NCBI RefSeq assembly: GCF_004014715.1
Contig: NZ_CP034834.1
Span: 1,264,533-1,328,532 of the forward strand
Length of the DNA: 64,000 nt
DNA from: Pseudoalteromonas sp. R3
GTDB lineage: Bacteria > Pseudomonadota > Gammaproteobacteria > Enterobacterales > Alteromonadaceae
Direction of reading: 5' to 3'
Shown: positions 1 to 64,000 of the stretch, in pieces
Layout: each line of letters opens with the position of its first letter
Numbering within the stretch: position 1 is the first letter of the stretch
Made by a program: the position numbers and the translations under genes
Notes under the pieces: generated by a model
What the model saw: the letters and a program-made list of their open reading frames with translations, nothing else
Database searches by the model: none
What the model was told of the DNA's origin: nothing

Positions 1-2
1 TT

Positions 3-533
3 TCTCATTCCCAAAGCATTTTTCTTAAATATCTGACAGTGGTTTTCTATAACTATGTTAAGCGTGAGGATTTTCAGGCGATGCAGCCGATGCAGCATGC
101 TGATCACTATGGTCCGGTGCAGATAAATCCCATGCAACTTCCTGAGTATAAACAGTGGCAGTATACCAATGCGCACAATAGTCGTGGAGAAACATCAGCT
201 TATTTCCCTCTGTACTATGGCGGACTTATTGAAGCTGAGCCTATAAAACAAGGTTTTTTTGTTAAAAAACAGTGGGAAATGCCAAAGGGGTTACTTCGTG
301 GCTGGATCACTGAGCGTGGTGCCGATATCGTTACTGAAGAAGAAGCCAGAGAGTTGCTGAAAAAGGCGATGATCAACACCGCTGAGTATGTGTTTAAATG
401 GGCTGATACACTAACATCACATGAAATCATCCGCCAGATTGAAGAAAATGGTGATGACTGGTTTGTCGAAAAGGAGTGGGTAAAAGCTTACAAACTGCAC
501 CAGGCATCGCAACTTCAAATGAGTCAGAAATGA
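3..533 (+). CDS. Hypothetical protein, probably 3' part of a gene cut by the window edge
   Basis: The frame is open from the left edge to the stop at 533. The first possible start inside the window is a GTG at 39 with no convincing ribosome binding site, so the gene probably begins outside. The visible part has no signal peptide or membrane segment. It is rich in aromatic residues near the start (FYNYV, YKQWQYTN, YFPLYYGG) and ends in a charged helical tail (EEEARELLKKA, EEWVKAYKLHQ-like). I do not recognise a family. The next gene lies on the opposite strand about 80 bases away, so neighbours give no clue to its role. Confidence 0.55.
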   Translation, partial: SHSQSIFLKYLTVVFYNYVKREDFQAMQPMQHADHYGPVQINPMQLPEYKQWQYTNAHNSRGETSAYFPLYYGGLIEAEPIKQGFFVKKQWEMPKGLLRGWITERGADIVTEEEARELLKKAMINTAEYVFKWADTLTSHEIIRQIEENGDDWFVEKEWVKAYKLHQASQLQMSQK

Positions 534-616
534 AAGCTGGTACAAATGGGGTTGTTCAAGTCTTTGTCCAGCTTTGCCGTAACCCAGATATATGAGATCT
601 GATGTGTTACCTAGTC

Positions 617-1507
617 TCACCCTTGCAACAGCAAAAACACGCCAAATAGTGCAATTGCGCCGCCGCATAACATAGCTTTGGTCACTGCTTCTTTGCGGAT
701 CAAGCTTAAGGTCATCACCATCAAAGGGGCTGTCGCAAAAATGGTTTGTGCGATTGCAGGGTCCGTGTTATTCACGGATATAAGTTGCAACCACAGGCCG
801 ATAAAGGTGCCGAAAAATACCGCGATAAACAACCAACGTTTACCTGATATTTGTTTTAGTGTCAGTGCTTTATTGAGATTGTGGGATTTCAGACAGGCAA
901 CCAGACAAGCAACAAATAAGGTGCCGGATGCAAGACGGATCAATGCGGCCCACAAGCTGCTTATTTCCTCGTTGTTTAATGCGCCTTTTGAGAGCACCAT
1001 ACCGGCGGCCTGACATGTTGCTGCCGTCAGCGCAAAGGATACGCCCAGCAGATAATGGGTTTTGTCCGGGAGCGGTTGAGCTTTATTAGGTTTTATCGCC
1101 AGAATAACACCAAAAGTTGTCACCGCGATGCCAAGCCAGGCAACAGGTCCGAGGTAAACTCCCAGAATCAGGATATTCAGAATGCCGGCAATGGCGGGGG
1201 CCAGGCTTTCAATCACCAAGGTACGTGCCGGGCCAATGTTTCTGAGTGCTGCAAAATAGGCGCTGTCACCAATGGCAATACCCAATACCCCACTGGCTAT
1301 CAGCCAGGCCCAGCTTGATGATTGCGCTGGATATACTGTATCTTGCGCAACGAGCAGGCATAGTGCCATCAGTACAGATGCAATGACGCCTTTACTGACA
1401 TTTAACTCGAATGGACTCAGATGGTGGCTAAACCGCTTGTATAAAAGGGTCGAAAATGCCCAAACAAGTGCTGCGCTGATGGCTGCACCTTCGCCTATTC
1501 CAATCAT
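617..1507 (-). CDS. EamA/DMT-superfamily membrane transporter
   Basis: A 296-residue, highly hydrophobic protein with about ten predicted membrane helices arranged as two repeated halves (roughly residues 5-140 and 150-295), the layout of EamA/RhaT drug-metabolite transporters. The first repeat starts with ALVWAFSTLLYKR and has the ESLAPAIAGILN stretch typical of the end of an EamA half; the second has GTFIGLWLQ and ATAPLMVMTLSL. Members export small metabolites or amino acids across the inner membrane; the substrate cannot be read from sequence. It is a single gene on the minus strand with an intergenic region of about 250 bases to the divergent NhaC-type antiporter. Confidence 0.88.
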   Translation of the reverse strand: MIGIGEGAAISAALVWAFSTLLYKRFSHHLSPFELNVSKGVIASVLMALCLLVAQDTVYPAQSSSWAWLIASGVLGIAIGDSAYFAALRNIGPARTLVIESLAPAIAGILNILILGVYLGPVAWLGIAVTTFGVILAIKPNKAQPLPDKTHYLLGVSFALTAATCQAAGMVLSKGALNNEEISSLWAALIRLASGTLFVACLVACLKSHNLNKALTLKQISGKRWLFIAVFFGTFIGLWLQLISVNNTDPAIAQTIFATAPLMVMTLSLIRKEAVTKAMLCGGAIALFGVFLLLQG

Positions 1508-1759
1508 CTTATTATTCTTCTGCTGAACTAAAAGCGGCTAGTATACATAAATCACACGAAGGAGGCATGGTAGCAGCCTCAGCTGAATAAGAATCGTAAA
1601 AAAGTAACTAAAAAATGATTGACGTCGTGTTGAACTAAGTTTAATTTCGCTGCGATGTTTCAATGAGGGCCATACAGCATTTAGTCAACCCAAAATTAGG
1701 CAGAACTTACTCGCCTTGTCAGGCGTGTTTTTGTGTTTATAGAAATTTGGGAAATGGTT

Positions 1760-3142
1760 ATGGCTGAGCCCTGTGCAATTAGCATTATTCCCCCTGTTGT
1801 CGTGTTAACACTGGCAATTATTCTTCGTCGTCCAATTTTATCTCTGGTGATTGGGGCTTTGGTTGGCCTGGCTTTAGTGGATATATCGGGCGTACTGGCA
1901 AACTTTGCTGCGGTATCGCTTAAAGTGATGGGCGATGAAACCATCGGCTGGCTGATTTTAGTGTGTGGCTCCTTTGGTGCCCTGATTGCGTTGCTGGTGC
2001 ATACCGGTGGTGCGCTGGCTTTTGGCCGCAGTGCTTTGAAACTGGCCAAAGGACCCAAGTCGTCGCTACTGATGACTTATGTATTGGGCGTTGTGATCTT
2101 TATAGACGACTATCTTAATGCCCTGACCGTGGGTGAAACTATGCGCCGGGTGACCGACAAATTTAAAATCTCCCGAGAAATGCTGGCTTATGTTGTGGAT
2201 TCTACAGCGGCACCTATCTGTGTGCTGGTTCCATTGTCGACATGGGCAGTATTCTTTGGCGGCCTTTTGGTTGATAACGGTGTGGCCCTTGAGGGGCAAG
2301 GGATCAGTACGTATATTACGGCTATTCCTTACATGCTGTACGCATGGGTGGCCGTGATTATGGTGCCGCTGGTGGTGCTGGGTGTGATCCCGCTCTTTGG
2401 CCCCATGAAAAAAGCAGAGCTGGCGGCGCGTGGCGGAGATCCTGCGTTGGCGCAAGTTGATCTTGAAGAAGTGCAAACCCCGGATCAGTATGCCGCAAAG
2501 GCGATAGAGCAGGAGTTTGAACAGGCAGATACCCAAGGTAAATTGTACAATTTCTTGCTGCCTTTGGGTTTGTTGGTAGCCTTTACAGTATATTTTGATA
2601 TTGACGTGTGGAAAGGTTTGCTGGCGACGCTGGCAGTGACCATGCCGTTTTATCTGGCACAGCGATTGATGCCACTGGCTGATATGCTGGAGCAGATGAT
2701 TAATGGGTTTAAATGTATGTTACCGGCCATTGGCACTGTGATTGCGGCATTTATTTTTAAGGATGTGTGTGACCAATTACTGTTACCACAGTATGTGATC
2801 AACACGCTAAGCCCCTACATGACGGCAGAATTGCTACCGGCAATGGTGTTTTTATCTATGGCTATTTTAGCTTTTGCAACCGGGTCGAGCTGGGGGATTT
2901 TTGCTGTAACTATTCCCATTGTATTGCCTTTGGCTGTAGCAGTTGACGCAAACATACCATTGGTGATTGGTGCATTGTTGTCGGCATCATCTTTTGGTAG
3001 TCAGGCATGCTTTTACTCAGATTCCACCGTGTTAGCGGCACAAGGCTCAGATTGTAACCTGATAAGCCACGCCATTACTCAGTTACCGTATGCGTTACTG
3101 GCAGCAGGCATTGCTTTCGTGGGTTTTTTAATAATTGCATAA
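1760..3142 (+). CDS. Na+/H+ antiporter, NhaC family
   Basis: About 460 residues with some eleven membrane helices, matching the length and layout of NhaC-family sodium/proton antiporters. Recognisable stretches are VVVLTLAIILRRPILSL near the start, the conserved IDDYLNALTVG motif (about residue 120) and the C-terminal ATGSSWGIFA and ASSFGSQACFYSDSTVL segments containing polar residues within membrane helices. It would exchange cytoplasmic Na+ for H+ at the inner membrane, as expected in a marine bacterium. The frame opens with a GTG at 1733, but the ATG at 1760 has a GGGA about seven bases upstream and starts the protein just before the first hydrophobic segment, so I prefer it. An ATG at 1754 is the alternative. 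Confidence 0.88.
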   Translation: MAEPCAISIIPPVVVLTLAIILRRPILSLVIGALVGLALVDISGVLANFAAVSLKVMGDETIGWLILVCGSFGALIALLVHTGGALAFGRSALKLAKGPKSSLLMTYVLGVVIFIDDYLNALTVGETMRRVTDKFKISREMLAYVVDSTAAPICVLVPLSTWAVFFGGLLVDNGVALEGQGISTYITAIPYMLYAWVAVIMVPLVVLGVIPLFGPMKKAELAARGGDPALAQVDLEEVQTPDQYAAKAIEQEFEQADTQGKLYNFLLPLGLLVAFTVYFDIDVWKGLLATLAVTMPFYLAQRLMPLADMLEQMINGFKCMLPAIGTVIAAFIFKDVCDQLLLPQYVINTLSPYMTAELLPAMVFLSMAILAFATGSSWGIFAVTIPIVLPLAVAVDANIPLVIGALLSASSFGSQACFYSDSTVLAAQGSDCNLISHAITQLPYALLAAGIAFVGFLIIA

Positions 3143-3307
3143 TAATATTTCAAAGATAAAGAGCGTTGCTGCCTTTCAATAACTGTAGTGGTATGCGTCC
3201 TTCTAACAGGGGGAATAAGGCAGTCCACTAAATAGCAAGGCTGAGTGCATTGATAGGTTGTTAAATTACACGTCTGATGGGGACGCTGCGTCTTTATCGG
3301 GTCAACG

Positions 3308-3346
3308 AAAACTCTTCTCAGCCGGATGTGCACTGAGAAGAGTTTT
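3308..3346. terminator. Bidirectional terminator-like hairpin
   Basis: A 14-bp perfect stem (AAAACTCTTCTCAG and its complement) with an 11-base loop ends in TTTT on both strands. It sits between the convergent NhaC-type gene and the discoidin/lectin-like gene and can serve both. Confidence 0.8.
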
Positions 3347-3361
3347 ATGTACTGTGAGTGG

Positions 3362-5308
3362 TTATTTAATGTAATACCATAAAGCGTTTTGTTCCTGAGC
3401 ACTGAAGCGTTCATCCGCATAGGGCCACACATCGAACTTAACGTCGAACTGGAACAAAGATGCGCCAGAGATCAGATAGCTCTCACCACGCGCACCGTAT
3501 TTGGTGCCTAAAGCAATGTAAGAGTAGTCAAGCCCACTCAGGCTACAGCCATTTTGTTCATTCTGCCACAATACGTATGTGTCGTAAGGCGCTGCAGGAC
3601 TCATCAGGTTTGAAGTCTGGCTGAGGTTAGCACAGTTACCATTGTCCAGCTTGGCCTTACTGATCATAGAAACGCGCTGGTGCTCATCTACGAACATCAT
3701 ACCTGTTGTCATGTTATCACGTGCGCTTTGCCACTCAGTAGTGCCGGTTACACCGATAGACTGAGGAACCAAAGGGGTGACGCTGTTAAGTGTATCCAGC
3801 CCGTCTTGGTGACTGGCAACCAGCATCCAGCCACCACCCAGGTGATTCATTTCACAATAAGCATCAAAGGCATCGTGACCGCCGTGGCCGTCGGGGTCAA
3901 CCTGATAAAGGCCTGAAGCGGCGGATGGATTAGCTGCTTTGATGGATTCGCAGGTCGTGCCCTGAGCACTTGCGGGTGGTTCTACAGGATCAGTGATTTC
4001 ACCTTTGACAAAGCCGCCATAGTATTCAAGTTCACTGATCACATGGTAACGGTGTCCCTGAGTTGAATCGATCTGCAGACGTATGTATTTGCCAACAGCG
4101 GGTTTGCTGAGCTTAATGGTTTGATCAAGCGATTTTTCGAGTGTAAAAGACTCATGATCGGTGAAAGTCTGACCGTCATATGAAACTTGCAACGTCACAT
4201 CTTTAGGTCCCATGCCCGGATCTGATGCTTCTTTATACTGGACAATCCGGAATGAAGTGATGTAGGCAGCTTGGTTAAATGCAACCTGTAGCCAATGTTT
4301 TTCGTCGACGGTAGAGATCCAAATCCCCTTAGTCACTTTCCCAGGAGAGTCACTATTGATCAAGGTTCCGCTGTTGTAACCGTCAAATCCGCCTGCGGTT
4401 TTGTGATGTGAGTGAGTTCTGCTGGCTGTATATGATGCTTCAGTCAGGCCATTGGTGCCCAACAGAGCGATATTACCAAATTCACCGGTTTGTTCGCCTG
4501 GTTCAATAATATAGTCAACCGGCGCCTGATAGCGTAATGACATAGGATCAGAACCGTAGCGAGTGTTGTCTTGCGCGAACAACTGATTGCCAACTGTAAG
4601 CAGGCTGGTTAGTTCAAGCAAGTGAGCCGTTTCCTGATCTTTAGATTGCTCTTCCTGGATCAGTAAAGTACCCGGCTCGACACTCAGGCCGTCCTGATTA
4701 ATGGCTTCCTGGCGCAATGTATAATAAAGGCCGTCAGTGTCCAGTGCGCCGCGCTTTTCCTGGCTAAATACGGCAAGGTAACCGATGGATTCTTCGCCAT
4801 GTCCGTTACCGTCTTCCTGCTCCTGAAGCGTTACGCCAAAAGTTTGGCTGGAAGCACTTGAAACGCGCAGTGCAAATGCATCGCTTTCATTTTGGGATTG
4901 CGCGGTCAGTAATACATGGGGGGTGTGCTCAAAGCTCTCTTTGAAAAATACATGACTGCTACCACTTTGCATCGGGAATTTACCCGCTTCCCACACGCTG
5001 CCATCAGCTAGTGTGTGGCGGCCTTTTTCTATAACAAAGAAAGAGACCGACTCTTCACCGTGCACACCATCCAGATAAGGCCATTCTTTAAATTGCACAT
5101 CGAAGCTGCTTGATGTCACGTTAGAAATGGATATCACACCAGCATCTTTGTCATTCATGGTTGGTACAGATGCAATAATAACCGGATCGGTATAGCCGTG
5201 AATGGCAACAGTTATAGGGTCGCTGGAAACTTTAATATCTTCGATGAGGGTAAATGCGTTGGCCATTGACGACATCATCAAACAGCAACTCAGAGCTATT
5301 TTTTTCAT
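3362..5308 (-). CDS. Secreted multidomain protein with discoidin (F5/8 C) domain and fibrinogen-like C-terminal part
   Basis: 648 residues with a clear signal peptide (MKKIALSCCLMMSSMANA, cleavage after ANA) and a good ribosome binding site (AAAGGA) before the ATG. Residues about 20-260 form beta-rich, H-type-lectin-like repeats with motifs such as WPYLDGVHGEES and EEQEDGNGHGEES-like acidic loops. Residues about 290-430 look like an F5/8 type C (discoidin) carbohydrate-binding domain (GIWISTVDEKHWLQVAF, YIRLQID). Residues about 450-640 begin with CESI, followed by YCEMNHLGGGWMLVAS, which resembles the fibrinogen-C-like fold of bacterial secreted proteins. The motif FDVxFxxWPYxD occurs near the N-terminus and again at the extreme C-terminus. 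The role is probably glycan binding outside the cell; no catalytic domain is visible. Confidence 0.8.
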   Translation of the reverse strand: MKKIALSCCLMMSSMANAFTLIEDIKVSSDPITVAIHGYTDPVIIASVPTMNDKDAGVISISNVTSSSFDVQFKEWPYLDGVHGEESVSFFVIEKGRHTLADGSVWEAGKFPMQSGSSHVFFKESFEHTPHVLLTAQSQNESDAFALRVSSASSQTFGVTLQEQEDGNGHGEESIGYLAVFSQEKRGALDTDGLYYTLRQEAINQDGLSVEPGTLLIQEEQSKDQETAHLLELTSLLTVGNQLFAQDNTRYGSDPMSLRYQAPVDYIIEPGEQTGEFGNIALLGTNGLTEASYTASRTHSHHKTAGGFDGYNSGTLINSDSPGKVTKGIWISTVDEKHWLQVAFNQAAYITSFRIVQYKEASDPGMGPKDVTLQVSYDGQTFTDHESFTLEKSLDQTIKLSKPAVGKYIRLQIDSTQGHRYHVISELEYYGGFVKGEITDPVEPPASAQGTTCESIKAANPSAASGLYQVDPDGHGGHDAFDAYCEMNHLGGGWMLVASHQDGLDTLNSVTPLVPQSIGVTGTTEWQSARDNMTTGMMFVDEHQRVSMISKAKLDNGNCANLSQTSNLMSPAAPYDTYVLWQNEQNGCSLSGLDYSYIALGTKYGARGESYLISGASLFQFDVKFDVWPYADERFSAQEQNALWYYIK

Positions 5309-5471
5309 TGATTCATTCCTTTTATGAGAGTCTAATCGGGCGATTAGACATAAAATATTCTATCGCCATTGCATGGTACAAAACAAGGAACTAAATCAAG
5401 TTTGGAGCATAAGTGTTTAACCTTTATGCTGTTTGCGGTATTTTTTTGCCAGAAATTTGGGGTTAAGTGGT

Positions 5472-5501
5472 TAAAAGTGAGTCTCAGTAATAAGACTCAC
5501 T
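5472..5501 (-). terminator. Rho-independent terminator downstream of the flavin reductase-like gene
   Basis: On the minus strand a 9-bp stem AGTGAGTCT/AGACTCACT is followed by TTTT. It lies about 25 bases past the stop of the gene at 5526. Confidence 0.8.
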
Positions 5502-5525
5502 GAAGTGGAATGATAGAAGAGCAGC

Positions 5526-6140
5526 TTATTCAGGTCTTGTCTTGGTAAACGGTGCTGTTATTCCCGAATACTCTGCACTGCCAAGGCGCGCCAGAGGGGC
5601 GGCTTTATCAGCCAGGACCTTAAGGCGTTGTTTGTGGTCCAGCTCGGTGACTTTATCGCTCAGATACAAGCTGACTATCTTCACAAACACCAGGTTTTGC
5701 GGTGTGTCGCCGATCTCCTGTACTTCATACAGCTCACACCCGTAGGCAATATCGCAGTGGGCGATCCGTGGCAGTGAAAAGCCGTTAAATTCAGCAAGCG
5801 CTATGTTGTTTGCAGAGACTTCCGATTCGCCATGGGGCAAAGTTGCGGCGGTTTGCGTCACTAACTCCGCATCCTGCTCAGAGGCAATGTGGATCACACA
5901 GCGCCGTGTGGCTTTGATGTTTTTCACTGTGTCTTTGATTTCTCCGCCTGGCTTTTTTCCTGCTGAAAACATCAGCAAAGGCGGGGCGCTGGATACCGCG
6001 GTAAAATAAGAAAAGGGCGCCAGGTTATAGTTTTGAGCGCCGGACTCGGTTAACACCCAGGCGATGGGCCTTGGGATCACTGTCTGAGTCATCAGGTGAT
6101 AAATCTGGGTTGGCGAGAAGTCGGCAAAGTTCAGTTCCAT
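5526..6140 (-). CDS. Flavin reductase-like (FMN-binding split barrel) protein
   Basis: A 204-residue protein of the flavin reductase/NTAB (DIM6) family. The N-terminal PTQIYHLMTQTVIPRPIAWV and the following NLAPFSYFTAVSSAPPLLMFS are hallmarks of this FMN-binding split-barrel fold. Members reduce or bind flavin and often act with a monooxygenase; no partner is next to it here. The frame continues upstream to 6296, but the ATG at 6140 (MELNFADFSP) gives the normal family N-terminus, and the upstream extension overlaps the divergent gene. A terminator follows at 5472-5501. Confidence 0.85.
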   Translation of the reverse strand: MELNFADFSPTQIYHLMTQTVIPRPIAWVLTESGAQNYNLAPFSYFTAVSSAPPLLMFSAGKKPGGEIKDTVKNIKATRRCVIHIASEQDAELVTQTAATLPHGESEVSANNIALAEFNGFSLPRIAHCDIAYGCELYEVQEIGDTPQNLVFVKIVSLYLSDKVTELDHKQRLKVLADKAAPLARLGSAEYSGITAPFTKTRPE

Positions 6141-6202
6141 AAAACACAAATATGCAAAGTTAAGGGACAACCATGGTGCCATACTAACCAACAGGAGGAA
6201 AG

Positions 6203-6271
6203 ATGGGTTACACTCATGCCATCCGTGTTTTGGTTTGTTTTGGATATGTATATAAATCGCCAACCTTTTAA
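6203..6271 (+). other. Possible 22-codon leader ORF with the strongest local ribosome binding site
   Basis: ATG at 6203 is preceded by AGGAGGAA at ideal spacing and opens a 22-codon frame (MGYTHAIRVLVCFGYVYKSP...) ending with TAA at 6269. It is out of frame with the downstream deacetylase-family gene and overlaps both its candidate ATG codons (6216, 6246). It could couple translation to the downstream gene or simply be chance. Confidence 0.3.
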
Positions 6272-7169
6272 CACCAGGCTGCCTTTGGTGTACCACCCCA
6301 ACTATTCATTTAGTTTTGACCCGAATCACCGCTTTGTAATGAGTAAATTTGCTAATTTATATCAGCAGGTGAAGGCAATGGGATTGATTGGTGATAATGT
6401 GCATCAGCCTCAACTGGGCTCGCCAGAGCCGCTGGAAACGGTCCATTGTGACACCTACCTGTGGGACCTTTGGCGTAACCAGCTTTGTGCAAAGGCCATG
6501 CGGCGTATTGGCCTGCCCTGGTCTGAGCAGTTGATGGCAAGGACGTTTACAGCACCGCTGGGGACACTCAAAACGGCTGAACTGGCTTTACAACATGGCG
6601 TGGCCTGTCACCTTGCTGGCGGGACTCACCATGCACACTATGATTTTGGCTCCGGTTACTGCATGGTGAACGACCTGGCATTTACTTCTACAACACTGAT
6701 TGAGCAGGGGAAGGTCGACAATGTGCTGATCTTTGACCTGGATGTCCATCAGGGAGATGGCACGGCAGCTATGTTAAAGCATCACCCTTATGTGTTTACC
6801 TGTTCCATCCATTGCGAAAAGAATTTTCCGTTTAGAAAACACAGTAGCGATCTGGATATTGGTCTTACGAACAACCTAAAAGATGCAGAATATCTGCATA
6901 TTGTAGAAGACACTCTGAAAGGCCTGCTCGAAGACCTAAATCCGGATCTGGTCTTGTACGACGCAGGTGTGGATATTTGGGAACACGATGGTCTGGGCAA
7001 ATTGGATATCAGCTGGCAGGGTCTGGAACAGCGTGACGCCCTGGTACTGAAAACCTGTCAGCAAGCAGGCGTACCGGTTGCCACTGTGATTGGCGGCGGT
7101 TACGACAAAGATCACCTGCGCCTGGCTCAGCGTCATGCTATTGTGGTTGAACAGGCGGCATTGCTTTAA
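6246..7169 (+). CDS. Histone deacetylase/AcuC/AphA-family hydrolase
   Basis: About 307 residues of the arginase/deacetylase fold. The start of the domain is LPLVYHPNYSF; the zinc-site region shows LAGGTHHAHYDFGSGYC (His-His pair of the charge relay), then FDLDVHQGDGTAAM (Asp and His zinc ligands) and YDAGVDIWEHDGLG (third ligand Asp region), and the C-terminal GGGYDKD. Bacterial members deacetylate acetyl-lysine, acetylpolyamines or small acetylated metabolites in the cytoplasm. The start is uncertain: in-frame ATGs are at 6216 and 6246, neither with a good ribosome binding site, while a strong site belongs to an out-of-frame ATG at 6203. It is divergent from the flavin reductase-like gene. 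Confidence 0.88.
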   Translation: MYINRQPFNTRLPLVYHPNYSFSFDPNHRFVMSKFANLYQQVKAMGLIGDNVHQPQLGSPEPLETVHCDTYLWDLWRNQLCAKAMRRIGLPWSEQLMARTFTAPLGTLKTAELALQHGVACHLAGGTHHAHYDFGSGYCMVNDLAFTSTTLIEQGKVDNVLIFDLDVHQGDGTAAMLKHHPYVFTCSIHCEKNFPFRKHSSDLDIGLTNNLKDAEYLHIVEDTLKGLLEDLNPDLVLYDAGVDIWEHDGLGKLDISWQGLEQRDALVLKTCQQAGVPVATVIGGGYDKDHLRLAQRHAIVVEQAALL

Positions 7170-7248
7170 ACTCATTTATACGTGATTAAGGCTCAATTGA
7201 ACAATAATTGGTCTGCACTTGTTAGTGAATAATTATAAAAGGAATAAT

Positions 7249-7695
7249 ATGAAGTACTTTTTGGCAATCATCTTACTTGTGATTTCAATGCAAGGCGCTG
7301 CACAAACTGAAAACAGGCAGCCATCGTTAGTATGTATGCAGTTGATCCAAATCGTAGATTCTGCATTCTCACACAAAAGCCAGGGGAAAACCAAACAACA
7401 AATGCTGGCCCCCTTACCATCAAAAGACGTATTAGCAGGTTATCCAAAGAGTATGTCTGCACAGCGGCTATTGGGTGAGCAGATGCTCGAGGTGGTTGCG
7501 GATATATATTCTCATGAAGCGCTGCCTAAAGTGGCATATTCAGCTTACCGCGCAGAGAGTTGTCATCGCAGCACCACAGGTCAGCCTGTCGTTAAAGATT
7601 TTGCAAAGGTAACCGCTCAACTATCACAGTGTGGCAGTTTAGAAAAAGAAGCGCAGTACAAATGTGGGTTTGAGCTTGCAAAGCCAGTGCTCTAA
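7249..7695 (+). CDS. Small secreted hypothetical protein
   Basis: A 148-residue protein starting MKYFLAIILLVISMQGAAQ, a signal peptide probably cleaved after GAA or AAQ, with AAAAGGA just before the ATG. The mature part is mostly helical and contains four cysteines (CMQL, SCHRST, LSQCGSL, YKCGF), compatible with two disulfides in the periplasm. I do not recognise the family with certainty. It follows the deacetylase-family gene by about 80 bases but has its own ribosome binding site, and cotranscription is unclear. Confidence 0.7.
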   Translation: MKYFLAIILLVISMQGAAQTENRQPSLVCMQLIQIVDSAFSHKSQGKTKQQMLAPLPSKDVLAGYPKSMSAQRLLGEQMLEVVADIYSHEALPKVAYSAYRAESCHRSTTGQPVVKDFAKVTAQLSQCGSLEKEAQYKCGFELAKPVL

Positions 7696-7711
7696 TTGAT
7701 ACGCCACACTT

Positions 7712-7745
7712 GTCATCCCGGGCGCTTGCGACCCGGGAACCGCTT
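7712..7745. repeat. Dispersed GC-rich palindromic repeat (copy 1)
   Basis: GTCATCCCGGGCGCTTGCGA followed by CCCGGGAACCGCTT forms a CCCGGG-based hairpin. A related copy lies at 54809-54839 (GTCATCCGGCC...CCGGGAACCACTT). It is extragenic, between a plus-strand and a minus-strand gene end, like REP/BIME-type elements. Confidence 0.5.
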
Positions 7746-7856
7746 GACGCCACTCGGTTCTATAACCGGGAGGGTTTAGTCCAGAGTGATAAGTGCTCTA
7801 TGCACTTATATCTAGCGGCTGGCGTTGATATCGCTCAACCTCTGACCCGAATCACT

Positions 7857-8837
7857 TCACCCTGCGCGCTGGCTATCAACCAGTTGTGCAAGCTCACTGC
7901 GGCTGTTGATGCCAATCTTGTCGTAAATACGGTACAGATGATTAGACACGGTTGAAGGGGCGACATCCAGTTGCCTGGCTACTTCTTTGAAAGTCAGGCC
8001 TTTGCATACCCATTCCACAATTTGTGTTTCGCGCTGACTTAACAGGTCTAATGGGCCCGGTATTCGCAATGTTACTATCATCAGCTCGCCCTGTGCTTTA
8101 AAAGAAACCGCCAGGTTATTGATCTGCGTTGTGGAATTGTCTTTGCCAATGGCAAAGGGCAGGGTAACGCCCGAGCGATTGGGAAAATACTCGTTGAGCA
8201 AAGTAACAAAGCGAGGCTGGACCTCGTGAAAACACCCGTTTAAGTCGCATATCGCAGATGCAGCGTGCTGCTTTGTGTGGAGTTCATTCCCCGCATGCAA
8301 GTGCAAAAAGAAAGCATGAGAGGCGGCATTGACCAGATGAAACACAAGTCGTTCCTGTAATTGACGTTCGCGTTCGGTAAATATCTTTGCTCTGTCAAAG
8401 CGGTATAAACTGAGCAGCGAATACAGACCATTGTCCTTGTCAAAATGTCCAGCAGCCAGGATACGTTCGATACCATATGGTTGAAACAATTGTCGGTATA
8501 AATGAGATTGATAAAAATCATCGTCAGCAATCACATCCTGCATATTAACCGGCTTACCCAGGTTATTAATCACGGCGTCTTTGATTGGGTTAATGGGCAG
8601 TGTTTTTTGCAGGTGACAGGCATAATGTTCATCCAAACCAATGTGGCAAACATAATGAAAGTGAATATCAGCACTGTTGCCACTGCCCCAAAATGCCGCA
8701 TCAAAGTCGATGACTCGGGATAGCTGTTCTAACGCCCATACACGATATTCATCCGGCGGTATACGCGCGGCTTCACGGTAGAGTTTGCTGATAAAGGCTT
8801 CTGGATCCGAGGCGGCAAAATTCAAAGGGGTTGTCAT
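7857..8837 (-). CDS. LuxR-family transcriptional regulator
   Basis: 326 residues. The C-terminal 65 residues are a LuxR/NarL-type helix-turn-helix: LLSQRETQIVEWVCKGLTFK, then EVARQLDVAPSTVSNHLYRIYDKIG. The N-terminal 250 residues have no receiver-domain aspartate pattern and look like a GAF/PAS-type sensor fold, so it is not an obvious two-component regulator. It is divergent from the acetoacetate-decarboxylase-like gene at 9012 with about 175 bases between them. Regulation of that neighbour and of itself is a reasonable inference, not shown. Confidence 0.85.
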   Translation of the reverse strand: MTTPLNFAASDPEAFISKLYREAARIPPDEYRVWALEQLSRVIDFDAAFWGSGNSADIHFHYVCHIGLDEHYACHLQKTLPINPIKDAVINNLGKPVNMQDVIADDDFYQSHLYRQLFQPYGIERILAAGHFDKDNGLYSLLSLYRFDRAKIFTERERQLQERLVFHLVNAASHAFFLHLHAGNELHTKQHAASAICDLNGCFHEVQPRFVTLLNEYFPNRSGVTLPFAIGKDNSTTQINNLAVSFKAQGELMIVTLRIPGPLDLLSQRETQIVEWVCKGLTFKEVARQLDVAPSTVSNHLYRIYDKIGINSRSELAQLVDSQRAG

Positions 8838-9011
8838 AATGTTATTTTGTCCGTGTTGATAATACCTGTTGTGTTTATCTGTATTTTTACGCCGTTCTGG
8901 CAGTAAGCGGGTGGATGGCCATGCAATCGGCGTGTTTTTAGGTTAAATCTACTATTGGCCAACTCCGCTTGGCTGTTCACTATTGGCCGTCATAAATTTG
9001 AAGGGCCCAAT

Positions 9012-9893
9012 ATGAAACCTAATTATCAGCTCTCACCTGAACTGTTAAACAATCGCACACAGTTTAGTGCGCCATTTTTTCAGCGTTTTACACTTCGCCA
9101 TGACCGGGCGCCACTGCAATTAAATACCCATATAAGCAAAAATTACTTATTTCCTACGTTTTACGGCGATGTCAGTTGCGCGATTGGGGTGTTCTTGTGT
9201 GACTACCAAAAAGCGCAGGCATTGTTGCCACACCCTGAGATGAAACCCGTGGCTATGCCCAAAGGGAGGGCGCTGGTTACGTTCTCATGCTATCAATATA
9301 AGCAAGTGTTAGGTATGGCACCTTATAATGAAATTGCTATGACAATTCCGGTGATGGTTGGCGCAGCGGTAAATGTACCTGTATTACCAATGATTGTACC
9401 TGGCTTCAAAAAGTTTGGTTTTTACGTGTTTCATATGCCGGTTACCTCAGAAGAGAACCGCATTCGCGGCCAGCAGATCTGGGGGTTGCCTAAAGCTGTT
9501 GAAACAGTAGAAATAGCAGAGGATAGTCAGTTCTCCACAACACAGGCCTATGATGGTGAAGACAAGCCATATTTTACGCTGCGGGTGCCGACGCAGGGCA
9601 AGGCGACGGCGTTTGATGTTTCGTCCAACCTGTATTCTCTGCGCGATAATCGTTTGTTGCAAAGTCCTACCCATTTTAAAGGCACCTTCAGGGTAAATAA
9701 ATACCTCAGCCGGCTTTGGCAAAAAGGCGGGGATGATCCCAAAATGCTGATCCTGGGTAAGGGTCCCAGAGCGCAGATGCTTAAGTCGCTGGATATTGAT
9801 CCGCAGCCGTTTCAGTTTCGCTATGCTGCAACAATGAATGCGTGTTTTGATTTGCCCAATGTGGATTATGTGGCGCCGGTGGGGTTGCGTTGA
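9012..9893 (+). CDS. Acetoacetate decarboxylase-family protein
   Basis: 293 residues from the ATG at 9012, which has AAGGG upstream; an upstream GTG-type extension is unlikely. The central region contains PVMVGAAVNVPVLPMIVPGF and then GQQIWGLPKAVETVEI. The lysine in WGLPK lies where the family has its Schiff-base lysine. Members decarboxylate acetoacetate or act on related beta-keto or aldol substrates; this long marine version may not be a true acetoacetate decarboxylase. It is divergent from the LuxR regulator. The intergenic region holds two copies of ACTATTGGCC 28 bases apart (8951, 8979). Confidence 0.78.
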   Translation: MKPNYQLSPELLNNRTQFSAPFFQRFTLRHDRAPLQLNTHISKNYLFPTFYGDVSCAIGVFLCDYQKAQALLPHPEMKPVAMPKGRALVTFSCYQYKQVLGMAPYNEIAMTIPVMVGAAVNVPVLPMIVPGFKKFGFYVFHMPVTSEENRIRGQQIWGLPKAVETVEIAEDSQFSTTQAYDGEDKPYFTLRVPTQGKATAFDVSSNLYSLRDNRLLQSPTHFKGTFRVNKYLSRLWQKGGDDPKMLILGKGPRAQMLKSLDIDPQPFQFRYAATMNACFDLPNVDYVAPVGLR

Positions 9894-9929
9894 GGACTTG
9901 ATATTGTGGCCTGATGAGGCCACTCGGAT

Positions 9930-9957
9930 AACCAGGCCATACAGAGTTGGCCTGGTT
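9930..9957. terminator. Hairpin between convergent genes
   Basis: A 9-bp stem AACCAGGCC/GGCCTGGTT with a 10-base loop lies between the ends of the ADC-like gene and the ceramidase. No long T-run follows on either strand, so terminator strength is uncertain. Confidence 0.55.
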
Positions 9958-9980
9958 GGTCAGCTTATAATGTTGCCAGT

Positions 9981-12089
9981 TTATTTGACAGTAAAGGTTC
10001 GGCTCTTGCCTGAGTAACTCTTTATTTTTCCACCCCAGCCGCTCTTCCAGTGGCCATTGTGTTTAATGCGATAGGTACCTGTGGGCATGGCCGGATTGAT
10101 AGTCCATTCCAGCTGCGCGAACGAGCAGGCCATACAATCCGCCGCAGTATCGCGGATCCAGGTGAACTTAGTGCTCAGGTCATTATCAGTTAAGACGGTT
10201 GACCAGCTACCATTTTCATAGCGCTGCACCTCCATAAAGCTCGACATGGTTTTAAAGTTATTCTGAGGGTGGCCGGAGCGAAACTTCACCTTAACCGTAT
10301 TACCACGCACGTAACTGCTGTTGGCATCATTCCAGGTTTGTCCGAATGACTCCCACAATCGTTTATCATCGTAAACCACACCAATGGCATAGACTTTTTG
10401 TTTGTTGGACCAGTCCAGCGGGCTCGGACCTGTGTCAAGGGTATCGCCGTTTACCAAAGCATTGGCAAGTCCGCTAAAAATTTGCCGATATGCCGCCAGG
10501 CTGTACTGACCAAACAAGGTATGTGCACCTTCGTAGTACTGGATCTGATACTCTTCTTTGGTTGTGATATATCCACCATAAGCATTGGCCAGCCCGGCAA
10601 AGACCACAGTGGTGATGCCACGAGGGGCAAGTGCTGCCTGTAAATCGCTGCGCAGGCGGCGCGCGGCCATGGTCGTCATTTCCCCCGGGATCCCCACAAG
10701 TGCCATATTGCCAATCTGAAAGAGCTGAAAAGGTAAGGTATCTGTATACAGGTGTGCGCCGGAGCCCAGTTGAGTGGGTAAAAAGGTGGGTTTAGGATAC
10801 TGACATACCTCGTGGGTTTTGCTGCCCAGCACGTTTTTATCAAACCCGAGCAGGCCTGCAAAATCATTGATGAATTTAAACGCACCACCCACAGCACCAA
10901 TCACCGTACTGCGATCCCAGCTGGTTCCTTCGTTATCCTGTGTCATGCCTTCAAATACACCCGACTGGCCAGAAGGACCATCATAGGTGGCACCCGCAGT
11001 CATTGAAAAGCCAATGGCGCCTTCACACAAAGACTGTGCTCCATTGCCCGTGTAGTGCCCCGAGATATTCAGGCCAGGTAACTTAACGTACTGAAAGCGT
11101 ACGTCTAATGCACCACTGAGCATGTCTGTTGCATTGTTATAAAGGCTCAGCGCTTTGTTATATTGCTTGTTTGCCGATAGCGCAACGTTGGCTTCATTGC
11201 TACCCGCACAGCCATTTTCAGGACCGCATACATTGGGCGAAACATCGCCTTCTTCACTGTTGGCAAAGGCGGCAACAAACTGACCAGACAGTGGCCAGTT
11301 AGCCCCCTTTTGCTTTTCAAATAGCTGGGCGGCAACGCCTTTGTTGTCTCCGGTGATAAGGCGCTGGCTCTGGTTGCTCGACACATTGTGCACGCCAAAC
11401 CAGTTGATCATACCAATCTCCTGGCCATTGCTTTTCACCAGCTTTAGCAAGGTCATGGTTTCATTAACTTGAGTGTCGTATTCGTCGGCATCTGGGTTTT
11501 GGTTGTAGGCGGTAAGATTGCGGTTCACTGCCGCGCCGGATAATTGCCCCTGATTGATGTGAATACTGCCTAAACCTCTGCTCAGATAGGCGTTACGGAT
11601 GGACAGGTAGATACCATTGACTATGGTGTTGAAATTATCTTCGTCATAACCCAGCGCACTCATATTCAGCATTATATTGTGATCATAACCACCAGGCCCG
11701 ACATGAACATGCGTTGCGCTGAGCATCACATTATTCTGGTTAAAAAATGGCGCAATTAGCGGGTCGCTTGCGATTTTTTTGAGCACACCCTGATGTACAC
11801 CCTGGGTAATGCTTTGCAGATCTGCACTGACAAAGGTAACAAGCTGATTGGAATTTGGTTTGCCAATTACAAATGCACGAGACCAAAGGCGTGTATGTAT
11901 CCCTTTGGTGGTTTGCCCAACATCGCCATAGCCTACCATGCCCCGATCGGCGGCCGGTCCGGTAATATCATAGATCCCAGAGCCAATGATCCAGTCACTA
12001 TTTGCTTTTGTACCCAGGCTAACAAGCATCAGCGCTAAGCTGCTGACTCTAATCAGCCAGGTTTTATATCTTGCGTGTAAAGTAGTCAT
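9981..12089 (-). CDS. Neutral ceramidase (secreted)
   Basis: 702 residues with a signal peptide (RVSSLALMLVSLGTKA). Start ATG at 12089 is preceded by GGGGA; an in-frame ATG 15 codons upstream has no better signal. Family features include the zinc-site segment MLSATHVHVGPGGYDHN, the amidase hexapeptide region GDVSPNV that carries the catalytic serine of neutral ceramidases, NWFGVHNVS, and a C-terminal immunoglobulin-like domain (residues about 560-702) ending KSYSGKSRTF. The enzyme cleaves the amide bond of ceramide to sphingosine and fatty acid outside the cell. In a marine bacterium it probably digests eukaryotic sphingolipids. It is a single gene, with a hairpin at 12145-12171 upstream. Confidence 0.93.
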   Translation of the reverse strand: MTTLHARYKTWLIRVSSLALMLVSLGTKANSDWIIGSGIYDITGPAADRGMVGYGDVGQTTKGIHTRLWSRAFVIGKPNSNQLVTFVSADLQSITQGVHQGVLKKIASDPLIAPFFNQNNVMLSATHVHVGPGGYDHNIMLNMSALGYDEDNFNTIVNGIYLSIRNAYLSRGLGSIHINQGQLSGAAVNRNLTAYNQNPDADEYDTQVNETMTLLKLVKSNGQEIGMINWFGVHNVSSNQSQRLITGDNKGVAAQLFEKQKGANWPLSGQFVAAFANSEEGDVSPNVCGPENGCAGSNEANVALSANKQYNKALSLYNNATDMLSGALDVRFQYVKLPGLNISGHYTGNGAQSLCEGAIGFSMTAGATYDGPSGQSGVFEGMTQDNEGTSWDRSTVIGAVGGAFKFINDFAGLLGFDKNVLGSKTHEVCQYPKPTFLPTQLGSGAHLYTDTLPFQLFQIGNMALVGIPGEMTTMAARRLRSDLQAALAPRGITTVVFAGLANAYGGYITTKEEYQIQYYEGAHTLFGQYSLAAYRQIFSGLANALVNGDTLDTGPSPLDWSNKQKVYAIGVVYDDKRLWESFGQTWNDANSSYVRGNTVKVKFRSGHPQNNFKTMSSFMEVQRYENGSWSTVLTDNDLSTKFTWIRDTAADCMACSFAQLEWTINPAMPTGTYRIKHNGHWKSGWGGKIKSYSGKSRTFTVK

Positions 12090-12144
12090 ACTAATCCCCC
12101 AGCCATACCAGGCAGTACGGCTGTTTTCGTTCATTGTTTAGGAT

Positions 12145-12171
12145 AAGCACCCATTTGGAATGGGTGCTTTT
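12145..12171 (+). terminator. Hairpin with T-run upstream of the ceramidase gene
   Basis: AAGCACCCA/TGGGTGCTT stem with a 7-base loop and TTTT on the plus strand. No plus-strand gene precedes it, so it may instead be a structured element in the ceramidase 5' region or terminate antisense transcription. Confidence 0.45.
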
Positions 12172-12517
12172 GATACTCGCGAGATTGAGGGACTATTAAA
12201 TCTTGGTTATCAATGTAACGAAATAGTAATATTAACCTAACAAGCCGATACCGTGAGAGCTGACCATTTACGTTTTACGAGCGAAAATACAGTCACGGAA
12301 GCTGCCAGTCTATTTAGACAATAAATAAGCTTTGCCAGAAATCCACAACACTGCATTCCAGGCGGTAATATCATATCCAGTTACAAAACATGTTTTGCTA
12401 ATAGGAACTGTTACATTGTAAAAAAGAGACGCGCGACGTGTTATGTAGAAGGGCTTTCACGGAACCTCTGTGCATTTACAGGCAGAGGTTATGAGTTAGA
12501 GACGTTTTGGAAAAAAT
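12172..12517. other. Intergenic region without a gene
   Basis: About 345 bases between divergent genes with no credible coding frame. It is AT-rich, consistent with promoters in both directions. A hairpin AACCTCTG/CAGAGGTT (12463-12490) lies just upstream of the gene at 12518 and could fall in its untranslated leader. I see no recognisable operator. Confidence 0.5.
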
Positions 12518-12904
12518 ATGATGAAGAAAGTAGCTTTTACACTGGTATTACTTATGGCTGTGCTACAAGGCTTTTATGCCATATTCGCCTATATCCAGCC
12601 CGTGGGTTTTTCTGACATTAGGGGCACTGCGCTGGCCTCTCCACAAGACCTGGACTGGATACACATATATGCATCTCGCACCTTGTTTATTTCTCTCATT
12701 ATCGGTGTATTGTTATATTTCAGGAATTATCAAACGCTATTTTGGGCGGCACTTTTGGGCACTGTGATGCCATTAACGGATGGGTGGCTTGCGTACCAAT
12801 CTGGAGCTGCCGCTGGTGTAATCGCCAAACATATTGCAACAGTCGTTTATTTGCTTGCTACAGCGTTGGTATTGCGCACTGTGGTGAAAAGAGAAGGTAG
12901 CTGA
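12518..12904 (+). CDS. Small four-helix membrane protein, DUF4267-like
   Basis: 128 residues with about four hydrophobic segments: AFTLVLLMAVLQGFYAIF, TLFISLIIGVLLYF, ALLGTVMPLTDGWLAY and IATVVYLLATALVL. The arrangement, with a conserved-looking R in YASRTLF and D in MPLTDGWL, resembles DUF4267 proteins, which have no known function. The first residues overlap a signal-like helix, so it is an inner-membrane protein. It stands alone, followed by a hairpin at 12926-12953. Confidence 0.65.
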   Translation: MMKKVAFTLVLLMAVLQGFYAIFAYIQPVGFSDIRGTALASPQDLDWIHIYASRTLFISLIIGVLLYFRNYQTLFWAALLGTVMPLTDGWLAYQSGAAAGVIAKHIATVVYLLATALVLRTVVKREGS

Positions 12905-12925
12905 ATGACTTTAAGCATTTCAGTA

Positions 12926-12953
12926 TGGGTTACCCGTTTCCTATGGTAACCCA
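12926..12953. terminator. Hairpin between convergent genes
   Basis: A 9-bp stem TGGGTTACC/GGTAACCCA with a 10-base loop lies between the ends of the genes at 12904 (+) and 12968 (-). Confidence 0.6.
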
Positions 12954-12967
12954 CTTGATATGAAAAG

Positions 12968-14101
12968 TTAGTTACTTACCACATTAGATGCAGCAGATGC
13001 ACCGTAACAAACCCCGCTACTCGTACAGGCTTTTACTCGATATTGCCGATTTCCCGAGCCCAGATTTGACCAAGACATACTCGATGTGTTTGGCGCACTG
13101 GAGTATCTAAAGTCGGTCCAATTATTGTTGTTGTACTTTATGGAAAGTACATATTGGTAAGCGCCAGGCACATCGTTCCAATCTACAACGATTGTATTGC
13201 CTATGAGCCTTGCCACTGGTGCATTGGGTGTACCCAGACGTGAACTGACTGTGGCCGTATTTGAGATGGGGGAAGGCTCTGAGCAACCGTAACTGTTACA
13301 GGCGATGACACGATAGCGACGATTTCCATCGTTTAAGTTTTGCCAGCCCATGTAAGACGCTGAGGCAGGGCTTGGAATATATTGATAGTCGGTCCAGCTG
13401 TTATTATTGTACTGAATAGCAACTTTATAGGTTGCACCACTAACAGGTTCCCAGTTTACATTCACATTGTTGCCTGAAACGGATGCATTGATCCAGCCAG
13501 GTGCATCTGGCACACCTGGTACTTCATATTCATAATCAACGCCTATGGTGTATTCGAAGTACATATAATCTTCACACTCAGCCGGGTTTCTATTGGCACA
13601 TCGTAAACTGACACTGTTGTTTAGTTGCGCCTGCAGGTTGAATGACAGATTATCTAAGCGAACACCATTAAAAGGAAGGTGAACCGTTGAAGACCCTAAC
13701 GAGTTTGCACCGTATGCCGACATAATGGCTTTAACCTGACCAGTTAACGGGTTAGATAAATAGGGGGAAGTTGCGCTAACCGTAAGAATATAATCGCCCA
13801 ACAGCAGGCCCCGGGTCAGTATTTGTCTATTTGCATAGGCTGTAAAACTGGCGCGAATATTGGTGATGGTCGCATTGCCTGGGACTTCACAGCTCTCAGC
13901 GCCATAGGCGGAGTATTTGGCGGTCGTTACGTAGTCATTGTTGTCCCAGCTCATAGGCGGGGCGCCCGGTTGGGTTCTGGATATTTCACAATGTCCACTT
14001 TGCGTCGCTGCGGTGGCAGAGAAAGTGGGCAGGAGCCCGAGTGCCAGAGTAGCGCTCATACACAGCGCTGAAGCACAGCTTGGTAATAACTTAGAGATCA
14101 T
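12968..14101 (-). CDS. Secreted protein with two fibronectin type III-like domains
   Basis: 377 residues from the ATG at 14101 (AAAGGAAAG upstream); the earlier in-frame start at 14161 is less likely. A signal peptide (CMSATLALGLLPTFSATAA) is followed by a beta-rich N-terminal domain with paired cysteines (GHCEIS, ESCEVPG, LRCANRNPAECED). Residues about 195-285 and 290-375 are two similar FN3-like repeats, each with an aromatic/Asn-rich strand (YNNNSWTDYQY, YNNNNWTDFRY) and a closing pattern NRRYRVIACNSYGC / NRQYRVKACTSSGVC. The repeats are recent duplicates by appearance. No catalytic domain is visible; an extracellular binding or adhesion role is a guess. Confidence 0.75.
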   Translation of the reverse strand: MISKLLPSCASALCMSATLALGLLPTFSATAATQSGHCEISRTQPGAPPMSWDNNDYVTTAKYSAYGAESCEVPGNATITNIRASFTAYANRQILTRGLLLGDYILTVSATSPYLSNPLTGQVKAIMSAYGANSLGSSTVHLPFNGVRLDNLSFNLQAQLNNSVSLRCANRNPAECEDYMYFEYTIGVDYEYEVPGVPDAPGWINASVSGNNVNVNWEPVSGATYKVAIQYNNNSWTDYQYIPSPASASYMGWQNLNDGNRRYRVIACNSYGCSEPSPISNTATVSSRLGTPNAPVARLIGNTIVVDWNDVPGAYQYVLSIKYNNNNWTDFRYSSAPNTSSMSWSNLGSGNRQYRVKACTSSGVCYGASAASNVVSN

Positions 14102-14373
14102 ACTTACTTTCCTTTTAAAGTCTGTCCTAAAAATGTGAGGCTGGTAACTCTTGTCAGCCATGAGGGAAGTGCACTTTTAATAACAAAGGCCATTTGATGT
14201 TATATTAAAATATTCATCAGGCAATTGATTTAATCGGCATTCCAGATGCGAATTTTCGAAGTTGGAAAGCCTTGAGTGTTCATTACCAACAGACAAAAGA
14301 CACTGAGTCATCACATTCTTGCAAGTTCGTATCAATATTGAGACAGTGAACTTACCTAACATCCAGACAAGGA

Positions 14374-14852
14374 ATGACACCATTGGAATTTTGTTTTCTT
14401 GCCGAGCGGCCGGAGTTTAAGGCGCTGATTGCTCACTGGTATCTTGAACAGTGGGGCGCTATCGTGCCCGATGCTTCTTTGTCTTCGTTTGAAGACAAGC
14501 TCACTGAGTATCTGCAAACGGACGCTATCCCTTTAATCGTACTCTTGATGCAAGATAATGCGCCCATTGGCGCGGCTCAGCTGCGTTTTCATGAAATGAC
14601 CATCTATCCGGATAAAACCCACTGGTTGGGTGGGGTGTATGTTGCCCCCATGCAAGAGGCAACAAAGCCGCATCGGCACTGGTACAAAAAATCGAGCAGC
14701 TTGCAGCCTCTTTTGGCGTCCGGGAATTGCATTTGCAAACCGAACAGCAAGACGGCGGGCTCTACACACGTTTAGGCTGGCAGGCTCTGGAGCGTGTGAA
14801 TTATCGCGGCGTGGATGTGGTTGTGATGTACAAGCGTTTAGCACATTCGTAA
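14374..14852 (+). CDS. GNAT-family N-acetyltransferase (frameshifted in this assembly)
   Basis: The first frame (ATG 14374) runs through LPEFCFLAERPEF-like N-terminus to THWLGGVYVAP, the GNAT core strand, then loses homology. The other frame resumes at once as HARGNKAASALVQKIEQLAA, matching the acetyl-CoA binding loop and helix, and ends with LYTRLGWQALERVNY at the TAA at 14850. Adding one C to the run of five C at 14645-14649 joins them into one 159-residue acetyltransferase. It lies 14 bases upstream of the FosA-like gene and probably forms an operon with it. Substrate unknown. Confidence 0.75.
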
Positions 14853-14866
14853 CGATTGGAGGGGGC

Positions 14867-15265
14867 ATGATCACAGGATTAAACCATATCACTATAGCAG
14901 TCAGTGATTTACAGCAATCTATCCACTTTTATATGGACGTATTGGGCTTTACCGGTCATGTCAAATGGGAAACGGGTGCGTACTTATCAGTCGGTGAGCT
15001 GTGGTTTTGCCTGTCGAGCGATACTCTGTGTGCCAAAACGGACTATACGCACATTGCTTTTACAGTATCGGACGCGGACTTTTCCGACTATTGCCAGAAG
15101 GTGTTGGCTGGGGGCACAAAACAGTGGAAGCAAAATACCAGTGAAGGTGATTCTTTGTACATTCTGGACCCGGACGGCCACAAACTGGAACTGCACGCAG
15201 GCAACCTGAACAGCCGTTTGAACGCACTTAAAGTAAAGCCTTATAAGAATCTGGTGTGGCTCTAA
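14867..15265 (+). CDS. fosA: FosA-type fosfomycin resistance thiol transferase
   Basis: 132 residues of the vicinal-oxygen-chelate (glyoxalase-like) fold, the FosA length. It begins MITGLNHITIAVSDLQQSI with metal ligand His7. The second ligand His is in DYTHIAF and the third, Glu, in DGHKLELHAGNL. The potassium/phosphonate-binding stretch SEGDSLYILDPDGH is present. FosA adds glutathione to the epoxide of fosfomycin in the cytoplasm. The ATG at 14867 has GGAGGGGG close upstream; a longer open frame from 14630 only reflects the frameshifted acetyltransferase. It may serve as intrinsic resistance or act on another substrate. Confidence 0.85.
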   Translation: MITGLNHITIAVSDLQQSIHFYMDVLGFTGHVKWETGAYLSVGELWFCLSSDTLCAKTDYTHIAFTVSDADFSDYCQKVLAGGTKQWKQNTSEGDSLYILDPDGHKLELHAGNLNSRLNALKVKPYKNLVWL

Positions 15266-15407
15266 CTGAACGTCAGAACGCCGCTTAGTTGTGTGACCTT
15301 ATAACACGTCGGGTTTTTATCTGCTTTTATCGCGTATCAAGTGACATCTGTGGCGCACTGCATAACTATGTGGCTCTTATTAAAACGACAACAATAGGAG
15401 GCTGTCT

Positions 15408-17441
15408 ATGCCTTTTGGACTCAAACGTACTTTGCAATGCTCCTTGCTGGCGTTTGCAACATTACCCGTATTGGCGCAGGCAAGTGCCGGGCTACAGGCT
15501 GAAGATATTTTTGAGCTGGAGTATGCAAGCGATCCGCAGATTTCGCCCAATGGTGAGCAAGTGGTGTACGTGCGTAACAGCAACGATGTAATGAAAGATG
15601 CCAAAAGGCAAAATCTGTGGCTGGTGGATGCCAAAACAGGCGTCCAGTCTCCGTTGTTTTCTGACGAAAACCGCTACTATCAGCCGCGCTGGTCGCCCGA
15701 TGGCAGTAAAATTGCTTTTCTGAGCGATGTGTCTGGCAGCACTCAGGTGCACGTGCATTATATTGCGCAAAACCGCACGGCTTTGCTGACTCAGTTACAG
15801 TCTGGGATAAGTGACCTGACCTGGTCGCCAGATGGTAAATGGCTGGCATTTAGCCAGAAAGTAGAAGAAAAGCCGGCGGTTATCGCAAAAATGCCAGCTA
15901 AGCCAAAAGGCGCGCAGTGGTCAGAGTCGGCCATTGTGATTGATAAAGCCTATTATCAGGCGGACGGGCGCGGTCTGGTTAAGCCCGGGTACAGACAAAT
16001 TTTTGTGTTGCCAAGCGAAGGCGGTACGCCTCGTCAGCTGACTTCAGGTAACTACCATCACAGTGGTAAACTGGCCTGGCGCAGCGACTCTAAAGGCATC
16101 GTGTTCTCAGCAAACCGCATTGCTGACTGGGAATATAAACGCTTAGAAGGCGATCTGTTCGAGGTTGATTTTGCTGGGAAAATCACACAGTTGACCAATG
16201 CACCGGGTCGTGAGCACTCTCCAAGCTTTTCAGAAAATGGCAAGCAGCTGGCGTTTTTGAGCTCATCGGGCGAGCTGAACCCGTATCGCAATCACAAACT
16301 GAACATTATGAACTGGCAAAGCAAAGAGTCGCGCATGATTGCGAAAGACTTTGACCGTTCAATCCAAAGCCCAAGCTGGATAGGCAGCGCTAAGCTGGCC
16401 ATCGCCTATGATGACCACGGTATGCGCAAGCTGGCCACCATTACCACCAAAGGTAAAATTAAAGATCTGACTGATACGCTGTCGGGCACCACGCTGGGCC
16501 GTCCCTATCTGAGCGGTCAGTTCAGTGCTAGCTTCGATGGTGAGATTGCTTTTACCAAAGGCTCAAGCTCGCGTCCTGCGGATGTGGCAGTGACAACCGG
16601 TAAAGGTAAAGTGAAGTCGCTGACTGCGCTGAACGAAGACTTACTGGCGCATAAAACACTGGGTAAAGTGCACGAGATCACTTACAAGTCATCGTTCGAT
16701 GGTGAACCCATTCAGGGCTGGTATATCACGCCGCCGGATTTTGATCCGAGCAAAAAGTACCCGCTGCTGATGGAAATCCACGGTGGTCCACACCTGGCTT
16801 ATGGCCCTCATTTCTCGGCCGAGCTGCAGCGCTATGCAGCCCAGGGTTATGTGGTGTTTTACGATAACCATCGTGGTAGTAGCTCATATGGTGAACGCTT
16901 TGCCATGTTGCTCAAATACAAGTACAGCTCAAAAGAAGACTTTGCCGATCATAACTCAGGTGTAGACGCCATGATTGCCAAAGGCTTTATCGACCAGAAT
17001 AACCTGTTTATCGCAGGTGGCTCAGCGGGCGGTATTGCCACGGCGTATGCCATTGGCCTGACCAACCGCTTTAACGCCGCTGTTGTGGTTAAGCCGGTGA
17101 TCAACTGGTTGAGTAAAGTGCTGACGGCCGACAGTGGTTTGGTGCAGATCCCCACTCAGTTCCCGGGGATGCCGTGGGAGCATGTTGACCATTACTGGGA
17201 GCGCTCGCCGCTGTCTCTGGTTGGCAATGTCACCACGCCGACTATGCTGATGACGGGCGAGGAAGACTTGCGTACCCCAATGGCTGAAACAGAGCAGTTC
17301 TATCAGGCACTAAAACACCGTAAGATAGACTCTGTACTGGTGAAAATTCCGGGCGCACCCCATGGTATTGCCGGGCGTCCTTCGCGGATGATCAGTAAAA
17401 TAGAACACACGCTTGCGTGGTTCGAAAAATATAAAAAATAA
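15408..17441 (+). CDS. S9 family peptidase (dipeptidyl/acylaminoacyl-peptidase type), secreted
   Basis: 677 residues. A signal peptide (LLAFATLPVLAQA) is followed by a WD40-like beta-propeller region (residues about 25-400) with PD40 repeats such as DPQISPNGEQVVYVR and PRWSPDGSKIAFLS. The C-terminal alpha/beta-hydrolase domain (about 415-677) carries the nucleophile in GGSAGG, a MEIHGGPH oxyanion region, the acid in GEEDLRTP and the final histidine in APHGIAGRPS. It probably releases dipeptides or blocked amino acids in the periplasm or outside. AGGAGG lies seven to eight bases before the ATG. A strong terminator follows at 17446. Confidence 0.92.
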   Translation: MPFGLKRTLQCSLLAFATLPVLAQASAGLQAEDIFELEYASDPQISPNGEQVVYVRNSNDVMKDAKRQNLWLVDAKTGVQSPLFSDENRYYQPRWSPDGSKIAFLSDVSGSTQVHVHYIAQNRTALLTQLQSGISDLTWSPDGKWLAFSQKVEEKPAVIAKMPAKPKGAQWSESAIVIDKAYYQADGRGLVKPGYRQIFVLPSEGGTPRQLTSGNYHHSGKLAWRSDSKGIVFSANRIADWEYKRLEGDLFEVDFAGKITQLTNAPGREHSPSFSENGKQLAFLSSSGELNPYRNHKLNIMNWQSKESRMIAKDFDRSIQSPSWIGSAKLAIAYDDHGMRKLATITTKGKIKDLTDTLSGTTLGRPYLSGQFSASFDGEIAFTKGSSSRPADVAVTTGKGKVKSLTALNEDLLAHKTLGKVHEITYKSSFDGEPIQGWYITPPDFDPSKKYPLLMEIHGGPHLAYGPHFSAELQRYAAQGYVVFYDNHRGSSSYGERFAMLLKYKYSSKEDFADHNSGVDAMIAKGFIDQNNLFIAGGSAGGIATAYAIGLTNRFNAAVVVKPVINWLSKVLTADSGLVQIPTQFPGMPWEHVDHYWERSPLSLVGNVTTPTMLMTGEEDLRTPMAETEQFYQALKHRKIDSVLVKIPGAPHGIAGRPSRMISKIEHTLAWFEKYKK

Positions 17442-17445
17442 CGGA

Positions 17446-17470
17446 AAAGCCGCACAATGCGGCTTTTTTT
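17446..17470 (+). terminator. Rho-independent terminator after the S9 peptidase gene
   Basis: Stem AAAGCCGC/GCGGCTTT with a 5-base loop followed by a run of seven T. Confidence 0.9.
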
Positions 17471-17493
17471 AACGATGTAGTTCAGGAGTTTTA

Positions 17494-18252
17494 ATGAAGT
17501 TTTTAAAAGGATTTGGTTTGGTAACTGCCTGTTGGTTGGGTACCGCAGCGGCCGAGGTTCAACCTGCCAGCGTTTACGATAAAGCCCGTGACAGAGCCAT
17601 CCCGGTTGAGATCACTTATCCCGAGTCCCAGGCGCAATGCAGTGAAAAAGCCCCTTGTCCGGTGGCGTTCCTTGGCGCGGGCTACGGCATGTCGCATACT
17701 GATTACACCTTTTTAGCCAAAGTGCTGAATAAACACGGGTATCTGGTGGTCGCAATCGGACACGAATTACCGGGCGATCCGCCGCTTTCAGTCTCTGGTA
17801 ATTTGTTTGAAACGCGCAGTGAAAACTGGCAGCGTGGTGCAAAAACACTGGCGTTTCTACACGGTGAATTGCAACGCAGCATAACAGGGTACGATTTTAA
17901 TAATCTAACTTTGGTTGGCCACTCAAATGGGGGTGATATTTCTGCCTGGCTGGGTAATGAAGGCAAGCCCTATGTTAAACAGATCATTACCTTAGACCAT
18001 CGCCGTGTGCCATTACCAAAAACTAAGGATATCAAGGTACTGTCTATACGTGCCAGCGACTTCCCGGCAGACTCGGGTGTGCTGCCCAGCGAAGCGGAGC
18101 AAGTCGAGTTTGGCAGCTGCGTGGTGACCATTCCAAAAGCACGCCATGATGATATTGCTGACTTTGGTCCAGGCTGGTTGAAGGATAAGATCACGCAGTT
18201 GGTGCAGTTACATCTGGATGGGAAGCCGTGTTCACAATTGCAAAAAGCGTAA
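17494..18252 (+). CDS. Secreted alpha/beta hydrolase
   Basis: 252 residues with a signal peptide (LVTACWLGTAAA). The fold is an alpha/beta hydrolase: FLGAGYGMSHTDY near the oxyanion hole, nucleophile elbow GHSNGG, and a likely catalytic His in KARHDDIADFG. It resembles the dienelactone/chlorophyllase-like lipase group rather than peptidases. The substrate is unknown; ester hydrolysis in the periplasm is likely. It follows the S9 peptidase after a terminator, and it has AGGAG eight bases before the ATG. Confidence 0.82.
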   Translation: MKFLKGFGLVTACWLGTAAAEVQPASVYDKARDRAIPVEITYPESQAQCSEKAPCPVAFLGAGYGMSHTDYTFLAKVLNKHGYLVVAIGHELPGDPPLSVSGNLFETRSENWQRGAKTLAFLHGELQRSITGYDFNNLTLVGHSNGGDISAWLGNEGKPYVKQIITLDHRRVPLPKTKDIKVLSIRASDFPADSGVLPSEAEQVEFGSCVVTIPKARHDDIADFGPGWLKDKITQLVQLHLDGKPCSQLQKA

Positions 18253-18273
18253 TTGCCTGATAGAAAGTACAGT

Positions 18274-18296
18274 GGCAGTGTGCGAGTCACACTGCC
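18274..18296 (+). terminator. Hairpin downstream of the alpha/beta hydrolase gene
   Basis: A perfect 9-bp stem GGCAGTGTG/CACACTGCC with a 5-base loop. The following sequence is AATTCC, not a T-run, so it may stabilise the mRNA end or terminate weakly. Confidence 0.5.
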
Positions 18297-18334
18297 AATT
18301 CCAAAACTCACCATAATAATAAGAGCAACTTCAA

Positions 18335-18625
18335 ATGAAATACTTATTGACCGTCCTGTTTACCCTGGTTTTTATCGGCGGCTGCACGTCAACTTCGCAG
18401 TCAGATCCTCAGATTAAAAACGGCTATGTTCAGATGCAATTCGATATTAACGAGCAAGGCAGGCCCGAGAACATCCGTATTATTGAGTCAAGTCACAATG
18501 GCTTATTTGACCAAGAAGCCATACGCTCACTAAAAGAATGGAAATATAACCCTAAAATTGAAAATGGCACACCCGTCAGGCAAACCAACCAAAAGGTGCA
18601 GCTGGACTTTGATATCAAAAATTAA
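18335..18625 (+). CDS. Small lipoprotein with TonB C-terminal-like domain
   Basis: 96 residues. The start LLTVLFTLVFIGGCTS is a lipoprotein signal with lipobox IGGC. The remainder (about residues 30-96) reads as a TonB C-terminal domain: VQMQFDINEQGRPENIRIIE, then FDQEAIRSLKEWKYNPK and a final strand KVQLDFDIK. It lacks the membrane anchor and proline-rich linker of TonB, so it is a stand-alone TonB-C fold on a lipid anchor. Its function is unknown; a structural or energy-transducer-related role in the envelope is only inferred. Confidence 0.8.
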   Translation: MKYLLTVLFTLVFIGGCTSTSQSDPQIKNGYVQMQFDINEQGRPENIRIIESSHNGLFDQEAIRSLKEWKYNPKIENGTPVRQTNQKVQLDFDIKN

Positions 18626-18646
18626 GCAGACAGTTCGTAAACGAGT

Positions 18647-18985
18647 TTATTTCGTTTTGTTCCGCGCATAGGCAATGCGACGCGCGGTTCTTCGTTTAGT
18701 GCCTATTTGGGATTTGACTTTCATCGGGCATAACAATGCAGCAATAGCGGCCAACAGTGGAGTTATTACAGCGCCCAACAAAATCAAGTCGACAGACCGT
18801 ATGGTAAAAGCAAAGATTGATACAAGCATAAGACTCAGGTTCATTGCGCCTGTTATCGTCCATAAAGCGCCTTTGTGAAGATAAAGTAGCGAACCACATA
18901 GTCTACAACGGACTTTTGTATCAAAGATGAGAAGCGATTTCTGCAGTGGAGAAATCCCATTTTGGGCACAATCAGGGCACTTCAT
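18647..18985 (-). CDS. Hypothetical membrane protein with zinc-ribbon N-terminus
   Basis: 112 residues. The N-terminus has two CxxC knuckles (MKCPDCAQ and VRCRLCGS) spaced as in a zinc ribbon. Two hydrophobic helices follow (TGAMNLSLMLVSIFAF, LILLGAVITPLLAAIAALL), and the protein ends with a basic tail (GTKRRTARRIAYARNKTK). This is the layout of small zinc-ribbon membrane proteins of unknown function. A repeat element abuts its 5' side: the start codon at 18985 is about 25 bases from the first terminal repeat, so the element may have replaced or contributed its promoter. Confidence 0.65.
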   Translation of the reverse strand: MKCPDCAQNGISPLQKSLLIFDTKVRCRLCGSLLYLHKGALWTITGAMNLSLMLVSIFAFTIRSVDLILLGAVITPLLAAIAALLCPMKVKSQIGTKRRTARRIAYARNKTK

Positions 18986-19011
18986 TCACAATTCCCATTG
19001 AGCAAGATGAG

Positions 19012-19177
19012 TAATACCAATTTGCTTAATTAAGAGTTCTATCTTGAGGCGAGAAAATATCGTCGATAATAAGGCAAAAATTTCGCTATTTAGTTGTTCT
19101 AAATTAGAAATTTTTAACACCGTTAGCGGCATTTTTGCTCCTTCAAATTGAACAGGTATTAAGTGAAATTGGTATAA
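19012..19177. mobile_element. MITE-like element with terminal inverted repeats
   Basis: About 165 bases bounded by TAATACCAATTT (left) and AAATTGGTATAA (right), imperfect inverted repeats that continue for about ten more bases (GCTTAATTA / TTAAGTG). The interior carries a short minus-strand reading frame (LEQLNSEIFALLSTIF...) with a good ribosome binding site but no known domain. From memory, closely similar elements recur in Pseudoalteromonas genomes; this was not checked. No transposase is encoded, so it would be a non-autonomous element. Confidence 0.65.
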
Positions 19178-19249
19178 GATATTACTTTGATTTAACAGCA
19201 ATTGATATGGGCGCTGAGCCCCGTTGCGTAAGCAGTTCGGGGCTTGTGC

Positions 19250-19852
19250 TTATTCGTCATTGAGTTCACTAAGCTGCTGTTCGACGCGCGCCAGCAAAGG
19301 TCCAAACCTTTTTTCGGCGGCGCGTTTATTCCAAAAGTAGATCCCCACCATGCCAAGCAGCACAATCAGGTAATACACTTGCATATGGCTCTCGAGTCGA
19401 ATTACTCCTTCATCATCCATATTGGCGCCCAGCGTGATCAGCATGACACTGACAAAAATGGGGGCTATATACCACCATACTATGCCCTCCAGGAGTTGTT
19501 TTTGCTGAGCCAGCCTTTGCTGTTCCTGAGCCAAATATGCCCGGATGCTGTCATCTTTGCAGGGTGAAGTTCGTCTGGCTTTAAGCAGTTTATAAGGGAT
19601 ATACAGGCTGGTCAGGATAGCCAGAACACAGCCTGAAGACTGGACCCAGTTTAAGCTGATTGTGAGGCCGTACAGCCAGACAGGAATAAGCAATAATGAA
19701 ATGGAGATTTCCATAAAATCGCGCACTTTAATATCTCGCTGATATTTCTTTGTTTTAGTCTTAAGCTCATCGATCTGCAATGCCAGTTTCGCTTCTGAGC
19801 TGCTGGTTTCAATTTGCTGTGCAAAGTTGTGCTTTAGATCATCCAGTTTCAT
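19250..19852 (-). CDS. Membrane protein overlapping an ECF sigma factor, possible anti-sigma factor
   Basis: 200 residues. It has an N-terminal coiled-coil-like cytoplasmic part (residues 1-45), two membrane helices (about 48-90), a charged Gln-rich helix (residues about 105-125, AQEQQRLAQQKQLLEG), two more membrane helices (about 125-175) and a C-terminal basic/acidic tail. Its start overlaps the stop of the ECF sigma gene by four bases, a sign of translational coupling. That position fits an anti-sigma factor that holds the sigma factor at the membrane, but no ZAS (HxxxCxxC) motif or known anti-sigma domain is visible. Confidence 0.7.
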   Translation of the reverse strand: MKLDDLKHNFAQQIETSSSEAKLALQIDELKTKTKKYQRDIKVRDFMEISISLLLIPVWLYGLTISLNWVQSSGCVLAILTSLYIPYKLLKARRTSPCKDDSIRAYLAQEQQRLAQQKQLLEGIVWWYIAPIFVSVMLITLGANMDDEGVIRLESHMQVYYLIVLLGMVGIYFWNKRAAEKRFGPLLARVEQQLSELNDE

Positions 19853-20337
19853 GACTCGTCTCCTACAAAGTTTTGTTCAAACTCACGTTTAATGCGCTTT
19901 ATTCGTGAGCGCACTGCGTTGTCACTTATCCCTAATACCTGTGCAATGTCTTCCGATTTCAGGCCATCCAGATACATCATCAGCACGCCGGCATCGATAT
20001 CACTGAGCTTATCCATAAACTGATTTAGAATATCGGCCTGACAGCCAGCCTGTTCAGCTTGAGGTTGCTGTTTGCTGTGCCTCGTAATGGATTGTTTAAT
20101 GTCATTATGTTTAATTCGGGTTTTAACAAAGGTGTTGGCCGTATTCAGCGCTACCTTATACACCCAGGTGCCGATGGAGGACTGCCCCGAAAAGCTTTCA
20201 TAACTGCGCCACAATTGCAGCAGGATCTCCTGATACATATCATCGCGCTCACTGGCTCCGCCATAGCGCTCAGCTATGTATCGGATCCGCCCGTCGTTGT
20301 CAGCGAGCATCTGTTTGAATGAATGTTGTGTGTTCAC
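19849..20337 (-). CDS. ECF-family RNA polymerase sigma factor
   Basis: 162 residues with both ECF regions. Sigma region 2 (residues about 10-75) includes RDDMYQEILLQLWRSYESF and the -10 recognition helix FSGQSSIGTWVYKVALNTA. Region 4 (about 105-155) has SDIDAGVLMMYLDGLKSEDI and the HTH AQVLGISDNAVRSRIKRIKR. It directs RNA polymerase to a small stress regulon, probably controlled by the overlapping membrane protein. ECF sigma factors normally autoregulate; I could not identify a target promoter with confidence. Confidence 0.9.
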   Translation of the reverse strand: MNTQHSFKQMLADNDGRIRYIAERYGGASERDDMYQEILLQLWRSYESFSGQSSIGTWVYKVALNTANTFVKTRIKHNDIKQSITRHSKQQPQAEQAGCQADILNQFMDKLSDIDAGVLMMYLDGLKSEDIAQVLGISDNAVRSRIKRIKREFEQNFVGDES

Positions 20338-20477
20338 TGTGTCCCTGCTTGTTGTTATTGATGATACTTAGTTAGTCGGCCACATGAGTGAAATGTGTCA
20401 CAGCTTGGCAAAAAAGATAAGTGAATTTGGCTAAAAGCAGGAAATGTGCAGGGTTGCGGTGGAGCATGATGATTTAC

Positions 20478-20502
20478 CAAAGCCCTGCCAGGAGGGCTTT
20501 GG
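20478..20502 (-). terminator. Hairpin downstream of the oligopeptidase gene
   Basis: CCAAAGCCCT/AGGGCTTTGG stem with a short loop (GCCAGG region), 14 bases after the stop at 20516. Only a weak T-stretch follows on the minus strand. Confidence 0.6.
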
Positions 20503-20515
20503 TATTAGTACGCGG

Positions 20516-22678
20516 TTACAGTTTGCCCTCAGCCAGGCCAATGATAAAGCCATAGCTCAGCGCTATATCGTTGATGCGCTTAAAGCGGCCCGACGCACCG
20601 CCGTGTCCGGCTTCCATATCGGTTTTTAACAGCAAGGTGTTGTCGTCTGTTTTATACTCGCGCAGCTTGGCTACCCATTTAGCTGGCTCAAAGTATTGTA
20701 CCTGAGAGTCATGCAGACCGGTTGTAACTAGCATGTTCGGGTAATTTTGAGCACTGACTTGATCATAAGGTGAGTAAGAGCGCATATAGTCAAAATAGAC
20801 TTTGTCATTCGGGTTACCCCATTCATCATACTCATTGGTTGTCAGCGGTAATGATTCATCCAGCATGGTATTGATCACGTCCACAAAGGGCACTGCAGAG
20901 TGAACGCCATGATACAGTTCAGGTTCCTGATTGATCACCGCGCCCATTAGCAGACCGCCAGCACTACCACCACGGGCGTACAAACGTTTTGCATCGCCAT
21001 AACCTGATTTAGTCAATGCCTTGGTGACGTCGATGAAGTCATTAAAGGTGTTTTTCTTATTGAGTTTTTTACCATCTTCATACCAAGGTCTGCCTAACGC
21101 CTGAGAGCCACGAATGTGGGCAATGGCATAAACAAAGCCCCGGTCCAGCAGGCTCAACGTACTGACTCGGAAGTAAGGGTCGCGAGTTGAACCGTAAGAA
21201 CCATAACCATATTGCAGCAGTGGATTGGTCCCATCTTTTTTGAACATGGCTTTTTTGTAAACCAGTGTGACGGGGACTTTCACGCCATCTCTGGCTGTAA
21301 TGAATAGACGCTCGGAAGCGTATTCATCGGCGTTGAAATCGCCCAGTACTTTGGTTTGCTTGCGCTGCGTTTTTTCCAGTGTATTCAGGTCGATATCATA
21401 GATGGTCTCAGGCGTAGTCATGCTCTCGTAGCTTACCCTGACAAAACTGCTGCCCAGCTCCTTGTTGCCAGTCATCTCTGCCATATAGGCCGGATCATTA
21501 AACGTCAGGGTTTTATGTGAGCGAGTTTTTAAATCAAGCACATTCAGAGTGCCTACACCTTCAACCCGTGATTGGTATACCAGATGATTGTCAAAAAGCT
21601 CAACGTCTTCCAGCTTGGCCTCAGGGTTGTGGGCAATGATGGTCTTCCATTTACGTTTATCCGACACCTCATCTTTGTGCGCTTTCATAAGCTTAAAGTT
21701 GACGGCATTGTCATTGGTATAAACAAAATAGTAGTCGCCCTGCTTGAGCACATTGTACTCATGCCCTTTGGTGCCAGGCAGCAGGCGATATGGCTTTGCT
21801 TGTTTGTTGTTGGCATCAATAACGGACAGACCCTTGGCTTCTGTGCTGTCGTGGACGATGTAAATTTCACTGCCGTCTTTGCTTCTTTCCAGGTAGGTGT
21901 AATAGGTATTGTCTTTTTCTTCATACACCAGCTCATCTTGTGACTGGTCCTGACCCAGCACGTGACGATACACCTGATAGCCGAGTAAGGTCACAGGGTC
22001 TTTCTTGATGTAATAAATACTGCGGTTGTCATTGCCCCACTGGATGCTGTCGGAGGCGCCTTCTAATTTGTCTGTGTAAACTTCTCCAGTTTCAAGGTTT
22101 TTCACACTGACCGTATATATGCGACGACTTAGCGTATCTTCTGCAAAGGCCATGAGCTTGCCGTCCGGGCTTACGCTTAGTGCACCCAGGCCGTAGTAAG
22201 CCTGGCCTTCAGCCCGCTCGTTGGCATCAAATAGTTGGGTAGCTTTGGTGCCGTCTGGGTTTTTACTGCGGTAGTAAATACGATATTCCTGATCGCCTTT
22301 TACTTCACTGAAGTAGTAATAGTCACCGCGTTTGTACGGCACACTGCGGTCATCCTTATCGATTTTATTTTTGATTTCTTCAAACAAGTCTTTGCGCAAT
22401 GACTCGATAGGAGCCAGCTTTGCATCTGCATAGCGGTTCTCCTGCTCAAGATGAGACAGCACTTTCTCTGAACTTCGGGTGTCGTCGCGTAACCAGTGAT
22501 AGTTATCAACCAGGTCATAACCATGGATCTGGGTGATGTGAGGAATTTTTTGTGCAACAGGAGGCTGAACTTGTTGCTGGCTTACTTGAGTGTCTGTGTT
22601 TTGTTCTGTCATAGTCTGGCTGCACGCGCTGGCCAGCATAATTGCACCTGCAATGGCGCTGAATTTGAGGGTTGTCAT
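20516..22678 (-). CDS. Prolyl oligopeptidase-family (S9A, oligopeptidase B-like) lipoprotein
   Basis: 720 residues. The ATG at 22678 has AAAAGGA at proper spacing, better than the ATG six codons upstream. The signal AIAGAIMLASACSQ has a lipobox (ASAC), so it is lipid-anchored, unlike cytoplasmic PtrB. An N-terminal propeller (about 60-440) starts with HGYDLVDNYHWLRDDTR, typical of S9A. The catalytic domain (about 450-720) has Ser in ARGGSAGG, NPLLQYGYGSYG at the oxyanion site, and His in EAGHGGASGRF. It cleaves short peptides after Arg/Lys or Pro; the acidic residues for basic P1 sites were not assessed. A hairpin follows. Confidence 0.92.
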   Translation of the reverse strand: MTTLKFSAIAGAIMLASACSQTMTEQNTDTQVSQQQVQPPVAQKIPHITQIHGYDLVDNYHWLRDDTRSSEKVLSHLEQENRYADAKLAPIESLRKDLFEEIKNKIDKDDRSVPYKRGDYYYFSEVKGDQEYRIYYRSKNPDGTKATQLFDANERAEGQAYYGLGALSVSPDGKLMAFAEDTLSRRIYTVSVKNLETGEVYTDKLEGASDSIQWGNDNRSIYYIKKDPVTLLGYQVYRHVLGQDQSQDELVYEEKDNTYYTYLERSKDGSEIYIVHDSTEAKGLSVIDANNKQAKPYRLLPGTKGHEYNVLKQGDYYFVYTNDNAVNFKLMKAHKDEVSDKRKWKTIIAHNPEAKLEDVELFDNHLVYQSRVEGVGTLNVLDLKTRSHKTLTFNDPAYMAEMTGNKELGSSFVRVSYESMTTPETIYDIDLNTLEKTQRKQTKVLGDFNADEYASERLFITARDGVKVPVTLVYKKAMFKKDGTNPLLQYGYGSYGSTRDPYFRVSTLSLLDRGFVYAIAHIRGSQALGRPWYEDGKKLNKKNTFNDFIDVTKALTKSGYGDAKRLYARGGSAGGLLMGAVINQEPELYHGVHSAVPFVDVINTMLDESLPLTTNEYDEWGNPNDKVYFDYMRSYSPYDQVSAQNYPNMLVTTGLHDSQVQYFEPAKWVAKLREYKTDDNTLLLKTDMEAGHGGASGRFKRINDIALSYGFIIGLAEGKL

Positions 22679-22881
22679 GTCTATCCTTTTTGACATTCGG
22701 GGTATGCCCGGTTGGTCAGTAAAATGAGTCGGTGCTCAAATGTGTTTAATTTGATTGTTGTCGGATTGTAATCTCATCTTTAACAAAAGTACAAAGGGCC
22801 TGAGATAAGTGGAGTGGTTTGGCGGGCAGGTGTAATAATTTGGCAAGGGCCAGCTCTGTGACGAGCTGGCATATCCTGATG

Positions 22882-23073
22882 TTAGCAGTTTTCGTTTTCT
22901 GCATTGAGGTTTTCTTTGGCTTTTTCACACAAGTCTTCGGCCTTGTTTTGTACATCTGTGATGGTCTCGTCAACGCGCTCGCCCGCGTCTTCTGCCGGGC
23001 CGTCAGAACAGCCAGCCAGGCCCAAAACAGTGATAAATAAAGTGGCTTGTAGTGCAGTAATCATGTTGTTCAT
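22882..23073 (-). CDS. Small lipoprotein with acidic helical tail
   Basis: 63 residues from the ATG at 23073 (AAGGAG upstream). The signal FITVLGLAGCSDG has a lipobox LAGC. The mature part is a charged helix (ERVDETITDVQNKAEDLCEK) ending NENC, with two cysteines. It is similar in kind to entericidin or YgdI-like small lipoproteins, but I cannot assign it to a family. It is the last gene of a minus-strand group with the DUF1328, DUF2383 and MscS genes. Confidence 0.75.
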   Translation of the reverse strand: MNNMITALQATLFITVLGLAGCSDGPAEDAGERVDETITDVQNKAEDLCEKAKENLNAENENC

Positions 23074-23115
23074 AATGTGCTCCTTAATCAATTCAATGAG
23101 GTTACTTGTGGCTTA

Positions 23116-23286
23116 CTATGCGTTTGGCTTTTTAATCACAGGCAGCACAAACGACAGCAAAACCAGGGCAATAAAAACAAAGAACAATATCTGTGCAATG
23201 CCTGCTGCGGCACCGGCGATACCACTAAAACCCAGAATGGCACTGATCAGTGCAAGTACTAAAAATCCGAGTGACCAACGTAACAT
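23116..23286 (-). CDS. DUF1328 family small membrane protein (YtjA-like)
   Basis: 56 residues from the ATG at 23286, with AGGAGG eight bases upstream. The sequence [20 protein letters not shown] then [18 protein letters not shown] is the classic DUF1328 pattern: two glycine/alanine-rich membrane helices. Members are often expressed in stress or stationary phase together with BON and DUF2383 proteins, as in this cluster. Its biochemical role is unknown. Confidence 0.92.
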
Positions 23287-23357
23287 GTGAACCTCCTGTT
23301 TGTGTGTAATCAGGCAGGGCCTGTGCCCTGCGTTATCAAAGGTGCGACCGTGACGCC

Positions 23358-23804
23358 CTAAGCAGTCAGCTCCTGCAGCGTTTTCATTTCGTTGTGACAT
23401 GCTTGCATGCGAACCTGAACCTGCCTTAAGTCCTGAACACACTGAGGCGGCAATTGTTGCTCTAACGCATCGGCCACTTTTTCCAGCACCTTATCCTCTA
23501 CTTCTTCCAGCTGCGAGATGTAGGTGTGTGTTTTGTCAGTACTCAATACACCCAGCACCTTAGTGTAATGCTCACGCAGCGTGACCAGCATGTCAGAGTC
23601 AGTTTCGCGCTCGCCTTCGTCAATCAGCGCGTAGGTTTGCAATTTCGAAATTGCCTGAACCTTTTCCGTGATCATTTTGTTGAAAATGGCACTGATATGC
23701 TCGTCGTCCACTTTTTCTTTGGCATCTTTGTAAAATTCAACACCACCATTAAGCACCTTTACTAACTCCTTTAAAGGTTCCATATCGTAGTTTGAATGTG
23801 TCAT
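23358..23804 (-). CDS. DUF2383/PA2169-family four-helix-bundle protein
   Basis: 148 residues, almost all helical: [20 protein letters not shown] in the first helix, then [20 protein letters not shown] and [20 protein letters not shown], and a last helix [20 protein letters not shown]. This is the ferritin-like four-helix arrangement of the PA2169/DUF2383 family, found in stress-related clusters; its function is not established. The metal-ligand pattern of true ferritins is not obvious. It lies between the MscS and DUF1328 genes. Confidence 0.85.
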
Positions 23805-23956
23805 AGTTAAACTCCTTACTTGATTGCTTAAGTTTGTTTGTTACTTTAACTAATGCATGGCCTATACCAGTTTTAAATTTGATTAATATCAATGCGTTGT
23901 GGGTTTTAAAGTAAACGGGCGATGCAAGCTTTACCTTGTGTCTGTAACTTTTACGC

Positions 23957-24901
23957 TTAACTACTGTGTACTTCTTTCTCACCTTGCTGTTTGTGTGTTC
24001 GCTGGCGCATGTTGATTTGCATGTCCTCCAGATTAGCACCGCCTTTGGCATTAAAATCCAGCGTACGTATAGGAAAGGGAATAAGAATATCGTTTTCTTC
24101 CAGGGTTCTGTGGATTGCAATAATGGCTTTGTGGCGCATCTGCATAAAGCCAATCTCACCGGGATAGTCAATCCAGAACCACACCAGCAGATTGACAGAG
24201 CTGTCGCCAAACCCACAGGCATACACATCCGTTTCGTGTTGTTTTATTACGCCATCCAGAGCATTTATTGCGTCCACAATGACAGATTCGGCCTGCTCAA
24301 TGTCATCGGCATAGGAGATCCCCACCTCAATTTCTATCCGACGAGTGGCCAGACGCGAGTAATTGATCAGCTCGTTTTTAAACAGGATCTTGTTAGGTAC
24401 TATGGCCAGCTGGCCATAAAAGTTCTCTATTAAGGTATTGCGCAGGTTAACCCGACGGACCGTGCCGAAGGTGTCACCGGCTTCCACGACATCGCCAACC
24501 CTAAAGGGTTTACGGATGCCCATTACGACCCCGGCAATCATATTTTCGGTCATATCCTGAAAGGCAAAACCGATTGCCAGGCCGATGATGCCGGCCCCGG
24601 CAAGTAACGAAGCTACCGCTTTTGACAGCCCCATAATATCCAGCGCGAAGAAAAAGCCGATTGCAACCAGGATCATGCGGCAGATCCCCGCAATCAGTCC
24701 GGCAATCTGGTTTGACTCAAATAAGCGTTTCAGCAAAGTCAGTAGCCAGCGTGCAAGGAGTTTAGACAGGAACACAAACACAATAAAAATGAGTGTTGCA
24801 ATGACCAGGTTGGGTAAATTCTTAATCGTCAGTTCGGCCCAGTGCACGAGCTTTTCATTGATGAGCGACCAGAAGTCTTGTGGGGTAAATGTAAATGACA
24901 T
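23957..24901 (-). CDS. Small-conductance mechanosensitive channel (MscS family)
   Basis: 314 residues from the ATG at 24901 (GGAGG upstream). Three membrane helices lie in residues about 20-120; the pore-lining TM3 has the expected Gly/Ala pattern (SLLAGAGIIGLAIGFAFQDM). The beta domain follows (GIRKPFRVGDVVEAGDTFGT, RNTLIENFYGQLAIVPN) and then the C-terminal alpha/beta vestibule domain. It opens on membrane tension to release solutes during osmotic downshock. The C-terminal extension is short and charged. It is the first gene of the stress-like minus-strand group. Confidence 0.93.
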   Translation of the reverse strand: MSFTFTPQDFWSLINEKLVHWAELTIKNLPNLVIATLIFIVFVFLSKLLARWLLTLLKRLFESNQIAGLIAGICRMILVAIGFFFALDIMGLSKAVASLLAGAGIIGLAIGFAFQDMTENMIAGVVMGIRKPFRVGDVVEAGDTFGTVRRVNLRNTLIENFYGQLAIVPNKILFKNELINYSRLATRRIEIEVGISYADDIEQAESVIVDAINALDGVIKQHETDVYACGFGDSSVNLLVWFWIDYPGEIGFMQMRHKAIIAIHRTLEENDILIPFPIRTLDFNAKGGANLEDMQINMRQRTHKQQGEKEVHSS

Positions 24902-25151
24902 AACGCCTCCTTTATATGTATCTGGTGATAGCAGCAGGGAGCGTGCCATTGGACTATATATTTAATTTCAATGGGTTAGTAAAAAGTGTGATGGTCTGTG
25001 TAGAATTTTCCAGTAAATAGTTCCACACCGGTATGTAAAATATACAGGCAAAAGGCTGGGGAATTATCTAACCATATGATTTTAAATGGCTAAATCGGTT
25101 GGCACGTAAGCTGCACCTGTCAAAGTGAACTCATCCACAAGGAGAATGATT

Positions 25152-25712
25152 ATGAAACGCACAATTCTAACACTTGCTTTTGCTACGGCTTTTTCAACTT
25201 CTGCGGTTAATGCTGCTGACAATCAGTGGGAAAAAGAGGCCAGCGACGCCTGGATAGACGGTAAAGCTGAAGCCACTTTGTTATTCAATGGCAACCTGAA
25301 TTCGTTCGACATCAACACAGATGTGAAAAACGGCGTGGTGGTCCTTACAGGTAAAGTAGACCACAGCGTTGATAAAAAACTGGCAACTGAGCTGTTGATC
25401 GGTATCGACGGTGTGAAAGAAGTAGACAACCGTTTAACGGTAGTACCAGAGGTACAGGATAAAGACGACGACGGCAATGCCGAGTCTGACTTTGTTGATG
25501 CCAAAATCGCGACAGTCATTAAAACCCGTCTGCTGTTTGATACTGACATCAGCGGTACCGACATCGACGTTGATGTCGACAATCAAACCGTCACGCTTAC
25601 CGGTGAAGTCGAGTCAGACGCCGAGAAGCAGCTGGTGGTAAATATTGCGACCAATGCAGACGATGTGAAACGCGTTAACAACAAGCTGACCGTTATTGAT
25701 GAACGCTCATAG
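25152..25712 (+). CDS. Periplasmic protein with two BON domains (OsmY-like)
   Basis: 186 residues with a signal peptide (LTLAFATAFSTSAVNA). Two BON domains follow: residues about 35-105 (NTDVKNGVVVLTGKVDHSVD, GVKEVDNRLTVV) and about 120-186 (DVDVDNQTVTLTGEVESDAE, DVKRVNNKLTVI). This is the domain organisation of OsmY, a periplasmic osmotic-stress protein thought to bind phospholipids or act as a chaperone. Start at 25152 rather than 25146 because the AGGAG is then correctly spaced. A terminator follows at 25740. Confidence 0.9.
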   Translation: MKRTILTLAFATAFSTSAVNAADNQWEKEASDAWIDGKAEATLLFNGNLNSFDINTDVKNGVVVLTGKVDHSVDKKLATELLIGIDGVKEVDNRLTVVPEVQDKDDDGNAESDFVDAKIATVIKTRLLFDTDISGTDIDVDVDNQTVTLTGEVESDAEKQLVVNIATNADDVKRVNNKLTVIDERS

Positions 25713-25739
25713 AGCAACACAGTTACTCCGTTGACTTTT

Positions 25740-25764
25740 AGGCACGCTTAGCGTGCCTTTTTTA
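25740..25764. terminator. Terminator between BON gene and hybrid kinase gene
   Basis: AGGCACGC/GCGTGCCT stem with a 3-base loop followed by TTTTTT on the plus strand. It touches the stop codon of the convergent hybrid kinase gene. Confidence 0.85.
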
Positions 25765-27711
25765 TGCGTTGTGTACAATGGCTGCCAGGTCGGGAAGTGA
25801 AACGGGTTTTAGTAACACCTGGCTGACCGGGTAAGAGAGCAGGGCGTCTGGGTCGGGTTCACTGCCACTAACCACCACCAGCTTAGCTGAGCTTTGGCGC
25901 TTATGAACAGCCTCAACCAGCGCCAGTCCGGAGCCATCGGGTAAATTTAAATCTAGCATTACCACATTAAAGTCAGCGTGTTTGTCCAGCTCGCTCAGGC
26001 CCTCAGCGCAGCTGCCGGCAGCAACGACTTCACACTCTAATGACTCCAGCAAGAGCTTCATTAAGTTGCGCGCATCCGGGTCGTCTTCAACTAGTAAAAT
26101 CCGCTTGCTCTTGGCGTTTGGATCGCCGTGCTGTGAGGTGAGCATGTTTTGTGCAGGCTGGGCGGATAAATAATCCTTTAAGCAGGATTCAAGCCGAGTA
26201 AGGTTAATGGGTTTGGTCAGGGTATCGTTAAAGCCGAGGGCTTTAAGGGTGTCCAGATTACTTTTCTGAGCTGCGGCGGTTAGTGAGATAATGGGTGTAC
26301 TAATACCCTGAGCGCGCAGTTTAACAATGGCGTCTTTGCCGTTTAATACTGGCATGTGTAAGTCCATGAACACCAGGTCAAAGTCCGCATCAGCGTGAGT
26401 GAGTAAATCACAGGCAACTTTGCCATTTTCCGCATAGCTGACGTTGGCACCGGTGGCTGTAATGAGTTGCCCCAGCAACTGGCGAATTTCGGGCAAATCT
26501 TCAACGATGAGTACCTTGCCGGATAAATCGGTTACCCTGGCCGAAGGTCGGTTCACAGTGGTACCGAGCAGATCTAGCTGGCCAAGTTGTCCGGAACATC
26601 GGCCCGGCTCGATGGTAAAGCTGAAGGTACTGCCGCTGCCCACGCTTGATTCAACCTGTAAACTCCCACCAAGCAGGCGGATCAGGGCTGAGCTGATGGC
26701 CAGTCCAAGGCCGGCGCCTTCCTCAGAGCGCGTGGTACTGTCCTGCACCTGCTCAAAGGGCTTAAAAATATGTGCCAATTTATCCTGAGGAATACCAATG
26801 CCGGTATCTTCAATCGCAAAACAGAGTTTGCCTTCAGCTGCTGGCCGTACCTCAATTGAAACTTGCCCACTTGGCGTGAATTTTATGGCGTTGTAAACCA
26901 GGTTTATTAACACCTGCTTCAGCCGTTTTTCATCGGACTCGATATAGGCGGGTAAGGGCGCGTCGGTGTGAATTGCAAACTGAATGCTCTTTTTATCCGC
27001 AGCCATGGAAAACAGGCTGTGCAGATCGGCAAGCAATGAGGCCAGGCAGATCTCGCTGGGCTCAACTTGCAGGCTGTTGGCGTTGATTTTCGACAAATCC
27101 AGTACGTCATTAAGCAGATTTAGCAAATGCTGGCTGTTATTGTGAATGATAGACAGCTCTGGTTTGATATTGTCCAGCTCGCTGCGGGTCAGTAACAGAT
27201 CGGTATAGCCCATGATAGAGGTCAGGGGAGTGCGCAACTCATGACTCAGGTGCGCCAGAAAGCGGTCCTTGGCGCGGCTGGTGGCCTGTGCCCGCAGCCG
27301 CTCCAGGCGCTCACTTTCAAGCTCCCGACGGGACAGAGCATAGCGGATCGCGCGGATAAAGCGTGGGCTGCTGATCTCAGATTTAAGCAAGAAATCTTGC
27401 GCACCCAGTGCTAAGGCGTCGGCGTCCAATACCTCGTCGGCCTGACCTGTGAGCATCATAAATGAGGTATTGATGGGCAGCGCTTTGGCGGCTTCAAGAA
27501 TGGTCAGGCCGGTATGTTTGCCAAGCTGATGGTCGAGCAGGCAAAGATCGAATTGATCAGACTCAAGTGCCTGAAGCACTTCATCGAATTCACTGAGCCA
27601 GGTGACTTCAAACTGATAGTTTGGTATTTGCTGTAAGTAATCCAGTGCCAGTATATAGTCGTCTTCATCATCCTCTACCAGCAGTAGCTTGACCACCTGC
27701 GCATGTTGCAT
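25762..27711 (-). CDS. Hybrid histidine kinase: receiver - kinase - receiver - receiver
   Basis: 649 residues, no membrane segment, so a cytoplasmic signalling hub. Domains: REC1 (about 9-125, phosphoacceptor in DLCLLDHQLGK), DHp (about 150-215, AHLSHELRTPLTSIMGY), HATPase (about 250-375; N box NLVYNAIKFT, G boxes DTGIGIP and GAGLGLAIS), REC2 (about 395-515, FDLVFMDLHMPV) and REC3 (about 535-645, NVVMLDLNLPDG). An N-terminal receiver followed by a kinase suggests it is itself a target of an upstream kinase, probably the CHASE3 kinase in the same operon. It starts 9 bases downstream of the Rcp1-like gene. Confidence 0.92.
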   Translation of the reverse strand: MQHAQVVKLLLVEDDEDDYILALDYLQQIPNYQFEVTWLSEFDEVLQALESDQFDLCLLDHQLGKHTGLTILEAAKALPINTSFMMLTGQADEVLDADALALGAQDFLLKSEISSPRFIRAIRYALSRRELESERLERLRAQATSRAKDRFLAHLSHELRTPLTSIMGYTDLLLTRSELDNIKPELSIIHNNSQHLLNLLNDVLDLSKINANSLQVEPSEICLASLLADLHSLFSMAADKKSIQFAIHTDAPLPAYIESDEKRLKQVLINLVYNAIKFTPSGQVSIEVRPAAEGKLCFAIEDTGIGIPQDKLAHIFKPFEQVQDSTTRSEEGAGLGLAISSALIRLLGGSLQVESSVGSGSTFSFTIEPGRCSGQLGQLDLLGTTVNRPSARVTDLSGKVLIVEDLPEIRQLLGQLITATGANVSYAENGKVACDLLTHADADFDLVFMDLHMPVLNGKDAIVKLRAQGISTPIISLTAAAQKSNLDTLKALGFNDTLTKPINLTRLESCLKDYLSAQPAQNMLTSQHGDPNAKSKRILLVEDDPDARNLMKLLLESLECEVVAAGSCAEGLSELDKHADFNVVMLDLNLPDGSGLALVEAVHKRQSSAKLVVVSGSEPDPDALLSYPVSQVLLKPVSLPDLAAIVHNA

Positions 27712-27720
27712 CTTTCCCTC

Positions 27721-28167
27721 CTAAGGTAATTCGACGATTTCGATCCAATACTTGCCCAGCTGACGCATCAGCTCCACCAGGCCATCAAAGTTCACGGGTT
27801 TGGAGATGTACGACGCGGCGCCAAGGTCATATCCTCTGAGTTTGTCTTCTTCTTCCTTAGAGGTAGTGAGGATCACCACCGGAATTGAGCGCAGCGTTGG
27901 GTCGCTCTTAATTTTGTGCAGCGCCTCACGGCCATCCATGCGTGGCATGTTCAAATCCAGCAGGATAATACTGGGCCGGGGGTGTTTGGTTTTGTCTTCG
28001 AACGGCGGCTCATTGTTAAGATACGCCAGCAGCTCAACACCATCTTGCACAAAGTTCAGGTTGTTTAACACCCGGCTTTCCTGCAGGGCGTCCTGAGTCA
28101 GCAAACGATCATCTTCATCGTCGTCTGCCATCAAAATATTAATGCGTCTGGTTGATAAGCTGCTCAT
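27721..28167 (-). CDS. Single-domain response regulator, Rcp1-like
   Basis: 148 residues, one receiver domain only. The acidic pair is in MADDDEDDRLLT, the phosphoacceptor in IILLDLNMPRMDG, and the conserved Thr/Lys in VVILTTSKEEED and SYISKPVNFDG. Its loop lengths match the Rcp1 subgroup that pairs with phytochrome- or CHASE3-type kinases. Its start overlaps the end of the CHASE3 kinase gene by about 29 bases, so the two are translationally coupled. It probably shuttles phosphate between the kinase and the hybrid protein downstream. Confidence 0.92.
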   Translation of the reverse strand: MSSLSTRRINILMADDDEDDRLLTQDALQESRVLNNLNFVQDGVELLAYLNNEPPFEDKTKHPRPSIILLDLNMPRMDGREALHKIKSDPTLRSIPVVILTTSKEEEDKLRGYDLGAASYISKPVNFDGLVELMRQLGKYWIEIVELP

Positions 28168-29662
28168 CGGCGGTGTCCTTTAATGTGAGAGTGGAAGCAA
28201 GGTCGGGTATCAGGATCCGAAAAGTGGTGCCCTGGCCTTCAATACTGTGTGCGCTGATCTGTCCGCCATGGCGCTCAACAATGCGACGGCACACGGCAAG
28301 ACCAATGCCTGTCCCTTCATAAGATTTGCGGGTATGCAGGCGCTGAAACGGCGTAAAAATTTTCTCATTGTATTCGGCGGCAAAGCCAATACCATTGTCG
28401 GTGATGTCAATTTCCAGCCAGTCACACTCAATGTCTTCAAGTAACTTGCTGGGAGCGGCGGTTTTGCTCATGGTAATGACAATTTGTGGCGGCACGCCTT
28501 CGCGGCGGAATTTAATGGCGTTAGATAACAAGTTTAAAAACAACTGGTGAAGCTGTATTGGGTCGCCTTCAATGGTCGGTAATGGGTCAACCTGAATGCG
28601 GGCATTGGCGTCGCTGATGGTTATCTCCAGGTCATCCAGCACAGTCTCTATGAGTGGATTAAGTGCGACGTCTTCGAAATCCTTTCCTTTGGTCGTCACT
28701 CTGGATAAGGAGAGCAGATCGGTGATTAGTACCGACATCCGCTTGGCTGCGTTGTCCATTCTGGACAGGTAATCTTTACCTTTGTCATCCAGCAGCGCTT
28801 CGTAATTGGCCTTGATGCGATCAGAAAACGCGCGAATTTTTCGAAGTGGCTCCTGTAAGTCATGAGAAGCGATAAACGCAAAGTCTTCGAGCTCGCGATT
28901 GCTGCGGGTCAGTTCATCCGCGTAAAGCTCCAGTGCCTGAGTACGCTCTTTTACTTTGTCTTCGAGTTGCTCATTGTAGCGTTCCAGCTGCTCTTTTGAG
29001 CGACGCACACTGTGCAGGTGCTTAATTAAAAACACCAAAAACAGGGTGCTGATCAGGGTGCTTAATACTGTGAACCAGATCAGGTTGTCTTTTGCGGTTT
29101 CCCGTGCCTGCGTCAGGCGCGCCATCAGCAGATTTCTGATCTCGGTTTCTTCTGCCATGATGGTGGCGTACAGGGTGCGTAAGTCAATCCCGGTACTTCG
29201 CACATCGTCCAGCATCCTGTGTGGTTCAAGCTGCTCATTGTCCCTAGCCTGCGCTACACTAGCAGACAGTGATTCAAATTTAATCTGAGCATGCTGAATG
29301 TAACGTTCCAGGCGCCGCTGCTGAGGGGGGCTTTCCGAACGGATCGTCTGAGCCTTGCTCAGGCTATGTTCAAATTTTTTCAGTGCAATCTGATAAGGAG
29401 CCAGATCGCTTTCGCGCTGGGAAATGAGATAACCTCGTTGTCCGGATTCGGCATTCAGAATGTCAATGTGCAGCTGATCGACCCTAAGCATGACTTCGCC
29501 GGTATTTTGCAAACTTTGTTGAATTCGGGCGATTTCGTCGGTGTTTCTTAATCCCAAAGAGGCCACTAATATAACTCCAGCCAGGATCAGCAGCGGGATT
29601 AGCCACACCATATTCTGCATACGGCGGGAGTAATTAAATGCGCGCACTGTAGCTCCCGTCAA
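28139..29662 (-). CDS. Membrane histidine kinase with CHASE3 sensor domain
   Basis: 507 residues. TM1 is at about 17-38; the periplasmic CHASE3 domain (about 40-180) has the diagnostic LNAESGQRGYLISQRESDL; TM2 is at about 188-208. A coiled coil (QLERYNEQLEDKVKERTQAL) leads to the DHp helix with ASHDLQEPLRKIRAFSDRI. The ATPase domain carries NLLSNAIKFRREG, DNGIGFAAE and GTGIGLAV. This is the phytochrome-like kinase subclass that signals to Rcp1-type receivers, and such a receiver gene overlaps its 3' end. The signal is unknown. Its first codons overlap the stop of the small DHp-like gene at 29659. Confidence 0.93.
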   Translation of the reverse strand: MTGATVRAFNYSRRMQNMVWLIPLLILAGVILVASLGLRNTDEIARIQQSLQNTGEVMLRVDQLHIDILNAESGQRGYLISQRESDLAPYQIALKKFEHSLSKAQTIRSESPPQQRRLERYIQHAQIKFESLSASVAQARDNEQLEPHRMLDDVRSTGIDLRTLYATIMAEETEIRNLLMARLTQARETAKDNLIWFTVLSTLISTLFLVFLIKHLHSVRRSKEQLERYNEQLEDKVKERTQALELYADELTRSNRELEDFAFIASHDLQEPLRKIRAFSDRIKANYEALLDDKGKDYLSRMDNAAKRMSVLITDLLSLSRVTTKGKDFEDVALNPLIETVLDDLEITISDANARIQVDPLPTIEGDPIQLHQLFLNLLSNAIKFRREGVPPQIVITMSKTAAPSKLLEDIECDWLEIDITDNGIGFAAEYNEKIFTPFQRLHTRKSYEGTGIGLAVCRRIVERHGGQISAHSIEGQGTTFRILIPDLASTLTLKDTADEQLINQTH

Positions 29663-29859
29663 TCTTGCGTCATCAAGGTTTGGAGCAATTCGCTACACGC
29701 CTTGCTGGCTTTAATGATATCGTCGGCTGATTGCTGAATCTCAGCTTCTGAACCTGGCTTCTGGCTTAGGATCTTAATCAATTCTGCGTGCATAGAAATA
29801 TGGTTGAGTGGCTTTCTGGCATCATGAATGAGCGTTGCTATATCAGGCTTGTCTGTCAT
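29659..29859 (-). CDS. 66-residue isolated kinase DHp-like (HisKA) protein
   Basis: The sequence LIHDARKPLNHISMHAELIK is a histidine-kinase H-box with an apparent phosphoacceptor His, followed by a second helix (AEIQQSADDIIKASKACSEL) as in the two-helix DHp hairpin. There is no ATP-binding domain, and the frame is closed by its own start and a stop that overlaps the next gene, so this is not a truncated neighbour. It could be a phosphotransfer element, a dimerisation partner or an inhibitor of the kinases in this operon. GGGGGAAAG lies before the ATG. I know no named family for it. Confidence 0.7.
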   Translation of the reverse strand: MTDKPDIATLIHDARKPLNHISMHAELIKILSQKPGSEAEIQQSADDIIKASKACSELLQTLMTQD

Positions 29860-29873
29860 CTTTCCCCCTCGCT

Positions 29874-31259
29874 TTACTTTGTTTCTTCAGGTGTTGATTG
29901 CTCATACGCATTCAGGCGGTTGTACAGTGTTTTAGTGCTGATCCCCAGCATTTTTGCGGCCAGAGTTTTATTGCCATCGACCGACTCCAGAGTCTGGTAA
30001 ATCAGTTTTCGCTCGACCTCTTCAATGGTTTCTCCGACTTTAACCGGCGCGGACAGGGTTGTGGCAGATGTGGCTGGTGCCTGAGATGGAGCTTGAACGT
30101 CAGGCTCCTGAGCACTCGCGAATGGTGAGCTGACAATCTCATCTATCATCAGTGTGGTTGTATCGGGATCTGCCATAATAAATGCGCGATGAATACAGTG
30201 TTTCAGCTCTCGAATATTGCCTGGCCAGCTGTGTGCAGCCAGTACAGCATGAGCCTGCTCGGTGAGTTGATATTGTGTTTTGTATTCTTCATTGAGCTGG
30301 TGGACAAAAAACTCACTCAGCAGCGGTATATCCTGAGGACGTGCCCGCAGCGGTGGGATTTCAATGGGGAAGACGGCAAGGCGAAAATAAATGTCTTCGC
30401 GCAGTACGTTTTTTTGCGCGATTTCGGCCAGCGTCCGGTTGGTGGCAGATACCACACGACAATTGACCTCTATGGGCTTAGCCCCTCCCACCCGGGTAAT
30501 GGTTTGCGTTTCCAGTGCCCTGAGCAGGTTAGGCTGCATTTCAATGGGCATTTCTGTGACTTCATCCAGGAATAATGTGCCATTTTGTGCCAGCTCAAAT
30601 ACGCCTTTCTTTTGGTTGATTGCGCCGGTAAAGGCGCCTTTTTCATGACCAAATAATTCGCTGCCGATCAGATCTTTGGCAATCGCGCCACAGTTCACAG
30701 ATACTTGATCACCGCTGCACTGGCTGGCATTGTGGATGGCCTTAGCAACGACTTCTTTACCTGACCCACTTTCTCCCATTAACAATACGTTGGCATTGGT
30801 TTTAGCGACCCGATCTATCATAGTAACCAGCTTTTTCATGGCGGGCGAGTGGCCGATCAAGCAGCCAAAATGACGCTCAAAGGGATCGGTTTGGGTATGA
30901 TGAGTGGCGGACTTTTTGTTTAATACGCGCTTCACGTCATCGGCTTCAATGGGCTTGGTCAGGTAATTGATTTGCTCGTCGCACATGCTGGCCAGTGCTG
31001 CTTTGACCGAAGGGTGGCCTGTTATCAGGGTAATTTGTGCTGATAATTTAAGGCTACGTATGTGATCTATGAGATGTAAGCCACTGCCATCGGGGAGCAT
31101 AAAGTCGAGGAACAGGTGGTCAAAGCGCATATCAGTAAGCCACTGTTTTGCTTCGTCAATACTGCCTGCGGTGTATACATCACAGCCTATAAATTCAATG
31201 ATCCGAGCGGCGATAGTCGTAAATTCATGGTCATCATCAACCAGCAGAACGGTCTTCAT
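29874..31259 (-). CDS. Sigma-54-dependent response regulator (NtrC family)
   Basis: 461 residues. Receiver (1-115; VDDDHEF, phosphoacceptor in LFLDFMLPDG), sigma-54 activator AAA+ domain (about 140-375) with Walker A GESGSGKE, the sigma-54 contact loop ELFGHEKGAFTGA and Walker B GTLFLDEVTEMP, then a Fis-type HTH (about 415-455; LAAKMLGISTKTLYNRL). It activates sigma-54 promoters when phosphorylated, probably by a kinase of this operon. It is the first gene of the phosphorelay group, lying 12 bases downstream of the phosphatase/kinase fusion gene. Confidence 0.94.
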   Translation of the reverse strand: MKTVLLVDDDHEFTTIAARIIEFIGCDVYTAGSIDEAKQWLTDMRFDHLFLDFMLPDGSGLHLIDHIRSLKLSAQITLITGHPSVKAALASMCDEQINYLTKPIEADDVKRVLNKKSATHHTQTDPFERHFGCLIGHSPAMKKLVTMIDRVAKTNANVLLMGESGSGKEVVAKAIHNASQCSGDQVSVNCGAIAKDLIGSELFGHEKGAFTGAINQKKGVFELAQNGTLFLDEVTEMPIEMQPNLLRALETQTITRVGGAKPIEVNCRVVSATNRTLAEIAQKNVLREDIYFRLAVFPIEIPPLRARPQDIPLLSEFFVHQLNEEYKTQYQLTEQAHAVLAAHSWPGNIRELKHCIHRAFIMADPDTTTLMIDEIVSSPFASAQEPDVQAPSQAPATSATTLSAPVKVGETIEEVERKLIYQTLESVDGNKTLAAKMLGISTKTLYNRLNAYEQSTPEETK

Positions 31260-31271
31260 TCGGGATCCTTG

Positions 31272-32906
31272 TTAGTTTGAATGTGTCGACTCTGAAGCCA
31301 TGATCCACAAGGAAGCCTGATTCACTTCAATGTTAAGGCTGTCGGCACTTTTTACTTCACCATCAATACTATACTGTATTTGCTCTGAGTCTGCGTGTAA
31401 AGTGACTTGCTTGCAGTGGGCGTGTGAAACGGCACTTTCCTGTGCTGCTTTACCAGATACGCCGGTGGCGATTAGCTGTGCCACACTCAGCGCACGAGAT
31501 GCAGACTCTGGCTCATGACGGATCAGCGTTAGATCCAGCAAGCCATCCTGATAATCTGGTTCACCACCTCCTTGCGCCAGCACTGTGGTTATGGGAGCTG
31601 CGTTGGCGACCACCAGACTGGCAATATCCAAGCTTTGTTCTGGCTGATTATCTGTGCGCAATGTTACGTGTTGTTTATGTCCATCAGAGAGTGCATTGAT
31701 AAAGCCACTGATGTAGGCCAGCTGGCCACTGCGATTTTTTTCGCTGCGATTGGCGTGCTCAATCATTTGTGCCTCAAATCCAAAGGCGGCAACCAACAGG
31801 CCCGTCTCGCCGTTGCAGGTCATGGTATCTATTTGTATGTGATGTTCACTCAAAAGCACGTCACAGGCACTGCTGACAGGATCAACTTTACTGCGTATCC
31901 CCAGCAGTACGTGTGCCAGCGCATTGGCTGTGCCAAGCGGAATAAAGCCCAATTTACATTCACTGTTTACCAGCGCATGAGCAACGGCGGTCAGCGTACC
32001 ATCACCGCCACAGGCAATCAGGCGCTCTGTGTCTTGACTTAGCTTAGCGGCCAGCGCTGCAACGTCTGTGTCCTGTTCGGTAAAGTGCAGAACAAGCGTA
32101 TACTGGCTGCACAGCAGGCCAATCACCTGGTTGTCGTATAAGTGCCACTTTCCGCCACCCGAAACAGGGTTGATGATTATCGGCAGGCGTACGCTTGGGG
32201 CTTCATGCACGCGATGCATGAGCGAGCTAAGACGGCGGTGTTGGTAACGATTTAAGCGCGCTGTCTGGCGTTTGCCATTGATAAATTGCATGGCATCATC
32301 CACGGATAAGGATGGGTCCTGCAGCATCAGGTAAGCAGCAACGACAAATACTGAGCGGCCACGTCCCAGCGCACAATGGACGACTACTTTCTTGTTGAGC
32401 TGATGCATCACGGTAATCCAGTTCAGCGCATGTCGCAATTGGGTTTCACTGGGAGTTTGATGGTCCAAAATGGGTATATTCAGGTAGTACAAGCCTTGCT
32501 CTTCGGCAGACCAGTTCAGGCCGTCGAATTCGGCAGTAACATCCAGTATTGCTTCAACTTGTTTGGATTGCAGCATGGGGATATCACTGGGAAACAAACG
32601 ACAGGCTAAAAACAAGTTGTCTTTCACTTCTTGTACCGGTGGCACACTGTCCTGGTATCGTTGCCAGGCATTATAGAGCTGCGCCCCTATAAAATAGGGT
32701 AGCAGCAATACTTTGATATAAAATGGTACTTGCCCCGTGGTGCGTTTACGGAACAGTTCTGGTCTGTCTAGCGCATAAGCTACGTAGACGCAGGCAATAG
32801 ACGCACTGAGCCAGATAGATGGCAAAAGCATCAAGTTGTTCAGGTTCAATATGATTAGTGGCAGGGTAAACAGCAGTAAAACAAGATAGTAGTGCGCTGT
32901 GCTCAT
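31272..32906 (-). CDS. Fusion of dual-specificity phosphatase and diacylglycerol/lipid kinase domains
   Basis: 544 residues from the ATG at 32906 (TAGGAG upstream). Two or three membrane helices (about 1-85) are followed by a dual-specificity phosphatase domain (about 95-225) with the active-site loop VHCALGRGRSVF, then a diacylglycerol kinase catalytic domain (about 230-540) with NPVSGGGKW and the nucleotide loop CGGDGTLTAVAHAL. It could phosphorylate a membrane lipid and remove phosphate from a lipid or protein at the inner membrane. The combination suggests control of a lipid phosphate cycle. Its stop is 12 bases from the sigma-54 regulator, so it may be cotranscribed with the signalling operon. 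Confidence 0.88.
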   Translation of the reverse strand: MSTAHYYLVLLLFTLPLIILNLNNLMLLPSIWLSASIACVYVAYALDRPELFRKRTTGQVPFYIKVLLLPYFIGAQLYNAWQRYQDSVPPVQEVKDNLFLACRLFPSDIPMLQSKQVEAILDVTAEFDGLNWSAEEQGLYYLNIPILDHQTPSETQLRHALNWITVMHQLNKKVVVHCALGRGRSVFVVAAYLMLQDPSLSVDDAMQFINGKRQTARLNRYQHRRLSSLMHRVHEAPSVRLPIIINPVSGGGKWHLYDNQVIGLLCSQYTLVLHFTEQDTDVAALAAKLSQDTERLIACGGDGTLTAVAHALVNSECKLGFIPLGTANALAHVLLGIRSKVDPVSSACDVLLSEHHIQIDTMTCNGETGLLVAAFGFEAQMIEHANRSEKNRSGQLAYISGFINALSDGHKQHVTLRTDNQPEQSLDIASLVVANAAPITTVLAQGGGEPDYQDGLLDLTLIRHEPESASRALSVAQLIATGVSGKAAQESAVSHAHCKQVTLHADSEQIQYSIDGEVKSADSLNIEVNQASLWIMASESTHSN

Positions 32907-33079
32907 GAATACTCCTAATGTGAGAGACTGATAGACACTATTCAATTTTCATTCCGCTTTGCAGGCCCTTAAAACAGCGTCTCCAGACTTCAGCGTAGGA
33001 GGGTTTTACAGAGTATGTAAAATTTACCGGCCTGATTATGAATTAATTGCTTGATTCTGATCATTAAGAACAGGGCAAT

Positions 33080-33958
33080 TTAGTTGGTGAAATATTCATG
33101 AAGAAAATCAAGCATAGTGCGCAATCTCGTTGGCATAAACTCGGTATGCTTATAGAGCGCGTACATCGGCAGTGTATGACCTTGCCTGTCTTCAAATAAT
33201 TTAATGAGCGTGCCTTCTGCCAGGTGTGTATCAACCATCCAGCTCGGCATGGCTGCAACGCCTAACCCTGAAAGGGCTAATTTAACAATCATTTCCGGAC
33301 TGTCAGATCTGATATATTCATTAACAGTGTAGTGTTTGTTATCTAACTGCCAGATATTAGAGGGATTACTGAGAGCATAGGTGATGCATCGATGGGTTAA
33401 AAGTGATTCGGGGGTAGATGGCGTGCCATTCAGCTTTAGATATTGAGGCGCTGCGAAGTAGCAAGCATCGTGGTCCAGCAACTTCTTTGCCTTAAGCCCC
33501 GAGTCTTTTAGCGCTGAAGCCCGGATTGCAATGTCTACGTCCTCATTTATCAGGTCTACATGCTGATCGCTTACACTTACATCCAGAGTCACTTTAGGGT
33601 AGCGGTGCATAAACTCACAAAGCGGATCTGCCAGACGCTGCGTTGCGAAAGCACTGGGTGCAGAGATTTTAATATGGCCACTGATCTGTGTTTGTTCATC
33701 ACGGATCTGGTGCTCTATTTCGCTCATAGTGTCGAGCAGCGATTGGCTGTATTTAAGGTATGTCTTTCCTGATGTGGTTAGTGCAATAGCGCGAGATGTT
33801 CTGTGAAACAGGGTAAAGCCAAGGTGCTGCTCAAGCCAGGCAATTTTTTTGCTTACCGCACTTTGAGTCATATTGAGCGCATTTGCTGTGTGGGTAAAGC
33901 TTCCTCTTTTAGCCACTTCAGTAAATAGCCTAATACAGGTCAGTTTGTCCATGGTCAT
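33080..33958 (-). CDS. LysR-family transcriptional regulator
   Basis: 292 residues: N-terminal winged HTH (MDKLTCIRLFTEVAKRGSFT, NMTQSAVSKKIAWLEQHLG) and a type-2 periplasmic-binding-like effector domain (about 90-290; HIKISAPSAFATQRL). It belongs to the CrgA/DsdC-like subgroup with HRTSRAIALT after the HTH. It is divergent from the DoxX-like gene at 34054, and the short intergenic region contains a palindrome at its own start codon (33957-33971), suggesting regulation of both. The start may be the ATG two codons downstream (MDKLTC). Confidence 0.9.
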   Translation of the reverse strand: MTMDKLTCIRLFTEVAKRGSFTHTANALNMTQSAVSKKIAWLEQHLGFTLFHRTSRAIALTTSGKTYLKYSQSLLDTMSEIEHQIRDEQTQISGHIKISAPSAFATQRLADPLCEFMHRYPKVTLDVSVSDQHVDLINEDVDIAIRASALKDSGLKAKKLLDHDACYFAAPQYLKLNGTPSTPESLLTHRCITYALSNPSNIWQLDNKHYTVNEYIRSDSPEMIVKLALSGLGVAAMPSWMVDTHLAEGTLIKLFEDRQGHTLPMYALYKHTEFMPTRLRTMLDFLHEYFTN

Positions 33959-33971
33959 TCCATTTTGGAAT
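33957..33971. promoter_or_regulatory. Palindrome at the LysR start, candidate operator
   Basis: ATTCC-ATTTT-GGAAT, 5-bp arms around a 5-base centre, overlaps the LysR start codon and faces the divergent DoxX-like gene. A further ATTGGAATGC half-site lies near 34007-34016. This is inferred to be a LysR binding site. Confidence 0.35.
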
Positions 33972-34053
33972 ACATTCTAGGTAAACAATACTATTCATTG
34001 AGTTTAATTGGAATGCTTTAATGCTCCTCCTTAGCCCTATTAGGAGGATATTG

Positions 34054-34407
34054 ATGGTTATAATTGCTACTTTGCTGGCTGTTTTCTTTACTCTGGCTGG
34101 CTCTCAAAAGATTTTTGCCTGGAGCGCTGGTGTGTTCAAAATACAAAGTGAATTTTTCAGGCGATACGGGCTTGGCAGAAGGCACATGTATGGGATCGGT
34201 ATCATTGAATCGGCCGCTGCCGGATTGCTAGCCTTTGCTATAATCGCTGAACAAGAAAAAGCTTTGCAGCTTGGCTCGGTCCTAATACTACTGACCTCTG
34301 TTGGTGCATGTTACTTCCACTTCAAATATGACACATTCAAAGACGCCATTGCTGCGATACTAACCGGGTGCGGTTCAGTTTCCCTGCTCGTTTGTGGGTT
34401 ACTGTAG
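34054..34407 (+). CDS. DoxX-like membrane protein
   Basis: 117 residues from the ATG at 34054, where AGGAGG is well spaced; an earlier in-frame ATG at 34021 lacks a site. Four hydrophobic segments with TLAGSQKIFAW near the start and ESAAAGLLAFAI in the second helix follow the DoxX/DoxD-like pattern. The family is tied to quinone or thiosulfate metabolism in some members, but most are uncharacterised. It is probably controlled by the divergent LysR. Confidence 0.8.
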   Translation: MVIIATLLAVFFTLAGSQKIFAWSAGVFKIQSEFFRRYGLGRRHMYGIGIIESAAAGLLAFAIIAEQEKALQLGSVLILLTSVGACYFHFKYDTFKDAIAAILTGCGSVSLLVCGLL

Positions 34408-34412
34408 TTCGC

Positions 34413-34439
34413 TAATGGGCGCCATGATGGAGCCCATTA
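34413..34439. terminator. Hairpin between convergent DoxX-like and TPR genes
   Basis: Stem TAATGGGC/GCCCATTA with an 11-base loop; a short AT-rich stretch follows on the plus strand. Confidence 0.65.
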
Positions 34440-34451
34440 TTATTGATGACT

Positions 34452-35440
34452 TTACGCTCTGGCCAATTTCTTCAACGCGGAGCGGGCTTTTTTCTTGAGG
34501 CGCTCACTAAGCGTTTCGGTAATGACCTCGTTCAATAGCTGTTTTGCAACTGTGGTTTTGCTGCGATCTATCGCAATTTCGGCCAGCCTGAATTTGACCT
34601 GGCTTTTATCTGGCATATCGTAGTAGTGCGAAGCTTCATCCAGATACTGCCTTAATGCCGCTTCACCCTCGTCATGGTGTTTACCCAGTTGCTGGCTGAG
34701 TACACCAATGAGCACCAGTGAATGGTTTCTGGCTTTCTCCTGTTGAGTGGTCGCTGTTTTCATGGTCGCAGCTTTGCGGAACTGGCGTAAAGCTTCTTCG
34801 CTCTGGTCAAGCTCGTGATATACCTGACCCAGAGTGTAAAAGAATCTAGGCTCTGCAGCATATTGTTTCTGTCCGATGGCAATTAAGCGAGCGAACTCAT
34901 CATGTTCACCTGTTTTACCTAACAGATGCAAGCGAGTAAGGAAGGCTTCAAAAGGGGCGATTTTTTCTAATTCGTTAATATGTGTCAAAGCGGCCTGTTC
35001 ATCGCCTCCAAACATAGAAGGGGCATTGATATAAAACTTGATCAGTGCAGTGCGATATTCCGTATTACCCGGGGCCAAATCCACAGCTTTGATAAACGAT
35101 GCTTTGAGCTTTTTAATATAACCAGAGACACTGAAAATACTTGCCTGCTCGGCAATTTTGGCGACCACTTCAACATGGGCAAAATAGAGCTCTGGATTGT
35201 TCGGGTGCTGAGCGAGTGCATCTTCTATATGCTGTAGCGCAACTTCATCTTTATCGCTTTTCAGCGCAATACGTGCCAGAAGCAGCGGCTTGTGATAATC
35301 AGAGGTCTGCTGTTGCAGCAAAAGAGACTGTGCGAGGCGTAGATTGCCTTTTTCAAATTCTGCCCGACCCTGTTCAATACTGGCAGTGGCTGTAGTGCTG
35401 CAAATTAGCAGTGCAAGGGCATGAGTCGTGTGTTATTCAT
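34452..35440 (-). CDS. Secreted TPR-repeat protein (frameshift in signal region)
   Basis: The main frame gives about 290 residues of helical TPR-like repeats (EALRQFRKAATMK, VALQHIEDALAQHPNNPELYF). The natural start is upstream: ATG at 35440 with GAAGGAAA opens MNNTRLMP and stops early, but adding one base at the GGG run 35417-35419 (CCC on the coding strand) joins it to LALLICSTTATASIEQGRAE, a signal peptide plus the first TPR helix. The repaired gene encodes about 329 residues. TPR proteins mediate protein contacts; this one would act in the periplasm. No partner is evident. Confidence 0.72.
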
Positions 35441-35520
35441 GTGTATGTTTCCTTCTAAGTATCTAAAATAAATAGTGTTACTTTTTAAGCTGTCGCTCAG
35501 TGAACGTACTGGTTTGCGAC

Positions 35521-35976
35521 TTAATTGACGGGGCTTCCGATTGGGTGTGCGGCAGGGGCATGCCAACGGATGGCCGTCCAGGCAATGGATAAAAGTAAGC
35601 TAAGTTGAATGGCGGCCAGAAACAGGTAAAAGGGAGCGGTTTCCACACCCCCCAGTACAAACACAAAGGTAAGCGGGACGGCCACAAGGTTACATAACCG
35701 GTTTATTCGGTAGCCGAGAAACTGGGATAAAAAAATCATCATAATGGGAATTTCGATGAGTACGGCGCTGATCAGTAGCAGTGGCTGTGATAGTTTGACT
35801 GAGCCGGAATAGCCACTCATCAATGTCTCAATGACGCCAGGCGTGATAAAAGCCGAGACAAAGGCCAGGATATCGGCATAAATCATATTGAGCATCACCA
35901 GCAACCAAAGCGTTGCAAGTTTAATGCGAATACGGCCATCGGATATTTCGCTAGCGGTTGAATTTGGGTTTGTCAT
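35521..35976 (-). CDS. DUF6326-like membrane protein
   Basis: 151 residues, four hydrophobic helices. The opening DGRIRIKLATLWLLVMLNMI then YADILAFVSAFITPG resembles DUF6326 proteins (rIKLs-aLWxxvMxxxiYaDil). The function of the family is unknown. It has AAGGAACC before the ATG. It is divergent from the AraC-type regulator at 36174, with about 200 bases between them, and could be its target. Confidence 0.7.
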   Translation of the reverse strand: MTNPNSTASEISDGRIRIKLATLWLLVMLNMIYADILAFVSAFITPGVIETLMSGYSGSVKLSQPLLLISAVLIEIPIMMIFLSQFLGYRINRLCNLVAVPLTFVFVLGGVETAPFYLFLAAIQLSLLLSIAWTAIRWHAPAAHPIGSPVN

Positions 35977-36173
35977 ACGTGGTTCCTTAGTTCATATTGG
36001 GGTCCATGTAAAAAGGTTTGCCCGGCTGTATCCAGGTAGCACTCAGACTAACTGCTCTGAGCTAAGGCGTCGTCCCAGCGTAAAGGCGCGGACAGATTTG
36101 CGAGAAATGAAAATTAAAAGTAGCTAAAACAAATAATTACGGATAACTTTGTTTCAACTGTCAGGGGAGAGAA

Positions 36174-37346
36174 GTGGCTGAAACTATTGTGATGGTACTT
36201 ACGGCGATGCTAATTGGGCAAGTTGCCTTGAGTGTACCTGTGTTGCTAATAAAGCAGTCAACACGCGCTTATCGAATACCGCTGGTGGTATTTCTCAGTG
36301 CCTGTGGCGTGCTGGCCCTGAATGCAATCGTGCCGGTTGTAATACCTGACTGGTATCAGGCGTATACGGTTATTGGTTTTCCTATGCTGTTTGTGCTTTG
36401 CCCTGCATTACGCCTTTATATAGAGGGGATCACGACACACAAAAGTCGGACTTTGTATAAACTGAATCCAAAAAAGTTCGTTTTGTTATGGCCCGCAATA
36501 GTGGTTTCAAGCATCATTGCTACCTTGCCATCACAACAGCACCGGGCACTTTTTGTTACCGATGAAATACCTACTGGGTTACATGCTGTGGTACTGGCTG
36601 GTGCGATGCTGGCCCTGATATGTGCCTGGCTGGTTGAATGCGGATTGACCATAGTGGTATTAATAAAACACCTGATGGTATTCAGAACTGAACTAAAAGC
36701 TCACTATTCTAACCTTGATGACCCCAGGATATTCGCGACAAAACGGCTTATTTTTATGGCCATGTGTATCTGGGTTTTAGCGCTGAGCTGCGCTTTTCTG
36801 TCCAGCCTGTTTGGACATGCTATATTGACGCTTAGCGCTGAAATACTGACTGCATTGATACTTACCTGGAGCCTGACCTTTTTTGCCATGCAACAAACCA
36901 CCCCATTGCTTATTCCTGCTTTGGATAATGAGGTAGACAGGGTGAATGCTCTGGATAAACCAAGTAGCCAAGATACACTCAATAAGTACCATAAATCGGC
37001 TCTGGATAAGGACCGCTCCGCCCGGATAGTCAAAAAAGTCACCTCAGCGATGCAGGATGATAAGCTCTATCTGGATGCCGATCTGACGTTACAAAAGCTT
37101 TCCGATGCAAGCGGCGTATCAGCCAACTACCTTTCTCAGGTGTTAAACGAAACACTGAAAGTGAACTTCTTCGATTTTGTGAATCACTGGCGCATCGAGG
37201 CTGCAAAAGCGCGTTTACTGGCTAGTAAAGACTCAGTGCTACATATTGCGCTTGAGGTTGGATTTAACGCACGCTCTTCATTTTATAAGGCATTTAAAAA
37301 GGAAACGGGACTGACGCCGAGTGAGTATAGGCGAGTCGGCAAGTGA
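36174..37346 (+). CDS. AraC-family regulator with multi-helix membrane N-terminus
   Basis: 390 residues from a GTG at 36174 preceded by GGGGAGAG. Residues about 1-235 contain some six or seven membrane helices; residues about 285-390 are an AraC double HTH (LTLQKLSDASGVSANYLSQV, then NHWRIEAAKARLLASKD, ALEVGFNARSSFYKAFKKE, ETGLTPSEYRRVG). Membrane-bound AraC proteins of this type sense an envelope or extracellular signal and act on DNA directly. The divergent DUF6326-like gene is a likely target, but no operator was recognised. Confidence 0.88.
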   Translation: MAETIVMVLTAMLIGQVALSVPVLLIKQSTRAYRIPLVVFLSACGVLALNAIVPVVIPDWYQAYTVIGFPMLFVLCPALRLYIEGITTHKSRTLYKLNPKKFVLLWPAIVVSSIIATLPSQQHRALFVTDEIPTGLHAVVLAGAMLALICAWLVECGLTIVVLIKHLMVFRTELKAHYSNLDDPRIFATKRLIFMAMCIWVLALSCAFLSSLFGHAILTLSAEILTALILTWSLTFFAMQQTTPLLIPALDNEVDRVNALDKPSSQDTLNKYHKSALDKDRSARIVKKVTSAMQDDKLYLDADLTLQKLSDASGVSANYLSQVLNETLKVNFFDFVNHWRIEAAKARLLASKDSVLHIALEVGFNARSSFYKAFKKETGLTPSEYRRVGK

Positions 37347-37559
37347 ATAGCTAATAATGATGAGCCACTGTCTTGTAAGCCTGTTATTGGGTATTCTGAC
37401 TAAATGAGTCACAGGGAAATTTTCTATCATTGAATGTAAATCATACAAAAGTTAATGTAATCATAGGTTTATGAATTTTACATCTTGAGGTTGTTTCTTA
37501 AAAGGGTATAATTGGCTGGATTTATTTCCCTCTTATGCTTCAAGGATTAAGTTTAGCTC

Positions 37560-39359
37560 ATGGAATCGTTCCGTTATTTTTCCCGTCTCTTTTTTATTAT
37601 TCTGACTATAAATACGTTGGTTGCGTGTGGTGGTAGCAGCAGTAGCAATGAAGCTCAGCAACCCACCTTAAAGCCGATGGTCGTTGAGGTCACAGGTAAT
37701 AAAGAAGTCGCAGAATTAACTTCGCACACCTTAACCTCAAGTGTTGATAACTCCTCTGGCGCAGTAACTTATCAATGGCATTATGAATCAGAACTGGCGC
37801 TGGACGTATCGGACCTGACGCAGTCGAGTCTGACTGTAACCAGCCAGGACATTGAAGCAGATGGTGATGCGGTGTTTACGTTAACCGTAACGGATGAGCT
37901 GGACAGGACAGTGCAAGCCAGTCATACCATTGTATTCAAAGCAGGTGAGTCGGTGACAGTTTCAGTAGTCGGTCCTGAAAAGATCACAGATGCTGACACC
38001 GTGACATTTGAAGGGCAGGCTGACGGTCTGGAGGTGGTCAGTTATCAGTGGCAACATGACAGCGAGCTTGAGCTAAACCTCTCAGGGCAAGAATCAGCGG
38101 TGTTGACGGTGGCAACACCTACATTGTCCTCACCTGTGGTTGTGACTTTTACCCTTTCGGTGAAAGATGTACATGGGCGTACTTATCAGTTTGCACACGT
38201 TGTCACATTTGCTGCAAACAGCACCGGACCATCAGACTCCGAGCCAAATAAAGCACCCATTGTCAGTATTGAAGGGGCTGACCAAGCCCGTGTGCAAGAT
38301 ACCGTAATACTCAGTGCGAATGCCAGCGACCCGGATGGGAAGATTAGTCAATACCAATGGTCTTCAGATAGCAGCCTGCCACTGCAATTGTCAAACGTTC
38401 ACACACCTGAGCTTAGCTTTACTGTTCCTCAGATAAATGAACCACAGACTGTTACCTTTACGCTTGTGGTCAGTGATGATGAGGCGCTGTCGGCTCAGGC
38501 TACCCATTTGGTCGAGTTACTTCCTTTCCCAAATCGTTCCCCTGAAGTGACCTTGGTGTCCCCATTGGAAGTGATGGAAAACCACAGTGTGACTATTACC
38601 GCACAAGCGAATGATCCTGACGGTGAAATTAGTCACTATGAATGGGGCTACGAAGGCGATGTATCACTCAGTATTGGTGACAATACGGGGGCCGAGTTGG
38701 TGCTCAGCCACATGGACGTCAGGCAAGACACAGAGCTGAACATATTTGTCATCGTGACGGATGACGACGGTGCTCAAAGCCGTACAGAGACAAATATAAC
38801 AGTACGTGCTCTGCCGGAGGTGTCCATAAACGTAGGGCCACAAGCTCTCATAGAGCAGCAGCCTGTCACCTTTAGCGCGCAACTTTATGACCCTCATAAC
38901 CGGGTAGCCAGCTATACCTGGACACATAACGGTAAAGACCTGCTAAGTGCTGAAGGGGATCTTAGCGAGCAAATGACGTTGCAAAGTACTGATATTCAGG
39001 AAGACTTACCTGTTACAGTAAGTCTTATGGTCAAAGATACTCTGGGTAATCAGGTACAGGCACAGACAGAGCTGACAATTCAGGCGCTCAAGCATATGTT
39101 GACCATTTCAGGTGAGGTATTTGCTAAGGAACTCCCCGTCAGCAATACCCAAGTGACCGCACAGGTTGACGACGTCGCGCAGACTGTGGCTGTCGATGAA
39201 GCAGGGCGTTACGTCCTGACATTGGAGCTGGATGAGTCGCAAGCGAACGCCATGATTGTATTAACAGCACATCAAGAGAATAACCCCATGCGTGCAGCGG
39301 CTTCTGTGTTGGGGGAAGTAAAGCACCTGATTGCGCTTGGGGGGACGACAAGGTCCTGA
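37560..39359 (+). CDS. Giant surface lipoprotein, N-terminal part with PKD-like repeats (segment 1 of 3)
   Basis: The frame starts with a lipoprotein signal (RLFFIILTINTLVACGGSS; lipobox VACG) and a serine-rich linker. Residues about 40-530 hold about five Ig/PKD-like domains with recurring patterns: TYQWHYESELAL, VSYQWQHDSELEL, ASDPDGKISQYQWSSDS, ANDPDGEISHYEWGY and YDPHNRVASYTWTHNG. A carboxypeptidase-regulatory-like domain follows (LTISGEVFAKELPVSNTQV). The frame stops at 39359, but adding one G to the G6 run at 39339-39344 continues it directly as GGDDKVLTEEELFAVNINAA into segment 2. The segment displays a lipid-anchored, probably surface-exposed adhesin-like architecture. Confidence 0.8.
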   Translation: MESFRYFSRLFFIILTINTLVACGGSSSSNEAQQPTLKPMVVEVTGNKEVAELTSHTLTSSVDNSSGAVTYQWHYESELALDVSDLTQSSLTVTSQDIEADGDAVFTLTVTDELDRTVQASHTIVFKAGESVTVSVVGPEKITDADTVTFEGQADGLEVVSYQWQHDSELELNLSGQESAVLTVATPTLSSPVVVTFTLSVKDVHGRTYQFAHVVTFAANSTGPSDSEPNKAPIVSIEGADQARVQDTVILSANASDPDGKISQYQWSSDSSLPLQLSNVHTPELSFTVPQINEPQTVTFTLVVSDDEALSAQATHLVELLPFPNRSPEVTLVSPLEVMENHSVTITAQANDPDGEISHYEWGYEGDVSLSIGDNTGAELVLSHMDVRQDTELNIFVIVTDDDGAQSRTETNITVRALPEVSINVGPQALIEQQPVTFSAQLYDPHNRVASYTWTHNGKDLLSAEGDLSEQMTLQSTDIQEDLPVTVSLMVKDTLGNQVQAQTELTIQALKHMLTISGEVFAKELPVSNTQVTAQVDDVAQTVAVDEAGRYVLTLELDESQANAMIVLTAHQENNPMRAAASVLGEVKHLIALGGTTRS

Positions 39360-39370
39360 CAGAAGAGGAG

Positions 39371-42019
39371 TTGTTTGCTGTCAATATCAACGCGGCAACG
39401 ACTGCAGAATTTGCGCTACTGCAAAGCGACCTGGGGCTACCAATCACCCAGCAGCAATTGCGTGAAGCGCGTGCGAGTTTAGACCCGACTGAAAAACGCG
39501 CCCTAACGGGGCTGTTTTATGACTTCAGTCGCGTGTCTGAACGAAATTTAAACCTGCCCAATGGTTATCCGGATCTTGTCGCCCTGGCAAAAAATTTACG
39601 CGCCACCAAACGTCAGTTACGTCAATACCAGCGTGAATATGGTGAAGCCGCTGACAGAGTACGCCATCAGGTTGCCCAAAACCCAAATTTGTTCGAGCCT
39701 GCCACAGCGGTGCCTGAGGGCCGCTATTTGTTGAGTGAACTGAGCTATTTCAATGGCTTTGCTGCGTCGCTGACATTGAATGAGGACGGAAGCGGTGTAT
39801 TGAACGCAACTGAAAGCGTACCTTTTAACTGGTCGCAGGTGGAGTCAGGTATCCTGCTTACACTCAGCCGGTCACTTGGCATCTATCGCAACGGGGTTGC
39901 TGCGCAGCCTGATTATTTTGCAGAACAATTACACCTGTCACTGAGCAAAGACCCGGATGGCAACCTAGCTGCAAGCGTGAGTATACCTGGCAGCCAGAGT
40001 GCACCATGGTACACCCGTATGGTAGCCTTGGATGATTTATCGGCGTATTCAGCAAGTGACTTTTTTGGCCAATGGTCAATGAGCTTTGCTCACTCTGCAA
40101 GCCAGGAACGCCACTATGACATAAACCTGTTTAGCGATGGTTCGGCGCGCGTTGAATCGGGTGCTACGACTGATTTCACACACTGGCAGCTTCAGGGGGC
40201 GCAACTTGAACTTACCCTGGACAATGCACCTTACCGTATGTACATACTCAGAGAGTTTCCCCTCGGGTACCAGCTGCTGATTGAGTACGACGGAGAACAA
40301 GGTAAAGTCATGGTGCCAGGCGTGATGGTACGCCATCAAAAAACCAGTTTCGACGAGCTTAACTACACTCGTACCTGGAACCTGCTATTCAGACAAGGTG
40401 AAAGCGAAGTTTTTAGCATTGATGAAGATAATCACTACCATTACCTCTGGCGTCGCAATGTTTGGGGTGACAAACAAGACGGCAAGCTGGTGCAGCAACG
40501 TTTTGAATTTGCAGGCATAGATACTCTCTGGTGTGATGTATCTTTGTTACAGTGCGAAGCCAAACTAACCGCCGCGTATCGTCTGCTGAGCGTTCACGGC
40601 GACCTAATCGCAGTGGAGTATGCAACGGCCAGCAATCCGTTGAGTGCTGGGGTGTCTAAACGTCAGCTGTATGTGTTCGAGTTAAGCGATGATGTGCTGA
40701 GCACACCTCGATTGACCGATGGCATTTTTAAGGCCAGCAGCAGCGGTGCATTTGCCGGCACAGCCAGTTTATATGGCCTGACTGAACAAGGCGTGGTGCA
40801 CCTGCAGGGAGGTCAGCATTGCGAACCTTTCTCTCCACAACCCTACTGTGCAGAGGCAATCTATATAGGTGAGCAAAAGTATTGGGCTTCTATGGCCGGT
40901 GAAGACATTAAACTTGTAACAATCGACCGTAGCACAACACGTTATTTAACACTGACCGATGCAGATCAGCAGGGTATCACTTTGTGTTTACGCGAAGATG
41001 TGGGCCTGCAGAGCTGTAATGAGACAAACTCGCTCTATTACCAGTTTTTAGCCCCAAATCTGGATATTGAGTATGTGGTGTCGGGTGAGGGGGCCTTACA
41101 GCCCTCGGTGAATACAGTGAGCTATAAACAAAGCTTTGAAACCTTGATTTTACCAGAGCGAGGCTTTGAACTTGACGAGATATCAGGTTGCCAGGGCGTG
41201 CTCAAAGAAAGCGACAATGGCACTTTACTGTATTCAGTGACTGAGCCCCAACAGAGCTGCACCATTAACGCAAGCTTTAAGCGTACCGCCCCACATGTTG
41301 GCAGGAATGTCGTGCTTGTGAATAATGGAGATGTCCCGCATAGCTGGTATATGGATATCCATCGCAATGGCACAGGCACTTTGACAACCCGAACACACGT
41401 TGTTGATTTTAAGATTACCCAACAGAGCGAGTCTGTCTATGTTGCACGTTTGAATGGCGGGCGAACCGTGTCTGTGCGCGATGGCCAGGGCAAAACGCAC
41501 ATTGTCACTGGATTTGCATTTGAGTATCAACCGGACGGTGCTTATCTGAGCTGGCACCATGACACTGTGTTCAAACGCACGGTATTTACGACTCAGATCC
41601 AGTTTGCTAAAGACCTTGAAGCGCTTGCTATCGATCCACAAGTATTGGCAGGACAATGGGCGCTGACTTTTGGCGAGTATGCCGAGTCGCAGCAAACACA
41701 TACTCAGCAGCACTTGTTATTTAACCTGAATGCTGACCACACGGGTGAGCTACGTGCGGGAGAGCAGACTCCCTGGGCACAGCAACATGAACTGAACTGG
41801 TCGCTGACAGAGCAAAACCGACTGCGACTGTCTGCACGATCTGGCACCCTGATAGCCGAGTTTAAATTAATTCGTCAATCCAAATGGGGCTATCAGTTCG
41901 TGATTGAGGAAGTTAAGAAGACCAGCTCGGGATATCACAATGACTGGTTTCAACATGGTGCCGGTTTTGCTTATCAAGCGCGAAGCGCAGCCACTGCAAC
42001 TGGCGCAACTGGCAGGTAA
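39371..42019 (+). CDS. Giant surface lipoprotein, middle part (segment 2 of 3)
   Basis: About 880 residues with no signal peptide of its own and only a TTG candidate start, consistent with its being the continuation of segment 1. It opens with a helical stretch (about 15-105; RALTGLFYDFSRVSERNLN, RATKRQLRQYQREYG). A series of beta-rich modules follows, each beginning GRYLLSELSYFNGF-like or FFGQWSMSF and with repeated Trp/Gly patterns (FNWSQVESGI, THWQLQGAQL). There is one bacterial-repeat module with paired cysteines (EISGCQGVLKES, QQSCTINASFK). The frame ends at 42019 while the next frame already runs in parallel from 41904. Joining needs removal of one base, or addition of two, around 41960-41995. 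Function unknown. Confidence 0.7.
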   Translation: MFAVNINAATTAEFALLQSDLGLPITQQQLREARASLDPTEKRALTGLFYDFSRVSERNLNLPNGYPDLVALAKNLRATKRQLRQYQREYGEAADRVRHQVAQNPNLFEPATAVPEGRYLLSELSYFNGFAASLTLNEDGSGVLNATESVPFNWSQVESGILLTLSRSLGIYRNGVAAQPDYFAEQLHLSLSKDPDGNLAASVSIPGSQSAPWYTRMVALDDLSAYSASDFFGQWSMSFAHSASQERHYDINLFSDGSARVESGATTDFTHWQLQGAQLELTLDNAPYRMYILREFPLGYQLLIEYDGEQGKVMVPGVMVRHQKTSFDELNYTRTWNLLFRQGESEVFSIDEDNHYHYLWRRNVWGDKQDGKLVQQRFEFAGIDTLWCDVSLLQCEAKLTAAYRLLSVHGDLIAVEYATASNPLSAGVSKRQLYVFELSDDVLSTPRLTDGIFKASSSGAFAGTASLYGLTEQGVVHLQGGQHCEPFSPQPYCAEAIYIGEQKYWASMAGEDIKLVTIDRSTTRYLTLTDADQQGITLCLREDVGLQSCNETNSLYYQFLAPNLDIEYVVSGEGALQPSVNTVSYKQSFETLILPERGFELDEISGCQGVLKESDNGTLLYSVTEPQQSCTINASFKRTAPHVGRNVVLVNNGDVPHSWYMDIHRNGTGTLTTRTHVVDFKITQQSESVYVARLNGGRTVSVRDGQGKTHIVTGFAFEYQPDGAYLSWHHDTVFKRTVFTTQIQFAKDLEALAIDPQVLAGQWALTFGEYAESQQTHTQQHLLFNLNADHTGELRAGEQTPWAQQHELNWSLTEQNRLRLSARSGTLIAEFKLIRQSKWGYQFVIEEVKKTSSGYHNDWFQHGAGFAYQARSAATATGATGR

Positions 42020-44429
42020 GTGGCGCTATCAGTCTGCGAATCAGAGTGATGGTTTTGAGTTGTATACAGATGGTACATACCGCACCAGTAAGTTTAATGG
42101 TGCAGAGCGGGCGTCTGTAAGTGGTTCGACTTTATCTGTGTCTGCCGCGTATAACACTGAGCTTGAGATGTTCGATCCGATTTGCAGTATCGATGACCCT
42201 CAGTGTGTATTGGGATACCACAAAACGTACACCGTACTCAGTAAGCAAGACGATACGCTATTTGTGCTGATCAATGAAAGCTTAAGCAATTCTGAAGCTG
42301 TGATCCGCCAGTTTGAACTGGATAACAACCCCGGTTTGACACAGTTTGAAGCGCAATTTTTCCGTGCTGAGCTTGAACTTGAAGTCGGTATTGATACGCC
42401 TTCTTCTAATTATTTATATGAAGTAACGGCACAGCAAACGCGCTACTGGCGATTCTTTGAACGACAGCATGAACAGGGCATCAAGCAGTATTTGTTTATT
42501 GAGGGAGAAGGTGCCACTGAGGTTGCTATTGAGCAGGGTAAACTGCTTTTTGGTGATGCACAGCAATATCAGCTTGAAATCATAGAGAGCACAAGCGAAG
42601 GGGTTTTGGTGTGCCGCTATGCGCGGGGCAATTACTGCCAAGTTGCTGATCAGCACTTTCTTCGCTACGAGGTACCAGCCTATGAGGTGACGTTAGATGT
42701 GGGCCCAGGCGGAGAAGTTGTAACCGACATATCCGGTTCTTACATATTATACGGCAGGCGGATAGGTGTTGAGATCTCATATCAGCAAGATCAGGTGTTG
42801 TCCTCTTTATCTGGGTGTGATTTGTCCTTTGACTATGAAAATGAGCGGGTGTTGCATTTTTATGGCCCAGGGATTGCCAGTGCTTGCCATATCAGCGCAC
42901 GGTTTGAACCCTGGCTCGGCAGCCAATCTGCACGGCTGGAAATGACCGATCCGTTCCTGGGTGCCTGTGTTGATCAGTACAATGAGGCTCCCGACAGGCA
43001 CATTGAGTTTAGAACGCATTTGTCCTGCGATGGACAAGATAATCTGACACTGACGGATATTTCAGGTCTGGCGCAGTTTTCGCAGCTGACCTCTTTGCAG
43101 CTGCGTAGTGCGGCACAGATCAGCCCGTCAGCCTTGGCCGAACTCAATACTCTGACTCAGATAACTGAGTTATCACTGAGTGATATTGCCATTACAGAAT
43201 TGGACCTAAGTAGTATGAGCGGTTTAGAGAAGCTCAGCCTTGCGTTGCCTGAGCTTACAGCACTCACCTTGCCACAAAGGAGTGCACTGACCTCGTTGTC
43301 TATAACACAAGGCGGCCCGGCTGGTCTAGCACTGAGTGGGCAAACAAGTTTGACCAGGCTCGACCTGTCTGGCAGTGCAATAAGTCGGTTGGATCTCAGC
43401 GGATTACAAAACCTGACCTCGCTCCAGGCAAGCAACAGTCAGCTGGAAGAAATTACTTTTGTGGATGCGACTTTGCCAGTAGGAAAGCTGTGGCTGGACA
43501 ACACGCCTCTGAGCCAGTTGGAGCTGAGCCGTTTTCCTCAACTGACTCACGCCAAACTCGACCATACTCAGCTGTCGGCTTTGGATATCACCGAAAATCG
43601 TGAAATATATCACTTGAGTGCTCAGCATACGCCGCTTGAGTACTTTGTTTCAGCGCGAAATGTGCCGCTGAAAAAGCTGATCTTGTCAAGCACACAACTG
43701 ACCAGCATAGCGTTAACGACCATGCCAGCGCTGGATTGGTTAGAGATTGATAACGCACGTTTAACCACGCTGGATCTGAATGGATCGCACGTTGAGCACC
43801 TAAGTGCCAAGGGGAATCAGCTGACTTCGCTGACAGTGCCTGATGATGCTAAATTACGCCGCCTGTGGCTGGACGATAATCAGATAGCAAGTGTCAAGTT
43901 ACCAGAGGATAATCCGTGGTTGTATAATCTCAGCCTGTCGGGTAATCAGTTGTCGACGTTTGAGACTTTGGGTCCCCAGAACCTGAATTCACTGGATTTG
44001 TCACATAATCCTCTGACGCAATTTGGTGTTAGGTTGAATTCTCGGCTACACACCCTGAACTTGTCTTACACGCAGCTCGAGGAAGTGGATATTGCGACTA
44101 TGAATGAGCTGCGTACTTTAGTGATAAACCATACACCGATATCACAACTGGCACTTGAGGCACGGTTAAAGCACCTGGATATAAGTAATACCAAAGTGAC
44201 TAAACTGCACCTGCCTGATGATATGGAAAACACAGAGATATATTTTGCAGGCAATACCCTGAGCAGTCTGACTGCAACAGGCAGTCAGCGAAATATCAGG
44301 CTATTTCTTGAAGGGAGCGAATTGAGCGACCAGGCCAGAGAGTTTTTGATCATTAATCAAGGGCAGATCCGGGGATTTCTGTGCCGTGATTTATCGGTAC
44401 CGGCTGAATGTACGATCCTGACACATTAA
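41904..44429 (+). CDS. Giant surface lipoprotein, C-terminal part with leucine-rich repeats (segment 3 of 3)
   Basis: The useful frame begins near 41970 as REAQPLQLAQLAGKWRYQ, matching the module pattern of segment 2, so it is most likely the same protein. A further cysteine-paired bacterial-repeat module (LSGCDLSFDYENE, ASACHISARFEP) is followed by a long leucine-rich repeat domain (about the last 480 residues) with units of about 20 residues: TRLDLSGSAISRLDLSGLQN, RLWLDDNQIASVKLPE, NSLDLSHNPLTQFGV. A CxxxxxxxxC pair closes it (LCRDLSVPAEC). LRR domains bind proteins. With segments 1-2 the repaired gene would encode about 2,290 residues. Confidence 0.75.
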   Translation: MRKLRRPARDITMTGFNMVPVLLIKREAQPLQLAQLAGKWRYQSANQSDGFELYTDGTYRTSKFNGAERASVSGSTLSVSAAYNTELEMFDPICSIDDPQCVLGYHKTYTVLSKQDDTLFVLINESLSNSEAVIRQFELDNNPGLTQFEAQFFRAELELEVGIDTPSSNYLYEVTAQQTRYWRFFERQHEQGIKQYLFIEGEGATEVAIEQGKLLFGDAQQYQLEIIESTSEGVLVCRYARGNYCQVADQHFLRYEVPAYEVTLDVGPGGEVVTDISGSYILYGRRIGVEISYQQDQVLSSLSGCDLSFDYENERVLHFYGPGIASACHISARFEPWLGSQSARLEMTDPFLGACVDQYNEAPDRHIEFRTHLSCDGQDNLTLTDISGLAQFSQLTSLQLRSAAQISPSALAELNTLTQITELSLSDIAITELDLSSMSGLEKLSLALPELTALTLPQRSALTSLSITQGGPAGLALSGQTSLTRLDLSGSAISRLDLSGLQNLTSLQASNSQLEEITFVDATLPVGKLWLDNTPLSQLELSRFPQLTHAKLDHTQLSALDITENREIYHLSAQHTPLEYFVSARNVPLKKLILSSTQLTSIALTTMPALDWLEIDNARLTTLDLNGSHVEHLSAKGNQLTSLTVPDDAKLRRLWLDDNQIASVKLPEDNPWLYNLSLSGNQLSTFETLGPQNLNSLDLSHNPLTQFGVRLNSRLHTLNLSYTQLEEVDIATMNELRTLVINHTPISQLALEARLKHLDISNTKVTKLHLPDDMENTEIYFAGNTLSSLTATGSQRNIRLFLEGSELSDQAREFLIINQGQIRGFLCRDLSVPAECTILTH

Positions 44430-44438
44430 TGCCTGCGA

Positions 44439-44471
44439 GCCTTCGCGAAAGTCTCTGGTATTCGCGAAGGC
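44439..44471. terminator. Perfect inverted repeat after the giant lipoprotein gene
   Basis: GCCTTCGCGAA/TTCGCGAAGGC, an 11-bp perfect stem with an 11-base loop, lies between the convergent lipoprotein and acetyltransferase genes. No T-run follows, so it is a weak or factor-dependent terminator or an mRNA end stabiliser. Confidence 0.55.
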
Positions 44472-44520
44472 CATTGCCAAGCTCAGTGGGTTGTGGGAGT
44501 GATACATACGTTTTACGAAC

Positions 44521-44940
44521 TCAGTAAAACTTACACATTCCCAGCCCCAGCGATTGGCCATCACGCAATGCGTAGCCGTAGCGCTGGTAGAAAGCTTCTT
44601 TGCCGTGTGCCGCCAGCAATGCTGCGGTTGCGCCACTTTGACAATGTGCTGACAGGTATTGCTCAATGTTATCCATTACGATATGACCTAGGCCACACCC
44701 CTGATGATCCGGGTGCACAATGACGTCCTGGATGTAAAAGTACATATGCCCATCGCCAACTATCCGACCACAGGCAATCAGTTGCTGCCCCTTGCGACAC
44801 TGCACCCAGTACAGTGAAGCTGCAATACTGGCTGCAATTTGCTCAGAAGCAGGGTTTTGCCAACCGACACTGGCGCGCAGCGCACTGAACTCAGTGGCTG
44901 CGGGTGGTGTATGTGAAATCTCCAGCTCAGTCGTCAACAT
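44521..44940 (-). CDS. GNAT-family N-acetyltransferase
   Basis: 139 residues from the ATG at 44940. The acetyl-CoA site is clear: [20 protein letters not shown], with the preceding strand GDGHMYFYI, and the C-terminal [16 protein letters not shown]. It matches the GNAT group that acetylates small amines or antibiotics; the substrate is unknown. Its start overlaps the end of the chemoreceptor gene by 14 bases, so it is probably translated by coupling. Confidence 0.85.
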
Positions 44941-46887
44941 CAAATCTGTCCACCAGTTGGTCGAGGTTATTGGCCAGCTCAACTAGTTGCGTTGCCCCGG
45001 CATGCAACGCATCGGCTGAGTCTCCCACTTGCTGCACCGACTGACTGACGCCCTGGATGCGAGACTGAGTTTCCTCGGCGGCCTCACCCTGAGCATTGGC
45101 TTGACGGGAAATATCAGCGATGATGGTCTTAACGCGAGAGACCGAGCTGGCGATGTCATCGAAAGCCTGATGAGCCAGTTCCGACTGTTCGATGGCTTGC
45201 TTAGACTCATCAACACTGGCGGTCATACGCTCAGAAACACTGCGGGTTTGCTCAATTAGTTTAGTCAGGACTTGTTCAATGTCCTGAGTTGCATCATGAG
45301 AACGCTGAGCCAGTGTTCGCACTTCATCGGCCACGACAGCAAAACCACGGCCTTGTTCGCCGGCACGAGCGGCTTCAATGGCAGCATTCAAAGCAAGTAA
45401 GTTGGTTTGCTCGGCAATGGTACGGATGACCTCCAAAATGTTGGTAATGTTATTACTTTCGTTTTCGAGCTTACTCATGGCGGTGGCTGAATCGCCAAGT
45501 GAATCATTGAGTTTGGCCACCTGAGTCACGGTACTTTGGATCATCTGATTACCGGTTTGAGTATGCTGTTCTGTGGTCGAAATTTCGTTGAGTGCATCGC
45601 CACAGTTATCACTGACCGTCATCGCCATACTCGCCATGGACTGCGTGGTATCCGTGGCGGTTTGTGAGGTTTTTTCCTGATGGCGGCACTGGTCCCGGAT
45701 GTCGTTTATTCGTGACTGAGAAGTTTGCGCTTCACTATTGAGTGTTCTGGCGTTGTTTTGGATATCCTTAACCAGCGCATTAATTGAGTTTAGAAACTGA
45801 TTAAACCAGGTTGCCAGCTCGCTGATCTCATCATTACCTATCACCTGTAGTCGTTTAGATAAGTTGCCCTCACCCTGGGCTATTTCTTTGAGGCCATCTG
45901 AAACCATTTCTATGGGGTAAACAATTTTGTTGGCCAGTACGATGGCGATGACCACAAACAAGGCCAGCATGATCACTGCGATAATGCTGATGCTGTAAGT
46001 CATGTTGTATGACGAGGTGAGGATCTCATCCTCTTCAATGATAGCAATAAAGGTCCAACCGAGTTCCTCTGAACGATAAAACTTGGCATTGAAGATTTAT
46101 CCTGGTGTTCCAGTGTAATGAAAGGTGCACTCCCCGCGTTTCGGATAGCCTGATATCGGGCATCACTCAAATCACGAATGTTTTTAAAGTTATTATCAGC
46201 ATTTTTGGGGTCTGCCAGCACAGTCCCTTGGTTGTCGAGTAACAGCAAATAGCCTGTGTTACCCAGTTTGATGTTGCTGACAATGTCGGTCAGTGTCGAT
46301 AAGGTTACATCCAGAGACTGAACGCCGAGCATTTGGCCGTTTTTCATAATCCCGGTTGCAACGGATACCATCGCCTGTCCGGTAACGCCCTGATAAGGTT
46401 CAGTGATCACCACCTGAGATGGACTGGAGCTGACCTGCTGATACCAGGGCCTTTTACGCGGATCATAGTTGCCTAAAGGCTCGGCAGGATACTGAATAAA
46501 GCCACCATCACGGGTGCCCAGATAAACGAACAGCAGCTCAGGATGAGTTTTGCCAAAGGTGGTGTACAGGTCAAAAATTTCTGCTTCTGTCTTGCCGGAG
46601 CTCTCCGGCGTCATCATTTTCTCTGCACCAAAATAGGTGGTTGTGTCCTTGCCGACGGATTGCACGGTTTTACTTTGCGCTAAGAATCGGGCATTACTTT
46701 TCATCTGGTCAAAGAAGATGATAAACGCGTTTTCTATTTGTCGTATCTCGTTGACTGAAGTCTCTAAGAATCGGTCCAGTGACTCTTGTTTGGTGCGCGA
46801 GATACTCATGATGGATATTGCAAGAATTGGAATGATAACAGTCATTACAAAGCTTAAAATCAGCTTTTTACGCATTCTCATGGGCAA
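44927..46887 (-). CDS. Methyl-accepting chemotaxis protein with dCache sensor (frameshifted in this assembly)
   Basis: The N-terminal frame (ATG 46887) has TM1 ([20 protein letters not shown]) and a dCache periplasmic domain (about 35-290; [40 protein letters not shown]). It drifts after HQDKSSMP. The other frame continues as [21 protein letters not shown]2 ([20 protein letters not shown]), a HAMP domain and the signalling hairpin ([37 protein letters not shown]). One added base at the TTT run 46097-46099 unites them into about 653 residues. Cache residues in the WYQQ region suggest an amino-acid-like ligand. The protein signals to CheA/CheW. Confidence 0.85.
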
Positions 46888-47096
46888 CCACCTCGGTTTT
46901 TATTGTAATAATAGTGTAGTTGTGAACGGAGCAGATTGCTCCGAATTAGCCCAATTTATGGGCTTTCGGTTAATATTGCAAACTTATCTGGGTTGAACAA
47001 GGCGTACTGCAAGAAAAGTAACAGTGACTGGCGGGGACAGACGATGCGCGAAGTCATAGAAGTGCTCTTGCATAATCTGTCTGTTTGAGCAGGAAG

Positions 47097-48449
47097 TCAT
47101 TGAATATTGTGTTTTTTCATTAGCTTATAAAAGTCGGAGCGGTTTCGTTGCGCCAGCTTGGCTGCCTGGGGCACATTATGCTGACACAAAGCCAGTACCC
47201 TGACGATATAGTCACGTTCGAACTGCCGTTTGGCATCATTGAGGCCGATAAACGCCTGACGGTCATCCTGAGTGGGTAAGGCATTTATCACACAGTCCTG
47301 CGAAACATGGGTGCCTGGAGTCATTGCTACGCAATATTCAATCACGTTGTGTAACTGGCGGATATTGCCGGGCCAGGCATAGTTTAGCAAGGCGGTCATG
47401 GCATCCGGCGAGAGGCGCTTTGGCGCTTTGCTCAGTTGTTTTAAAAACAGGTTGGCCAGTAAGGGAATGTCTTCAACTCGCTCTTTGAGCGCCGGCAGCG
47501 ACAACTGCACAACGTTAAGCCGGTAATAAAGATCTTCTCTGAACGTTCCCTCACTCACGGCCTGAGCAATGTTCTTGTGACTAGCCGACAAGATCCGGAC
47601 ATTTACGGTTTGCTCATGCTGCCCACCAATGGGGCGTACCGTTTTTTCCTGCAAGACTCTCAGCAATTTTACTTGTAAGTCGAGCGGCATATCCCCAATT
47701 TCATCCAGTAATAATGTGCCCTGATCGGCAGCCTGGATCAGCCCCTGTTTATCTGTAATTGCACCGGTAAAAGCGCCTTTTTTATGGCCAAATAATTCAG
47801 ATTCCAGCAGATGAGCGGGAAGGGCGCCACAGTTTATGGCAATAAATGGTCCTTCAGCATGGTTGCTTGCACGGTGAATGGCCTGAGCCGTCACTTCTTT
47901 ACCCGTACCACTTTCGCCCTGGATCAGGATATTGGCCTGGCTGGGGGCGATGGCTTTAATTTGTTGTACCAACTGGCGCATGCTCGCGCTTTGGTGATAC
48001 AAACCATGGAAATTATCCGGATCTGGCGTGTGTGACACACTTTTGTCTGGCACCGCTTTATTAATGGCAGCCAGCAGTTCATCACTGTCGATAGGCTTAG
48101 TGATAAACGCCGTGATCCCCTGCTGAATGGCATCAACGGCATCGGGGATGGAGCCATGCGCGGTCATCATGATCACGGGCAGTCCCGGGTAGTTCGCCTG
48201 TAGTTTTTGGTTAAGGGTGAGGCCGTCCATATTATCCATACGCAAGTCGGTGAGTACCAAGTCGATTGAGGTGTTTGTCAATTGTCGTAATGCAGCATGA
48301 CCACTGCTGGCCAGCATAACCTCAAAGCCATGACTCTCCAGTCTCATTGCCAGCAATTCGCTCAGGGCCGGGTCGTCGTCGACCAGCATAATGGTGGTGT
48401 TTCGGGTTACAGGTAGAGGATCTTTGATGTCGGTTGCTGTGTAAAACAT
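47097..48449 (-). CDS. glrR: Sigma-54-dependent response regulator GlrR/QseF-like
   Basis: 450 residues: receiver (15-130; LVDDDPAL, phosphoacceptor in DLVLTDLRMDNMDG), AAA+ sigma-54 activator (about 155-375; GESGTGKE, ELFGHKKGAFTGA, GTLLLDEIGDMP) and a short Fis-type HTH (LAQRNRSDFYKLMKKHNIQ). The gene order kinase - small lipoprotein - regulator, with overlapping stop/start codons (TAATG junction at 48449), is that of glrK-qseG-glrR in enterobacteria, so the assignment is by both sequence and context. It would activate sigma-54 promoters for envelope functions. The EF-hand array upstream of the operon is a candidate target. Confidence 0.85.
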   Translation of the reverse strand: MFYTATDIKDPLPVTRNTTIMLVDDDPALSELLAMRLESHGFEVMLASSGHAALRQLTNTSIDLVLTDLRMDNMDGLTLNQKLQANYPGLPVIMMTAHGSIPDAVDAIQQGITAFITKPIDSDELLAAINKAVPDKSVSHTPDPDNFHGLYHQSASMRQLVQQIKAIAPSQANILIQGESGTGKEVTAQAIHRASNHAEGPFIAINCGALPAHLLESELFGHKKGAFTGAITDKQGLIQAADQGTLLLDEIGDMPLDLQVKLLRVLQEKTVRPIGGQHEQTVNVRILSASHKNIAQAVSEGTFREDLYYRLNVVQLSLPALKERVEDIPLLANLFLKQLSKAPKRLSPDAMTALLNYAWPGNIRQLHNVIEYCVAMTPGTHVSQDCVINALPTQDDRQAFIGLNDAKRQFERDYIVRVLALCQHNVPQAAKLAQRNRSDFYKLMKKHNIQ

Positions 48450-48988
48450 TATGGCTGCTCCTTGGATGTCTGAGGGGATTCATTCATAGGCACGTCCTGA
48501 AGCCTTTGTTGCTCTATGTCGACCAGCTCTTGTTTGAGGGTCATTAATGCCTGACTGGTTTGGCTCAGCTGCGATTGGATCTCGCTCAGTTTCGCGTTAC
48601 TGCGATGCAGGCGGATTTTTTGTCCTCGCAGCACCTGAGAGTGTTGTTTCAGTGTGCTAAACCACAGGTGGTAGTGCTGTGGCCAGGGCTGGCTTTGCTC
48701 TATTGCAGCTATTGCCTGCAATTGTTTGGTGGTCGATACTGTGTTGCAGTAGCTGTGAATAAATGTATCAATAGCGGCCTGACCGATAAAACGTTCCGAT
48801 TTGTTATGAGTAACGGGTAAATCCTGCTGGCATACCGTTAAGTAACGCTCAAGCAGGAACGTCAGAGTTGCATACTCAGGGCTTAGCGTTTTGCGTGGCC
48901 CGATAAAGCGGCTGTTGTTCTGATCCGGGCTCAGCTGACAACCGCTCAGACAAACAATGAGCAGTAAGCTCAACAATGGGGTTCTCAT
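48449..48988 (-). CDS. qseG: QseG-like lipoprotein of the glrK-glrR operon
   Basis: 179 residues. Lipobox in LLIVCLSGCQLSP. The N-terminal domain is helical with two cysteines (LTVCQQDLP, HSYCNTVS), and the C-terminal half is a coiled coil (HRSNAKLSEIQSQLSQTSQA, LKQELVDIEQQRLQD) ending in a polar tail. This size and layout, lying between the kinase and the sigma-54 regulator, match QseG. It overlaps the kinase gene by four bases and the regulator by one. The family interacts with the kinase and tunes its activity at the outer membrane. Confidence 0.75.
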   Translation of the reverse strand: MRTPLLSLLLIVCLSGCQLSPDQNNSRFIGPRKTLSPEYATLTFLLERYLTVCQQDLPVTHNKSERFIGQAAIDTFIHSYCNTVSTTKQLQAIAAIEQSQPWPQHYHLWFSTLKQHSQVLRGQKIRLHRSNAKLSEIQSQLSQTSQALMTLKQELVDIEQQRLQDVPMNESPQTSKEQP

Positions 48989-50394
48989 TTACTTTTTCCT
49001 TGTTTTGGCAAAGTTAAACTGAATTCACAGCCAGGGTGGGTATTTTGCCACCCTAACTGGCCGCCAAACTGGTTCACACATTCCTCGACAATGGCCAGCC
49101 CCAGTCCACTACCTGCAATTTGGGTGCTTTGCTTGCCTCTGACAAAGGGCTTAAACAAATGCTCAGCTTCTTGTGGGTCGAGTCCCGGTCCATCATCGCG
49201 AATATTGAACCGCCAATGAGTCGATGTGTCAGAGAACTCTATGACAATGTGAGTATTGGTATACTGAATGGCGTTACCAAGCAGGTGAGTCAGCGCCAGT
49301 TTGACAGGCATTTCGGGCAATTGAGTGAGTGCCGGGTTAAAGCGCCAGTCAATCTGAATACCTGCGCTTTGTAGCCGCTGTGCAAAGTGCTCCTCAAGTT
49401 GATCTTTGATTGCCTGGGCACTACAGCGTGCTTGTTGACTGTGTGGGTGGCTGGCAGCACTGAACGTGAGCAAGTCGTCAATAAGCTGAGTAAGTTTGCT
49501 GACGGACGTGCCCAGAATGCCGGTTACGCGCATTTGTTTGTTGTTCAGCTGCCCCAGGTGAGATGTATTAAGTAACTCAGTGCCCTCTTTGATGGAGGCC
49601 AGCGGGGTTTTTAACTCGTGTGAGACATGACGCAAAAAGGTCTCTTTTTGTTGCTTGCTGGCGGCCAGTTCATAGCGAACCTGTTCAAGACGCTCGCCAA
49701 GTTGTGTGAACTCATGGCTTCCCGACAATCGAATGGGTGTAGCGAACTCTCCGTCACCAACGACTGCGATGGCTTGCTCCAGCTGAAATAACTGGCGGGA
49801 GATCCGTTTTATCAGCCAGATACTGAGTGCAATTAAGACGGGTAACAACAGACTCAGTCCGATTAAAAAGCGCTGGCGGATCTTACTTTGTTGCACCAGC
49901 GCTTCGTCGAGCGTTTTATCGAGTGCCTGCTGTAGCGATTGTGACTCGCGGGTCAGGACAGTGACCATGGCTGACAAGGTTTTACTGTCGGGAGCCTGGG
50001 CCTGTGTCAGGGGCTGTTGCCAATTTGCAACGGCTGCATTTTTTTTCAGTGTGATGAGCAGTTTCGTGAGCGTTTTTTTACGCTTTTGCCAGTTTTCGTT
50101 GATGCTAATTTGTAATTTTTCACTTTGTAGCAGCTGGTTGTTCAACTGGGCTTTCTCAAGCGCCATAAGGGCATTTCTTAACTCATTAAATTCGGAAGTA
50201 ACCTTCTGATTATTTGAATAAATATCTTGAACTTGTTGTTGTTGGTAGGCTACCGATTGAATAAACCACAGAGTAAGCAATAACAGCGGAACCAGAGCCA
50301 ACAGCAGCGCCATCAGTGCCTGTTTCCACAACGCCTGAGAAAAAAATTGTTTGAGCGGCTCACGGGCGCGCTGCTCTGAGCTGGCATGCTGCAT
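48985..50394 (-). CDS. glrK: Histidine kinase GlrK/QseE-like
   Basis: 469 residues from the ATG at 50394. An upstream TTG at 50445 lies inside an inverted-repeat site and is unlikely. TM1 (QALMALLLALVPLLLLTLWF) is followed by a helical periplasmic domain (about 45-170) and TM2 (FLIGLSLLLPVLIALSIWLI). HAMP, DHp (RHVSHELKTPLASIKEGTEL) and HATPase (LLGNAIQYTNT, DDGPGLDPQE, GSGLGLAI) follow. It phosphorylates the GlrR-like regulator in response to an envelope signal. Its upstream region contains two 18-bp palindromic sites at 50430-50447 and 50498-50515. Confidence 0.88.
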   Translation of the reverse strand: MQHASSEQRAREPLKQFFSQALWKQALMALLLALVPLLLLTLWFIQSVAYQQQQVQDIYSNNQKVTSEFNELRNALMALEKAQLNNQLLQSEKLQISINENWQKRKKTLTKLLITLKKNAAVANWQQPLTQAQAPDSKTLSAMVTVLTRESQSLQQALDKTLDEALVQQSKIRQRFLIGLSLLLPVLIALSIWLIKRISRQLFQLEQAIAVVGDGEFATPIRLSGSHEFTQLGERLEQVRYELAASKQQKETFLRHVSHELKTPLASIKEGTELLNTSHLGQLNNKQMRVTGILGTSVSKLTQLIDDLLTFSAASHPHSQQARCSAQAIKDQLEEHFAQRLQSAGIQIDWRFNPALTQLPEMPVKLALTHLLGNAIQYTNTHIVIEFSDTSTHWRFNIRDDGPGLDPQEAEHLFKPFVRGKQSTQIAGSGLGLAIVEECVNQFGGQLGWQNTHPGCEFSLTLPKQGKSK

Positions 50395-50429
50395 AAAATA
50401 TCTGGCTTTATAGTGCGTTTTTGGTCCGA

Positions 50430-50447
50430 TGTTGCTAAATGGCAACA
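50430..50447. promoter_or_regulatory. Palindromic site 1, candidate GlrR binding site
   Basis: TGTTGCTAAATGGCAACA: 6-bp arms TGTTGC/GCAACA around six bases. It is the exact reverse complement of site 2 at 50498. It lies 36 bases upstream of the glrK ATG. Confidence 0.6.
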
Positions 50448-50497
50448 GGTGTAAGTTATTGATTTTTAAAGTTGAGCCAAAAACGCAGGTTAATCAG

Positions 50498-50515
50498 TGT
50501 TGCCATTTAGCAACA
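50498..50515. promoter_or_regulatory. Palindromic site 2, candidate GlrR binding site
   Basis: TGTTGCCATTTAGCAACA, the exact reverse complement of site 1, centred 68 bases away. It lies about 75 bases upstream of a -24/-12-like element, a normal enhancer distance for a sigma-54 activator. Confidence 0.6.
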
Positions 50516-50589
50516 AACCGCCTTAATCCCACCTGAACTTTTTTACCCACCTTTTATTAACTCATTGAAAATAAATAACTAAATAAAGC

Positions 50590-50604
50590 TGGCATCAAAG
50601 TTGG
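50590..50604 (+). promoter_or_regulatory. Candidate sigma-54 promoter for the EF-hand genes
   Basis: TGGCATCAAAGTTGG matches the -24/-12 consensus TGGCAYN5TTGC except for the last base (G for C). Spacing between the GG and the -12 pair is correct. It would start transcription near 50616, about 78 bases before the first EF-hand ATG. Confidence 0.5.
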
Positions 50605-50693
50605 AATAGTCTTGTCAAACGCAGCCAACAAACCCCAGACGGTTTCGCGGCAGCAGCATTTACAGCAAATACGAAAAACAGAAGGAAAGTAAC

Positions 50694-50915
50694 ATGAAAA
50701 CATCTATGACAATGATTGCGGCTTTGGGTCTGACTATGCTGGCAACCAGTGCGATTGCAGGCGGTGACTTCGAAAAGTATGACACAGATGGCGATGGCAC
50801 TATCAGTCTGAGTGAATCAAAAGCCAATCCCAGATTGATGGGCCAGTTTAAAGATCTGGATAGCAACGGCGATGGCCAGCTGAGCAGAAGTGAATTTTCA
50901 GGCTTTAACAGCTAA
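50694..50915 (+). CDS. Tiny secreted EF-hand protein 1
   Basis: 73 residues with AGAAGGAAAG before the ATG. The signal peptide TMIAALGLTMLATSAIAG leaves about 50 residues that hold two EF-hand loops: DTDGDGTISLSE and DSNGDGQLSRSE, each with all five side-chain calcium ligands and the invariant Gly6. The mature protein is one EF-hand pair exported to the periplasm or beyond, a probable calcium buffer or sensor. It is the first of four tandem paralogues and follows the candidate sigma-54 promoter at 50590. Confidence 0.88.
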   Translation: MKTSMTMIAALGLTMLATSAIAGGDFEKYDTDGDGTISLSESKANPRLMGQFKDLDSNGDGQLSRSEFSGFNS

Positions 50916-50941
50916 CAGGTACTCACATAGGAGAAGTTATT

Positions 50942-51157
50942 ATGCAGATAAAACATGTACTTGTACTGACAATCAGTATGCTCACCAGCGCATTTGCGTT
51001 TGCCTCTGAGGTAGATTTTGCGCTACTGGACACCAACAGCGATGGGGTGATCAGTATGTCTGAAGCGAAGCAGGTCCCCGAGGTGGCAGAGGCATTCAGA
51101 CGCCTGGACAGAAATCGCGACGACGCGCTGAGCGCCAAAGAATTTAGTCACTTTTAA
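50942..51157 (+). CDS. Tiny secreted EF-hand protein 2
   Basis: 71 residues: signal peptide (LVLTISMLTSAFAFA) then two EF-hand loops, DTNSDGVISMSE (normal) and DRNRDDALSAKE. The second has Asp in place of Gly6, which would weaken calcium binding. It is the most divergent of the four copies. AGGAG lies ten bases before the ATG, and the gene starts 26 bases after copy 1, so it is probably in one transcript with it. Confidence 0.85.
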   Translation: MQIKHVLVLTISMLTSAFAFASEVDFALLDTNSDGVISMSEAKQVPEVAEAFRRLDRNRDDALSAKEFSHF

Positions 51158-51177
51158 GCCAATTTAGTGAGGAAATA

Positions 51178-51387
51178 ATGATGAACAAACTAATGTTAAG
51201 CACAGTATTAATGCTGGCCAGCCTGGGCGCACATGCAGCAAGCAGCTCTTTTTCTTCCTTTGATACTGACGGTGACGGGTTTATTTCAAAGTCTGAAGCT
51301 GCTGGCTCAGAGACCCTGACGGTTATTTTCGACAAGCTAGACAGCAATGGCGACGGCAAGCTTTCCGAGCAGGAATTTCGCCAGTAA
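51178..51387 (+). CDS. Tiny secreted EF-hand protein 3
   Basis: 69 residues (an ATG one codon later is equally possible). The signal peptide STVLMLASLGAHA is followed by FSSFDTDGDGFISKSEAAGS and the second loop DSNGDGKLSEQE; both EF-hands have complete ligands. It is close to copy 4 across its whole length (shared LMLASLGAHA/LIMVSLGAHA signal and EAA...FDKLDSNGDGKLS core), so the pair arose by recent duplication. It has GAGGAAA upstream and starts 20 bases after copy 2. Confidence 0.87.
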   Translation: MMNKLMLSTVLMLASLGAHAASSSFSSFDTDGDGFISKSEAAGSETLTVIFDKLDSNGDGKLSEQEFRQ

Positions 51388-51482
51388 CTGAATGAGTGCG
51401 ATAAACCAAGTGGCGCCAATTTTGCGCCGCATCCCCCAAGTTTAGATAAAACAAATTTAAGTCTTAAGCTAAGGAGCTAAGT

Positions 51483-51686
51483 ATGAATAAGTTAATGATC
51501 ACAGCAGCACTAATCATGGTCAGCCTAGGTGCACACGCAGCAAGCACATTCTCATCATTCGACAAGAATGACGATGGATTTATCAGTAAGTCGGAAGCAG
51601 CTGTTTCAACTGAACTGAGTTCAGAGTTCGACAAACTCGACAGCAATGGCGATGGCAAACTCTCTAAGCAGGAGTTCCGCCTGTAA
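51483..51686 (+). CDS. Tiny secreted EF-hand protein 4
   Basis: 67 residues: signal peptide (LIMVSLGAHAAS), first loop DKNDDGFISKSE and second loop DSNGDGKLSKQE, both with full ligand sets. It is the sister of copy 3. It is set off by about 95 bases from copy 3, a gap that contains a weak GGCGC/GCGCC hairpin, and it has AAGGAGC before its ATG. The terminator at 51764 ends the array. Confidence 0.87.
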   Translation: MNKLMITAALIMVSLGAHAASTFSSFDKNDDGFISKSEAAVSTELSSEFDKLDSNGDGKLSKQEFRL

Positions 51687-51763
51687 CTGCCCGATATAAC
51701 ATAGGCACACTCCCAATTTTGTATTTTTTTACGCAACAGTCTTCATGGGTCCTTCCATGAACC

Positions 51764-51787
51764 AAGGCACCTATAAGGGTGCCTTTT
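51764..51787. terminator. Terminator after the EF-hand array
   Basis: AAGGCACC/GGGTGCCTT stem (one G-T pair) followed by TTTT on the plus strand. It lies a few bases from the stop of the convergent acetyltransferase gene, so it may also serve that gene. Confidence 0.85.
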
Positions 51788-51794
51788 TCGTTTG

Positions 51795-52352
51795 TCATGC
51801 TGTTGCTGCCAATTTATGCTCACTGCGCAGCAGACCATACATGTAGGCATCATAATAGCCATGGCTGAACTTAAAGTGCTGGCGTAAATGTGCCTCCTGC
51901 TGCATGCCCAGTTTTTGCATCAGGCGCCAGGAAGCCTGGTTTTCAACCGCGCAGAATGCACAGATCTTGTTTAGCCCAAACTGCGTAAAAGCAGCCTCTA
52001 TAAGCGCGTTTGCAGCCTCAAAGGCATAGCCCTGGCCGATATATTTCTCGTTCAGGCGATACCCGATTTCAGCCGTTTTAGCGTTGTGGCACAAAAACTT
52101 ATACATAAGTTCGCCGACCAGAACATTATCTTCGCGTCTGATAATGGCCAGCAGCAGCCGTTCATGTTCCTTTGCCTGCCAGGGGGCGCTGGCCTGGTCA
52201 ATGCGGCTCTGGGCATCTGCCAGTGTCGCCGGCTCGCCAATATATCTGGATGTATCCGGGTTACGCCTGCTCTCGTAAACGGCTTGCAGATCTTGTTGTT
52301 GTAACGGGCGGATCTCGAGGCGGGGAGTGTTAAAGTAGAGTTTATTGAACAT
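51795..52352 (-). CDS. RimJ/RimL-type GNAT acetyltransferase
   Basis: 185 residues from the ATG at 52352. The beginning RLEIRPLQQQDLQAVYESRR and the acetyl-CoA segment EIGYRLNEKYIGQGYAFEAA, then LNKICAFCAVENQASWRLMQ, KLGMQQEAHLRQHFK, match the RimJ/RimL ribosomal-protein-alanine acetyltransferase group. Many members modify other amines, so the substrate is open. It stands 23 bases downstream of the MFS gene on the same strand and may be cotranscribed. Confidence 0.87.
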   Translation of the reverse strand: MFNKLYFNTPRLEIRPLQQQDLQAVYESRRNPDTSRYIGEPATLADAQSRIDQASAPWQAKEHERLLLAIIRREDNVLVGELMYKFLCHNAKTAEIGYRLNEKYIGQGYAFEAANALIEAAFTQFGLNKICAFCAVENQASWRLMQKLGMQQEAHLRQHFKFSHGYYDAYMYGLLRSEHKLAATA

Positions 52353-52375
52353 GACTGATCCCAAAAATAACGTCC

Positions 52376-53593
52376 TTAAATGTGTTCAAAGTGAGGCCGC
52401 TGAGTGCGTATGGTTTGCCAGCTTACTAACAGCAGTGCGGCGCACAATACGATCAACAGGGCGATGGTGTGTGTGTTGTCCGTCAGCCACTGGTTAACCA
52501 GCCAGGCTACCACAGAAAAAATCAATAATTCGATGGCCCCGACCAGCGCATTTGCCGTACCCGCCTGGTTGGGATGGAGCAGGCCGATTAAGTGCATGTA
52601 GCTGGGAAAATACCCGCCAAATACCAGCATGATAGCGGCATACGCCAGCAGTATGGCAAGTGCGCTGTCGCTGGCCAGCACAAAGGTCAACGCACTGAGT
52701 AATAATGCAGGCCAAAGCCATAAAACAATTTTGAGATAACTCACATGGCGCTGCAAAACCTTCGCGAATATTGCGCCCAATAACAGGCCGACCATAGGTA
52801 GCATCATGGCTTGCCCGGTCTGAACGGTGGTAAAGCCAAAGCGATCCTGAAGCAAGAACGGCAAATGCAGTTGGAGCGTTAAATATAAAAAGGTAGGCAC
52901 CCATTTGAGACTGGCCAGAGAGAGAAAAACCTGACAGCTGACCATACTCTGGTAATGTCGGAGCAGGTTCAGCGGGTTTATTGCAATTGGCTGAGGCTTG
53001 CTTGCTTTTAGCAGGCTCATGCCAAACACCGTAATAAACAGGTAATAAGTTGCAAGCACGACAGACAGCCCCTGCCAGCCAAGCCAGCTGCTCAGTGTGC
53101 CACCCAGCAGTGGGGCAACAATGGCGGTGACACTGGCTGAGATGGCCACCGTCGCCATGGCACTTTTGAGCTTTGCGCCAGATAGGTGCTGGGCCAGTAA
53201 AGTACGGCTTATCAACACCGGCGATGCGGAGCCGGCGCCTTGTAAGATTCGACCGATTAAAAAGGTGCTGCTGTCAGGTGCTACGGCACATAACAGCGTA
53301 CCGATCAGTAAGATCATTTGCCCGGCAATGAACAATGGCCGATCACCATATTTATCGCGAAGCGGGCCGACAGCCAGTTGCGCCGCCCCAAGCGTAATAA
53401 AGTAGCTGATTATCATGGCCTGGCTCATGCTGTTTGATAGCAACAGGCTATCTGCTATATCAGGCAAGACAGGCATATACACCTGGCTGACCAGCTGAGA
53501 GCAGGACATCAGTAAAACAGCGAGCATAGTAAACAAGTACACAGGCACTCCAGGCGCAGAGGATTTGACCCGAGCACTATACGCCGCTTTCAT
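52376..53593 (-). CDS. MFS multidrug transporter, Bcr/CflA-like
   Basis: 405 residues, 12 membrane helices. The N-terminal YMPVLPDIADSL and the loop LRDKYGDRPLFIAGQ (MFS motif A), with QGAGSASPVLISRTLLAQ in TM4, are typical of the Bcr/CflA drug:proton antiporters. It would expel drugs or dipeptides across the inner membrane. It is divergent from a LysR gene 55 bases away, with a palindrome between them, so regulation by that LysR is likely. Confidence 0.9.
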   Translation of the reverse strand: MKAAYSARVKSSAPGVPVYLFTMLAVLLMSCSQLVSQVYMPVLPDIADSLLLSNSMSQAMIISYFITLGAAQLAVGPLRDKYGDRPLFIAGQMILLIGTLLCAVAPDSSTFLIGRILQGAGSASPVLISRTLLAQHLSGAKLKSAMATVAISASVTAIVAPLLGGTLSSWLGWQGLSVVLATYYLFITVFGMSLLKASKPQPIAINPLNLLRHYQSMVSCQVFLSLASLKWVPTFLYLTLQLHLPFLLQDRFGFTTVQTGQAMMLPMVGLLLGAIFAKVLQRHVSYLKIVLWLWPALLLSALTFVLASDSALAILLAYAAIMLVFGGYFPSYMHLIGLLHPNQAGTANALVGAIELLIFSVVAWLVNQWLTDNTHTIALLIVLCAALLLVSWQTIRTQRPHFEHI

Positions 53594-53627
53594 TGTCCTA
53601 AAAATAAGGTAATAATTAAAATACTAT

Positions 53628-53640
53628 TTCCTACTAGGAA
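53628..53640. promoter_or_regulatory. Palindrome in the MFS-LysR intergenic region, candidate operator
   Basis: TTCCTA-C-TAGGAA, a perfect 6+1+6 palindrome. Its right arm includes the AGGAA that probably serves as the LysR ribosome binding site, 8 bases before the ATG at 53649, so bound regulator would also block its own translation start region. Confidence 0.5.
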
Positions 53641-53648
53641 TTAATTAA

Positions 53649-54524
53649 ATGGATTGGTTAACGGCAACACGCAGTTTTTGTGTTCTGGCGGAGCTGGGTA
53701 GCTTTACTAAAGCGGCGCAGCACCAGGGTGTATCCGCGTCTGCTATGAGCAAACGCATTGACTGGCTGGAGAAGCACTTGGGGCAAAGTTTGTTTATTCG
53801 TACCACCCGGCAGGTTAACCTGACGGAACAAGGACAGAACTTTTTTCCTCGTGCCAGAGACTGGCTGGCGCAATTTGAAGCGCTGGTCGAAAGCACTCAG
53901 TCTGAGCCATGCGAACTTCAGGGTAGCCTGAAGATTGCGGCTACACAGGCAGTGGGCAGTAGTGTGTTAATGCCTAAGATAGAGCTGTTTTTAGCGCAAT
54001 ATCCGCAGATCACCATTCATCTGAACGTGCTGGCACCGGGCGAGCCACCGGATCTGCAACATGATGTGGTGATCACCAGATACAATGAGTCATTTGATTC
54101 CGTGTCTCACAAAGGCACTCGGTTGTTTGACTATCAGATGCAATTATTCGGTGCGCCTGAATATCTGGCACGCTGCGATGAGATAGCCAGTGTTGACGAC
54201 CTGGCACAGCACAAAATGTTGCTGAGCAGCTATTATCACAAAGTTGGCGGGGTAGTGCTCGAAGATGGCCGACTGTTTGAATTCACAAATTATAATTTTG
54301 TGACCGATCATCTGGATGCCATTTTAAAGGCCGCTGTGCAGGGAATAGGTCTGTTATTTATCGCGCCCAGTTATATTGAGCGGGAATTAAGCTCAGGCGC
54401 ACTGGTCCCCATTTTGCCGGATATTCGCTCTGAGGTAAAACAACTCTGGGCTTATTACCCCAAGGCCAGCTACACCCCTCGCAAAACCCGGTTGTTTATT
54501 GAGCACCTTAAGACCACGTTGTAA
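53649..54524 (+). CDS. LysR-family transcriptional regulator
   Basis: 291 residues: winged HTH (LTATRSFCVLAELGSFTKAA, SASAMSKRIDWLEKHLGQSL) and effector domain (about 92-290; GSLKIAATQAVGSSVLMPKI). It is in the CrgA-like subgroup. It is divergent from the MFS gene, and the 13-bp palindrome between them is a plausible binding site, so it likely controls transporter expression in response to a substrate. Confidence 0.9.
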   Translation: MDWLTATRSFCVLAELGSFTKAAQHQGVSASAMSKRIDWLEKHLGQSLFIRTTRQVNLTEQGQNFFPRARDWLAQFEALVESTQSEPCELQGSLKIAATQAVGSSVLMPKIELFLAQYPQITIHLNVLAPGEPPDLQHDVVITRYNESFDSVSHKGTRLFDYQMQLFGAPEYLARCDEIASVDDLAQHKMLLSSYYHKVGGVVLEDGRLFEFTNYNFVTDHLDAILKAAVQGIGLLFIAPSYIERELSSGALVPILPDIRSEVKQLWAYYPKASYTPRKTRLFIEHLKTTL

Positions 54525-54645
54525 TGCGGTGAAGGAGGAGATTTTCCGGCTTGAAAATGCCCTCACACCGCGTCATTTTTGGCAAACGAGCCGGAACTAC
54601 TCAGTATTGAAAAGGGGGCTGAGGGTCAGTAGATCCCGCATCAAG

Positions 54646-54708
54646 TGCGGTATGACTTAGGTGTAGTGCGGGATGACTTAGGTGTAGTACTGCATGATGC
54701 AGGTGAAG
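54646..54708. repeat. Three tandem 21-bp repeats
   Basis: Units begin TGCGGTATGACTTAGGTGTA, TGCGGGATGACTTAGGTGTA and TACTGCATGATGCAGGTGAA; the first two differ by one base and the third is diverged. Confidence 0.7.
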
Positions 54709-54808
54709 TGTGTTAGGGCTTGCGAACGGTTATATCTGGGTCGTGAATTATGCTGAGTCAGGGCTTGTCGATTTTTCAGGTTAGTCGTTTGAACGAACTA
54801 CCCAACTC

Positions 54809-54839
54809 GTCATCCGGCCAACGATCCGGGAACCACTTA
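54809..54839. repeat. Dispersed palindromic repeat (copy 2)
   Basis: GTCATCCGGCCAACGATCCG then GGAACCACTT; shares its outer parts with the element at 7712-7745. Confidence 0.45.
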
Positions 54840-54961
54840 GCAGTGAAAGGTAACTCAGGAGCGGACGGCCAGTAAATCCGCATCTAGGGAAGCGTCCAGA
54901 GACACACATGAGTCATACACTATGGCAGAACTGGCCGACAAAATAACGCCGGCCGAGCGAG

Positions 54962-55555
54962 TTAAAACCGGTAAGTCAGACCAATATTTAACTGGAACTG
55001 ATTGAGCACATCGCCGTCAAAATGCCACGCACAGACATCCTCGTCGCTACCATCACAGCGCACCTTAGACGAGTTTTTGATAGACGAAGCCAGCCAGCGT
55101 AACTCTGTCTGTGCGCTGAACCCGGCTCCCAGATTGTATTTGAGACCGCCATAAAAACCTGCGGCAAAAAAGTGGTCGGGCTCTTCGAAGTTAGGTGTTA
55201 CTTTATTCACACCAATCTGCGCTCCAATGTAACTGTCAAGATTATCAGTAATATCGACATCTATGGCGCTTTGAAACATCAAATACTCCATATCCACCTT
55301 GTAGATAGGGGAGTCCTCGAACTCAGTTTCGACCATACTGTAAAAAAAGCCGTAGCGCTTTTTATCCAGGTAGCGGTCAAAGCTTACCCCGAAGTGGTTT
55401 TTATCGGCCAGCTCAACCACTGCTTTTTGACTTGTATGTAAATCCTGGTTACTACTTTGGCCACCGTAGAGGGTGACACCAAAGCCTGTATTAGAAGCCA
55501 TAGCAGAGCCTGAGAACAGCCCTAAACCAAGTGCTAACCACACATAGCTGCGCAT
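54962..55555 (-). CDS. Small outer-membrane beta-barrel-like protein
   Basis: 197 residues. A signal peptide (LGLGLFSGSAMA) and alternating beta strands follow, ending in a C-terminal aromatic strand FQLNIGLTYRF, the signal for outer-membrane insertion. Typical strands are GFGVTLYGG, YLDKKRYGFFYSMV and AGFYGGLKYNLG, consistent with an 8-stranded OmpW/OmpA-like barrel. Two cysteines occur in one loop (RCDGSDEDVCA). Its function is unknown. Confidence 0.8.
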   Translation of the reverse strand: MRSYVWLALGLGLFSGSAMASNTGFGVTLYGGQSSNQDLHTSQKAVVELADKNHFGVSFDRYLDKKRYGFFYSMVETEFEDSPIYKVDMEYLMFQSAIDVDITDNLDSYIGAQIGVNKVTPNFEEPDHFFAAGFYGGLKYNLGAGFSAQTELRWLASSIKNSSKVRCDGSDEDVCAWHFDGDVLNQFQLNIGLTYRF

Positions 55556-55749
55556 AATAAATCCTTGTTATCTAGTGTGTTGTCGGATGAGTTTAATTGC
55601 CAAGAAAGTAACACGCCTTTGTATCTAATAACAGGCATTTAGCGACTTAATTTGCGCCGGATTGTAGATTTCTTTCATCAGCATTGGCACCGCCTTGCAA
55701 CCTCAAGTACAATGTGGGTTTTCGATTGCAATACACCGGAACCTTCCCC

Positions 55750-57933
55750 ATGGAAATCAAAGTAAATTATCTCGATAATCTTCGAATTGACGCTCGATTC
55801 GATGATTTTTCTGTCATTGCCGATCAGCCTATTCGCTATAAAGGTGATGGCTCGGCACCCAGCCCGTTCGATTATTTTCTGGCGTCGTCTGCGCTGTGTG
55901 CGGCTTACTTTGTGAAAGTGTATTGTAATGCGCGCGACATTCCGACCGACGGCATTCGCGTGGCACAGAACAACATTGTTGACCCCGAAAACCGCTATAA
56001 CCAGATCTTTAAAATTCAGGTAGAGCTACCAGAGAGCATTTCTGAAAAAGACCGTCAGGGCATTTTGCGCTCTATTGACCGCTGTACTGTGAAAAAAGTG
56101 ATCCAGACCGGTCCTGAATTTCAGGTTGAAGCAGTAGAGAGCCTGGATGACGATGCACAGGCTATGCTGATGGTTAACACTGAGTCAGATGCCAGCACTT
56201 TTATCCTCGGTAAAGATCTGCCACTGGAGCAGACCATCGCCAACATGACTGGCATTTTGTCTGATCTGGGCATGAAAATCGAAGTAGCGTCGTGGCGTAA
56301 CATTGTGCCTAACGTCTGGTCTTTACATATTCGTGATGCCGCATCACCGATGTGTTTTACCAATGGTAAAGGTGCGACTAAAGAAAGCGCGCTGTGCTCG
56401 GCACTGGGCGAGTTTATTGAGCGCCTGAACTGTAACTTTTTCTATAACGACCAGTTCTTTGGTGAAGAAATTGCCAACGCTGAGTTTGTTCATTACCCCA
56501 ATGAAAAGTGGTTTAAACCGGGTGAAAACGATGAACTGCCAAACGAAATCCTCGACGGCTACACGCGCGAAATCTATGATCCGGAAGGCGAGCTGCGCGG
56601 CTCAAACCTGATAGACACTAACTCGGGCAATGTGGAGCGTGGCATTTGCTCTATTCCTTACACCCGTCACAGCGACGGTGAAACGGTTTACTTCCCGTCG
56701 AATCTGATTGAAAACCTGTTCCTGAGTAATGGCATGAGCGCGGGTAACAACCTGTTTGAAGCCAAAGTACAGTGTTTGTCTGAGATCTTTGAGCGTGCGG
56801 TGAAAAAGCAGATCATAGAACAGGAAATCGTGCTGCCGGACGTACCTGAAGACGTACTGGCTAAGTTCCCGGGCATTGTGGCGGGTATTAAAGGGCTTGA
56901 AGAGCAAGGCTTCCCGGTTGTGGTAAAAGACGCCTCTCTGGGCGGCCAGTTCCCGGTCATGTGTGTGACCCTGATGAACCCGAAAACTGGCGGTGTGTTT
57001 GCCTCTTTTGGTGCGCACCCAAGCCTGGAAGTTGCGCTGGAGCGTAGCCTGACCGAGCTGTTGCAGGGCCGCAGCTTCGAAGGCCTGAACGACGTACCTA
57101 AGCCAACCTTTAACAGCATGGCAGTGTCTGAGCCGGAGAACTTTGTAGAGCACTTTATTGATTCTACCGGTGTGATCTCCTGGCGTTTCTTCAGTGCTAA
57201 GCATGATTATGAGTTTGTGGAGTGGGACTTCACGGGCACTAACGAAGAAGAGTGCGACAAACTGTTCGCCATTTTGAAAGATTTAGGTAAAGAAGCGTAT
57301 ATCGCTGAGTTTACCGATATGGGCACGGCGTGCCGTATTCTGGTACCTGGTTACTCTGAGGTTTACCCGGCAGAAGATTTAATCTGGGACAACACCAACA
57401 AAGCCCTGCAATACCGCGAAGATATTCTGAACATTCACTCGCTGGAAGACGAAGCACTGGCCGATTTGGTTAACCGTCTGGAAGAAAGCCAGCTTGATAA
57501 CTACATCGACATCATTACTTTGATCGGCGTGGAATTCGATGAAAACACGGTTTGGGGTCAGCTGACCATCTTAGAGCTGAAGATCCTCATCTATCTGGCG
57601 CTGGGTGACATTGAAGCCGCTATTGAGCTGGTCGAAACCTTCCTGCAATACAATGACAACACCGTTGAGCGTGGCCTGTTCTACCAGGCAATGCACGCGA
57701 CGCTGGAAGTGGCACTGGATGAAGAGCTGGAAATTGAAGACTACATCCACAGCTTTACCCGCATGTTCGGCAAAGAAGTGATGGACGCAGTGATCGGCTC
57801 TATCAATGGCGACGTGAAATTCTATGGCCTGACACCGACCAACATGCAACTGGAAGGTCTGGATAAGCACCTGCGCTTAATCGACAGCTATAAAAAGCTA
57901 CACGCTGCACGCGCTAAGTTTGCCAAAGGGTAA
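55750..57933 (+). CDS. ycaO: OsmC domain/YcaO-domain protein (ribosomal S12 methylthiotransferase accessory type)
   Basis: 727 residues from the ATG at 55750. An OsmC-like domain occupies about residues 1-140 (PIRYKGDGSAPSPFDYFLAS, ALCAAYFVKVYCNARD). The YcaO ATP-binding domain follows (about 160-560), with KGATKESALCSALGEFIERL (Mg/ATP ligands in the ESALxxxxGEFIER pattern) and FEAKVQCLSEIFERAVKKQI. A C-terminal TPR-like helical extension (about 590-727) completes the protein. This architecture is the conserved stand-alone YcaO of gammaproteobacteria, linked to methylthiolation of ribosomal protein S12 and not to a natural product. It is followed by a 10-bp-stem terminator and then the convergent RiPP locus. 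Confidence 0.9.
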   Translation: MEIKVNYLDNLRIDARFDDFSVIADQPIRYKGDGSAPSPFDYFLASSALCAAYFVKVYCNARDIPTDGIRVAQNNIVDPENRYNQIFKIQVELPESISEKDRQGILRSIDRCTVKKVIQTGPEFQVEAVESLDDDAQAMLMVNTESDASTFILGKDLPLEQTIANMTGILSDLGMKIEVASWRNIVPNVWSLHIRDAASPMCFTNGKGATKESALCSALGEFIERLNCNFFYNDQFFGEEIANAEFVHYPNEKWFKPGENDELPNEILDGYTREIYDPEGELRGSNLIDTNSGNVERGICSIPYTRHSDGETVYFPSNLIENLFLSNGMSAGNNLFEAKVQCLSEIFERAVKKQIIEQEIVLPDVPEDVLAKFPGIVAGIKGLEEQGFPVVVKDASLGGQFPVMCVTLMNPKTGGVFASFGAHPSLEVALERSLTELLQGRSFEGLNDVPKPTFNSMAVSEPENFVEHFIDSTGVISWRFFSAKHDYEFVEWDFTGTNEEECDKLFAILKDLGKEAYIAEFTDMGTACRILVPGYSEVYPAEDLIWDNTNKALQYREDILNIHSLEDEALADLVNRLEESQLDNYIDIITLIGVEFDENTVWGQLTILELKILIYLALGDIEAAIELVETFLQYNDNTVERGLFYQAMHATLEVALDEELEIEDYIHSFTRMFGKEVMDAVIGSINGDVKFYGLTPTNMQLEGLDKHLRLIDSYKKLHAARAKFAKG

Positions 57934-57948
57934 ATAGCTAAGTATTAC

Positions 57949-57982
57949 TAAAGCCCGCAAGATTAACTACCGGCGGGCTTTA
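57949..57982. terminator. Terminator after the OsmC-YcaO gene
   Basis: Perfect 10-bp stem TAAAGCCCGC/GCGGGCTTTA with a 14-base loop. Confidence 0.75.
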
Positions 57983-58050
57983 GTTGTGTATTGAGAGGAG
58001 AGCACTGAATTTGGGGTCCATCGAGCCGGGACTCTGGGATTATGTAAACA

Positions 58051-58071
58051 GAGTTTGTTCGCTACAAACTC
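58051..58071. terminator. Hairpin followed by a T-run between the two ycaO-type genes
   Basis: GAGTTTGT/ACAAACTC, 8-bp perfect stem with a 5-base loop, followed on the plus strand by CGCTCCTTTTT. It may be a second terminator for the upstream plus-strand gene. Confidence 0.4.
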
Positions 58072-58191
58072 GCTCCTTTTTCGCTTCAAATATGCTCACT
58101 CTATACAGTCATACCACCCTTGAGCCGGTATCTTCCAATGGCGAGTGGGTGTTTCAGTTTGAGTTATTCCCATCCACCAAGGCCAACGCAA

Positions 58192-60189
58192 TTAAATATA
58201 CAACCCTTGTTGATTAATCGTCTGCTCGGTCAATGCTTCATCCAGCCAACCCAGTTTTACTGGTGTCTGGTAAAGCCGGGGGTTACCTAGTTGTGGCCAG
58301 ATGTGGCACAGTCCGGGTACAAAGACTTTAGCTGTACTCAGCGGAATGGGCGAGCGGGAATAATCCAGTGCCAGTGTTTCCATATCCAGGCTGTGTAGAT
58401 GTTCAACAATGGCCAGAATGTCATCTTTCAGGTCACCGCTCTGAGTCAGTTTATAACTTCCCCTTGGTGCCTGTACATCAGGCAGCAAAAAGCGGTCGCC
58501 TGTAATGGCATCAAAATCAAACGGTGCACCATTTTGGTCCCGGATAGGAATGAGCTGACATAACTCAGTGAGCGCACGTTGCGCAGCCATTTCGGGTTTT
58601 AAATGACAGCCAAATCCAAATACATACCCCTGGGTTGCTTTGTTACGGCCAATCGCTGCCATGACGGGGACGCCGGTATCTACGGTAAGATCCAATACCC
58701 AGTAGTCGTGTTCAGCGGTGATGGTTTCGTGCAGCGGTGCCAGATAATCAGGGTCCAAACCACTTAACTCAAATTGCGGGCGCGGTAAGCGGTTGTACCA
58801 CCAGATAGCGGTTGCATCACGCTCAAGCAATTCAAATAAAGCCTGTAAAATGGCCTCTTCCAGATTATTGCCTGCGGCACAGCCATTGGAATGCCATTTA
58901 CCAAAGCGGTCTTCCTCAAACGGCGTGTTGGCAAAGCAACAAACGGTAGGCACGTAAACCTTTTCATCGAGCGTGAGCGACCACAGTGCGGTCCAATTGA
59001 CGGCTTCCTCAGTATAAGGCAACGCAGCTTGCTTACGCTGAGATTCAGAATCTGCAGGGTCTGCAAAGCGCGCATACTGCTGCTCGCTGTAGGGCAGCAG
59101 CTGTGCAAAGTCATAATTGCGTGCATCAAGCTGTTGAACCTGTGCCACCTGACTTGGCTCATCGCCAATATACTGAGCGTTCTTGCGTTCTATTGCTTCA
59201 CACAGAGCGCTGGCTTTGGACTGCTCGTGCGTGACGCCTTTGCCTAGCGTTTGTTGGACAAAATCAGCACCACTAATTTGCTTCGGAGCTTTCATCGGGC
59301 ATTTGTAAAATCCTGAAGTGAATATCTTAATTGAGTCCAAAGGAGAGGACAGTTTAGTTTCAGGAAAAATATAACCCAGTTGGCGGCCAATAAATGGTAC
59401 AAGTTTTTTGAGTGTGTCTTCTGCTTTATACGCTCTTGAACCACCATCTGCATCATAGGCGATTGGAGTGCTTTTAAGAGATAATTCATATGTGCTATTA
59501 GAGTGCGGTATACGCTCCAAATTATCGAAATTATACTTGGCAGATGAGCCATGCTGAATATCAAAAACCAACGCTTCAACGCAGTCGAGGGTATTAACTA
59601 GCGAGCAAAGCTGTTTTGGTATTTTCGGGAAAGACAGCAAGCGACCGTTACCTTTACCAAACTTATCCATAAAGAGGTCGAGTGGCCGGCTGGCAAAAAT
59701 CCATGCCAAGTAACTCTCTAATTTGTCAGTACATGTTATAACCGGTGAAATATAAATGCTATTTTTATATACTTCACAAAACCTTAGGGGGAAATGTTCC
59801 TGCAAATTTGTTACTTTCCTAATATCTTCGATTAGTATGCAAGAGTTCTGCAAGTGTGACGATATACGCTGCCAGTTTTCTGCGAAGCTTTGTATGAAAC
59901 AACTTGATCCATATATCCCTTCGATAAGTTCTGTTTTCGTACCTTGTAGATCAACCGCTTCAACTAGCCAGCCTCTTTTAGTCGCGTTTTCTACTTGATA
60001 ATAAAAGTGGGCTAAAAGTTCGGCAGGAACACTTTTCGCCAGCTCATCAACATTTGTCAGGCTTTTGAAGTGTGAGAAGTAAGGGAAATTTTTGGCATCC
60101 AGAACAAATTCATTTGTTTGGCTGTTAAGCAAAACGTTATCATGCTTATCCGTAAAGATGCTGAATTTGCTATTAAACTTGAGTTTCAT
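58192..60189 (-). CDS. TOMM biosynthesis cyclodehydratase: leader-binding domain fused to YcaO (YcaO-1)
   Basis: 665 residues. The N-terminal 80 residues look like a winged-helix leader-binding (RRE) domain. Residues about 85-245 resemble a degenerate ThiF/ocin-type partner domain (EVYKNSIYISPVITC, LESYLAWIFASRPLDLFMDK), as in fused TOMM cyclodehydratases. The YcaO domain (about 265-665) carries SKASALCEAIERKNAQYIG and GCAAGNNLEEAILQALFELL, then ERDATAIWWYNRLPRPQF, the ATP/Mg-binding pattern. It ends in NQQGLYI and lacks the proline-rich C-terminus of many azoline synthetases. It would use ATP to convert Cys/Ser/Thr of the precursor to azolines. It is last in the operon, 7 bases after the amidotransferase gene. 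Confidence 0.88.
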   Translation of the reverse strand: MKLKFNSKFSIFTDKHDNVLLNSQTNEFVLDAKNFPYFSHFKSLTNVDELAKSVPAELLAHFYYQVENATKRGWLVEAVDLQGTKTELIEGIYGSSCFIQSFAENWQRISSHLQNSCILIEDIRKVTNLQEHFPLRFCEVYKNSIYISPVITCTDKLESYLAWIFASRPLDLFMDKFGKGNGRLLSFPKIPKQLCSLVNTLDCVEALVFDIQHGSSAKYNFDNLERIPHSNSTYELSLKSTPIAYDADGGSRAYKAEDTLKKLVPFIGRQLGYIFPETKLSSPLDSIKIFTSGFYKCPMKAPKQISGADFVQQTLGKGVTHEQSKASALCEAIERKNAQYIGDEPSQVAQVQQLDARNYDFAQLLPYSEQQYARFADPADSESQRKQAALPYTEEAVNWTALWSLTLDEKVYVPTVCCFANTPFEEDRFGKWHSNGCAAGNNLEEAILQALFELLERDATAIWWYNRLPRPQFELSGLDPDYLAPLHETITAEHDYWVLDLTVDTGVPVMAAIGRNKATQGYVFGFGCHLKPEMAAQRALTELCQLIPIRDQNGAPFDFDAITGDRFLLPDVQAPRGSYKLTQSGDLKDDILAIVEHLHSLDMETLALDYSRSPIPLSTAKVFVPGLCHIWPQLGNPRLYQTPVKLGWLDEALTEQTINQQGLYI

Positions 60190-60196
60190 AATATAG

Positions 60197-62009
60197 TTAT
60201 GCTTCTAAATTAAAGTGTTTTTGCAAAAACAGAATACTGAGGAAGTGGCAAACAACAATGTCTTCTGAAAAGTCTAGCTGAGTCTGATTTTTTACAACAG
60301 ACTCAAAAAAAGCAATGACTTTATCTATATCGTAAATACCCAATTGCGATTCTCTGTTAGACAATTCATGTAATTCATCTAGCAGATAAAGTGTAATGTT
60401 TTTGGTTAAGTTAGTCGGAGCTAAAAAAGGTTTTTTGATTTGCTCTACATGCAAATGAGGGAAATTCACAGTAAATGCGTCTCTTAAAATTCTCTTATTT
60501 TTACCATTGTAATACTTGAAGGCAGTTGGGAGTGAATGAATGAAAGCTACTAACGAGTTATCCAGAAAAGGCTGACGACCTTCAATTGAGTTTGCCAACT
60601 CAGTTTTATCACCCAGGGCAAGCAAGTTATAGTCCTGATATACAGTGTTGTAGTGGAGCCATTGGCTGTATCCAATGGAGGACGTGACTATGTCGCTGTG
60701 CGGCGCGACTAAGTGCGTTGTGTAACAAGCCTCAGAGAAGTCTGCAGAGCGCAGTGATTTAAATAACTGAGCGTTTGACTTAGCGCTTATAGTTGCACTG
60801 GGCGTAAAATTCAATGCAGTCTCAAGTGTGGCTTGACCTTCAAAAAGCGGAGTAGGTCCACTTTGTTGTGTTAAAGGAGAGCTCAAATCATATTGGAAAA
60901 ACTGATAGCCGAGCAATGATTCATCCGCCCCTTCTCCTGTTAGCGCAATTCTAATTCCGCTTTCTTTTACTTTACGGCTCAACAGATATTTGGCGGCAAC
61001 ATTTAAATTTGGCACTATCGATTCTGCGTGATAGATAGATTTTTCAAATGAACCAATGAGATCGTTGTGCTCTAGTGGAAGTGTATGGTGTTTAATTCCA
61101 ATCTGCTTAGCAAATTTTTCAGCTGCCAAGCTTTCATCCAAAGGGTTATTGGGAAATCCGATGCTGAATGATTCAGCTTTGTCACTCAGTCTAGCTGATA
61201 AAGCGCTGATGTATGATGAGTCTATGCCCGAGCTTAAGTAACAAGCGAAACGCTCTTGAGGTATTCTTTTGTTAACGGCTTGCTCAAACTGCTGGCTAAA
61301 CTCTTGCGTTGCCTGTTCGTAAGAAATATCACACGGTTCAAATAAATCGGGGTTAAAAGGGGATTGCTCGCAAAATGGGTAGCTTTTCAGTTCATTATTT
61401 GTGTGCTCAACTATATGACCAGGGGGACAGAAAAGACTCCTTTTACAAATGTTTCTTTGGCTCCTACTAAAAACCGTTCTTTTGCAACTAAATAGTGCTT
61501 ATTCCATACTGCTGGTACACCTGCAGACAGTAGAGCTTTAATTTCTGAAGCGGCTATAAAATAATCATCATTATGGTAGTAATAGAGTGGCTTGCTGCCA
61601 TTTCTGTCTCGGGCAAGGTATAGCCTATTGCTCTCTCTGTTGTAAGTACATAATGAAAACTCACCATCGAGACTCGCTACAAGCTGATTCCAAAAAGCTC
61701 TATACCTTTGAGTACATATTCGCTGTCAGAATTTGTTTGAAATACAGCTCCTTTTGCCTTTAGTTTTTCTCTGTCATTATATATCTCACCATTTACAGAA
61801 ATTATCCATGGGGTATTATCGGACAGCATTGGTTGGGTTGCTATTTTGCCACCATTAATTGCCAGTCTATTATGACCTATGTAAGTGTTATGGTTTTTAT
61901 CTGAATAGAGTCCCGTTTGGTCTGGCCCCCTGTGCTTCATAGATACAAGAGCTTGTGGGAGGTTCAATGATGAGGTTTTACTATATTGAGCTGCTAATAT
62001 TCCACACAT
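60197..62009 (-). CDS. Asparagine-synthetase-like amidotransferase of the RiPP locus (two frameshifts in this assembly)
   Basis: Three frame segments make one 604-residue asparagine synthase homologue. Segment 1 (ATG 62009) is a class II glutaminase domain with the nucleophile Cys2 (MCGILAAQ), HRGPDQTGL and VNGEIYND. Adding one base at the A5 run 61692-61696 continues WNQLVASLDGEFSLCTYNRE, LARDRNGSKPLYYY, SEIKALLSAG. Adding one more at the G5 run 61422-61426 continues PPGHIVEH. The synthetase domain then follows, with the PP-loop YLSSGIDSSYISAL and ALTGEGADESLLGYQFF, ending at 60197. With both Cys2 and the PP-loop intact it should transfer glutamine-derived ammonia to an adenylated carboxylate. 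It is likely to act on the precursor peptide. Confidence 0.85.
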
Positions 62010-62036
62010 AAAAACTAACTAATGTAGAGGGGTAAT

Positions 62037-62070
62037 AGAGTTTTACATGTAAATTCACATGTAAAACTCT
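62037..62070 (-). terminator. Strong hairpin between precursor and amidotransferase genes
   Basis: Perfect 14-bp stem (AGAGTTTTACATGT and complement) around 6 bases, lying 16 bases past the precursor stop. No T-run follows on the minus strand (ATTACCCC), so it should act as an attenuator or a 3'-end stabiliser rather than a full stop. That would give more precursor than enzyme mRNA. Confidence 0.65.
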
Positions 62071-62085
62071 AATGGATTTATGTTT

Positions 62086-63168
62086 TTAACAGGTGAATGG
62101 GAAACCTGGACCATCGTTGTTATAACGAGTTAGAGCAACAGGTTGACTCGCTTTATCATCTGGTGCTTCAGGGAAAGATAAAATAATACCAAGAGGAGTT
62201 TTTTGAACCTGCTGGTAATTTCCTTCACTTTCAACGCACCAAACCCACTTATCAATTGCAATTGTTGACTCTGATACGGAAATGGATTCAATATCTTTGG
62301 GTGAAATCTGCTTATCGAGTACAAACAGAAGTTTGTCACGAGACGCAGAGAGAGCTCTCGCACTTAGTTTAAAGGTTGATTCATCAAGCAAGTATGCAAC
62401 TGTTCCCCGAAGCTGTTCACCGGAACGCAGTGTCAGTGCAGCATCAAAAGTTCTTGCATATTTAGCAAGCTTATCTTTCTTTACTATTAGGTCTACATCC
62501 CAAGGGTAGTCATAGTCTAGCCAATCCTTTAGCAATTTAGTGGCATGACCAATAGTGTTTGTAGAACTATGAGAGATAGTTTCTTCAATGAGGCTATTGC
62601 TAAATTTAGTGTTTGACCATGCGAGAGCAACAGCTGCGGCCATTACTCCACCAAACTCAACGAAGTGTGTGTTGCTGTTACCTAGGTCGTAACTTGCTTC
62701 TGGGATCAACCCATCTTTCATAGATGGAAATATGAAAGCACTTTCAGGGTGGTCTTTGTGCCCTGAAGCACACAATGTGTCAAAGACTTGTTGCAGTGAA
62801 AGGTTGGGATGATTTACATCGTCAGTGATACTCTCTAATATCCAAGAGTTATCGAAATAATAATGCGAAAGTGCTTCTGCTGGATTTGGAATAGCGGGTT
62901 TTTCCGGCACGGAGACAACAAACTTATCGAAAGATAAAGAGTCGGTCATATATACGCCTCTTGCCTCATTGTAGAAAGGCCCTTCGCCGAGATCCTTGAT
63001 AGAAAATTGAATATTCCATGGGCATTTATAACCGAAGTATTTGTCTAGGACAGATAGTGCATTTCCGGGCAAGCATAGCTCTTTTCTAAATTCTTCGTCA
63101 TTCCATGCTTTTGCAATGGCTTTTAAGTATGTTGCACGAAAGTCAAGCAATTGTTTCGTTAGTTCCAT
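62086..63168 (-). CDS. TOMM-type RiPP precursor with duplicated leader-like domain and C-terminal core
   Basis: 360 residues, far longer than most precursors, with AAGGAG before the ATG. Two related domains are visible: residues about 8-58 (LKAIAKAWNDEEFRKELC, FGYKCPWNIQFSIKD) and about 175-235 (AAAVALAWSNTKFSNSLI, LDYDYPWDVDLIVKKD). Both follow the AIAxAWxDxxF...LGYxxPWxxxLxVxxD pattern of nitrile-hydratase-like (NHLP) leaders, as in the BMA_0021/0022-type TOMM precursors. The C-terminus reads YNNDGPGFPFTC with the stop right after Cys. From memory PGFPFTC is a hallmark of that family. The likely modified residues are Thr and Cys at the end. It lies 12 bases downstream of YcaO-2. Confidence 0.85.
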   Translation of the reverse strand: MELTKQLLDFRATYLKAIAKAWNDEEFRKELCLPGNALSVLDKYFGYKCPWNIQFSIKDLGEGPFYNEARGVYMTDSLSFDKFVVSVPEKPAIPNPAEALSHYYFDNSWILESITDDVNHPNLSLQQVFDTLCASGHKDHPESAFIFPSMKDGLIPEASYDLGNSNTHFVEFGGVMAAAVALAWSNTKFSNSLIEETISHSSTNTIGHATKLLKDWLDYDYPWDVDLIVKKDKLAKYARTFDAALTLRSGEQLRGTVAYLLDESTFKLSARALSASRDKLLFVLDKQISPKDIESISVSESTIAIDKWVWCVESEGNYQQVQKTPLGIILSFPEAPDDKASQPVALTRYNNDGPGFPFTC

Positions 63169-63180
63169 TTTTTCTCCTTG

Positions 63181-64000
63181 TTAAATGTATAACCCTTGTT
63201 GGTTTATTGTTTGCTCTGTGAGTGGCTGTTCTAACCACCCGAGTTTTACTGGTGTCTGGTAAAGCCGGGGGTTGCCTAGTTGAGGCCACATGTGACATAG
63301 ACCCGGAGCGAATAGCTTGACTGTATTGATAGGAATGTCTGGCCTTGTGTAATTCAACAGCAATACCTCAATATTCAACGTATCCAGCTGCTTGGCTATA
63401 GCTTCGATCATTACCTTCAAGTTTTCAGAGAATTGTATACTTTTATTAGCAGGTAAAACGTCTTCATGTGGCATTAGATAATTGCCAGTATCGATTTTAC
63501 TTCTATCAAATATACAGCTGTTTTGCTCTTTTGCTGCTATTAATTGGCAAAGTTCTGTCAGTGCTCGTTGTGCTGCAATTTCCTCAACAATGTGGCAACC
63601 AAATCCAAAACTATATTTGCCTGAAGCTTTTTCTCTTCCAATTGCTGCAATCACAGTTACGCCAACATCGTTTGTGATATCTAATAACCAATAGTCAAAG
63701 TCTTTCCCAGGGTTTGATCACATCGTTCGAGTAATGTGGTAGCTAGCTTGTCCATACTAAATGCAGGCCGAGCTACTTTGTTGTACCACCAGATGGCGAT
63801 TGCATCTCGCTCAATTAGCTCTAGTAACCCTTGTAGCGTTGCCTCTTCAATTGTATTTCCCGCTGCGCAACCATTTGAATGCCACCTGCCAAATTTCTCA
63901 TCTTCAAAAGGTGTGTTTGAAAAGCAAAAGGTAAAGGGAACGTATACTGGTGATTTTTTTATCAAAGAGGTTGCTTTGTACCAAAGCGTTTCTTGGTCGG
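63181..64000 (-). CDS. Second TOMM YcaO protein (YcaO-2), cut by the window edge and frameshifted
   Basis: The visible C-terminal part matches YcaO-1. A first frame open to the right edge contains VYVPFTFCFSNTPFEDEKFG, WHSNGCAAGNTIEEATLQGL and IERDAIAIWWYNKVARPAFS. It stops at 63681 after LGKTLTIGY. The second frame gives FDYWLLDITNDVGVTVIAAI, FGFGCHIVEEIAAQRALTEL and ends NQQGLYI at 63181. One added base at 63703-63708 (TTT or CCC run) restores a single frame. The last 47 residues match YcaO-1 at 40 positions. The N-terminal domains and the promoter lie outside the window. It is probably the first visible gene of the precursor operon. Confidence 0.85.

Follow-up and report, generated by a model that had tools for sequence, protein, structure and literature searches.

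A kinase-linked TOMM-type locus of Pseudoalteromonas with two YcaO enzymes and a predicted AsnB-like amidotransferase

The kinase-linked BMA_0021/BMA_0022 class of TOMM precursors was described in 2010 (PMC2887384, in part), and we found no paper in the open-licence literature on the product of this class. The C-terminal amide of thiostrepton is made by the asparagine synthetase-like enzyme TsrC, which acts after the deesterase TsrB and takes its nitrogen from glutamine (PMC4525488, in part). Our analysis of a locus in a Pseudoalteromonas strain, probably a near relative of P. rubra, supports, through family scores, the proposal of an earlier note on this DNA that it is a TOMM-type RiPP locus combining two YcaO enzymes with a glutamine-dependent AsnB-like enzyme. 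Its sequence similarities support an assignment to the kinase-linked TOMM clusters (NHLP-Burk, BMA_0021/BMA_0022-type), and its genes probably make a chemically modified peptide from the end of a small protein. The view that this enzyme set has no known precedent has to be narrowed: the precursor/kinase class and AsnB-like amidation were both already known from the systems just described.

The window, i.e. the whole stretch of 64,000 nt that was analysed, contains the distal half of the locus and stops at the end of the 1,328,532-bp contig C1. The features considered here are the following:

55684-57933, plus strand: additional YcaO gene, resembling the E. coli type by its length and a reading of its sequence
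58192..60189, minus strand: YcaO-2, 665 aa, putative azoline-forming cyclodehydratase (PF02624, 257.9 bits)
60197..62009, minus strand: predicted AsnB-like glutamine-dependent amidotransferase, spread over three frames (GATase_6, 53.9 bits, and Asn_synthase PF00733, 131.2 bits, from its pieces)
62086..63168, minus strand: precursor B, 360 aa, TOMM precursor of the BMA_0021/BMA_0022 family (TIGR03795, 122.5 bits in three stretches, cut-off 41)
62089..62124, minus strand: presumed core peptide YNNDGPGFPFTC, the last 12 residues of precursor B, placed by conservation
63181..64000, minus strand: 3' part of YcaO-1, with one frame break at ~63.71 kb (PF02624 in both window pieces)
C1:1-1267, outside the window: 5' part of YcaO-1, 422 aa (PF02624)
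L006:2966-6901, minus strand: TOMM kinase/cyclase (TIGR03903, the NCBI model for TOMM kinase/cyclase, 881.3 bits, cut-off 705.75)

Open reading frames and profile scores place the 3' part of YcaO-1, the 360-aa precursor, the AsnB-like gene and YcaO-2 in this transcription order on the minus strand. This bears out the gene set that had been read there in one direction, the PF02624, TIGR03795 and PF00733 scores being far above chance. The locus had also been expected to continue to the right, and it indeed carries on over the end of C1 into the first 6.9 kb of the same contig, from base 1, where the 5' part of YcaO-1, an amidohydrolase, a second precursor (precursor A, borderline with 41.3 bits at the TIGR03795 cut-off of 41) and the TOMM kinase/cyclase are found. 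Because YcaO-1 runs across the contig end, we infer that C1 is circular. The order of the whole locus is kinase/cyclase, precursor A, Amidohydro_2 protein, YcaO-1, precursor B, AsnB-like gene and YcaO-2. In agreement with what had been noted from the window, no dehydrogenase or transporter is recognisable among the genes from the kinase to YcaO-2, and TIGR03605 gave no match to a SagB-type dehydrogenase genome-wide at E <= 0.001. The window was also searched for Rfam families and tRNA genes, with no match. The additional YcaO gene lies outside the present locus; an E. coli-type YcaO gene recurs as a neighbour of such loci.

Two genes of the locus are interrupted in this assembly. The glutaminase Cys2 (in an MCGI start) and the PP-loop (SSGIDSS) of the AsnB-like enzyme had been called intact, which is true of the motifs, readable in the letters of asnB, but not of the gene: one single-base length difference at ~61.68 kb and another at ~61.43 kb spread it over three frames. 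Together with the break in ycaO-1, this makes three frame breaks within ~2.3 kb. It is possible, though on balance unlikely, that this strain is losing the locus, with asnB and ycaO-1 as true pseudogenes and a system that is partly working or dead; the accumulation of breaks in two genes, alongside uninterrupted frames for the kinase, the amidohydrolase, precursor B and YcaO-2, is consistent with such decay. However, all three breaks are single-base length differences and two of them are clean homopolymer differences, a common kind of error in long-read assemblies; around the break at 61.68 kb the sequence is rich in T and shows substitutions as well. Moreover, the closest relatives keep open frames and are otherwise nearly identical: 95.9% for asnB (locus L034) and 98.3% for ycaO-1 (L033), with uninterrupted 695-aa ycaO-1 frames in L033 and L039. 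The asnB gene is intact at 604-605 aa in four Pseudoalteromonas relatives, and another uninterrupted AsnB, P0001, shares 95.6-99.1% identity with the pieces in the window. The system may be functional in this strain.

We give an even chance to a scheme with two modules and one kinase, in which a thiazoline is formed at the GFPFTC tail and the C-terminal carboxyl is then amidated. Module A would consist of precursor A, the amidohydrolase and YcaO-1, and module B of precursor B, AsnB and YcaO-2, the kinase being common to both. In module B, the RRE-like N-terminal part of YcaO-2 would bind the nitrile-hydratase-like leader, and the YcaO domain would use ATP to convert the terminal Thr-Cys of GFPFTC to a thiazoline. 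The AsnB-like enzyme would then hydrolyse glutamine and adenylate the C-terminal carboxylate to yield a carboxamide, by analogy with TsrC of thiostrepton. Module A occurs alone in locus L039, and AsnB is found without the amidohydrolase in loci L040, L041 and L261-L263.

The precursor fits such a scheme in its tail. Precursor B seems to consist of two leader-like domains followed by a core, and its structure model contains two similar helix/strand blocks (mean pLDDT 72.1); the model found no PDB fold match at E <= 0.001, and the nitrile-hydratase-like leader therefore rests on weak sequence matches. Among 10 aligned homologues, itself included, 10/12 residues of the core are invariant, compared to 55/348 in the rest of the protein (Fisher p ~1e-6), and the GFPFTC tail is the same in all ten. 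The precursors of the locus terminate in PFTC and PITGC, and many of the class end in Ser/Thr-Cys, with no C-terminal residue that cleanly separates AsnB-bearing from AsnB-lacking precursors. As for the enzyme, YcaO-2 carries ahead of its YcaO domain a fused N-terminal part with apparent RRE-like and E1-like segments. The top Foldseek match of its structure model (mean pLDDT 87.4) is the heterocyclase LynD (E 3.1e-49, TM 0.74 by query length), with an rmsd of 20.9, so that the domains may be differently placed. YcaO-2 scores 194.5 bits against TIGR03604, under the cut-off of 219.25, and TIGR03882 is absent from the matches at E <= 0.01 for both YcaO-2 and the 5' part of YcaO-1. A PxPxP tail is typical of TOMM YcaOs; none of 120 YcaO homologues has this terminus.

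We consider it improbable that the YcaO enzymes, partnered by AsnB, do something other than form azolines (e.g. make an amidine or a thioamide, or cleave the peptide at the expense of ATP). The best fold matches of YcaO-2 include MusD (7u58, whose entry title refers to YcaO-mediated ATP-dependent peptidase activity), the genome has no SagB match, and precursor C of the AsnB-bearing loci L033, L040 and L041 ends in PFTT, without Cys, meaning that not every such precursor can carry a thiazoline at its last residue. The rank of LynD as best fold match and the frequency of Ser/Thr-Cys ends in the class nevertheless argue for azoline formation.

In a tree built from 68 rows, the AsnB-like enzymes form a clade of their own, on a branch with 100/100 support. 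Their GEGADESLxGY signature occurs in 23/23 clade rows (P0001-P0023) and in 0/97 of the others (P0024-P0120), while Cys2 is present in 22/23, the remaining row having four residues ahead of MCG, and the PP-loop likewise in 22/23. A YcaO match with exactly the same length of longest contig exists for 12/22 AsnB rows (P0001-P0022) versus 0/98 for rows P0023-P0120. The clade is more than an accidental neighbour: it returns in one branch of this TOMM group, stands apart from other AsnBs and is linked to YcaO in both Pseudoalteromonas and Psychromonas.

Within Pseudoalteromonas, 54 of 55 kinase matches were examined, in 53 loci including the window (the partial match G054:C135 was left out). An AsnB of this kind is present in five of the 53, always adjoining YcaO-2; the other 48 lack one within the ~8-20 kb of DNA fetched per locus, some loci being cut by contig ends (e.g. 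L228, L230, L231). AsnB is therefore an accessory module and not a defining part. Among 147 relatives, six genomes have an AsnB match at E <= 1e-80; five are of this kind and all five sit in a kinase/precursor/YcaO locus, the sixth (G104) falling outside the clade. In Psychromonas, AsnB is paired with YcaO in 3/3 loci, which is no independent rate since these loci were found through their AsnB, and in two of the three AsnB comes after, not before, a YcaO gene. Conservation of the AsnB-like gene with the precursor, named in the earlier note as a check on the proposal, thus holds for the sub-type (5/5 in the genus, recurring in Psychromonas) but not for the whole class. Among the best 80 of 588 loci matching the kinase alignment in genome contigs, only the first three (L043-L045, of which L043 repeats L035) looked like class members by identity and matched length. 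AsnB matches also occur elsewhere: those of three further class genomes (L269-L271, left out of the AsnB tree) have neither GEGADESLxGY nor a kinase, YcaO or precursor match in the fetched DNA, only 7.6 kb for L270, and those of L253, with no kinase or YcaO match, and L264 fall outside the clade. AsnB alone is therefore no marker of the system.

Family models bear on the role of this AsnB. The pieces in the window score 116.3 and 81.6 bits against TIGR01536, under its cut-off of 267.1, because the gene is broken, whereas the intact L034 copy exceeds it with 333.6 bits. The same copy stays below the cut-offs of both the housekeeping asparagine synthase B model NF006949 (229.1 bits, cut-off 499) and the lasso cyclase model NF033535 (142.3 bits, cut-off 525). 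There is little reason to favour a macrolactam or isopeptide cyclase, in which the carboxylate of the NxDG Asp or of the C-terminus would be adenylated and attacked by a peptide amine in lasso-peptide style. The relationship of lasso cyclases to AsnB and the Asp of YNxDGxGFPFTC, kept by all 10 aligned homologues of precursor B, would suit such chemistry, but the shortfall against NF033535 argues against it, as do the absence of this Asp from a number of other class precursors and the retention across the clade of Cys2 and other glutaminase positions that a pure cyclase does not need. It is just as doubtful that AsnB only travels with the locus, having a small molecule as its substrate or producing free asparagine, despite its TIGR01536 score, as the clade is tied to YcaO and a separate housekeeping asparagine synthase gene lies on C2 (942.9 bits, NF006949), which led us to reject a housekeeping role. 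Slighter still is the chance that the AsnB clade works together with YcaO-2, glutamine-derived ammonia or an installed amide entering the ATP-dependent reaction of YcaO as its nucleophile or substrate to give a C-terminal amidine, nitrile or amidated azoline; if true, the two enzymes would form a YcaO-amidotransferase counterpart of the thioamide-making YcaO-TfuA pair.

The class appears modular in marine Gammaproteobacteria, with one kinase and swappable precursor/YcaO cassettes, one of which is tied to a distinct clade of predicted AsnB-like amidotransferases that can be mined by its GEGADESLxGY motif. The chemistry is directly testable, given that sister strains have intact copies, that the 12-residue tail hardly varies and that the expected mass changes are well defined.

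Among known systems, lasso peptide cyclases have the AsnB superfamily in common with this locus, but the match to NF033535 is far under the cut-off and the clade described here keeps its glutaminase residues. Cyanobactins have different precursors and PatA/G proteases. The likeness to their heterocyclases LynD/TruD lies in the best fold match of YcaO-2 and a sequence match to LynD over residues 235-660, whereas the leaders here are long and no PatA/G-type protease was recognised in the locus. Thiostrepton is likewise an azole RiPP with AsnB-like C-terminal amidation (PMC4525488, in part), a step that is predicted here; it is however a thiopeptide made with other enzymes. With the NHLP-Burk clusters (TIGR03795 plus a large Ser/Thr kinase) the locus shares the precursor and kinase families, the C-terminal Cys and a fused precursor pair, and YcaO-2 may correspond to their cyclodehydratase, which likewise carries an N-terminal fusion (PMC2887384, in part). 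The terms 'amidohydrolase' and 'asparagine synth' have no occurrence in the main text of that paper, and the present locus differs from those clusters in its hosts, Pseudoalteromonas and Psychromonas, and in its two YcaO enzymes, its AsnB-like enzyme and its Amidohydro_2 protein.

Our analysis showed that the locus is real and only partly contained in the window. As the earlier note had described, its four window genes share one direction, which proves to be the minus strand, and the continuation expected to the right was found: YcaO-1 crosses the end of contig C1 (1,328,532 bp, the window being its final 64,000 bases) into the contig's first bases, so that C1 is probably circular, and further genes lie upstream in L006 (C1:1-20000).

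64000-63181, minus strand: YcaO-1, 3' part, first of the four window genes in transcription order
63168-62086, minus strand: precursor B, second
62009-60197, minus strand: AsnB-like gene, third
60189-58192, minus strand: YcaO-2, fourth
L006:1285-2496, minus strand: Amidohydro_2 protein, upstream gene
L006:2490-2963, minus strand: precursor A, 157 aa, ending PITGC, upstream gene
L006:2966-6901, minus strand: kinase/AAA/TPR protein, 1311 aa, upstream gene

With 881.3 bits the kinase exceeds the TIGR03903 cut-off (TOMM kinase/cyclase; 705.75), and precursors B and A score 122.5 and 41.3 bits, respectively, against TIGR03795 (BMA_0021/BMA_0022 family TOMM bacteriocin; cut-off 41). YcaO-2 reaches 257.9 bits with PF02624 and 194.5 bits with TIGR03604, under the latter's cut-off of 219.25. 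The best fold match of its predicted structure (mean pLDDT 87.4) is LynD (E 3.1e-49, TM-score 0.74 by query length, 771 alignment columns), followed by MusD and TruD; the rmsd of the LynD alignment is 20.9, so the domains need not be placed alike, and sequence similarity to LynD is confined to residues 235-660. We read the strand/helix pattern of the first 70 residues of YcaO-2 as putatively RRE-like and part of the protein as putatively E1-like. The amidohydrolase matches PF04909; among proteins of solved structure, its sequence is closest to amidohydrolases and ACMSD-type decarboxylases.

PMC2887384 describes TIGR03795 precursors from Burkholderia, Delftia and Acidovorax. They come in pairs, either tandem or fused, one member of which ends in Cys or Cys-Cys; cyclodehydratase-docking fusions lie nearby, and a large Ser/Thr kinase accompanies them. 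Tandem and fused precursors likewise appear in PMC4603692, in the main text of which the words asparagine, amidotransferase and kinase are absent. Among the open-licence papers listed for these subjects, we saw none on this AsnB combination in the BMA_0021/BMA_0022 class. The locus is a variant of a known TOMM class for which we have seen no characterised product.

The amidotransferase had been taken to be intact, which does not hold for the R3 assembly: asnB is frame-broken by two single-base length differences relative to open relatives, and ycaO-1 has one such difference; the remaining genes of the locus are open frames. Two of the three breaks are clean homopolymer differences; around the third the sequence is T-rich, and substitutions occur close by. 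Over the compared stretch asnB is 95.9% identical to its L034 relative, ycaO-1 is 98.3% identical to that of L033, and P0001, another intact AsnB, is 95.6-99.1% identical to the window's asnB pieces. We favour assembly error as a likelier explanation than true decay of the two genes.

AsnB and YcaO are co-conserved. Among the best 120 of 7910 homologues considered for the intact L034 AsnB, the top consists of three Pseudoalteromonas clusters (61-97% identity), followed by P0004-P0022 (38-43% identity, scores down to 427 bits), whose named sources include Psychromonas, Litoribacillus, Thalassomonas, Oceanospirillum and Kordia; the score then drops to 357 bits for P0023 and to at most 300 bits from P0024 onward. 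A tree was built from 68 rows, comprising P0001-P0060 plus eight copies from the loci. One of its branches, with 100/100 support, has P0001-P0023 together with six of the locus copies on one side and the AsnBs of L253 and L264 on the opposite side; a grouping defined beforehand without P0023 required two changes on this tree. The motif GEGADESLxGY is present in all 23 rows P0001-P0023 and in 0 of the 97 rows P0024-P0120. Cys2 is found in 22 of these 23 rows, the remaining one having four residues before MCG, and the PP-loop, by pattern, in 22/23. An apparently paired YcaO homologue from the same genome, with 118 of 120 YcaO rows used, occurs for 12/22 rows P0001-P0022 versus 0/98 rows P0023-P0120.

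Across 345 genomes of the order, six AsnB matches were obtained at E <= 1e-90: that of the window, three from a single other genus, and those of G104 and G1109, which are not of the clade. The three from the other genus belong to loci L261, L262 and L263, assigned to Psychromonas. Each of these loci carries a kinase (truncated in L262, where the fetched DNA stops), a precursor (ending PFSC, PFTC and PFTCV, respectively), a YcaO and an AsnB, and a second YcaO is present in L261 and L262. The AsnB lies before a YcaO in L261 and after one in the other two loci. Since these loci were located via their AsnB, they show recurrence, not a rate. A wider AsnB profile (E <= 1e-120) matched 4 of 369 class genomes, namely the window and L269-L271, and the AsnBs of the latter three have no GEGADESLxGY and no kinase or YcaO hit nearby. 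A 417-aa opposite-strand protein lies inside two Psychromonas loci (L262:14172-15425, L263:5251-6504), the L263 copy giving a weak radical-SAM match (16.5 bits, cut-off 29.5).

Counting the window's genome, the kinase exceeds its cut-off in 40 of 147 related genomes, every one Pseudoalteromonas, and TIGR03795 matches at E <= 0.001 in 13/147, seven of them over cut-off; P. rubra and P. aurantia are among the organisms of the nearest named proteins. Our sample covered 54 of 55 kinase matches, in 53 loci including the window (52 fetched). In 25/53 there is a YcaO gene that is not of the E. coli type (profile score >350), in 19/53 an amidohydrolase of the Amidohydro_2-protein type and in five an AsnB (window, L033, L034, L040, L041), in all five immediately before YcaO-2; without the window, the figures for the 52 fetched loci are 24, 18 and 4. 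L034 has the window's gene order and an intact AsnB of 605 aa; L033 carries in addition a precursor C (ending PFTT), a small protein that has no Pfam match, and a third YcaO; L040 and L041 lack the amidohydrolase and consist of the kinase, precursor C, another member of the small-protein family, YcaO-3, AsnB and YcaO-2; L039 has only the kinase, precursor A, amidohydrolase and YcaO-1. The window, L033, L034, L039 and L041 have common flanks: at one end an E. coli-type ycaO, at the other a 412-aa protein and a formyltransferase-domain protein. The locus is thus a single site whose cassettes are exchangeable.

The E. coli-type ycaO (window 55684-57933, plus strand) often adjoins kinase loci, being also beside L212, L215, L216, L220, L226, L227, L229, L234, L237 and L241, as if its site were an insertion hot spot. 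Two features hint that cassettes have recombined: long identical DNA stretches can be seen by eye in the 3' parts of both ycaO-1 (63181-63310) and ycaO-2 (58192-58310), and P0243 agrees with precursor B over its last 65-70 residues but diverges upstream.

PhyH-type (2OG-Fe(II)) oxygenase genes lie near the amidohydrolase in L032 (called by Pfam) and in L035, L037, L215, L216, L225, L236, L238 and L244 (called with a profile derived from three of the copies); the small protein of L033, L040 and L041, of which the L033 copy was scanned, occupies a similar position. In many Pseudoalteromonas kinase/cyclase loci (L218, L220-L224, L226-L229, L231-L235, L237, L239-L243 and L245-L248) the fetched DNA contains no YcaO of the locus family. 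There the kinase is followed by ORFs of ~80-500 aa, several with a C-terminal Trp (KTIW, AAMRW and KATW, for example), and of the proteins beside these ORFs the four that were scanned gave no Pfam match. The ORFs might represent a further class of substrates for the kinase.

An alignment of ten precursor B homologues shows 10 invariant positions among the final 12 (YNxDGxGFPFTC), versus 55/348 elsewhere. A downstream ORF with P-x-[TS]-[CTSG] in its last nine residues follows 21 of 58 kinases, two of these ORFs (L214, L227) looking spurious; the 58 comprise 53 from the fetched genus loci, L043, which duplicates L035, and L044, L045, L251 and L252 from outside Pseudoalteromonas.

Fused RRE-YcaO heterocyclases catalyse ATP-dependent cyclisation of Ser, Thr or Cys, and enzymes of the AsnB type amidate adenylated carboxylates with ammonia drawn from glutamine. 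Our data establish which genes are present, the families they belong to, the resemblance of the YcaO-2 fold to LynD and the co-conservation of AsnB with YcaO. The azoline formation and amidation proposed in the earlier note are plausible: the precursor's terminal Thr-Cys would become a thiazoline and its terminal carboxylate a carboxamide. A Thr-Cys thiazoline would not be a general rule, since loci with AsnB also contain precursor C, whose end is PFTT. The AsnB-like protein is unlikely to serve for making free asparagine, because a separate asparagine synthase B is encoded in the genome (942.9 bits, cut-off 499). No SagB-type dehydrogenase was matched genome-wide, so that any azolines would remain unoxidised in the absence of some other enzyme. 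All 66 genome matches to the NHLM transporter/peptidase model are under its cut-off, and none falls within the window or C1's initial 20 kb. The terminal amide of thiostrepton is made by the asparagine synthetase-like TsrC, according to PMC4525488, which is a precedent for the proposed amidation.
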